Shown: one piece after another, positions 1 to 35,947 of the stretch | Numbering within the stretch: the stretch's first letter is position 1 | Layout: each line of letters begins with the position of its first letter | Assembly: GCF_014859475.1 (NCBI RefSeq) | Contig: NZ_JACUUE010000008.1 | Location: 1-35,947 of the forward strand | Reading direction: 5' to 3' | Source: Rhodoferax sp. | GTDB lineage: Bacteria > Pseudomonadota > Gammaproteobacteria > Burkholderiales > Burkholderiaceae_C | Length of the DNA: 35,947 nt | The notes under the pieces: generated by a model | Told to the model about the DNA's origin: nothing | Seen by the model: the letters and a program-made list of their open reading frames with translations, nothing else | Database searches by the model: none | Translations under genes and position numbers: made by a program

Positions 1-1225
1 CTTCGTCATCGCGAGCGAAGCGTGGCGATCCATGACTTCCGGGGACATGGATTGCGTCACTGCATTCGCAATGACGGGGCTGTTCATGGAAAGCGCAGCG
101 CGGCAGTCCATGCAGTCCGGACATCCTGGATTGCCGCGCTTCGCTGGCAATGACGATCAGGCGCAGCGCTGGATCACCGTCACCGGAGCACGCCTGCACA
201 ACCTGCAAAACGTCACGGCCGCCATTCCCCTGAGCCGCCTGGTCGCCATCACCGGCGTCAGTGGCTCGGGCAAGTCCACGCTGGCGCGCGACGTGTTGCT
301 GGCCAACGTGCAGGCGGCTGTGCAAAAGCGCAGCACCAAGGCCGGCCGCGATGCGCTGGCGGCGGGTGAAACCATTGCCTGGGTTGGCTGCAGCGATGTC
401 ACCGGCTTCGAGACGGTGGACCGCGTGCTGGAAGTCGATCAAACCCCCATCGGCAAAACACCGCGCAGTTGCCCGGCCACCTACATCGGTTTCTGGGACA
501 CCATCCGCAAGCTCTTTGCCGACACGCTGGAAGCCAAGGCCCGGGGTTATGCCGCCAACCGTTTCAGTTTCAACACCGGCGAAGGCCGTTGCCCGGGGTG
601 TGAAGGCCAGGGCATCCGCACCATTGCCATGAGTTTCCTGCCGGATGTGAAGGTGCTCTGCGAAACCTGCAAGGGCGCGCGCTTCAACCCCGAGACCCAG
701 GCGGTGACCTGGCGTGGCAAGAACATCGGTGATGTGCTGCAGATGGAGGTCGATGAAGCGGTGGATTTTTTTGCCGCCATGCCGGTCATTTCCCATCCGC
801 TGCAATTGCTGAAGGACGTGGGCCTGGGCTACCTGACGCTGGGCCAGCCGTCACCCACCTTGAGCGGTGGTGAGGCGCAGCGCATCAAGCTGGTGACCGA
901 ACTCAGCAAAGTGCGTGACGACATCACGCGCCGTGGTCAGAAGGCGCCGCACACGCTCTACGTGCTTGACGAGCCCACCGTGGGCCTGCACATGGCCGAT
1001 GTCGAAAAACTCATCAAGGTGCTGCACCGTCTGGTCGATGGCGGTCACAGCGTGGTGGTGATCGAGCACGATCTGGACGTGATTGCCGAGGCCGATTGGG
1101 TGCTGGACCTGGGGCCGGACGGCGGCAACGCCGGTGGCCGTGTGGTGGCAGTGGGCACGCCCGAAACCGTGGTGGCGTTGGGTACGCCCACCGGGGTGGC
1201 GTTAACAGCCGTACTGTCGCGTTAG
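1..1225 (+). CDS. uvrA: UvrA-type excinuclease ATPase, C-terminal part (5' end outside window)
   Basis: UvrA is the damage-recognition ATPase of nucleotide excision repair. Visible here is one complete C-terminal ABC module: Walker A GVSGSGKS, the inserted zinc finger with CPGC and CETC pairs, the FNPET segment, the ABC signature LSGGEAQRIKL, Walker B TLYVLDEPTVGLH and the VVVIEHDLDV switch region. The N-terminal module is not in the window, and the frame is open to the left edge, so the first ATG (32) is probably not the true start. The first ~50 codons are the translation of two palindromic repeat units (4-155); native UvrA sequence resumes at about 168 with WITVTGARLHNLQNV. Double-length UvrA proteins are known in Burkholderiales and this could be the end of one (inference). 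Alternatively it is a repeat-truncated remnant; the upstream sequence would decide. The UvrA module itself looks intact. Confidence 0.85.
   Translation, partial: FVIASEAWRSMTSGDMDCVTAFAMTGLFMESAARQSMQSGHPGLPRFAGNDDQAQRWITVTGARLHNLQNVTAAIPLSRLVAITGVSGSGKSTLARDVLLANVQAAVQKRSTKAGRDALAAGETIAWVGCSDVTGFETVDRVLEVDQTPIGKTPRSCPATYIGFWDTIRKLFADTLEAKARGYAANRFSFNTGEGRCPGCEGQGIRTIAMSFLPDVKVLCETCKGARFNPETQAVTWRGKNIGDVLQMEVDEAVDFFAAMPVISHPLQLLKDVGLGYLTLGQPSPTLSGGEAQRIKLVTELSKVRDDITRRGQKAPHTLYVLDEPTVGLHMADVEKLIKVLHRLVDGGHSVVVIEHDLDVIAEADWVLDLGPDGGNAGGRVVAVGTPETVVALGTPTGVALTAVLSR
4..155. repeat. Two palindromic repeat units in frame with uvrA
   Basis: Unit A (about 4-76) has a left arm beginning CGTCATCGCGAGCGAAGCG and a right arm ending GCATTCGCAATGACG that can fold back on each other around a short loop near 35-46. 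Unit B (about 81-155) has arms GCGCGGCAGTCCATG and GGATTGCCGCGC and ends GGCAATGACG. Both follow the CATTGCGA...GAAG...CAATCC pattern found again at 1243-1388 and 35891-35947. Both are fully open in the uvrA frame. No transposase is present, so the units look like non-autonomous palindromic elements similar in style to MITEs or the Rickettsia palindromic elements (analogy only). Confidence 0.75.
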
Positions 1226-1242
1226 TCCGTTAACGTGAATGA

Positions 1243-1475
1243 ACGCCATCATTGCGAAGCGATCCATGCACCCAAGCTATATAGACTGCCACGATACGCT
1301 TTCCATGAACACCCCCGTCATTGCGAACGAAGTGACGCAATCCATGCGCCCGGAAGTCGTGGATCGCCACGCTTCGCTCGCGATGACGAAGTCTCTGTTC
1401 AAGGTCCGTGTGCGGTATTGGCCCAGGTACGGCTGGCTCGCAGTGACGATCTCGCTGTTCAAGGAGCGTGTGCGG
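1243..1475. repeat. Repeat cluster between uvrA and rlmJ
   Basis: This 255-base gap holds several repeat pieces. One is a degraded palindromic unit (about 1243-1312). Another is a well-kept unit (1316-1388) with arms beginning CGTCATTGCGAACGAAGTGAC and ending CGCGATGACG. The third is a 21-base direct repeat, CTGTTCAAGG-nn-CGTGTGCGG, at 1395-1415 and 1455-1475 (19 of 21 identical, 60 bases apart). Bases 1350-1391 are an inverted copy of bases 1-42 with one mismatch. Short open frames cross it but none looks like a gene. Confidence 0.75.
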
Positions 1476-1480
1476 CAGGA

Positions 1481-2371
1481 TTACCCGCCCGACGCCACCT
1501 CAAAAGCATTGTTCTGGTCTTGCGCCAGCACCTGTGCTACTTGCTTCAAGCTGTCCTTCAAGGCGTTTTTCAGCGTGTGCGGCGGGTTGATGACAAACAT
1601 GCCGCTGGCGGGCAGGCCCGGGCGGATGACGTCGCCGGCTTCATTGGTGAGCAACTTGCTCGACTTGACCGTGAGCGTGGCGTTGAGCCAGGGCTTGCCG
1701 GCTTTGGTCGCTAGCGTCTTGAGCTTGCGTGGCAACTGGTGTGCTTCGGGGCGCGGAATGATCGGGTACCAGACGGCATAGGTGCCGGTGGCAAAACGCA
1801 CCATGGCATCGGCCACCATATCGACCACGCGGCTGTAGTCGTTCTTGATTTCATAGCTCGGGTCGCACAGCACCAGCGCGCGGCGCGACGGTGGCGGCAG
1901 GAATTTCTTGATGCCTTCAAAGCCGTCTTCGCGCAACACGGCCACCTGCCGACCCACGTCGAGCTGGGCGATGTTGGAGGACAGGGTTTTGCTGTCGGTG
2001 GGGTGGATTTCAAACAGCTTGAGCTTGTCGCGCTCGCGCAGCAGGCGCTGAATGATGAAGGGCGAACCGGGGTACACCTTGTGGCTGCCCGGCGTGTTGA
2101 AGCTGGCCACCATGTCGAGGTAGTCTTGCAGCGCCGGGCTGGGTGTGATCTCGGCCAGCTTCTCGATCAGGCGCAAATAGCCTTGCCCAGCTTCGCCGCT
2201 GGTGCTGGCGTAGTCGCCATCCAGACGGTACAAACCGGCACCGGCATGGGTGTCGAACACGGTGAAAGCCGTGTCCTTGAGCGCCATGTGGCGCAGTATG
2301 GCCAGCAGCGTGGTGTGCTTGAGAACGTCGGCATGGTTGCCGGCATGAAAGGCGTGGCGATAACTGAACAT
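1481..2371 (-). CDS. rlmJ: 23S rRNA (adenine(2030)-N(6))-methyltransferase RlmJ
   Basis: RlmJ (formerly YhiR) methylates N6 of A2030 in 23S rRNA using SAM. The 296-residue protein opens with the family signature MFSYRHAFHAGNHADVLKH, has the SAM-site motif FDTHAGAGLY near residue 40, and has DPSYE near residue 170 where the E. coli enzyme has the amino-methyltransferase motif DPPYE. The length matches the family (about 280-295). It is divergent from rplM, so its 5' end shares the 2372-2568 interval with the ribosomal-protein promoter. No strong ribosome-binding site is seen before the ATG. The Pro-to-Ser change in motif IV keeps the catalytic D and Y. Confidence 0.93.
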   Translation of the reverse strand: MFSYRHAFHAGNHADVLKHTTLLAILRHMALKDTAFTVFDTHAGAGLYRLDGDYASTSGEAGQGYLRLIEKLAEITPSPALQDYLDMVASFNTPGSHKVYPGSPFIIQRLLRERDKLKLFEIHPTDSKTLSSNIAQLDVGRQVAVLREDGFEGIKKFLPPPSRRALVLCDPSYEIKNDYSRVVDMVADAMVRFATGTYAVWYPIIPRPEAHQLPRKLKTLATKAGKPWLNATLTVKSSKLLTNEAGDVIRPGLPASGMFVINPPHTLKNALKDSLKQVAQVLAQDQNNAFEVASGG

Positions 2372-2380
2372 GGCGACGAT

Positions 2381-2451
2381 GTTAACCGCAGCGCCTGCAA
2401 TCTTTGTATAATTGCGGGCTTCGCAGCGCTTTTGTGGCTCCGCGGCGAAGC
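2381..2451 (+). promoter_or_regulatory. Probable rplM-rpsI promoter and 5' leader hairpin
   Basis: A perfect -10 hexamer TATAAT lies at 2407-2412; no good -35 is seen at 17 bases (closest TTAACC at 2382-2387). Transcription from it would start near 2419, which is also where a 7-bp inverted repeat begins (GCTTCGC 2418-2424 with GCGAAGC 2445-2451). The untranslated leader to rplM would be about 150 bases, long enough for autogenous control, but no known L13 leader motif was recognised. Confidence 0.5.
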
Positions 2452-2568
2452 GTATCAGTATCGTCCCAACGGGCCGTGTGCCGAGTGAAACCTACCTAAG
2501 AGATTCCCATCAGAGGAACGCCGACCGTAGAAAAGAGCCCGCCAAACCAAATCCATTAGGAATTTCTC

Positions 2569-2997
2569 ATGTCAACTTTCAGCGCAAAACCCGCTGAGGT
2601 CGTGCACGAGTGGTTTGTGATTGACGCGACCGACAAGGTCCTCGGACGAGTAGCCAGCGAAGTTGCTCTCCGTTTGCGCGGCAAACACAAGGCCATTTAC
2701 ACGCCTCACGTCGATACCGGCGACTTCATCATCGTGACCAACGCAGCCCAACTGCGCGTGACCGGTGCCAAGTCCCTCGACAAAATGTATTACAGCCACT
2801 CGGGTTACCCGGGCGGCATCAGTTCCACCAACTTCCGTGACATGCAAGCCAAATTCCCTGGCCGCGCTTTGGAAAAAGCCGTCAAGGGCATGCTGCCCAA
2901 GGGCCCGCTGGGCTACGCCATGATCAAGAAGCTCAAGGTGTACGGTGGTGCTGAGCACCCGCACACTGCCCAGCAACCCAAAGTGTTGGAAATCTAA
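2569..2997 (+). CDS. rplM: 50S ribosomal protein L13
   Basis: L13 is a large-subunit protein that binds 23S rRNA early in assembly. The 142-residue product has the expected length and family landmarks: [16 protein letters not shown] near the N-terminus, the central [16 protein letters not shown], the [12 protein letters not shown] segment, and [18 protein letters not shown] before the PHTAQQP tail. The start is the ATG after TAGGAATTTCTC. It is followed 10 bases later by rpsI, the conserved bacterial L13-S9 pair, and the two share one terminator after rpsI. Confidence 0.98.
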
Positions 2998-3007
2998 GGA
3001 GCTTTAA

Positions 3008-3400
3008 ATGATTGGTGAATGGAACAACGGTACCGGCCGTCGCAAATCAAGCGTCGCCCGTGTTTTCCTGAAAAAAGGCTCCGGCCAAATCGTCGTGAAC
3101 GGCAAAGACATTCAAAAGTTTTTTGGCCGTGAAACCTCGATCATGATCTGCAAACAGCCCCTGATGCTGACCAACCACGCTGAAACTTTTGACATCATGG
3201 TCAATGTGGCAGGCGGTGGTGAGTCGGGTCAAGCCGGTGCCGTGCGCCACGGTATCACCCGCGCCCTGATCGATTACGACGCAACCCTCAAACCCGCGCT
3301 CAGCCAGGCTGGCTTTGTGACCCGCGATGCCCGCGAAGTCGAGCGCAAGAAGGTCGGTTTGCACGGTGCTCGTCGCCGCAAGCAGTTCTCCAAGCGTTAA
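3008..3400 (+). CDS. rpsI: 30S ribosomal protein S9
   Basis: S9 is a small-subunit head protein whose C-terminal tail reaches the P-site tRNA. The 130-residue product has [19 protein letters not shown] at the N-terminus, the [19 protein letters not shown] core and the basic [17 protein letters not shown] tail whose terminal SKR contacts tRNA. A clear ribosome-binding site AAGGAG precedes the ATG by about 6 bases. It is the second gene of the rplM-rpsI operon, ended by the hairpin at 3421-3453. Confidence 0.98.
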
Positions 3401-3414
3401 TCTTCGCTTTCAGA

Positions 3415-3453
3415 CAAAAAAACCGCCGAACGCAAGTTCTGGCGGTTTTTTTG
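3415..3453 (+). terminator. Intrinsic terminator of rplM-rpsI
   Basis: ACCGCC (3422-3427) pairs with GGCGGT (3441-3446), extended by GAAC/GTTC around a GCAA tetraloop with one bulged T, and followed by a run of seven T. The A-run before the stem also makes it a possible terminator in the other direction. Confidence 0.9.
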
Positions 3454-3559
3454 TTTTGGAAAGAAAAAGCCACACTGAAACCAGCGGCAAATAGTGAGTG
3501 CGTTAAAACCTGATCAGATTACTGTACCATTTACCCAATTTCAATCAATGGAGATACTC

Positions 3560-3922
3560 ATGAGCGCTGTTGCCGAAGATATTCAAACCGACATGCCCGC
3601 CCCGATTTTGTTCACCGACAGCGCCGCAGCCAAAGTGGCCGACCTGATCGCCGAGGAAGGCAACCCTGACCTGAAATTGCGCGTGTTCGTGCAGGGTGGC
3701 GGTTGTTCGGGCTTTCAGTATGGTTTTACGTTCGATGAAATCACCAATGACGACGACACCACCATGACCAAAAATGGGGTGTCACTGCTGATCGATGCCA
3801 TGAGCTACCAGTATCTGGTGGGCGCAGAGATTGATTACAAGGAAGACCTGCAAGGTGCGCAGTTCGTCATCAAGAACCCCAACGCCACCACCACCTGTGG
3901 TTGCGGCTCAAGCTTCTCCTGA
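3560..3922 (+). CDS. erpA: Iron-sulfur cluster insertion protein ErpA
   Basis: A-type carrier that hands [4Fe-4S] or [2Fe-2S] clusters to apoproteins. The product is 120 residues from the ATG at 3560, chosen because GGAGA lies 5 bases upstream. An in-frame ATG at 3494 would add 22 residues unlike the family. The three cluster-binding cysteines are visible: [11 protein letters not shown] and the C-terminal CGCGSSFS pair. The ordering [19 protein letters not shown] then [14 protein letters not shown] is typical of ErpA rather than IscA. It sits alone between the rpsI terminator and the convergent anmK. Regulation by an Fe-S sensor is possible, but no clear IscR site was identified in the 100 bases upstream. 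Confidence 0.93.
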
Positions 3923-3941
3923 GCACACGTCCGATGCCCCG

Positions 3942-5057
3942 TCAAGCGGGGTAAATGGCACCCAAGACACGGGCACCTCGGGTGCCCGTGATGCGTTGCA
4001 GACTCAAAGCTTCACGCCGCATGGCTTTGCGGGCCAACCAGGCAAAAGCGGTGGCCTCGACCTGTTGTGCCGGCAAGCCGTGTTCGTCTGACGCGCCGAC
4101 CGCCACGCCGGGTAGCAGCGCTTGCAGCCGCGCCATCAATTGCCTGTTGAAGGCGCCGCCACCACAAACAATCAGTGGCTGACTCTCGGCTGCAAAAGTT
4201 TTGACACACGCGGCACAGCTCGCGGCGGTCAACTCGGTCAAGGTGGCCTGCACATCGGCCGAGGTCACATCGCCGAAGCCATCAAGTTGCCGCGCAAGCC
4301 ACGCCGGATTGAACAAATCACGGCCTGTGCTTTTGGGCGGGGGCAAAGCAAAAAACGGCTCTGCCAGCATGGCGCTTAACACATCAGGCTGGATGCGGCC
4401 CGATGCCGCCCAGGCACCATTGGCATCAAAGGGCTGACCCAGGTGGCGCAGGCACCAGCTGTCCATCAAGGCGTTACCGGGGCCGCAGTCAAAGCCGAGT
4501 ACATCGTCAGCCAGCTCGGGGCCCAGCACAGTCAGGTTTGCCATGCCACCGATGTTGAGCACGGCGATGGTTTGGCCGGCCTTGCCAAAAAAGGCCTGGT
4601 GAAAGGCGGGCGCCAGTGGTGCGCCCTGACCGCCAGCGGCGACATCGCGGCTGCGAAAGTCTGCCACCACATCGATGCCGGTGAGCTCGGCCAGCAGCGT
4701 CGGGTTGGCCAACTGCAGGGTGTAGCCGCTGCCATCGTGCATTTGTGGCTGGTGCCTGAGCGTTTGGCCATGCGCGCCGATGGCCGTGATGTGCGCGGCT
4801 GCCGTCGAGGACACTGCCAGTAATTGCCCAACTACCTTGGCATAGACGCGCATCAAGGCGTTGGCGGCGAGCGCCGCGCGATGCAGTTCATTGTGGCCGG
4901 GCTGGTTGAGTGCCAGCAGTTCGGCTTTCAGGCTCGGTGGCAGCGCCGCACTGGCGTGGGCAAGAACGGCTGGAGACGAGGTGCTGAAATCTGCCAAGAC
5001 ACCATCGACACCGTCCAGCGATGTGCCGGACATCAGGCCGATGAAACATTCAGCCAT
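3942..5057 (-). CDS. anmK: Anhydro-N-acetylmuramic acid kinase
   Basis: AnmK phosphorylates and opens 1,6-anhydroMurNAc released during peptidoglycan recycling, giving MurNAc-6-phosphate. The 371-residue product starts FIGLMSGTSLDGVDGVLADF, the family's ATP-binding signature, and carries AIGAHGQTLRHQP, the FDCGPGNALMD phosphate-binding segment and IVCGGGAFN near residue 295. The length matches (about 370). It lies 21 bases downstream of the M23 peptidase gene on the same strand, so the two probably form a wall-turnover operon. It is convergent with erpA, and a CCCCG/CGGGG hairpin without a T-run overlaps its last codons. Confidence 0.95.
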   Translation of the reverse strand: MAECFIGLMSGTSLDGVDGVLADFSTSSPAVLAHASAALPPSLKAELLALNQPGHNELHRAALAANALMRVYAKVVGQLLAVSSTAAAHITAIGAHGQTLRHQPQMHDGSGYTLQLANPTLLAELTGIDVVADFRSRDVAAGGQGAPLAPAFHQAFFGKAGQTIAVLNIGGMANLTVLGPELADDVLGFDCGPGNALMDSWCLRHLGQPFDANGAWAASGRIQPDVLSAMLAEPFFALPPPKSTGRDLFNPAWLARQLDGFGDVTSADVQATLTELTAASCAACVKTFAAESQPLIVCGGGAFNRQLMARLQALLPGVAVGASDEHGLPAQQVEATAFAWLARKAMRREALSLQRITGTRGARVLGAIYPA

Positions 5058-5078
5058 GGGTGGCCCCTGGCAGCAAAA

Positions 5079-6452
5079 TTATTGCGCGCTGCTGTCTTGC
5101 AGGCTGGCCGCCACCAGCGCAATTTTGGCTTGCTGCGCCACGCGTTCAAAGGCGGGTTTGGCGGATGCCGCTACCGGGATGGTTTCGCTCTGCTGGGCAA
5201 ATTTCATCGGGTCTTTTTGCACGCCATTGGCACGCACCTCAAAGTGCAGGTGCGGCCCGGTCGCCCAGCCGGTCGAGCCGACCAGGCCGATGGTCTGGCC
5301 CTGGCTCACGTTGTCACCGCGGCGCACCATCAGCTTGCTTAAATGGGCATAAACCGTTTCGGTGTTGCCACGATGCTTGACAAAAACAACCTTGCCGTAG
5401 CCCTTTTGAACGCCAGAAAATGTCACCACGCCGTCACCGACAGTGCGCGCGGGGGTGCCGGTGGTGGCGGCAAAGTCGGTGCCCTTGTGGGCGCGCATTT
5501 GTTTCAAAACCGGATGAAAGCGCATGGCAAATCCGCTGCTGACGCGCGAGAACGCAACCGGCGAGCTCAGAAACGTCCGGCGCAGGCTTTTTCCGTCGAG
5601 CGTGTAATAGCCACCTTTGCTGTTGGCCTGTACCGCTTGCTGGTTGGTGGCAGGATCGGCAAACCACATGGCCTGGAATGTCTTGCCCGCGTTGACAAAC
5701 TCGGCGCTGAGCACGCGCCCGGTACGCAGTGGCTCGCCGTCGCCCTCCAGGGTTTCATAGACCACCGAGAAGCGGTCACCTTTGCGCAAAGCGCGACGAA
5801 AGTCGATATCACCAGAAAAAATTTCGGCCAGTTGGACGGCCACGGCATCAGGAATTTTGGCTTCCTCGGTGGCGGCAAACAGGCTGCTCCGGATGGTGCC
5901 GCTGGCCAACTGGCTGTTGGTACGCAAGGCTGCTGTTTCTATCTGCGAAGCGAAATCATTGCCGTTGCGCTCAATGACCAGCCGCTGGAATTGGACTTCG
6001 GAATCAGTGCTCCAGCGGACCGTGAGCTTGCTCAGGCGCTGGTCAGCCGTGGCTTCTGCCGTAACTTGGCGGCCGCTGCGGGCCAGCAAAATCTGCCGGG
6101 CATCGGCATCAGTGCGCAGGAAAGTGGCGGCATCGGCGTCGTCCACACCCAGGCGCTTGAGCAAGGTGTCTGCCGTGTCGCTGGTTCGGGTGGTGTCGGT
6201 GCGGTAGAGCACATACGGCGCGACTGTGACCTGGCTATAGTCCGGTAGCGACAGCGGTTGTACCATTTCAAGGACCTCTCGCACGGCGATGTCGGCGGCG
6301 TCCGGCCCGAGCGAGGCCACGGCAAACGCGCCGCCACCGCCGCCCAACAGCAAGGCGGCCACGACGGCGGTCACGCGTTTGTGGTGCTGCGTCAGCCAAT
6401 GGGTCGCAGCGTTTGAAAAAACCTGGCCGTTGGCTATGAATTGCTTGATCAA
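5079..6452 (-). CDS. M23 family metallopeptidase (LytM/MepM-like)
   Basis: Membrane-anchored, periplasm-facing peptidase of the lysostaphin-type M23 family, which cuts peptidoglycan cross-bridges or activates amidases. The N-terminal segment KRVTAVVAALLLGGGGGAFAVA is a signal anchor. The middle part resembles the OapA/M23 N-terminal region (FSVVYETLEGDGEPLRTGRVLSAEF). The C-terminal domain carries the zinc motifs HKGTDFAA and GPHLHFE with the intervening VYAHLSKL, so it should be catalytically active. The start is uncertain. The TTG at 6452 (product starting IKQFIANGQ) has AGGA 7 bases upstream and gives 457 residues; a GTG at 6521 gives 480. It is followed closely by anmK. It could be MepM- or NlpD-like; substrate not determinable. 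Confidence 0.88.
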   Translation of the reverse strand: MIKQFIANGQVFSNAATHWLTQHHKRVTAVVAALLLGGGGGAFAVASLGPDAADIAVREVLEMVQPLSLPDYSQVTVAPYVLYRTDTTRTSDTADTLLKRLGVDDADAATFLRTDADARQILLARSGRQVTAEATADQRLSKLTVRWSTDSEVQFQRLVIERNGNDFASQIETAALRTNSQLASGTIRSSLFAATEEAKIPDAVAVQLAEIFSGDIDFRRALRKGDRFSVVYETLEGDGEPLRTGRVLSAEFVNAGKTFQAMWFADPATNQQAVQANSKGGYYTLDGKSLRRTFLSSPVAFSRVSSGFAMRFHPVLKQMRAHKGTDFAATTGTPARTVGDGVVTFSGVQKGYGKVVFVKHRGNTETVYAHLSKLMVRRGDNVSQGQTIGLVGSTGWATGPHLHFEVRANGVQKDPMKFAQQSETIPVAASAKPAFERVAQQAKIALVAASLQDSSAQ

Positions 6453-6591
6453 AACTGAATCCTGGGATGGGGCTTGTCTGAAAGACACAACAGCGGTCAA
6501 TAAATCGACGTGGATGGCCACGTAAAATCAGAAAAACTAACAGTGCGCGAGTATAAACCTTGCCCTTCCTGCCGCATCCATACAAACCCTT

Positions 6592-7836
6592 ATGACGCAC
6601 CCCAAAACTCCAGAAATTATTGTGACCGACCGTGTGAAAGAGGCTTTGGCCGTCACGCTGCGTGGTTGCGAAGAGCTGATCCCACAAAATGACTGGCTGA
6701 AAAAGCTGGCGCGCTCGCAGGCCAGCGGAACGCCGCTGCGCATCAAGCTGGGGCTTGACCCAACCGCGCCCGACATCCACATCGGCCACACGGTGGTGCT
6801 CAACAAAATGCGCCAGTTGCAGGATTTGGGCCATACCGTGATCTTTTTGATTGGCGACTTCACCACCCTGATCGGTGATCCGTCAGGGCGCAACACCACG
6901 CGCCCTGCGCTCACCCGCGAGCAAATCGAGGTCAACGCCCAAACCTACTACCGCCAGGCTTCGATGGTGCTGGATCCGTCCAAAACCGAAATCCGTTACA
7001 ACAGCGAGTGGGGCGACACGCTGGGTTCGCGCGGCATGATCGAGCTGGCGGCCAAGTACACCGTGGCGCGCATGATGGAGCGCAATGATTTTCACGACCG
7101 CTTTCATGCCGGCACACCCATCAGCGTGCACGAGTTCCTCTACCCGCTGATGCAGGGCTATGACAGCGTGGTGCTCAAGAGCGACCTGGAACTCGGCGGT
7201 ACCGACCAAAAATTCAACCTTCTGGTGGGTCGCCATCTGCAAGCCGAATACGGCCAGGAGCCGCAGTGCATCCTGACCATGCCGCTGCTCGAGGGGCTCG
7301 ACGGCATCGAGAAAATGTCCAAGAGCAAAAACAACTACATCGGCATTTCTGAAGACGCCAACACCATGTTTGCCAAGGTGCTGAGCATCTCCGACGTGCT
7401 GATGTGGCGCTGGTACACCTTGTTGAGTTTCAAGTCGGAGGCCGACATTGCGGCGCTGAAAGCCGAAGTGGCCGCCGGGCGCAACCCCAAGGACGCCAAG
7501 GTGGCGCTGGCCAAGGAAATCACTGCCCGCTTTCACTCGGCGGCAGCGGCTGAGGCTGCCGAGCAAGACTTCATCAACCGCAGCAAGGGCGGCATTCCGG
7601 ATGAAATTGCCGAGTTGGCGCTGTCGCTGGGCGAGGGCGGTGGCCCGCTTGGCATTGCTGCGCTACTCAAAATGGCGGGGCTGGCGGCATCCAGCGGTGA
7701 GGGCAACCGCCTGATCGACGGCGGCGGCGTGCGGGTGAACTCCAACGTGGTGAGCGACAAGGGCCTGAAACTCGCTGCCGGCACTTACGTGCTGCAGGTG
7801 GGCAAGCGCAAGTTTGCCCGCGTCACGCTGGCTTGA
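6592..7836 (+). CDS. tyrS: Tyrosyl-tRNA synthetase
   Basis: Class I aminoacyl-tRNA synthetase that charges tRNA-Tyr in the cytoplasm. The 414-residue product has the HIGH motif in [20 protein letters not shown], the [13 protein letters not shown] segment, [16 protein letters not shown] (substrate pocket), the KMSKS loop [12 protein letters not shown], and a C-terminal S4-like RNA-binding domain ([22 protein letters not shown]). The longer HIGH-to-KMSKS layout matches the TyrRS form common in betaproteobacteria. A TATAAA at 6552-6557 could be its -10 but the -35 is poor. It diverges from the M23 gene and leads a same-direction series with dtd and rodA. Confidence 0.97.
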
Positions 7837-7895
7837 ATCGTCAACGCGGCGAAACGGCTCAATATGCCTGTTGCTCAATCGGCGGCTGGGTCATG

Positions 7896-8369
7896 ATGGC
7901 CCTGTTGCAGCGCGTGCGCCAGGCGCGTGTCGAAGTGGCGGGCAGAGCAGTCGGAGAAATCGGAGCTGGTCTGCTGGTGCTGTTGTGCGCCGAGCGCGCA
8001 GACACAACCGCGCAAAGCGACAAGTTGCTGGCCAAAATCCTGAAATTGCGCATCTTCAGCGACGCGGCGGGCAAGATGAACCGCAACGTGCAAAACCTTG
8101 ACGGCGCGGGGCAGATGGGCGGCCTGCTGGTAGTGAGCCAGTTCACACTGGCCGCCGATGCCGCGGGCGGCAACCGGCCCAGCTTTACCGCTGCGGCGGC
8201 ACCGGACGAGGGCAGGCGGCTGTACGACTACTTTGTCGCGCAGGCGCGCTTGCTGCACCCGCTTGTGCAAACCGGCGAGTTTGCCGCCGACATGCAGGTC
8301 AGCCTGGTCAACGACGGGCCGGTCACGATCCCGCTGCGGGTGGCGCCATCCGACGCCACACCCCGATAA
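7896..8369 (+). CDS. dtd: D-aminoacyl-tRNA deacylase
   Basis: DTD removes D-amino acids (and glycine) wrongly attached to tRNA, a logical partner of tyrS immediately upstream. The product from ATG 7896 (or the adjacent ATG 7893) is about 157 residues. Key elements are [14 protein letters not shown] at the start, the active-site SQFTL motif, NRPSF, and the Gly-cisPro motif in NDGPVTIPL. The frame is open back to 7833, but that extension does not look like DTD. It is 60 bases after tyrS and 10 bases before rodA. Confidence 0.94.
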
Positions 8370-8378
8370 TCGCTCCCC

Positions 8379-9533
8379 ATGTCGCTGGTTTTTGAACGTC
8401 CCTCGCTGTCGCGCCGTTTGTTGCCCTGGTTTTCCGGTTTTGACGGGCCACTGGCCTTTGCCGTGTTCATGCTGGTGTGCGCCGGTTTGCTGACCATGTA
8501 TTCAGCCGGCTATAACCAAGGCGCGCGTTTTGAAGTCCATGCGCGCAACATGCTGATTGCCGGCTTCATCATGTTTGTGGTGGCGCAAGTGCCACCGCGG
8601 CGCCTGATGGCGCTGGCGGTGCCGCTTTATATTCTGGGCGTAAGCCTGCTGATTGCGGTGGTGTTTTTTGGCATTACCAAAAAAGGCGCCAAGCGCTGGC
8701 TCAATGTGGGCATGACGATTCAGCCCAGCGAAATCCTCAAAATTGCCATGCCGCTGATGTTGGCCTGGTGGTTCCAGAGGCGCGAAGGCCAATTGCGGCC
8801 GCTGGACTTTCTGGTGGCCGGCTTGTTGCTGGCGCTGCCCGTGGGCCTGATCATGAAGCAGCCCGATTTGGGCACCTCGCTGCTGGTGCTGGCGGCGGGC
8901 CTGTCGGTGATTTTTTTTGCCGGCTTGAGCTGGAAACTGGTGGCGCCGCCACTGCTGCTGGGCTTGCTCGGTATGGCCTTGCTGGTCGTTTTTGAGCCCG
9001 AGTTGTGCGCCGACGGCGTTGACTGGCCGCTGTTGCGCGAATACCAGCAGCAGCGCGTGTGCACGCTGCTCGACCCCGGGCGCGACCCGCTTGGCAAGGG
9101 CTTTCACATTATTCAAGGCATGATTGCGATTGGCTCGGGCGGGGTGTGGGGCAAGGGTTTCATGCAGGGTACGCAAACCCATCTGGAGTTCATCCCGGAG
9201 CGCACCACCGACTTCATTTTTGCCGCATTCTCGGAAGAATTCGGCCTGATTGGCAATCTGCTGTTGATCGCTGCCTTTCTCTTTCTGGTGCTGCGCGCGC
9301 TGATGATTGCCCTGGAGGCGCCCACCGTGTTCACGCGTTTGCTGGCCGGCGCCATGGCAATGATTTTCTTTTGTTACGCCTTCGTCAACATGGGCATGGT
9401 CAGCGGCATTTTGCCGGTGGTGGGCGTGCCGCTGCCCTTCATCAGCTATGGCGGCTCAGCCATGGTCACGCTGGGCTTGGGCCTGGGCATCTTGATGTCG
9501 ATTGCCAAGTCCAAACGGCTGGTGCAGTCGTAA
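8379..9533 (+). CDS. rodA: Rod shape-determining protein RodA (SEDS glycosyltransferase)
   Basis: SEDS-family peptidoglycan glycosyltransferase of the elongasome, polymerising lipid II with a class B PBP in the inner membrane. The 384-residue protein has about ten membrane segments and SEDS landmarks: GAKRWLNVGMTIQPSEILKIAMPLML, KQPDLGTSLLVLAAG, the large periplasmic loop ending GKGFMQGTQTHLEFIPERTTDFIFAAFSEEFG, and the C-terminal VVGVPLPFISYGGSAMVTLGLGLGIL. The QTHLEFIPE sequence and length favour RodA over FtsW. The usual mreBCD/mrdA partners are not in the window; they may lie elsewhere. Confidence 0.96.
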   Translation: MSLVFERPSLSRRLLPWFSGFDGPLAFAVFMLVCAGLLTMYSAGYNQGARFEVHARNMLIAGFIMFVVAQVPPRRLMALAVPLYILGVSLLIAVVFFGITKKGAKRWLNVGMTIQPSEILKIAMPLMLAWWFQRREGQLRPLDFLVAGLLLALPVGLIMKQPDLGTSLLVLAAGLSVIFFAGLSWKLVAPPLLLGLLGMALLVVFEPELCADGVDWPLLREYQQQRVCTLLDPGRDPLGKGFHIIQGMIAIGSGGVWGKGFMQGTQTHLEFIPERTTDFIFAAFSEEFGLIGNLLLIAAFLFLVLRALMIALEAPTVFTRLLAGAMAMIFFCYAFVNMGMVSGILPVVGVPLPFISYGGSAMVTLGLGLGILMSIAKSKRLVQS

Positions 9534-9608
9534 TTTCACCGCATGGTTCAAGTGGTTGAGTCTTGCGCTCAAACACGCGCCGATTACCCCAAGCCCTAGA
9601 ATCACGCG

Positions 9609-11069
9609 ATGATTTCACGCGAACCCACCCTTGAACGCTTAGGCGTTGCCAAATCCCTGTTGCTCACGCCTTTTGGACTTGACGAATCGCACCTGGCGCG
9701 CGCGCTGGCCGAGATCAAGGCGCACAAGGTGGATGAGGCTGACCTGTACTTTCAGTACACCCGCTCCGAGGGCTGGAGCCTGGAAGAAGGCATTGTCAAA
9801 ACCGGCTCGTTTTCCATTGACCAGGGCGTGGGTGTGCGCGCTGTCAGTGGTGAAAAAACCGCCTTTGCCTATTCCGACGACATCTCGCAGGCCTCGTTGC
9901 TCGACGCGGCCCGCACGGTGCGGTCCATATCGACGGTGGCCCAAACCGGGCACCTGAAGGTGCCGCGCAAAAAAATAGCCTCGTCGCGTTCCCTGTACAA
10001 CGGTCTGGACCCGATTGCCAGCCTGGACAGCACGGCCAAGGTCAGGTTGCTGGAAAAAGTGGAGCAGCTGGCGCGCGCCAAAGACCCGCGTGTGGCGCAG
10101 GTCATGGCCGGACTGGCTGCTGAATACGACGTGGTTCTGGTGGCGCGTGCCGACGGCACCCTGGCTGCCGACGTGCGGCCGCTGGTGCGTTTGAGCGTGA
10201 CCGTGATTGCCGAACACAAGGGCCGTCGTGAAGTCGGTTCGGCTGGTGGTGGCGGCCGTTTTGGCTTTGCCTATTTTGATGATGCGCTGATCGGCCAATA
10301 CGTCGATGAAGCGGTCTCGGCGGCGCTCACCAACCTGGATGCGCGCCCGGCCCCGGCCGGTGAAATGACGGTGGTGCTGGGTTCTGGCTGGCCTGGCATT
10401 TTGTTGCACGAAGCGATTGGTCATGGTCTGGAGGGCGACTTCAACCGCAAGGGCTCGAGCGCCTTCAGCGGGCGCACGGGTCAGCGCGTGGCGGCCAAGG
10501 GTGTCACGGTGCTGGACGACGGCACGATTGCCGACCGCCGAGGTTCGCTCAATGTCGATGACGAGGGCAACGCCAGTGGCCGCAATGTGCTGATTGAAGA
10601 CGGTATTCTCAAAGGCTATATCCAGGACGCCATGAACGCTCGCCTGATGGGGGTCAAACCCACTGGCAACGGCCGCCGTGAGAGCTACGCCCATGTGCCG
10701 ATTCCGCGCATGACCAATACGTACATGCTGGGCGGCGACAAGAGCCCGGAAGAAATCGTGGCCAGCATCAAGAAAGGCCTGTATGCCACCAACTTTGGCG
10801 GCGGCCAGGTGGACATCACCTCGGGCAAATTCGTGTTCTCTGCCAGCCAGGCCTACTGGGTCGAAAACGGCAAGATTCAGTACCCGGTAAAAGGCGCCAC
10901 GCTGGTGGGCAGCGGGCCGGAAGTGCTCAAGCGCGTCAGCATGATCGGCAACGACATGAAGCTCGACAGCGGCGTTGGCACTTGCGGCAAGGAAGGCCAG
11001 AGTGTGCCGGTGGGTGTGGGCCAGCCCACGCTGCGCATCGACGGCCTGACGGTGGGCGGCACGGCTTAG
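9609..11069 (+). CDS. tldD: Metalloprotease TldD
   Basis: TldD forms a heterodimer with TldE/PmbA that degrades unfolded peptides and processes modified peptides such as microcin B17 precursors. The 486-residue product carries the zinc-binding HExxxH motif in LLHEAIGHGLEGDFN near residue 265, the VLDDGTIADRRGSLNVDDEG region, and the C-terminal GTCGKEGQSVPVGVGQPTLRI that closes the active site. Length and order match E. coli TldD. pmbA is not in the window. The stop codon is directly followed by the aroG leader region. Confidence 0.95.
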   Translation: MISREPTLERLGVAKSLLLTPFGLDESHLARALAEIKAHKVDEADLYFQYTRSEGWSLEEGIVKTGSFSIDQGVGVRAVSGEKTAFAYSDDISQASLLDAARTVRSISTVAQTGHLKVPRKKIASSRSLYNGLDPIASLDSTAKVRLLEKVEQLARAKDPRVAQVMAGLAAEYDVVLVARADGTLAADVRPLVRLSVTVIAEHKGRREVGSAGGGGRFGFAYFDDALIGQYVDEAVSAALTNLDARPAPAGEMTVVLGSGWPGILLHEAIGHGLEGDFNRKGSSAFSGRTGQRVAAKGVTVLDDGTIADRRGSLNVDDEGNASGRNVLIEDGILKGYIQDAMNARLMGVKPTGNGRRESYAHVPIPRMTNTYMLGGDKSPEEIVASIKKGLYATNFGGGQVDITSGKFVFSASQAYWVENGKIQYPVKGATLVGSGPEVLKRVSMIGNDMKLDSGVGTCGKEGQSVPVGVGQPTLRIDGLTVGGTA

Positions 11070-11103
11070 GGCTCGCAAAGCAACTGTGCTACAGTCCACT
11101 TCC

Positions 11104-11184
11104 ATGAAGTCAGTTTTCTTTTTCTTTGCTTATTTTTGGTTCTCAAGCGCCTTCGGCGGTAGAGAGTTCTGAACGTACCCAGAT
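11104..11184 (+). CDS. Predicted aromatic-rich leader peptide upstream of aroG
   Basis: A 26-codon reading frame (ATG 11104, TAA 11182-11184) encodes a peptide starting MKSV and continuing FFFFAYFWF, so codons 5-13 hold six Phe, one Tyr and one Trp, with another Phe at codon 17. It ends 16 bases before a strong intrinsic terminator hairpin that lies in front of the gene for the first step of aromatic amino-acid synthesis. This is the arrangement of attenuation leader peptides such as those of pheA and trp operons. Weaknesses: no clear Shine-Dalgarno sequence precedes the ATG, and the promoter is not obvious (TACAGT at 11090-11095 is the only -10-like hexamer). Confidence 0.75.
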
Positions 11185-11231
11185 AAAACGTCCTGATCTC
11201 CCAAAAACCGCCGGCACTACCGGCGGTTTTT
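11148..11231 (+). promoter_or_regulatory. Predicted attenuator (antiterminator/terminator) of aroG
   Basis: Three helices compete. A local hairpin pairs CGCC (11148-11151) with GGCG (11155-11158). An antiterminator pairs CGGCGGT (11154-11160) with ACCGCCG (11205-11211), perfect over 7 bp. The terminator pairs ACCGCCGG (11205-11212) with CCGGCGGT (11218-11225) around CACTA and continues into a T-run to 11231. A ribosome held at the Phe/Tyr/Trp codons would cover the left arm of the local hairpin, free 11154-11160 and favour the antiterminator. Without stalling, the terminator forms. Seen: the complementarities. Inferred: the mechanism. Confidence 0.75.
11201..11231 (+). terminator. Intrinsic terminator between leader peptide and aroG
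   Basis: Perfect 7-bp GC stem CCGCCGG (11206-11212) / CCGGCGG (11218-11224), loop CACTA, flanked by AAAAA and seven T. It may end tldD transcripts as well as act as the attenuator terminator. Confidence 0.92.
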
Positions 11232-11270
11232 TTATGTGTTTTTGTTTTCAACTTTGTGAGGAAGCTTTTC

Positions 11271-12413
11271 ATGACTGCCAAAGCCGCTGTTACTGCTGTT
11301 CAAGATGCCTGGGGCGCCAATGCGCAAAGCCCCGCCGCTGACCGCACTGGTCAGACCGATAACCAACGCATCAAGGACATCACCGTGCTACCGCCTCCTG
11401 AGCATCTGATCCGCTTCTTTCCTATCCACGGCACGCTGGTTGAAAAAATGATCAGCGTCACCCGGCGCAACATCCATCAGATCATCGCGGGCAAGGACGA
11501 TCGCTTGCTGGTCATCATCGGCCCGTGCTCGATCCACGACCCGGCGGCGGCCATCGAGTACGCCCGCCGTCTGAAAGAGCAGCGCGACAAATACGCCGAC
11601 ACACTGGAAATTGTGATGCGTGTGTATTTTGAGAAGCCGCGCACCACGGTCGGCTGGAAAGGCCTGATCAACGATCCGTATCTGGACGAGTCGTTCCGCA
11701 TCGACGAGGGCCTGCGCATTGCCCGTCAGCTGCTGATCGAGATCAACCGGCTGGGGCTGCCCGCTGGCAGCGAATTCCTCGATGTGATTTCACCGCAATA
11801 TCTGGGCGATCTGATCAGTTGGGGCGCGATTGGCGCCCGCACCACCGAGAGCCAGGTGCACCGCGAGCTCGCTTCGGGTCTGTCGGCTCCGATCGGCTTC
11901 AAGAACGGCACCGATGGCAACATCAAAATCGCCTCCGACGCGATTCAGGCTGCCGCCGGTGGCCACCACTTTTTGTCGGTGCACAAAAGTGGTCGCGTGG
12001 CGATTGTGCAAACCAACGGCAACAAGGATTGCCATGTGATTTTGCGCGGTGGCAAGGCGCCCAACTATGACGCCGCCAGCGTGGCCGCCGCCTGCGTCGA
12101 GCTGGAAAAAGCCAAGCTCCCAGCGACCCTGATGGTGGACTGCAGTCATGCCAACAGCAGCAAGCAGCATGAAAAACAGCTCGATGTGGCGCGCGCCATT
12201 GCAGCCCAGATTGCAGCGGGCTCGCACCAGGTGTTTGGCGTGATGGTGGAAAGCCATCTGTGCGCGGGTGCGCAAAAGTTCACGCCGGGCAAAGACAAGA
12301 CCGACAAGCTCGAATACGGCAAGAGCATCACCGATGCCTGTCTGGGCTGGGACGATTCGCTGGCCTGCCTGGACGTGCTGTCACAGGCGGTGTTGGCGCG
12401 ACGCGGGCGTTAA
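11271..12413 (+). CDS. aroG: 3-deoxy-7-phosphoheptulonate (DAHP) synthase, AroG type
   Basis: Type I DAHP synthase condenses phosphoenolpyruvate and erythrose-4-phosphate, the first step of the shikimate pathway. The 380-residue product shows LLVIIGPCSIHDPAAAIEYA, MRVYFEKPRTTVGWKGLINDP, the IGARTTESQVHRELASGLS segment, SAPIGFKNGTDGN, VDCSHANSSK and GVMVESHL, all characteristic of the AroF/G/H class with metal-binding Cys, His, Glu and Asp. The start is the ATG at 11271, with GAGGA 7 bases upstream; an in-frame GTG at 11256 overlaps that site. Which amino acid inhibits the enzyme cannot be read reliably. The upstream leader with mainly Phe codons suggests Phe-responsive expression. Confidence 0.96.
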   Translation: MTAKAAVTAVQDAWGANAQSPAADRTGQTDNQRIKDITVLPPPEHLIRFFPIHGTLVEKMISVTRRNIHQIIAGKDDRLLVIIGPCSIHDPAAAIEYARRLKEQRDKYADTLEIVMRVYFEKPRTTVGWKGLINDPYLDESFRIDEGLRIARQLLIEINRLGLPAGSEFLDVISPQYLGDLISWGAIGARTTESQVHRELASGLSAPIGFKNGTDGNIKIASDAIQAAAGGHHFLSVHKSGRVAIVQTNGNKDCHVILRGGKAPNYDAASVAAACVELEKAKLPATLMVDCSHANSSKQHEKQLDVARAIAAQIAAGSHQVFGVMVESHLCAGAQKFTPGKDKTDKLEYGKSITDACLGWDDSLACLDVLSQAVLARRGR

Positions 12414-12462
12414 AGACCCAGCGATTTTTGACCTTTGGATGCCATCCGAAAGGCGCTTGCAG

Positions 12463-13863
12463 CTACTTGTTTTGCAGCGCCTGCAGCAGCTTGGCGTGGA
12501 TGCCGCCAAAGCCGCCATTGCTCATGCACAGGATGTGGTCGCCACCGCGCGCAGCCCGGCTGACCTGCGCCACCAGCGCCTCGATATTGCCAATCACCAT
12601 CGCGCGCCCGGCCATGGGCGCCAGCGCCTCGGCGGCATCCCAGCCCAAGCCGCCACTGTGGCAAAAAGCCAGGTCGGCGTTTTCCAGGCTCCACGGCAGT
12701 TGCGCTTTCATGGTGCCGAGTTTCATGGTGTTGGAGCGCGGCTCGAACACCGCCAGGATGCGTTCGCCCGCCTTGAGCGTGCGACGCAGGCCATCGACCG
12801 TGGTGCGAATGGCGGTGGGGTGGTGGGCAAAGTCGTCATAAACCGTGATGTTGCCGCTGGCGGTGGCGATCGTGCCACGCAGTTCCATGCGCCGTTTCAC
12901 GTTCTCGAAGCTGCCCAGTGCCAGCGCAGCCGTCTTTGGAGAAACGCCGACATGTTCGGCTGCGGCGATGGCGGCCAGCGCGTTGAGCTGGTTGTGGACG
13001 CCCGTCAAGGACCAGGTCACACGGCCAACTATCTGGCCCTGTTGTAGCACCTCAAAATCGCCCGCCTCGCCTAGCGCCGTAAAGTCGCTGACCGCTGCGC
13101 CAAAGCTGCGCACTTCGCTCCAGCAGCCCATGTGCAGCACGCGCGCCAGACTTTCCTCCAGCCCATTGACCACAACCCGGCCGCTGCCGTGCGCGCCGCT
13201 GCCAGGCACGGTACGGATCAGGTGATGAAATTGGCGCTCGATGGCTGCCAGATCGTCAAAGATGTCGGCATGATCGAACTCCAGATTGTTCAAGACGGCA
13301 GTGCGCGGCCGGTAATGCACGAACTTGCTGCGCTTGTCAAAAAAGGCGGTGTCGTATTCATCGGCCTCGATGACAAAGGTCTTGCCCTGGCCCAGCCGGG
13401 CCGAGACGCCGAAGTTGAGCGGCACGCCACCCACCAAAAAACCCGGCTGCAGGCCAGCCGCCTGAAGAATCCAGCTGGTCATGGCCGTGGTTGTGGTTTT
13501 GCCATGGGTGCCGGCGATGGCAATCACATGGCGGCCTTGCAACACATGCTCGGCCAGCCACTGCGGTCCGCTGGTGTAGGCCAGGCCGGCGTCGAGAATG
13601 GCTTCCATCAGCGGGAATTTGGGCGTGCCATCGCCCAAGTGCGCACGGCTCACCACATTGCCGATAACAAACATGTCGGGCTCGAGTGCCAGTTGACCGG
13701 TGCCATAGCCCTCGATCAGATCAATGCCCAGGGCGCGCAACTGGTCGCTCATGGGCGGGTAAACGCCAGCGTCGCAGCCGGTCACCCTGTGACCCGCTTC
13801 GCGTGCCAGGGCGGCAAGCCCGCCCATGAAGGTGCCGCAAATGCCAAGAATGTGAATGTGCAT
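12463..13863 (-). CDS. mpl: UDP-N-acetylmuramate:L-Ala-gamma-D-Glu-meso-DAP ligase
   Basis: Mpl attaches recycled tripeptide directly to UDP-MurNAc. The 466-residue protein is a Mur ligase: N-terminal IHILGICGTFMGGLAALAREAGH (Rossmann), ATP loop AIAGTHGKTTTTAM near residue 120, IEADEYDTAFFDKRSKFVHY, VLNNLEFDHADIF, and the C-terminal VYDDFAHHPTAIR. The GICGTFMGG start and YDTAFFDKRSKF separate Mpl from MurC. It is divergent from the hypothetical gene at 13953. Together with anmK and ampD it gives this window three muropeptide-recycling enzymes. Confidence 0.96.
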   Translation of the reverse strand: MHIHILGICGTFMGGLAALAREAGHRVTGCDAGVYPPMSDQLRALGIDLIEGYGTGQLALEPDMFVIGNVVSRAHLGDGTPKFPLMEAILDAGLAYTSGPQWLAEHVLQGRHVIAIAGTHGKTTTTAMTSWILQAAGLQPGFLVGGVPLNFGVSARLGQGKTFVIEADEYDTAFFDKRSKFVHYRPRTAVLNNLEFDHADIFDDLAAIERQFHHLIRTVPGSGAHGSGRVVVNGLEESLARVLHMGCWSEVRSFGAAVSDFTALGEAGDFEVLQQGQIVGRVTWSLTGVHNQLNALAAIAAAEHVGVSPKTAALALGSFENVKRRMELRGTIATASGNITVYDDFAHHPTAIRTTVDGLRRTLKAGERILAVFEPRSNTMKLGTMKAQLPWSLENADLAFCHSGGLGWDAAEALAPMAGRAMVIGNIEALVAQVSRAARGGDHILCMSNGGFGGIHAKLLQALQNK

Positions 13864-13952
13864 GCCTTGATTTTAGGCGGGTCAACATGACGTGTAGGGC
13901 GCATTCCCCTGACGTTCCGGGCGCTGGTGAATCAGGGCAAAATGCAGCCACG

Positions 13953-14546
13953 ATGATTGACGGCCAACATGAAATTGCAACTCAGGCTGCGCGCTGGGTG
14001 GTTGAGGACGGCCTGGAGTACGGCCAGGCCAAACGCCGTGCGGCCAGGCAGTTGGGTTTGAGTGGGCGCGGCGCGCTGCCATCCAATGAGGTGTTGGAGG
14101 AGGCGGTGAGCGATTACATTGCGGTGTTTTGCGCGGACACCCAGCCGTTGGAGTTGCTGGCGTTAAGGCGTTTGGCGCTGGACTGGATGGAACGCTTGCG
14201 CGAATTCCGGCCCCATCTTGGGGGTGCGGTCTGGCATGGCACTGCCACTAAAAACTCCGATATCTACCTGCAGTTGTTTTGTGACGATAGCAAGTCGGCC
14301 GAAATTGCACTGATCGATCAAAATGTGCGCTACGTTGCGCGCACGGTCACGGGCTTTACCGGCGAGTCGGTTGAGGCCTTGAGCGTGCATGCTTTTTGTG
14401 CTGAATTGAATCAGGATATTGGAGTCCATTTGATGATTTATGACTTTGATGATGTGCGCGGTGCACTCAAAGCCGATGCTCAGGGGCGAGCGCCGCGTGG
14501 CGATGCCGGAGCCTTGCGGCGTTTGTTGTCTGGGGAGTCGGTTTGA
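13953..14546 (+). CDS. Uncharacterised protein with degenerate nucleotidyltransferase-like motif
   Basis: A 197-residue cytoplasmic protein (ATG 13953; the frame is open back to ATG 13887 but the extra 22 residues look like noncoding sequence). Homologues next to mpl in related bacteria are, to my recollection, sometimes labelled UDP-N-acetylmuramate-alanine ligase, but no Mur ligase motif is present. Residues about 85-105 read GGAVWHGTATKNSDIYLQLF, which resembles the G-S-x9-11-D-x-D signature of minimal nucleotidyltransferases with Ser replaced by Ala and the second Asp by Tyr, so catalysis is doubtful. The N-terminal half is helical and acidic. It overlaps the next gene by four bases (TTGA), implying translational coupling with the TlpA-like protein. 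Function unknown. Confidence 0.75.
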   Translation: MIDGQHEIATQAARWVVEDGLEYGQAKRRAARQLGLSGRGALPSNEVLEEAVSDYIAVFCADTQPLELLALRRLALDWMERLREFRPHLGGAVWHGTATKNSDIYLQLFCDDSKSAEIALIDQNVRYVARTVTGFTGESVEALSVHAFCAELNQDIGVHLMIYDFDDVRGALKADAQGRAPRGDAGALRRLLSGESV

Positions 14547-15085
14547 GCGCTCGCCCATTCTCCCGGCGCGGCTGGTTGGCAGCAGCTGCCGGCTTGGGGC
14601 TGGCTGGTGTTGGCGCAGGTTTGGCCTGGCGCACAGACAGGCGCCAGTCGCAATCGCTGTCAGAGGCGGAGCACAACTTTTGGCAGCAGCAATTTGCCCA
14701 GTTGGACGGTGTCATGCTGGCCAGCAGCGCATTCAAAGGCAAGCCCCTGTTGCTGAATTTTTGGGCCACCTGGTGCCCGCCTTGCGTTGAAGAATTGCCG
14801 TTAATCAATGACTTCTTTCTTGAAAATAAATCCAAAGGCTGGCAAGTGCTCGCATTGGCGGTAGATCAAGCTGCTCCCGTGTCGCGTTTTCTGACGCAAT
14901 CACCCCTGTCTTTTTCGGTGGCGCTGGCTGGTTTTCCCGGAATCGAGGTCAGCAAGTCGCTTGGAAATATCACGGGTGCTTTGCCCTTTACCGTGGTGTT
15001 TGGATCGAACGGCAACGTGTTGCACCGTAAAATGGGCAGGCTGACTGTCGATGACCTGCGCGCCTGGGTGCACTTGTCGGTTTGA
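14543..15085 (+). CDS. TlpA/ResA-family thiol-disulfide oxidoreductase
   Basis: Membrane-anchored periplasmic thioredoxin-like protein, 180 residues. The N-terminus SRRGWLAAAAGLGLAGVGAGLAW is a signal anchor with a twin Arg. The redox motif is NFWATWCPPC (cysteines 78 and 81), followed by EELPLINDFF, and the cis-Pro loop is GALPFTVVF. This family reduces disulfides in cytochrome c maturation or other envelope proteins. The TTG start overlaps the stop of the upstream gene, with GGGGAG about 5 bases before it. A related heme-maturation protein (CcsA/YpjD type) lies at 27974 but is not linked. Partner unknown. Confidence 0.9.
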   Translation: MSARPFSRRGWLAAAAGLGLAGVGAGLAWRTDRRQSQSLSEAEHNFWQQQFAQLDGVMLASSAFKGKPLLLNFWATWCPPCVEELPLINDFFLENKSKGWQVLALAVDQAAPVSRFLTQSPLSFSVALAGFPGIEVSKSLGNITGALPFTVVFGSNGNVLHRKMGRLTVDDLRAWVHLSV

Positions 15086-15111
15086 GTGACTTTCAAAAGA
15101 AAAGGTAAAAT
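15082..15111 (+). promoter_or_regulatory. Possible accB promoter
   Basis: TTGAGT (15082-15087) and TAAAAT (15106-15111) are separated by 18 bases at the end of the TlpA gene. The following 100 bases up to accB are markedly AT-rich compared with the surroundings. Transcription would start near 15118, leaving a leader of about 90 bases. Confidence 0.4.
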
Positions 15112-15208
15112 AGAGCTTAGTTAGCTTGTTTTAATGAAAATTATTGTAATTTCTTTCAAATTCAAGTGAATTTCAGTTGACTGTTACTTCCTTTTCGTTG
15201 GAGACCCC

Positions 15209-15655
15209 ATGGACCTCAGAAAACTCAAAACCTTGATCGATCTGGTATCGGAATCAAATGTCTCCGAACTTGAGATCACCGAAGCCGAAGGCAAAATCCG
15301 CATCGTCAAAGGCGGTGGTGCGGTGGTTCAACATTTCATGCCCGCGAGTCAGCCGGTGCCCCAAGAGCAACCGGTTGCACAGGCCGCTGCTGCTGTCGTG
15401 GCGGCGGCACCGGTCGAGACCGGGCATACCGTCAAGTCGCCGATGGTGGGCACGTTTTACCGGTCGGCCTCGCCGGGCGCCAAGTCCTTTGTTGAAATTG
15501 GCGATGCAGTCAAAGAGGGCGACACCCTGTGCATCATCGAGGCCATGAAAATCCTCAATGAAATCGAGTCGGACAAGACCGGAACGGTGCGAAAAATCCT
15601 GGCCGACAACGGGCAGGCCGTGGAATACGGTCAGCCATTGTTCATCATCGACTAA
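15209..15655 (+). CDS. accB: Biotin carboxyl carrier protein of acetyl-CoA carboxylase
   Basis: AccB carries the biotin that shuttles CO2 from AccC to the carboxyltransferase in the first committed step of fatty-acid synthesis. The 148-residue product has the N-terminal [23 protein letters not shown] dimer region, a Pro/Ala/Gln-rich linker (about 43-70), and the biotinyl domain from [17 protein letters not shown] with biotinylated Lys114 in EAMKI. Length and order are typical. GGAG precedes the ATG. It is followed 15 bases later by accC, forming the conserved accBC operon. Confidence 0.97.
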
Positions 15656-15670
15656 GCTCAGGCGCCATCC

Positions 15671-17020
15671 ATGTTTAAAAAAATTCTGGTTGCCAACCGC
15701 GGTGAAATTGCCTTGCGGATCCAGCGCGCCTGCCGTGAGTTGGGGGTCAAGGCCGTCATGGTGTACTCGGAGGCTGACCGCGATGCCAAGTACATCAAAC
15801 TGGCGGAGGAGGCCGTATGTATCGGCCCTGCGTCGTCAGCGCTAAGTTACTTGAACATGCCGGCCATTATTTCGGCAGCCGAGGTCACCGACGCCGAAGC
15901 CATCCATCCTGGCTATGGATTTTTGAGTGAAAACGCGGATTTTGCCGAACGGGTGGAGCGCAGCGGTTTCCAGTTCATTGGCCCCACACCGGAGTCGATC
16001 CGCATCATGGGCGACAAGGTGTCGGCCAAGCAAGCCATGATCAAGGCGGGCGTACCCTGCGTGCCCGGCTCGGAGGGTGAGCTGCCGGACGATCCGGTGC
16101 AAGTCAAGCGGATTGCCAAAGTGGTCGGTTATCCGGTCATCATCAAGGCCGCCGGCGGTGGCGGTGGCCGTGGCATGCGCGTGGTGCATACCGAGGCGGC
16201 GCTGATCAATGCGGTGGCCATGACCAAAAACGAAGCGGGTGCGGCCTTTGGCAACCCTGCGGTGTACATGGAAAAGTACCTGCAGAATCCGCGTCACGTC
16301 GAAATTCAGATTCTGGCGGACAAATACAAGAATGCGGTGTACCTGGGCGAACGCGATTGCTCCATGCAGCGCCGGCACCAGAAGGTGATTGAAGAGGCAC
16401 CAGCACCCGGCATACCGCGCAAGTTGATCGAGCGCGTGGGTGAACGGTGTGTGGCAGCCTGCAAAAAGATCGGTTACCGGGGTGCCGGCACGTTTGAGTT
16501 TTTGTACGAGGACGGTGATTTTTACTTTATTGAGATGAACACCCGGGTGCAAGTGGAGCATCCTGTGACCGAGATGACCACCGGCATTGACATAGTCAAG
16601 ACCCAGATCATGGTGGCGGCAGGTGAGAAATTGCCGTTCACGCAGCGCCAGATCCAGATTCGCGGACACGCCATTGAGTGCCGCCTGAACGCCGAAGACG
16701 CTTACAAGTGCATTCCCTCGCCCGGACGCATCACCATGTGGCATCCACCGGGGGGGCCGGGCGTGCGTGTTGATTCGCACGCGTACACCAATTATTTTGT
16801 GCCACCCAACTACGATTCGATGATCGGCAAGATCATTGTGCATGGCGACACCCGTGAGCAGGCCTTGGCGCGCATGCGCACCGCTTTGGGCGAAACGGTG
16901 ATCGAGGGCATCAATACCAACATCGCCCTGCACCGTGAGTTGATGGTTGATGCCAAATTCATGGAAGGCGGCACCAATATCCATTATCTTGAGGGTTGGC
17001 TTGCTGACCATGTGCGCTGA
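15671..17020 (+). CDS. accC: Biotin carboxylase subunit of acetyl-CoA carboxylase
   Basis: AccC carboxylates the biotin on AccB using ATP and bicarbonate. The 449-residue product has [22 protein letters not shown] at the start, [16 protein letters not shown], the ATP-grasp glycine-rich loop [14 protein letters not shown] (about 159-172), the [18 protein letters not shown] segment and the catalytic [20 protein letters not shown]. The C-terminal domain includes [19 protein letters not shown]. Length matches E. coli AccC (449). It is followed 12 bases later by prmA on the same strand. Confidence 0.98.
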
Positions 17021-17032
17021 GCCTGAGCTGCG

Positions 17033-17923
17033 ATGTTTGAACTCCGATTGATGTGCCCCGAGCACCAGGTTGAAACGCTGAGCGACGCACTCGACGCGCT
17101 CGATGCCCTGAGCGTTAGCGTGGAAGATGCCGATGCCCAGACCGATGCTGAGCAAGCCCTGTTTGGTGAGCCCGGCATGCCGCCTCCCAAAGACGGTTGG
17201 CAGCGCTCCAGGGTGCTGGCCTTGTACGATACCCGTGAACAAGCCAATGACGCGCTGGCGCTGTTGCAGGCGCAGGATTTCTTTGCCGAGTGCGAGGTGT
17301 TGGGCTTGCAGCACGTGCCGGAACAGGACTGGGTGCGTTTGACGCAGTCGCAGTTCGCCCCGGTGGAGATTACGCCGGAATTCTGGATTGTGCCCACCTG
17401 GCACGAGCCACCTGCGCAGGCCCGCATTGTGATTCGTCTTGACCCTGGCCTTGCCTTTGGCACCGGCACCCATCCCACCACCCGCATGTGCTTGCGCTGG
17501 ATCGCCGGTCAAGGCAACGCCAGCAGCGCCCTGAGCCGGGTGTTGGACTACGGCTGTGGCTCCGGCATCCTGGCCATTGGCGCAGCCAAGTTTGGCGCTG
17601 CGGACATCGACGCGGTGGACATCGACCCGGCGGCCGTCGAGTCCACCTTGCTCAATGCACAGGCCAACCATGCCGATGTGCGTGCCGGCCTGCCAGAAAG
17701 CGCGAGCGGCGTTTATCAGACCGTGCTGGCCAATATTTTGGCGACACCTTTGAAAGTGCTGGCGCCATTGCTGTGGTCGCGCGTGGCGCCTGGTGGGGCC
17801 TTGGTGCTGGCAGGTATTTTGGAGCGCCAGGCGCAAGAGCTGCAGGCTGCCTATGCGCCTTACTGCAAACTCGCTGTGGCCGATGCCGAAGACGGCTGGA
17901 TTTTGATGACCGCGATGCGTTGA
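17033..17923 (+). CDS. prmA: Ribosomal protein L11 methyltransferase
   Basis: PrmA trimethylates ribosomal protein L11 with SAM. The 296-residue product has an N-terminal L11-recognition region, RLDPGLAFGTGTHPTTRMCL, the SAM motif VLDYGCGSGILAIGAAKFGA with acidic VDIDPAAVEST, and the substrate motif NILATPLKVLAPLLWSRV. Length is normal for the family. It lies 12 bases after accC, a linkage common in betaproteobacteria. The next gene follows after 37 bases. Confidence 0.95.
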   Translation: MFELRLMCPEHQVETLSDALDALDALSVSVEDADAQTDAEQALFGEPGMPPPKDGWQRSRVLALYDTREQANDALALLQAQDFFAECEVLGLQHVPEQDWVRLTQSQFAPVEITPEFWIVPTWHEPPAQARIVIRLDPGLAFGTGTHPTTRMCLRWIAGQGNASSALSRVLDYGCGSGILAIGAAKFGAADIDAVDIDPAAVESTLLNAQANHADVRAGLPESASGVYQTVLANILATPLKVLAPLLWSRVAPGGALVLAGILERQAQELQAAYAPYCKLAVADAEDGWILMTAMR

Positions 17924-17960
17924 GGCCGGATTGCCGCGCGGCTGATAAATTTCAAACACC

Positions 17961-18986
17961 ATGAGCTTGATCGCCCGCTGTCCCGCTTGTCTGACCTGGT
18001 ACAAAGTGGTGCCGGACCAGTTGCGTATTTCAGATGGCTGGGTTCGTTGCGGGACGTGTGGTGAAGTTTTTGATGTCTCGCGGCAGCTGATCGAGGCTGA
18101 GTCTGAGCTGCCGACTGACCCAGCGCCCACTGATGCCCAGGAGTTCCCGAGCCGGTTGGTGGTGGCTAACCCTGCTTTGCTCGATGCATCGACGCGGTTA
18201 TCGGCGCCGGAGACAGCCGGGCAGCTGCCTTCTTGTGGGGATGATGCGCTGGTGATGCGACCGGCCAGCGACGATTTTTTGGCCGATCTGCAGCCCGATG
18301 CACGGCCTGAAGTGCGGTCTGACGTGCCTTGGGATTCGGCGGCCTTGCTCATCAAGCCCTCAAAGGAGACTGAACCCGAAACCGGGCCGCAAAGCAGAGA
18401 CCAACCCGAGCCAGAGGTCGCCGAGCCAGTTGTCGTTGAAGTTGTACCCGTGCCGCTTGCGGAACCTGTTTCATTCATGCGTGCACCGGTTGTTAGCCCC
18501 AACACGCATCGACCTGGCATGCGTGTGTTGTGGGGTGTGCTCAGTGTCTTTTTGTTGCTCGGCTTGTTGCTGCAAGGCATCTACCGTGAGCGCGACCAGT
18601 TGGCCGCTTTAAAGCCTGAATTCAAGCCAGCATTACAGATATTTTGTGAGGTCTTGGGTTGTCGCCTCTCGCCCATGCAACGCATTGAAGCCTTGGTACT
18701 TGATTCAGTCACGTTTCACCAGATGGACCCGGAGACTTTTCGGTTGCATTTGGTCGTGAAAAACAAAGCGCAACTTGCATTGGCCATGCCAGCGGTTGAG
18801 CTAACGCTGACGGACCTGGCAGATCAGCCGGTCATGCGGCGCGTGTTCTTACCGGCTGAATTGGGCGCCAAGTCAGACGCGGTATCTGCGTTTGGTGAAT
18901 GGTCAGCCACGGCGAATTTGCGTGTCAAGGCCGATACCGCCCAACCGCGTGCATTGGGGTATCGCTTACTGGTTTTTTACCCGTAA
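17961..18986 (+). CDS. Zinc-ribbon, DUF3426-type single-pass membrane protein
   Basis: A 341-residue protein of unknown function. Residues 1-40 form an MJ0042-type zinc ribbon (CPACLTWYKV then CGTCGEVFDV). Residues about 45-175 are an acidic, Pro/Glu-rich low-complexity region. A single membrane helix follows near 185 (VLWGVLSVFLLLGLLLQGIY). The C-terminal domain (about 200-341) matches DUF3426, with the typical LPAELG and FGEWSATANLRVKA elements and the L-V-FYP end. Predicted topology puts the zinc ribbon in the cytoplasm and DUF3426 in the periplasm. Genes of this type commonly follow prmA. No function is established. Confidence 0.87.
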   Translation: MSLIARCPACLTWYKVVPDQLRISDGWVRCGTCGEVFDVSRQLIEAESELPTDPAPTDAQEFPSRLVVANPALLDASTRLSAPETAGQLPSCGDDALVMRPASDDFLADLQPDARPEVRSDVPWDSAALLIKPSKETEPETGPQSRDQPEPEVAEPVVVEVVPVPLAEPVSFMRAPVVSPNTHRPGMRVLWGVLSVFLLLGLLLQGIYRERDQLAALKPEFKPALQIFCEVLGCRLSPMQRIEALVLDSVTFHQMDPETFRLHLVVKNKAQLALAMPAVELTLTDLADQPVMRRVFLPAELGAKSDAVSAFGEWSATANLRVKADTAQPRALGYRLLVFYP

Positions 18987-18987
18987 G

Positions 18988-19020
18988 TAAAAAAGCCCGC
19001 TGCTGTTTGGGCAACGGGCT
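18988..19020 (-). terminator. Terminator of the histone H1-like gene
   Basis: Read on the minus strand, AGCCCGTTGC pairs imperfectly with GCAGCGGGCT (6-bp perfect core AGCCCG/CGGGCT) and is followed by TTTTTT. On the plus strand the same hairpin has only a weak T stretch, so it mainly serves the minus-strand gene. Confidence 0.7.
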
Positions 19021-19043
19021 GGCGCGTTTTCCTGGCGGATTGA

Positions 19044-19508
19044 TCAGGGCTTCGATCCAGACGGAAAAGGCCATGCTGCATGAGGGTTGAGCTTGGTCTT
19101 TGCAGCTGGCGCGGCCGGCGCTTTGGCAGGTTTTTTTGCAGCTGGTTTGGCGGCGACCTTGGTGGCAACTGCTTTTTTGGCTGGCGCTGCAGCTTTGGTT
19201 GGCGCTCTTTTTGCGGGTGCCGCTTTTTTTACCGCTACCTTAGGCGCTGCAGCCTTCTTAGCTGGGGCAGCCTTCTTGGCCGGTGCCGCTTTCTTAGCCG
19301 GTGCAGCCTTCTTGGCTGGGGCAGCCTTCTTGGCTGGTGCAGCTTTCTTTGCTGGAGCAGCCTTCTTAGCCGGTGCAGCTTTCTTGGCTGGAACAGCCTT
19401 CTTAGCTGGTGCCGCTGCCTTAGCCGGTGCCGCTTTTTTCACTGGCGCCGCAGGTTTTGCAGCGGGCTTGGCGGCAGGTTTCGCAGCCGGTTTTTTTGCA
19501 GTTGCCAT
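19044..19508 (-). CDS. Histone H1-like Ala/Lys/Pro-rich DNA-binding protein
   Basis: A 154-residue very basic protein, probably a nucleoid-associated histone H1-like protein (HctB/BpH1 type). It begins MATAKKPAAKPAAKPAAK and contains about nine near-perfect AAPAKK hexads (roughly residues 35-90), then degenerate repeats and the tail LNPHAAWPFPSGSKP. A strong AAGGAG lies before the ATG. The repeat is an 18-base minisatellite at DNA level, so copy number may vary between strains. The KPAAK/AAPAKK character also resembles AlgP (AlgR3) of Pseudomonas; the WPFP tail favours the betaproteobacterial histone-like group. Confidence 0.87.
   Translation of the reverse strand: MATAKKPAAKPAAKPAAKPAAPVKKAAPAKAAAPAKKAVPAKKAAPAKKAAPAKKAAPAKKAAPAKKAAPAKKAAPAKKAAPAKKAAAPKVAVKKAAPAKRAPTKAAAPAKKAVATKVAAKPAAKKPAKAPAAPAAKTKLNPHAAWPFPSGSKP
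19238..19424. repeat. 18-base minisatellite in the histone-like gene
   Basis: About nine tandem 18-base units, each encoding KKAAPA on the minus strand, with silent differences (GGTGCAGC, GGGGCAGC, GGTGCCGC variants). Synonymous drift shows the repeat is maintained at protein level. It is a plausible site of slippage and of assembly collapse. Confidence 0.85.
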
Positions 19509-19539
19509 TTCTATCTCCTTGATTAATTTGCAAAGAGCA

Positions 19540-19565
19540 CTTGACGCAAGTCATTGTGCGTCAAG
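19540..19565. promoter_or_regulatory. Perfect inverted repeat upstream of the histone-like gene
   Basis: CTTGACGCA (19540-19548) and TGCGTCAAG (19557-19565) form a perfect 9-bp dyad with an 8-base spacer, centred about 45 bases upstream of the ATG at 19508. No T-run follows on either strand, so it is not a typical terminator. It could be an operator or an mRNA 5' hairpin. Confidence 0.5.
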
Positions 19566-19675
19566 AGATCCATGGGGTTGGGCGGGTTCCCAGCACCATG
19601 AACAGGGGTCAACAAAACTTTGCCGCCAGCAGCCAGTTCAAAATTTTGTGAAATTCGGAAGGTCATAAGTTGCCG

Positions 19676-20881
19676 TCATTCCCACGACAGTGCGCCGCCG
19701 GACTGGTATTCAATGACGCGTGTCTCGAAGAAGTTACGCTCTTTCTTCAGATCGATCATTTCACTCATCCATGGGAAAGGATTTTCTTCGTTGGGGTACA
19801 GCGCCTCGAGACCGATTTGGGTGGCGCGGCGGTTGGCAATGTAGCGCAGGTAACCCTTGAACATGGACGCATTCATACCGAGCACACCACGCGGCATGGT
19901 GTCTTCGGCGTAGCGGTATTCCAGGTCCACTGCAGTCTCAAACAAGGCCTTGATCTCGGCCTTGAATTCGGCCGTCCAGAGTTGCGGGTTTTCCAGCTTG
20001 AGCTGGTTGATCAGGTCGATGCCAAAGTTGCAGTGCATGGACTCGTCGCGCAAGATGTACTGGTACTGTTCTGCCGCGCCGGTCATTTTGTTTTGGCGGC
20101 CCAGCGCCAGAATCTGGGTGAAGCCGACATAGAAGAACAGGCCTTCCATCAGGCAGGCAAACACAATCAGCGATTTGAGCAGGGTTTGGTCGGTCTCGGG
20201 CGTGCCGGTCTTGAACTGCGGGTCCATGATGGCTTCGATGAACGGGATCAGGAATTCGTCCTTGTCGCGGATCGACTTGACCTCGTTGTAGGCGCTGAAA
20301 ATTTCGCCTTCGTCCAACCCCAACGATTCCACGATGTACTGGTAAGCGTGGGTATGAATGGCTTCTTCAAAAGCCTGGCGCAACAAGAATTGCCGACACT
20401 CGGGTGCGGTGATGTGGCGGTAGGTGCCCAGCACAATGTTGTTGGCTGCCAGCGAATCTGCTGTGACAAAAAAACCGAGGTTGCGTTTGACGATGCGGCG
20501 CTCGTCTTCGGTCAGGCCATTGGGGTCCTTCCACAGCGCAATGTCGCGCGTCATGTTGACCTCTTGCGGCATCCAGTGGTTGGCACAGCTTGACAGGTAT
20601 TTTTCCCAGGCCCACTTGTACTTGAAGGGCACCAATTGGTTGACATCGGTCTTGCCGTTGATGATGCGTTTGTCGGCCGCGTTGACACGGCGTTTTGTGC
20701 TGGGCGCCGGGGTGCTGGCAGACGCTGTTGGGCTTGGTGCGAATTGCGTGGCAGGCTTGGTCGTCACCTCTGCGAGTCTCGCAAAGTGACTGGGTGACTG
20801 CTCTGCCTGCAGCCGTTCTGAGCGGCTGTGAGTGGGTGGCAAACTGGCGGTAGGTGTAACTTCTTCGTCCCAGGACAACAT
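19676..20881 (-). CDS. nrdB: Ribonucleotide reductase class I, beta subunit
   Basis: R2 subunit that holds the diiron centre and tyrosyl radical needed by NrdA. The 401-residue product (ATG 20881; a TTG four codons upstream is less likely) has a Pro/Ser/Thr-rich N-terminal extension of about 65 residues, then the ferritin-like core. Iron ligands and radical Tyr are all identifiable: Asp in [12 protein letters not shown], Glu/His/Tyr in [15 protein letters not shown], Glu in [12 protein letters not shown], and Glu/His in [12 protein letters not shown]. The C-terminal end SGGALSWE is the R1-binding tail. It lies about 125 bases downstream of nrdA, and the pair should be controlled by the NrdR boxes at 23778-23824. 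nrdB is intact even though nrdA is not. Confidence 0.96.
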
Positions 20882-20945
20882 AGTGATTTCCAATGCGTGG
20901 ATTATGAGATGGTGTGTAAAAAATAGAAAGAAATTTGATGGCCTT

Positions 20946-20999
20946 TTGAGCGCATGCGTGCAGCACTGTGGCGTGCCAGCATCGCAGCATGGCGCTCAA
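20946..20999. repeat. Inverted repeat between nrdA and nrdB
   Basis: TTGAGCGC (20946-20953) and GCGCTCAA (20992-20999) form a perfect 8-bp stem with further pairing of nearby ATGC/GCAT and a GC-rich loop. It lies in the 125-base intercistronic space. No T-run follows, so it may be an mRNA-stability or partial-termination element rather than a full terminator. Confidence 0.4.
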
Positions 21000-21006
21000 G
21001 GCATGG

Positions 21007-23690
<2,684 letters not shown>

Positions 23691-23777
23691 GGCATCCTCT
23701 TCTGAATTGGGTGGGGGGAAACAAGGCGTGTTGCAGCGTTGAAAGTCTGTCGGCTTGTTTTCGAGGCAACAAGCTTA

Positions 23778-23824
23778 ACACTATATGTAGTGCTTCATCG
23801 TGCAAAAAACACTATCTGTAGTGG
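23778..23824 (-). promoter_or_regulatory. Tandem NrdR boxes upstream of nrdAB
   Basis: Two 16-base palindrome-like boxes, acactatatgtagtgc (23778-23793) and acactatctgtagtgg (23809-23824), match the NrdR consensus acaCwAtATaTwGtgt. They are exactly 31 bases apart start to start, about three helical turns, the usual paired arrangement. They lie 87-134 bases upstream of the nrdA start. NrdR is an ATP/dATP-sensing repressor of ribonucleotide reductase genes (known); nrdR itself is not in the window. Confidence 0.9.
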
Positions 23825-23918
23825 TGGTTTGCATTTTGCGCTTGCGATGCCACGCGCTTTGCATCTTGGGTTTTGATGGCGTTCAATGTCCGCTTTGTCT
23901 TGCTTAAGTGCGATTTTG

Positions 23919-24617
23919 TCAGCGTTTCAACGCGGCGCTGGAAGCCACCGGGCTTGGCGCGTCCAGGCGCACGGCCGAGGGTAAATACCGATCATCGAGC
24001 CCGAGGTTTTTTTGCAACTGCAGCCAGTCAAAGCCCGCGCCAGGGTCGGCCTTGCGGCCCGGGGCGATGTGTTCGTGGCCCGCCACATGGGCCACAGGGT
24101 AGTGTTGCATCAGCGCGGCGCACAAGCTGCCCAGGGTTTCATACTGCGCGGCTGCAAACGGCTCGCCGTCGAGACCTTCGAGCTCAATGCCGATGCTGTC
24201 GTCATTGCAGTTGCTGCGGCCCCGGTAGCAGGAAGCCCCGGCGTGCCAGGCGCGGTCATCGCAACTGACCAGCTGCCAGAGCTCGCCGTTGCGCCGGATG
24301 AAAAAATGGGCAGACACCTGCATGCCCTTGATTTGATCGAAATAAGGGTGTGCCTGCCAATCCAGCTGGTTGTTGAAAAACTGCAGCACTTCGAGCCCGC
24401 CATACTGGCCGGGCGGCAAACTGATGGCGTGCAGCACGACCAGGTCAATGCTTGCCTGCGGTGGACGCGGGCCGAAGTTGGGTGAGGCTTGGTGCGCGGC
24501 AAACCGGTACCAGCCCTGGCGCCAAAGCGCAGCAGAGCTGGGGTGTTTTGGCAGCGCTTCAGTCGGGCGCGGCAACGGGGTCGTCCTGGTTGGGCGTATC
24601 GATGTGCAGCCGGGCAA
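23919..24617 (-). CDS. ampD: 1,6-anhydro-N-acetylmuramyl-L-alanine amidase AmpD
   Basis: Cytoplasmic zinc amidase that removes stem peptides from anhydromuropeptides, feeding AnmK and Mpl; loss of AmpD induces AmpC in bacteria that have AmpR. The open frame is 232 codons. Family sequence starts near residue 30 with WYRFAAHQASPNFGPRPPQASIDLVVLHAISLPPGQ. The zinc ligands are His in VVLHAI, and His and Asp in VAGHEHIAPGRKADPG. The start is unclear: TTG 24617 would overlap pilR by 59 bases, and there is no ATG near the expected beginning, so a non-standard start near 24554 is likely. It follows pilR on the same strand. No signal peptide, as expected. Confidence 0.9.
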   Translation of the reverse strand: MPGCTSIRPTRTTPLPRPTEALPKHPSSAALWRQGWYRFAAHQASPNFGPRPPQASIDLVVLHAISLPPGQYGGLEVLQFFNNQLDWQAHPYFDQIKGMQVSAHFFIRRNGELWQLVSCDDRAWHAGASCYRGRSNCNDDSIGIELEGLDGEPFAAAQYETLGSLCAALMQHYPVAHVAGHEHIAPGRKADPGAGFDWLQLQKNLGLDDRYLPSAVRLDAPSPVASSAALKR

Positions 24618-26007
24618 TGCGGTAGCGCATCTGGCGCAGGCTCAACCCCAGGCGCGTGGCGGCAGCGCTACGGTTGAAGTCGGTGGTCTGCAAGGCGCGG
24701 CTCAAAATGCTGCGTTCCTGCGCATCGAGGTACTGTTGCAGGTCGGTGGGCATCCACTCGGCATCTGCAAGCGTGGGCGGGCCGTCAGCCGGGTACCGGG
24801 TGCTGCGGTGCGATGGGTTGGGCGGCTCCAATTGCAGGCTTGTCCCGTCACCCAGCGCCACCGCGCGATGCAGCAGGTTTTCAAGCTCGCGCACATTGCC
24901 CGCCAACGGCAAGCTGGCGAGCTGCTCCAGCGCGTCATCTTGTAGCACCGGGGTGGCAATGCCGGCCTCATCGGCGATGCGCGACAGCAGCGCCTTGCAC
25001 AACTCAGGCAGGTCTTCGGTGCGCTCACGCAGCGGCGCGATCACCATGTCAATCACGTTGATCCGGTAGTACAGGTCTTGCCGGAAGCTGCCCTTTTCCA
25101 CCTCTTCTGCCAGCTGTTTGTGGGTGGCACTGACGATGCGCACGTCCACCACATCCTCTTGCGTCGAGCCCAGCGGCCGGACGCGGCGCTCCTGGATGGC
25201 GCGTAGCAATTTGGACTGCATCGCCAGCGGCAGGTCGCCAATTTCATCCAGAAACAGCGTGCCCCCGCTGGCGGCCTGAAAAAACCCCTCGCGGTCCACC
25301 AGCGCGCCGGTGTAAGCGCCTTTCTTGGCTCCAAAAAATTCGGCTTCCAGCAGCGCCTCGGGAATGGCGCTGCAATTGACGGCCACCCACGGACCCTTGG
25401 CGCGGTGGCTGTTGGCGTGAATCGCATAGGCCACCAGTTCTTTGCCGGTGCCCGACTCGCCGGTGACCAGCACCGGCGCCATGCTGGTGGCCACCTTGAG
25501 GATGCGCTCCTTGATCTGGCGCATGCAGCTTGACTCGCCGACCAGGCGGTCCAATGCCCGCTGGCCCAGCGCGCCGGCACCCGCCTGGTTAACCGGGACG
25601 GTCGGTGCCATGGCCAAGGCCGATGTCACCGGACTGTTGACGGCCGAGGCAATCACACGGCGAAACTGTTTCAGGTCAACCGGCTTGGTGAGGTAGTCAA
25701 AGGCCCCGCCCTTGAGCGCCTCGACCGCGTTTTCTGCCGAACCATAGGCGGTGATCACCACACAGCGCTCACCGCGTTGGGCGGCCTTGAGTTCTGTGAT
25801 CAATGACAAGCCGATGCCATCGGGCAGGCGCATGTCGGTGATGAGCACATCGAAAACCTGTTCGGCCAGCAGTTTGCGCGCCTGCTGCAAGTCGCCAGCC
25901 GTATCTACCAGGTAGCCCTCGCGCAACAGCGTCAGCTCGTACAGCGTGCGCAGATCGGGCTCGTCGTCAACCACCAGAATCCGTGCGTTTGATTTGGCGT
26001 TGGTCAT
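24559..26007 (-). CDS. pilR: Sigma-54-dependent response regulator PilR
   Basis: NtrC-family activator that with PilS controls type IV pilin expression. The 482-residue protein has three domains: a receiver (ILVVDDEPDLR, phospho-acceptor Asp58 in LITDMRLPDG); an AAA+ domain with Walker A GESGTGKE, the sigma-54 contact loop GAYTGA and Walker B GGTLFLDEIGDL; and a C-terminal Fis-type helix-turn-helix (DFNRSAAATRLGLSLRQMRYRIARL, the PilR form). GAYTGA is a tolerated variant of GAFTGA. Its ATG overlaps the pilS stop by four bases. No pilin gene is in the window, so its targets are elsewhere. Confidence 0.92.
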   Translation of the reverse strand: MTNAKSNARILVVDDEPDLRTLYELTLLREGYLVDTAGDLQQARKLLAEQVFDVLITDMRLPDGIGLSLITELKAAQRGERCVVITAYGSAENAVEALKGGAFDYLTKPVDLKQFRRVIASAVNSPVTSALAMAPTVPVNQAGAGALGQRALDRLVGESSCMRQIKERILKVATSMAPVLVTGESGTGKELVAYAIHANSHRAKGPWVAVNCSAIPEALLEAEFFGAKKGAYTGALVDREGFFQAASGGTLFLDEIGDLPLAMQSKLLRAIQERRVRPLGSTQEDVVDVRIVSATHKQLAEEVEKGSFRQDLYYRINVIDMVIAPLRERTEDLPELCKALLSRIADEAGIATPVLQDDALEQLASLPLAGNVRELENLLHRAVALGDGTSLQLEPPNPSHRSTRYPADGPPTLADAEWMPTDLQQYLDAQERSILSRALQTTDFNRSAAATRLGLSLRQMRYRIARLHIDTPNQDDPVAAPD

Positions 26008-27746
26008 GACGCGGCTACCACCTGCTTGCTGCCGGCTGGCGTGTTGGGGGGCTTGCTGCAGAACATCACACTGAACTCATTACCTGGTTTAACCGTTTGA
26101 CCAAACGTCCGATGGTTGCGTTCATACGCCATGCTGGCGCCATGGCTCTCGCACAATTCCCGGCAAATATAAAGCCCCAGACCACTGGAACGGCTCTCGG
26201 AGGAAAAAAAAGGTTCAAACAAATGCTGCTCCACCGAGGGGTCAAGTGGCTCGCCGTCGCTCCAGACCAGCAGGCAGACGCTGGGTGCGCCAGCGTCAAC
26301 CGGGTCAATATGCAGACTGATTTGAATCGGTTCGGGTTCAGGGCGGGCGTAGCGCTGGGCGTTGTCGAGCAGGTTGATGAGAATGCGGCGCAAGTGTTCA
26401 GCGTCAAACCAGACCCAGACCGCGCTATTGGGGACTTGCACCGCAATATCGGATGTGTTGGCAACCTGGCTTTGCCAGTCGCGGCAGATTCGCGGCAGTG
26501 CCTGAGACAGGTCAATGGCATCGGCCTGCGCCACCTGACTGGTATTGGTGCGCTGGGCGATGTGCAGAATGTCGTGTACCGTTTTTTCAAGTCGCAGCGC
26601 GTTTTGCCCGACCAGTCGGGTCAATTGCTGCTGGCCCGGGTCCGACACATCTTCCGACAGCAGGGCATTGGCTTGCACGATGGCAGCCAGGGGGTTGCGA
26701 ATTTCATGGGCAACCGCGGCCGACATGCGGCCCATGCTGGCAAACTTTTCGGTGCGGATACGGGCCTGCAGCTCACGCTGGTCCTGCAAAAAAACCACGC
26801 ACATGCCCTGCGCGTCAGAATTGAGTTGCGCCGTCAACTGGGTGCGCGCCGACACGAGTCGGGCACCTTGGCCCGCGTGCTGCACGCTGATGTCGCGTTG
26901 TTGCGCCAACTGCGTCGTAAAGCTTTCATCGATCAGCTGACGCAAATCCTGCCATACCGGCGTCTTGACCAAATCCAGCGGCAGGCTCAAGGCACCCTGG
27001 GGCGGGCTGAGCAGCTTTTTGGCAGCCGGGTTGGCTGAGCGCACCTGATGCTGTGCATCGACCACCAGAACGCCTTCGCCCAAGGTCTTGATGATGAGCT
27101 CATTGACTTGCCGCTGCACGGCGGTGGCCAACTGGCTGCGCTGTGCCTTTAACTCGACACTGGCCAGCCGGGTGACCATCTGGCGGGCGATGAATGAAAT
27201 GGCAAAACAGCCCGCGCCGGTGAGCGCTGCCTGTGAAAAAAGCGCGCTGGTGTTCCATGGCGCCTGCAAAGAGAGCCAGCCGGCATAGCCGAACAGCAGC
27301 AGGGTGACACCGGCGGCGCTGGCCATTGCCATCAGCTGCGAGCCCAGAATGGAGGCCATCAGGACCGGCAGGGCAAACAGCGGGGTGTAATTGATGCTGC
27401 TGTCTTGCAGCGTCTGAAGCGCAGCGAACGCGAGCAAGTCCACTCCCACAATGCGCAACCATGCGCCGTTAAAGTGGGGCCCGAGTTGCCTTGGTGCTGC
27501 CATGATGCGCTCGGCCAGAGTGGCCATCAGGTAGGCCGAGCAAATCAACAGGGAAATCAGGCTGGGTGCCTGCGCGGCCATGCCATACAAGCCGGCCTGC
27601 AAGGCCACCAGCACAGCGCCCAGGGTGGCACGCGCGGTCATGAAGCCACGCCACAAACGCTCGAACTCGTCGGGATGGTCTTCCAGATTGGCGTTGCCCT
27701 CGGGTGTCTTCAGGCCAAACCAGGTGGATGCCCGTGCGGATAACAT
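26004..27746 (-). CDS. pilS: Sensor histidine kinase PilS
   Basis: Membrane sensor kinase paired with PilR. The 580-residue protein has about six membrane helices (residues 40-190), a PAS-like domain (about 215-325, KTLGEGVLVVDAQHQVRSANPAA), the phospho-acceptor His347 in MSAAVAHEIRNPLAAIVQANALL, and HATPase boxes in INLLDNAQRYA and SSGLGLYICRELCESHG. The order fits PilS. In Pseudomonas, PilS senses pilin monomers in the membrane (known); this one is assumed similar. It is cotranscribed with pilR (ATGA overlap) and closely follows the PP0621-like gene. Confidence 0.92.
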   Translation of the reverse strand: MLSARASTWFGLKTPEGNANLEDHPDEFERLWRGFMTARATLGAVLVALQAGLYGMAAQAPSLISLLICSAYLMATLAERIMAAPRQLGPHFNGAWLRIVGVDLLAFAALQTLQDSSINYTPLFALPVLMASILGSQLMAMASAAGVTLLLFGYAGWLSLQAPWNTSALFSQAALTGAGCFAISFIARQMVTRLASVELKAQRSQLATAVQRQVNELIIKTLGEGVLVVDAQHQVRSANPAAKKLLSPPQGALSLPLDLVKTPVWQDLRQLIDESFTTQLAQQRDISVQHAGQGARLVSARTQLTAQLNSDAQGMCVVFLQDQRELQARIRTEKFASMGRMSAAVAHEIRNPLAAIVQANALLSEDVSDPGQQQLTRLVGQNALRLEKTVHDILHIAQRTNTSQVAQADAIDLSQALPRICRDWQSQVANTSDIAVQVPNSAVWVWFDAEHLRRILINLLDNAQRYARPEPEPIQISLHIDPVDAGAPSVCLLVWSDGEPLDPSVEQHLFEPFFSSESRSSGLGLYICRELCESHGASMAYERNHRTFGQTVKPGNEFSVMFCSKPPNTPAGSKQVVAAS

Positions 27747-27749
27747 CGC

Positions 27750-27977
27750 TCAGGGTTCCGCTTGGTGCAAGTGCTCCACGCAGCAATAACCCCCGAGCTT
27801 GCCCTGCACCGCTTCTGCCCGTGGCACATGCACGGCGCAACGGCTGCAGGCCACCGTGTCGAGGGTTGGCGGCAACGGGGCGGGTGGCGGTGGTGGCTGC
27901 TGGCCGACAGCTGACGCGCGACTGCGCCAGAGCCAGACCCCGGCAAGCACCAGCAGCAAAAGCAGGAGGCCTCTCAC
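27750..27977 (-). CDS. PP0621-like small membrane protein
   Basis: A 75-residue protein starting at GTG 27977, whose start overlaps the stop of the upstream gene as GTGA. It has one N-terminal membrane helix (MRGLLLLLLVLAGVWLW), a proline stretch (QQPPPPPAPLPP) and a cysteine-rich C-terminal part CSRCAVHVPRAEAV then GGYCCVEHLHQ, which suggests a small metal-binding fold. This layout matches the PP0621 family, which is often found between ccsA/ypjD-like and pilS genes. Function unknown. The longer open frame reaching 28403 overlaps the membrane-protein gene and is not real. Confidence 0.8.
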   Translation of the reverse strand: MRGLLLLLLVLAGVWLWRSRASAVGQQPPPPPAPLPPTLDTVACSRCAVHVPRAEAVQGKLGGYCCVEHLHQAEP

Positions 27978-28783
27978 AGGCTTTGTCCCAGCACGACTTC
28001 CATGACAAAGCGCGAGCCGGCATAGGCCAGCAGCAGCAGGCCCGAACCCGCGTAAAGAAAACGCACCGCGCGCTTGCCGCGCCAGCCAAAACGGGCGCGA
28101 CCGATGATCAGCACCGCAAAAACAAGCCATGACAGCACTGAAAAGATCGTCTTGTGGTCCCACCTGATGGCCTGGCCCGCGCCGTACAACTGACCACCAA
28201 AGAAAAAGCCGGCCAACAGCGTCGCCGTCAACAAGGCAAAGCCGAGGTGGACAAAGTGAAATGTCAGCCGTTCCATGGTCAGCAGCGGCAGTCCGCCAGC
28301 GTCGTTGCTGGCCAGGCGCATGCGGGACTCGGCGCGCGACATCAGCCAGGCGTGAACCACCGCCACGGCAAACAAGCCATAAGAAGCAATGCCCAACGCC
28401 CAATGCAGCGGTAGCCAGGGCGAAACGGTGGCGCTCAAGACGCTGCCCGGAAACAGCAAAGCCAACAGCACCGCCGCCGAACCTGCGCCAGAAAGTAGCC
28501 AGGGCGTTTTGAGTTGCGGAAAAACATAACTTTCGATGGCGTACACCAGCCCGACCAGCCAGGCGGTCACGGACAGTGCTGGCGCAAAACCGAAGCGCGG
28601 CTCGCTACCCCAAAGGCCTGATGCCAGCATAACGCCATGCAAACACCAAGCCAGCCAGACCGCCACCCGGGGCAGCGTCTGGCCAATACGGGCAGCACCC
28701 GCGGCAGACGCGGCATAGGCGGCTGATGCGCCCACGGCCAGGATTAACGTGAAGGGGGTGGCACTGGCTAAAATCATGTGCAC
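27974..28783 (-). CDS. CcsA/YpjD-family inner-membrane protein
   Basis: A polytopic membrane protein of 269 residues (GTG 28783; ATG 28777 is equally possible) with about eight helices. The family heme-handling features are present: LHWALGIASYGLFAVAVVHAWLM and the conserved WDHKTIFSVLSW near residue 210. It belongs to the cytochrome c assembly (CcsA/ResC/CcmC) superfamily, in the YpjD branch next to ffh, whose role is not settled. It diverges from ffh and heads the PP0621 - pilS - pilR - ampD series with overlapping starts. Confidence 0.88.
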   Translation of the reverse strand: MHMILASATPFTLILAVGASAAYAASAAGAARIGQTLPRVAVWLAWCLHGVMLASGLWGSEPRFGFAPALSVTAWLVGLVYAIESYVFPQLKTPWLLSGAGSAAVLLALLFPGSVLSATVSPWLPLHWALGIASYGLFAVAVVHAWLMSRAESRMRLASNDAGGLPLLTMERLTFHFVHLGFALLTATLLAGFFFGGQLYGAGQAIRWDHKTIFSVLSWLVFAVLIIGRARFGWRGKRAVRFLYAGSGLLLLAYAGSRFVMEVVLGQSL

Positions 28784-28856
28784 AGTTTAGCGTTTTGTAT
28801 TCTGTTTTTTTCACACTTGGCATTAACACAGGTTCCGTTTGCCGGAAAAATACCCT

Positions 28857-30221
28857 ATGGCCTCCGCCCTCACCGACAAACTCTCGCGCCTGGTTAAAGA
28901 AATACGCGGCCAGGCCCGCATCACCGAAGCCAACGTGGCCGACATGCTGCGCGAGGTGCGCATGGCGCTGCTCGAGGCCGACGTGGCGCTGCCGGTGGTG
29001 CGCGACTTTATTGCCCGAGTGAAAGAGAAGGCGCTGGGCCAGGACGTGCTGGGCTCGCTCACGCCAGGTCAGGCGCTGGTGAGCATTGTCAACAAGGAAC
29101 TGGCCGCCACCATGGGCGACGGCGTGGCCGACATCAACCTGGCGGCGCAACCGCCCGCAGTCATTCTGATGGCGGGCTTGCAGGGCGCAGGTAAAACCAC
29201 CACCACCGCCAAGCTGGCCAAGCATTTGATCGAAAAGCGCAACAAGAAAGTGCTGACCGTGTCTGGCGACGTGTATCGCCCAGCCGCCATCGAGCAGCTC
29301 AAGACCGTCACCGCGCAGGCCGGGGCCGAGTGGTTTCCAAGCACTCCAGAGCAAAAACCGGTGGACATTGCGCTGGCGGCGCTGGACTACGCGCGCAAAC
29401 ACTATTTTGATGTGTTGCTGGTCGATACCGCGGGCCGCCTGGCCATTGACGACGTGCTGATGCGCGAAATCAAGGACCTGCACGCCGCCATCAACCCGGT
29501 GGAAACCCTGTTTGTGGTCGATGCCATGCAGGGCCAGGACGCGGTCAACACGGCCAAGGCATTCAAGGACGCGCTGCCGCTGACCGGCATCGTCCTGACC
29601 AAGCTCGACGGCGACTCGCGTGGCGGTGCGGCTTTGTCGGTGCGCCAGGTCACCGGCGCGCCGATCAAGTTTGCCGGTATCAGCGAGAAGCTTGACGGGC
29701 TTGAAGTGTTCGATGCCGAACGCCACGCCGGGCGCATTCTGGGTATGGGCGACATTCTGGCGCTGGTGGAGCAGGTCACGGCCGGGGTTGATATGGCATC
29801 GGCGCAAAAGCTGGCGGCCAAGGTCAAAAGCGGGGCCAGCTTTGACCTCAACGATTTTTTGAGCCAGATTCAGCAAATGAAGCAAATGGGCGGCCTGAGC
29901 AGTTTGATGGACAAATTGCCTGCCGCCATGGCCGCCAAGGCCGGTCAGATGGACATGGGCCGGGTCGAAAAAGACGTCAAGCGCAAGGAGGGCATCATCC
30001 AGAGCATGACACCGCTGGAGCGGCGCAAGCCCGAGCTCATCAAAGCCACCCGCAAGCGCCGCATTGCCGCCGGTGCCGGTGTGCAGGTGCAGGAGGTCAA
30101 CCGCATGCTCAAGGAATTCGAGCAAATGCAGGACATGATGAAAAAAATGAAGGGCGGCGGCATGATGAAAATGATGAAGCGCATGGGCGGCATGAAAGGC
30201 ATGCCAAAAATGCCGTTTTGA
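28857..30221 (+). CDS. ffh: Signal recognition particle protein Ffh (SRP54)
   Basis: Ffh binds 4.5S RNA and hydrophobic signal sequences and delivers ribosomes to FtsY. From ATG 28857 the product is 454 residues; a TTG 18 bases upstream is less likely. It shows the N domain (ASALTDKLSRLVKEIRGQ), the G domain with GLQGAGKTTTTAKLA, DTAGRLAID and TKLDGDSRGGAALS, and the Met-rich M domain with SMTPLERRKPELI and the RNA-binding TRKRRIAAGAGVQVQEVNRML. The C-terminus is a Met/Lys-rich tail. Single gene here, divergent from the CcsA/YpjD gene; the 4.5S RNA gene is not in the window. Confidence 0.97.
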   Translation: MASALTDKLSRLVKEIRGQARITEANVADMLREVRMALLEADVALPVVRDFIARVKEKALGQDVLGSLTPGQALVSIVNKELAATMGDGVADINLAAQPPAVILMAGLQGAGKTTTTAKLAKHLIEKRNKKVLTVSGDVYRPAAIEQLKTVTAQAGAEWFPSTPEQKPVDIALAALDYARKHYFDVLLVDTAGRLAIDDVLMREIKDLHAAINPVETLFVVDAMQGQDAVNTAKAFKDALPLTGIVLTKLDGDSRGGAALSVRQVTGAPIKFAGISEKLDGLEVFDAERHAGRILGMGDILALVEQVTAGVDMASAQKLAAKVKSGASFDLNDFLSQIQQMKQMGGLSSLMDKLPAAMAAKAGQMDMGRVEKDVKRKEGIIQSMTPLERRKPELIKATRKRRIAAGAGVQVQEVNRMLKEFEQMQDMMKKMKGGGMMKMMKRMGGMKGMPKMPF

Positions 30222-30236
30222 ATCCGCTGCGCCCGC

Positions 30237-30923
30237 TCACCTGGCCTGCAACACCAGATCAATACGGCGCTGGATGCCCGCTGCCGCTTCGGCATTGCCG
30301 ATGGTCTGATTGCGTTTGAGCTGCACGCCCAGCCATGCCAGCAAGGGCCGACGCCAGCCCTGCTTTGATGCCGTTTCAACCGCCAGATCGATGTCGGCGC
30401 TGTGCATGGGTTCCCTTTGCATCAGCGCGCCGGCCGCCACCAGGCGCGCCAATGGGTCTTCAATCTGATTGAGTTTGCCAGCGCTGGGCGCTGACGTTGC
30501 GTTGGCCTCTTGTTTGGCCAGTGCCTGGCTTTGGCTCACCAGCGCGCGGTAGTGCACGGGCAATTGTGCCGCTTCCAATGTGCTCCAGCGCCCCGCGATG
30601 AAGCTGGCGTAGGCTTGCTCGGGCGCTGCGGCATCTTGCGCCAGCGCCTGGTAAGCTGTACAGGGGTGCAACACCAGGCTGGCCACTTGCGTGGCGCAGC
30701 GCAGCAGTTCAAGGCGCGCCATCAGGTTGGGGCGGCCGGTGCGGGCGACCTCGGCTTTGGCGCGGGCAAATTCAACTTCTGCCACTTGCAAGTTGCCTTC
30801 AAGGTAGGCCGAGGTGTAACTTTGGACGGCGGCAAAAGACTGGCTTTGCCAGTCGGCTGGCGGTGGTGTGCTGGCGCAAGCGCCAAGCAGCAGGGCAGCG
30901 CCGAGGGCTGACAATTTTTTCAT
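30237..30923 (-). CDS. Putative lipoprotein downstream of the MCE gene
   Basis: A 228-residue protein starting at ATG 30923, which overlaps the upstream stop as ATGA. The signal peptide MKKLSALGAALLLGAC ends in a lipobox with Cys16 as the acylated residue; the following Ala-Ser is compatible with outer-membrane sorting. The mature part is helical and Ala/Leu/Gln-rich with two or three TPR-like stretches, and no known domain was recognised. Being third in the permease - MCE - lipoprotein series suggests a part in the same lipid-transport system, but it does not resemble the usual PqiC-type auxiliary lipoprotein. It is convergent with ffh at 16 bases. Confidence 0.8.
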   Translation of the reverse strand: MKKLSALGAALLLGACASTPPPADWQSQSFAAVQSYTSAYLEGNLQVAEVEFARAKAEVARTGRPNLMARLELLRCATQVASLVLHPCTAYQALAQDAAAPEQAYASFIAGRWSTLEAAQLPVHYRALVSQSQALAKQEANATSAPSAGKLNQIEDPLARLVAAGALMQREPMHSADIDLAVETASKQGWRRPLLAWLGVQLKRNQTIGNAEAAAGIQRRIDLVLQAR

Positions 30924-31876
30924 GGCAATTTGATCTCGGTGTCGCGGGCGAACGGCCACTTGCGGTTGATCTCGTCGGTGAGCTGGCTCAGGCGGCGCAA
31001 GCTGGCCTCCACCTCGGCGCGCAAGGCGCCCAGGTCGGTGCTGGCCACGCGCACATTGGTACCCACCGCCTGCGCTTCGGCCAGCACGGCATCGACGTTT
31101 TTCAGGGTGCTGCGGGTGTCGCCCAGTACCGTCTGGAGTTGGTCGAGCGCCGCCTTGCCGCTGCTCAAGGTGGCCTGGGTGCTGTCCACCACACCGCCCT
31201 TGTCGAATACACGTTGCTCCGCCTTGGCCAGCAGGCTGTTGACGCGCTCCAGCGCCTGGATGATTTTTTTGGCATTGGCATCGCTGCCCATCACGCCCGA
31301 GAGCACGCCATACTGGCTGTTCATGCGTTCGGTGGTGGTTTTGAGTTGCCCGAGGCTGGCGTTCAGCGGTGACCCGGTGCTGGTCATGGCCTCCAGGTTT
31401 TCCAGCAGCGCGCGGGCCGACGCGATCAGGCGCGGCATCTCGGCTGAGGTGTCGCCGCGCAACAGTGTGCGTTCTGTGTCGGGCGGCAGCGGCGGGTCGC
31501 TCAGGATGCCGCTGTAGGCGCGCAGGCGGGTGTCGCCCACCATGCCGCGCTCCAGGGTAAAGATGCTGGAAGTGCGCAACCAGCGCGCCTGCTTGTGCGG
31601 CACGTCAATCACCATGCGCGCCATGCCGTCGCTGGCCAGCTCGATGCGGCGCACCCGGCCAATCGGAAAACCAGAAAACGTCAGGTCCATGCCCACCATC
31701 ACGCCCTCGGAGTCTTCCGAGATCAACACCAGCTGCTGCGTGCTTTCAAACACGCCGCGGGCCACCATCACATACAGCACAAAACCTGTCACCAAAGCGG
31801 CCATCAGCAACATCAGCGCCTTGGCGCGACGCTCGATGTGGGTGATGGCGGGGCTGGGTTCGGTGGTGTTGGTCAT
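30920..31876 (-). CDS. MlaD/MCE-domain lipid-transport protein
   Basis: A 318-residue protein with a single N-terminal membrane helix (KALMLLMAALVTGFVLYVMVA), an MCE domain at about 45-125 (GVMVGMDLTFSGFPIGRVRRIEL is the conserved strand-turn), and a long coiled-coil-like C-terminal half (residues 140-310). MCE proteins form hexameric periplasmic channels for phospholipids between the membranes. It lies 17 bases after the MlaE-type permease. No symbol is given because it differs in length from E. coli MlaD (183 residues) and resembles the longer betaproteobacterial form. Confidence 0.9.
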   Translation of the reverse strand: MTNTTEPSPAITHIERRAKALMLLMAALVTGFVLYVMVARGVFESTQQLVLISEDSEGVMVGMDLTFSGFPIGRVRRIELASDGMARMVIDVPHKQARWLRTSSIFTLERGMVGDTRLRAYSGILSDPPLPPDTERTLLRGDTSAEMPRLIASARALLENLEAMTSTGSPLNASLGQLKTTTERMNSQYGVLSGVMGSDANAKKIIQALERVNSLLAKAEQRVFDKGGVVDSTQATLSSGKAALDQLQTVLGDTRSTLKNVDAVLAEAQAVGTNVRVASTDLGALRAEVEASLRRLSQLTDEINRKWPFARDTEIKLP

Positions 31877-31893
31877 GGGCGGGGCCAGGTGGA

Positions 31894-32670
31894 TCAGACG
31901 TATTTGACAACAAGCGAGATCGCTTCGAGCAAAAACAAAACCAGGAACAGGCGCACGGCGCCGGGCTGGATCGTATCGGTGACGCGCTGTTGCGCAGCCT
32001 CCAGGCTGGCGGCCAACGGTACCACGGCCACCGCCAGACTGAAAAACAGCGTTTTCAGTACAAAGCCCAGGCTCACCGGCAAATCAAAAACCTGGCCCAC
32101 GGTGCGCGTGAAGCCGGACAAGCCCCAGGGCGACAGGCCATACACCGTGAGGTAGGTCAGCACCAAAATGACCGCACTGCTGAGTGTGGCCAGCGCCAGC
32201 ACCGCAAAGGCATCGGCGAGCACGCGCGGTGTCAAATGGTCGCGCAAATGATCAAGGTCGAGCGTCTGGTGCACTGAGGCAGGCCGGGCTGCTACAACGA
32301 CAGCGCCAGCGTTAAAAGCCAGTCCTGCGCGCAAGGCCACAAACAGCGCGGCCGACAAGGGGATGAGTTCCAGCACCAGCACACGCACCACCATCTGCAA
32401 GGCGTATTGCGACAGGCCATAACTCAGCGCGGTCACCACCACAATGCGGATCAACACCAGACTCAACAGGGCCGTGAGTGCGGTAAACCACGGCATCACC
32501 CGCCAGGTGCTGGTATAGATGTGCTGCGCCGTGCGCTGGCGAAACGCCTGGGTGTAACTGCCTGGCGTGAGTGCCAGCGCCAGCACCAGCGCACCCACAT
32601 GCAGCATGTGCCACCAGCTGCGCACATGGCGTAACGGTGCCGCCAGCCAGGGGTGGTCTGCCATGCTCAT
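31894..32670 (-). CDS. MlaE-family ABC transporter permease
   Basis: A 258-residue inner-membrane permease of the Mla/TRAP-type lipid transporter class, with about five or six helices and the conserved cytoplasmic loop VLELIPLSAALFVALRAGLAFNAG. With the MCE protein it should move phospholipids across the envelope. No ATPase (MlaF type) gene is present in the operon or elsewhere in the window, so the nucleotide-binding partner must be encoded elsewhere or the system is incomplete. The start is ATG 32670 (a second ATG lies two codons later). Confidence 0.88.
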   Translation of the reverse strand: MSMADHPWLAAPLRHVRSWWHMLHVGALVLALALTPGSYTQAFRQRTAQHIYTSTWRVMPWFTALTALLSLVLIRIVVVTALSYGLSQYALQMVVRVLVLELIPLSAALFVALRAGLAFNAGAVVVAARPASVHQTLDLDHLRDHLTPRVLADAFAVLALATLSSAVILVLTYLTVYGLSPWGLSGFTRTVGQVFDLPVSLGFVLKTLFFSLAVAVVPLAASLEAAQQRVTDTIQPGAVRLFLVLFLLEAISLVVKYV

Positions 32671-32714
32671 GCGAGGCAGTTATCGCGCTTTAGCGGGATC
32701 ACAAGAAAAGTCCA

Positions 32715-33146
32715 TCATGGCCAGCGCTGTTCAGCAAACGCTTGCGGCAGGATAACCCGGCCTTGCATCACAGCATCTTGCAGTAGCAATTTGTCACCAG
32801 AAACCAGCGTCAAGTCGGAGCGACTGGCGAGCAAATCCCACAGAAATTGGTCGCCGACATCCGGGGCGACGGGCACCTTTGGGTTTATGAGCGGGGCCAG
32901 CATAATGGCGTGGCGGGCAATGTCGGTCAAAACGATCTCGATTTCCGGCTCTGACAGGCCATGCAGCTTGCGCAACTTGGGCCGCTCCAGTACAGAACGG
33001 TACTCGGTCAGCAGCGTTTGTGACAAAACAAATCCAAATTCCGCTCGCAACATGCCGTCAAGAATGCGCACCACACTGGATTGGGCATGCTGGGTGATCA
33101 AGCCAGCCACCACGACATTGGTGTCGATGATAAAAAAGCGCGTCAT
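32715..33146 (-). CDS. PIN-domain toxin of a type II toxin-antitoxin pair
   Basis: A 143-residue PIN-domain ribonuclease of the COG1569 type. The acidic metal-binding residues appear at expected places: Asp in FIIDTNVVVAG, Glu in TEYRSVLERPK, Asp pair in APDVGDQFLWD and Asp in LVSGDKLLL. Its ATG overlaps the stop of the antitoxin by four bases (ATGA). The target RNA is unknown. It sits between the MCE operon and the diguanylate cyclase gene. Confidence 0.87.
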   Translation of the reverse strand: MTRFFIIDTNVVVAGLITQHAQSSVVRILDGMLRAEFGFVLSQTLLTEYRSVLERPKLRKLHGLSEPEIEIVLTDIARHAIMLAPLINPKVPVAPDVGDQFLWDLLASRSDLTLVSGDKLLLQDAVMQGRVILPQAFAEQRWP

Positions 33147-33382
33147 GAAGGGTGCCGCACTGCAGTCACCTCTTTCAGCGCCAGCGTGAGTGCTTGTTCT
33201 TCAGTGAGTCCGCTATCAGACCTTGCCCGGCGCACCAGATCAAGTGCCTGCTCGCGTGACTTGATGCCAAAAAAATCAAGACTTTCGTCGATCAGCTGGC
33301 CAATGGTTTTGTTGCGCTGCACGGCAGCTTCCTTGAGCGCGCGGTAGCGTGACTCAGCAAGTGTGATCGTCAAGCGACTCAT
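33143..33382 (-). CDS. Ribbon-helix-helix antitoxin
   Basis: A 79-residue protein starting at ATG 33382, with AGGA about 7 bases upstream (a longer frame to 33427 is less likely). The N-terminus MSRLTITLAESRYRALKEAAVQRNKTIGQLIDESL is a ribbon-helix-helix DNA-binding fold; the C-terminal half (EEQALTLALKEV) would wrap the PIN toxin. Order antitoxin-then-toxin with overlapping ends is typical. Autoregulation through a site in 33383-33490 is expected but no clear operator was identified. Confidence 0.82.
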   Translation of the reverse strand: MSRLTITLAESRYRALKEAAVQRNKTIGQLIDESLDFFGIKSREQALDLVRRARSDSGLTEEQALTLALKEVTAVRHPS

Positions 33383-33490
33383 GGCAAATCCTTTGATTGG
33401 TGTTAAAGCATCAATATGATAATGCACTTTGCAAACCAGTTCAGGTGCCCCGCCAATTCAGCTTTCCGGATTGCCAGACCTGTCCCCGGT

Positions 33491-35857
33491 TCAACCCTGC
33501 GTGGCATCAAACACGCAGTAGCGGTTTTTGCCCGCGCCTTTGGCTTGGTACATGGCCTGATCGGCCTGGCGCAAAAGGCGGTCGGCATCGAGGTCTTGTG
33601 CCTGCGGGTAAAAGGTGACGCCCAGGCTGGCTGAAAGCTGCAAGCTCAGGTCGCCCATTGGCACGGGCAGTGAGGCGGCAGTCAGCAGCCGTTTGAGCAG
33701 CGGCACGCTGGTCGCGGTGTCTTCCAGGTCGGTCAGCACCGCCACAAACTCGTCCCCGCCAATGCGGGCCAGGGTGTCGCCCTCGCGCAGCGCCTCTTTT
33801 AAACGCGTTGACAGGGCGATGAGCATCTGGTCGCCTGTTTGGTGACCGTGTTGGTCGTTGATGGCCTTGAAGCCATCGAGGTCAAGAAAGACCACCGCCA
33901 GTTGTCTGCCGCGCCGCTGCTCCTGCGCCATGGCCTGATGCAGGCGGTCCGCCAGCAGCGTGCGGTTGGGCAGGTGGGTGAGTGCGTCAAAGTGGGCCAG
34001 ATGCTCCAGCTGGCTTTGGTAGGTTTTGCGCTCGGTGATGTCGGAAAACAGGCCAACATACTGTTGGGTGCTGCCTTGCCCGTCGCGTATCGCACTGATG
34101 GTCAGCAGTTCAGCAATCAATGTGCCGTCTTTGCGTCGGTTCCAGATTTCGCCGCTCCAGTGGCCTTGCGCTTGCAAGGCGCCCCACATGGCTTGGTAGA
34201 ACGCAGCGTTTTGTCTGTCGGAGCTCAGAATGCTTGGATTCTGGCCGATGGCCTCTTCGCGGGTGTAGCCGGTAATGCGGGTAAAGGCGTCATTGACATC
34301 AAGCATGGTGCCCTTGTGGTCGGTGATGGTGATGCCTTCACGGGCATGGCTAAAGACACTGGCAGTGAGCCGTAGCTGCTCCTGCGCCACGATGCGCTCG
34401 GTGATGTCTATCAAGACGCCCTGGTAATGCGTGACGCTGCCGTCGGCTTTTCTTCTGATGGCGGTGTCGTCGTTGACCCACTTCACTTGCCCGCCCTTGG
34501 TGATGATCCGGTAAGGCAGGTGCGTAAATTTTGTCGTGTCTTTCTCACTGCTGTGGCGCACCACTTCTTCACCCACCCTGGTGAGGTCTTCCGGGTGAAT
34601 CAAGCTGGAATACACCACGGCGCCTGAAGTAAATTCATCAGCCGTGTAGCCAAAAAGCGCTGTTACATTGGTGGAAACAAATTCAACCGGCCAGTTTTCT
34701 TCATTTCGCCATAAGAAGGCGACGGCCAAGCTTCGGTCAAAGATGTCATGCGCTTCCCGTAGCGCGCTTTCTGCCTGTTTTTGCTCGGTGATGTCCTGCA
34801 CGGTTCCTGCGACAGCACTTGGACCAGCCACCTCGTGCCTGACCTCGCCCTGGACACGAACCCAGCGAACATCGCCCTGGGCTGTGCTGATCTGTAACTC
34901 CAGATCGAATGGTTTTCTGTCTTCGACGGCTGTGTTGACCGCTTGCTCGAAGCGCTGGCGTGACTCGGGCAGGCAATGGCTGAGCGCCTGCGCAATGGTG
35001 ACCGGCTCTGTCACTGGCAGCCCAAAAATGTGACAGGTCTCTTCAGTCAACAACAGGCGGCCGCTGGCCAGATGCGCTTTCCAGCCACCGAGCTGGGCGA
35101 TGCGCTGTGTTTCGCGCAATTGCTGTTCGCGTTCAGTCAGGTGGGCCTGGGTTTGGAGGAGGATGGCGTTGGCGGCAACGCTGCGGCGCAGGAATAACAT
35201 CATCGCTACCACCGCCGCGATGATGGCAGCCATCACCAACCCCCCGCCAACCCAGGCAAAACGCATGCCCTCTGCATAGGTTTGCTGTGCCCGCTGCCGC
35301 ACCTCTGTGGCGCGTACGATAAAGCGGGTATTCAATTCGGCCAGCGCCTTGAGTGCCGGGCCGTCGTTGACCTTGACCACGGCATCGAGTTCTTCTGAGC
35401 TGGCACCTGCAGCCACCATCGGATGCACTTTGGCGTAGTTGCTGATGTGTTCCTCAAAGGTGCTTCGAATCTGCGCGATGGCCGCCTTGTCTTCACTCTC
35501 CTCAAGCAAGGTGTCGAGCTGGTCCAGTTGCACGCGCAAGGCGGCAATGTTGGCCTCGATGTTTGGCTGGTAACGCGTCAGGTCGCGGCTCAGCACGAGG
35601 TTCTTGAAGTTGTGGATAAAGCCGCCGTAGCCGGTTTGGCGATTGAAATCTGCCAATGCATTGACCACCGCCGAGGCCCGGGTATTGTGGTGTTCCCAGG
35701 CTACTTGGGCCTCCCGGAAGTGCCACAGACTGCTCAAGCCGAAGAAGAGGCTGATCAGCACAACGAAAACGCCGGCAGCCAGGATGGCACGGCCCTGGCG
35801 TCGCTGGCTGATGATGCTGGGCGCCATGCCCTGTCGCTCACTTTCCCCAAAGTTCAT
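33491..35857 (-). CDS. Membrane-bound diguanylate cyclase with three PAS domains
   Basis: Makes cyclic di-GMP from GTP in response to an unknown signal. The 788-residue protein has a membrane helix (about 24-46), a periplasmic helical sensor domain (50-200), a second helix (about 205-227), three PAS/PAC domains (about 245-365, 370-490, 495-620, each ending DITE-type) and a GGDEF domain. RIGGDEF at about 698-704 is the active site, and REGD five residues before it is the inhibitory I-site RxxD, so the enzyme should be active and product-inhibited. No EAL domain follows. The start is uncertain: ATG 35857 or an internal ATG at 35827. The gene borders the repeat cluster at 35891. Confidence 0.93.
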   Translation of the reverse strand: MNFGESERQGMAPSIISQRRQGRAILAAGVFVVLISLFFGLSSLWHFREAQVAWEHHNTRASAVVNALADFNRQTGYGGFIHNFKNLVLSRDLTRYQPNIEANIAALRVQLDQLDTLLEESEDKAAIAQIRSTFEEHISNYAKVHPMVAAGASSEELDAVVKVNDGPALKALAELNTRFIVRATEVRQRAQQTYAEGMRFAWVGGGLVMAAIIAAVVAMMLFLRRSVAANAILLQTQAHLTEREQQLRETQRIAQLGGWKAHLASGRLLLTEETCHIFGLPVTEPVTIAQALSHCLPESRQRFEQAVNTAVEDRKPFDLELQISTAQGDVRWVRVQGEVRHEVAGPSAVAGTVQDITEQKQAESALREAHDIFDRSLAVAFLWRNEENWPVEFVSTNVTALFGYTADEFTSGAVVYSSLIHPEDLTRVGEEVVRHSSEKDTTKFTHLPYRIITKGGQVKWVNDDTAIRRKADGSVTHYQGVLIDITERIVAQEQLRLTASVFSHAREGITITDHKGTMLDVNDAFTRITGYTREEAIGQNPSILSSDRQNAAFYQAMWGALQAQGHWSGEIWNRRKDGTLIAELLTISAIRDGQGSTQQYVGLFSDITERKTYQSQLEHLAHFDALTHLPNRTLLADRLHQAMAQEQRRGRQLAVVFLDLDGFKAINDQHGHQTGDQMLIALSTRLKEALREGDTLARIGGDEFVAVLTDLEDTATSVPLLKRLLTAASLPVPMGDLSLQLSASLGVTFYPQAQDLDADRLLRQADQAMYQAKGAGKNRYCVFDATQG

Positions 35858-35890
35858 TCAAACCGCCGCTTTTTTAACGTGAAAGAACAT

Positions 35891-35947
35891 CGTCATTGCG
35901 AACGAAGTGACAGAGCCGTCATTGCGAACGAAGTGAAGCAATCCATG
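35891..35947. repeat. Palindromic-repeat arms at the right edge
   Basis: Two direct copies of CGTCATTGCGAACGAAGTGA (35891-35910 and 35917-35936) separated by six bases; the second continues AGCAATCCATG to the window edge, where the element is cut. The first 21 bases are identical to the left arm of the unit at 1316-1336, 34.6 kb away. They lie just upstream of the diguanylate cyclase start. Confidence 0.8.

Follow-up and report, generated by a model that had tools for sequence, protein, structure and literature searches.

A predicted aromatic-codon transcription attenuator upstream of the DAHP synthase gene aroG in Rhodoferax sp. and its relatives

The locus lies in a 35,947-nt stretch of Rhodoferax sp. 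DNA (contig NZ_JACUUE010000008.1, assembly GCF_014859475.1), here called the window; all coordinates refer to its forward strand, which carries the features described. The gene aroG (11271-12413) encodes a DAHP (3-deoxy-7-phosphoheptulonate) synthase that scores 529.2 bits against the aroFGH model TIGR00034 (cut-off 173.2), and a Shine-Dalgarno-like GAGGAAG precedes it at 11258-11264. Upstream, in the same orientation, is tldD (9609-11069; NF008006 match). A leader peptide ORF and an intrinsic terminator lie between the two genes, with aroG as the presumed regulated gene.

Read directly, the leader peptide ORF (MKSVFFFFAYFWFSSAFGGREF, 22 aa) runs from the ATG at 11104 to the TGA at 11170-11172. 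The initial annotation had given it 26 codons, a length yielded neither by this ATG (22 codons plus TGA) nor by the GTG at 11086 (28 codons). Its description of the aromatic run FFFFAYFWF, with eight aromatics in nine codons, holds at 11116-11142. The last four codons of the run, Y-F-W-F (11131-11142), are the likely control codons, judging from their distance to region 2 and from the frame test described below. Ahead of the ORF, an extended -10 promoter element, TGCTACAGT (11087-11095), was recognised by its conservation and would place the transcription start at about 11102-11104.

Folding predicts a hairpin 1:2 at 11140-11166, in which an outer helix (11140-11144 with 11162-11166) encloses an inner one (11148-11151 with 11155-11158). 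The local hairpin at 11148-11158 had been noted before; the enclosing helix, and hence the larger structure, had been missed. Region 2 (CGGCGGT, 11154-11160), the antiterminator strand, is encoded in Gly-Gly codons of the leader ORF and has two alternative partners, one within the local hairpin, which can thereby sequester it, and the other being region 3 (ACCGCCG, 11207-11213), a part of the terminator 5' arm. A 7-bp antiterminator helix had been proposed with this same leader strand, and its partner, given as 11205-11211, was two bases off. The intrinsic terminator just before aroG stands as first described, with a predicted stem of 12 pairs at 11203-11231 and a 7-base T-run at 11227-11233. 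Of 200 dinucleotide shuffles of the segment 11104-11234, 199 fold less well than the native sequence (z -3.68), a result to which the terminator contributes; the whole-leader fold in the window consists of hairpin 1:2 and the terminator.

To place the element in context, we examined relatives of the host, using "family" for genomes of the host's family and "order" for Burkholderiales. AroG matches came from 149 of the 150 family genomes, the host among them. Upstream DNA was used for 143 of them (G040, G043, G068, G074, G112 and G115 were left out) as a set of 30 + 113 loci, and two stretches were too short, leaving 141 family genomes tested. In 138 of the 141, an ORF upstream of aroG has five or more F/Y/W within nine codons, compared with 1/141 on the reverse strand and 28/2820 dinucleotide shuffles. 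Two further loci, L144 and L216, carry four aromatics and were counted as homologues, which brings the aromatic leader to 140 of 141 family genomes. In the sole exception, G140, the genome's best AroG match is a 67% paralogue. The aromatic codons, on whose conservation the initial annotation had made its interpretation depend, are therefore a feature of nearly the whole family.

The same ORF test was applied to named loci, the best 80 of 592, of which one was too short and 79 were tested. It was passed by 62, including loci from Polaromonas, Variovorax, Acidovorax, Hydrogenophaga, Rhizobacter, Burkholderia, Caballeronia, Massilia and Janthinobacterium. The 17 that did not pass include Polynucleobacter, Thauera, Azoarcus, two Cupriavidus loci and contigs labelled as distant phyla, as well as L051, which has four aromatics and looks like a homologue. 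The 140 family and 62 named leaders give a total of 202, of which 194 are distinct. A covariance model (R1) and an alignment (A1) were built from 108 representatives. Both, like a 129-leader promoter profile and a 191-leader terminator table, omit eleven minus-strand loci (L009, L010, L013, L014, L020, L023, L026 and L028-L031), in all of which the leader is present.

At an E-value threshold of 0.01, the covariance model matches 80 of 300 Burkholderiales genomes, and matches with E below 1e-5 span 14 family labels. All 30 order-wide loci that were fetched, from eight family labels, adjoin a DAHP synthase gene. The leader is thus near-universal in the family and, as far as the covariance model sees, not in the order. 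In a class-wide draw, 12 of 274 genomes were matched, three of them from the host's family. Two more belong to a single family (f63) that lies outside the order; their leaders, MNAARASFYFWYYFPKPLAEEGLRSP and MNTPCARFYRWYYFPKPPAEEGVRAF, precede a DAHP synthase. The class-wide draw also gave seven weak matches in seven genomes (E 7e-4 to 0.01); five of these loci were checked, and none lies beside a DAHP synthase.

Evidence that the ORF is read as codons comes from its frame. In a control block of 27 nt, F/Y/W codons make up a fraction of 0.73 when read in the ORF frame and of 0.255 and 0.173 when read in the other two; the ORF frame is the richest in 192 of 192 leaders, which argues that the aromatic run is not merely a T-rich tract. 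This frame test was used instead of codon-position substitution counts (2501, 3132 and 4141), in which unaligned codons were mixed. Phe is written TTT in 62% of cases in the leaders and in 16% in aroG. Among the 140 family leaders, 128 contain all three amino acids (Phe, Tyr and Trp); the means over the family leaders are 4.48, 1.59 and 0.97 codons per leader, respectively, and Trp is present in 131.

F/Y/W codon density peaks 18-23 nt before the antiterminator strand, where aromatic codons are found in 184/192 leaders at 21-23 nt and in 187/192 at 18-20 nt. At 9-11 nt the count is 10/192, and nearer still it is 1 to 4/192. Tyr is commonest at 21-23 nt (91/192) and Trp at 15-20 nt (67/192 at 18-20 nt and 85/192 at 15-17 nt), with Phe frequent at all positions of the aromatic block. 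The footprint of a ribosome extends about 12 nt past the first base of the codon in its A site. The placement of Tyr, Trp and Phe suggests that all three amino acids are represented by a codon within the effective stalling window. From the start of region 2 downstream to the leader stop codon, the median distance is 21 nt (range 6-34), so that a terminating ribosome would sit on or just past region 2.

In 127 of 140 family leaders, the 3' end of a TGnTAnnnT box lies 5-10 nt ahead of the start codon, where the background expectation is 0.04; the nucleotide directly preceding that codon is a pyrimidine (C or T) in 131 of the 140. No AGGA, GGAG or GAGG occurs at Shine-Dalgarno distance in any of the 140 family or 62 named leaders, and a plain sigma-70 scan found no promoter before the leader. 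The near-fixed -10 spacing and the preceding pyrimidine place the predicted transcription start at or near the A of the ATG. Together with the absence of a Shine-Dalgarno sequence, the spacing of the box suggests that the mRNA is leaderless, and the leader is probably translated from such an mRNA. Of the two weak points recorded at the outset, the missing Shine-Dalgarno sequence thus proved real, and a promoter, then considered uncertain, is suggested by the conserved extended -10 box. Leaderless mRNAs have been documented in Cupriavidus metallidurans and in B. cenocepacia (excerpts of PMC7563307 and PMC4603805, respectively).

In loci of Burkholderia type (for example L084 and L086) and of Oxalobacteraceae (for example L108), a TATAAA or TATAGT ends about 26-36 nt before the ATG, again with no Shine-Dalgarno sequence; the distal box ends about 36 nt before the ATG in L084 and about 26 nt before it in L108. 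These distal boxes indicate that the leaderless layout is not universal, and it seems that the attenuator is served by two different promoter arrangements.

The terminator is present at -12.2 kcal/mol or lower in all 194 distinct leaders, whereas the same finder, applied upstream of the leader, returned 12/194 at -12 kcal/mol or lower. It begins 15-48 nt after the leader stop codon (191-leader table), and in A1 columns 162 and 163, 7 of 8 changed cells are tolerated as G-U. For the outer 1:2 helix, 91.7% of cells are paired on A1, with changes on both sides in 4/5 pairs, and no shuffle of 500 reaches the covariation score of this helix and the terminator jointly. Hairpins following the control codons have a mean z of -1.18, with 100/108 below 0 and 63/108 below -1. 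A comparison of own with permuted arms gave no signal for the outer 1:2 helix (63/300 permutations reach the own value), which we attribute to both arms being nearly invariant.

The antiterminator was followed through a core of five pairs, which could be scored in 190 of 194 distinct leaders and is Watson-Crick at all five in 175 of these 190. Thirteen leaders have a changed region-3 core (ten CCGTC, two CCGCT and one TCGCC). The changed pair is kept in all 13, as a Watson-Crick pair in 11 and as G-U in 2, and the 11 matching region-2 changes are seven GACGG, one GACGA, two AGCGG and one GGCGA. The antiterminator complementarity first proposed from a single sequence is therefore conserved at its core in relatives, with compensatory changes. 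On short stretches and after filtering, 77 of the 140 family members showed a tldD C-terminus upstream, and a tree of 77 such C-termini includes 10 of the 13 region-3 variants. Its six G-to-A members fall in one group (100/98) of eight rows, together with one G-U member and one unchanged member; the AGCGG and GGCGA members lie outside this group. Changes on both sides at three different pairs point to at least three independent double changes.

Tests on the representatives bear on the same pairing. Across the 108, the energy of a leader's pairing with its own terminator was reached by 0/2000 permutations. On the unanchored A1, both-side changes occur at 4/7 antiterminator pairs; 0/500 shuffles reach the covariation score and 4/500 the percentage paired. 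Four of five measures agree with conserved pairing; the number of further pair types is not above shuffles (219/500). Sliding the antiterminator by +3 on A1 scores as high (0.071 vs 0.066), which we put down to the repetitive GGCGG sequence. A variant region 3 occurs in 40 leaders; in 20 of these the majority form would pair better than the leader's own, in 15 the own form is better, and 5 are ties, which suggests that the outer antiterminator positions are not constrained. RNAalifold found no structure when given the part of A1 that covers regions 2 and 3. Misplacement of region 2 in about 15 rows of A1 is the probable cause, and the anchored core count (190 leaders) replaces this analysis. 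Separately, GAGAG at 11162-11166 can pair with CUC at about 11197-11201, before region 3, as a possible extension of the antiterminator; support for this pairing is modest (3.818 vs 3.596 permuted, 0/500).

The conservation of leader, terminator and antiterminator across relatives supports the attenuator interpretation put forward in the initial annotation. On this comparative sequence evidence, a ribosome-mediated attenuator of the trp/phe type, acting through aromatic codons, very probably controls aroG. We infer that transcription starts at, or no more than two bases from, the leader ATG, and that a ribosome would initiate on the leaderless mRNA. In the cell, a shortage of charged aromatic tRNA would make the ribosome stall on the Y-F-W-F codons, where it would cover the 5' arm of hairpin 1:2 and leave region 2 free. 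Region 2 could then pair with region 3 before the 3' arm of the terminator is made, and RNA polymerase would continue into aroG. If no stall occurs at these codons, the ribosome would reach the stop codon and cover or pass region 2; the terminator would form, and transcription would end at about 11231. In partial folds computed with neither the terminator 3' arm nor a ribosome, region 2 pairs at least as much with region 3 as within hairpin 1:2 in 172/192 leaders. A simple equilibrium would thus not give termination by default; in fed cells, termination has to depend on the terminating ribosome, on the order of folding or on the terminator's own stability.

It is worth asking whether the same features could arise otherwise. 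A hairpin between tldD and aroG, two genes in the same direction, might be a plain tldD terminator with the short ORF as a by-product of a T-rich stretch. We give this reading almost no credence, as the frame test contradicts it: the aromatic codons are frame-specific. Furthermore, a conserved -10-like box lies between tldD and the leader, compensatory changes link leader and terminator, and the element adjoins a DAHP synthase in all 30 order-wide loci checked, with the tldD C-terminus detected upstream, on the filtered short stretches, in 77/140 family members. It is also very unlikely that the leader is an arrest peptide of the TnaC kind, sensing a free aromatic ligand in the ribosome and not tRNA charging. 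The conserved hydrophobic run near the terminator would be compatible with nascent-chain arrest, but F, Y and W substitute for each other at a given distance from region 2, and downstream of the run the residues change along with the RNA pairing they encode, whereas arrest peptides tend to retain fixed residues. In addition to attenuation, the terminated leader RNA and its peptide might act in trans, like rnTrpL/peTrpL of S. meliloti. The predicted product, a short, leaderless and terminator-ended RNA, resembles rnTrpL (as described in parts of PMC7298713), but the C-terminal part of the peptide varies with the RNA structure, and we consider such a role unlikely.

A narrower form of the attenuator explanation deserves more weight. 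Here the attenuator would respond effectively to Phe only, with the Tyr and Trp codons as passengers. Phe is the commonest of the three (4.48 codons per family leader vs 1.59 for Tyr and 0.97 for Trp), and AroR of C. glutamicum, which holds Phe-Tyr-Phe, is described in parts of PMC11802643 as answering to Phe and not to Tyr. Against this, 128 of 140 family leaders hold all three amino acids, and the Tyr and Trp codons are placed where stalling should count, at 21-23 and 15-20 nt from region 2. A response to Phe alone is a real possibility that we nevertheless find doubtful. As to which of Phe, Tyr and Trp is effective, we infer from codon placement that the attenuator may sense all three.

The enterobacterial pheA/pheL, pheST and trp leaders combine a leader peptide, the mutually exclusive helices 1:2, 2:3 and 3:4, and an intrinsic terminator. 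The aroG leader is predicted to share this architecture, with another target gene and another sequence. The E. coli ilvGMEDA leader reads several end products of a branched pathway, as proposed here, with branched-chain amino acids instead. The mechanism class itself is already known, from trpL, pheL and aroR-aroF of C. glutamicum. The last of these, an attenuator reported by Neshat (2014, via PMC11802643) and predicted in PMC4046766, is the nearest functional precedent. As far as the available parts of these sources describe it, aroR-aroF likewise places an aromatic leader peptide before a DAHP synthase gene, and stalling is said to raise transcription. It differs, in a comparison made by description, in belonging to an actinobacterium and in having a Phe-Tyr-Phe leader responding to Phe and not Tyr; the aromatic run of the aroG leader is denser, and Trp is present in 131/140 family leaders.

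Two further systems share single traits with the aroG leader. The S. meliloti trpL attenuator RNA has its 5' end at the ATG of the leader ORF, according to parts of PMC7298713. It is thus leaderless, as predicted here, and differs in its Trp codons and its trpE(G) target. The uORFC-13-1 motif upstream of aroF in Acholeplasma is a predicted uORF with one or more Phe codons and a terminator, likewise before a DAHP synthase gene (excerpts of PMC8632094). It differs in being known from 24 representatives (Acholeplasma and environmental), in having a predicted ribosome binding site and in requiring at least one Phe codon only.

In Rfam, no family reaches its gathering score in the window; Phe_leader (RF01859) scores 18.8 bits here, below its gathering score of 55. 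Among the literature matches listed, no description in Burkholderiales was recognised by title or start of abstract; an earlier mention is possible, as coverage of subscription journals is thin. The accessible parts of PMC2965389, PMC12125101, PMC11109978 and PMC1262725 contain nothing on an aroG leader element. The initial suggestion that the element is undescribed for aroG in this group thus agrees with the literature searched, with the qualification that an aromatic leader before a DAHP synthase is known in Corynebacterium glutamicum.

The known protein regulators were also considered. A TrpR model matched none of 21 relatives and nothing in the host genome, and the TyrR-type HTH model TIGR04381, listed as HTH_TypR and taken by us to mark TyrR, was absent from the host genome; both models matched the E. 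coli positive control. Matches to the TyrR-type HTH protein were seen in 2 of the 21 relatives, G121 and G720, which are of the same genus as the host. In gammaproteobacteria, TyrR and TrpR control aromatic genes (parts of PMC5343134). A broader proposal, which we hold to be evenly poised, is that one leaderless leader reads the charging of three tRNAs, so that a lack of any single end product would open the common first step, and that it replaces TyrR/TrpR control of DAHP synthase in much of Burkholderiales and occurs in at least one outside family. The attenuator offers a testable answer to how bacteria without TrpR or TyrR model matches adjust entry to aromatic synthesis; for about 200 leaders, and presumably for many more, it would supply a regulatory element that Rfam lacks. 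If true, a single leaderless leader that combines three end-product signals by codon placement would offer a clean system in which to study multi-signal attenuators.

Within the host genome, the aroG element is the only strong covariance-model match. The only other match passing E 0.01, L226 (E 0.002), is a stem between convergent ORFs and was set aside. A candidate second attenuator before the other DAHP synthase was also rejected: its ORF is absent from the six other paralogues examined, two of them 77-80% and four 55-61% identical, and it probably arose by chance. At that locus (L002/L268; G000:C61, minus strand), the ORF MSRPYYRGWFWLRGVVHLNSPRAL is followed by a long inverted repeat, GTAGCCCGGATGCA/TGCATCCGGGCTAC, ahead of the second DAHP synthase gene.
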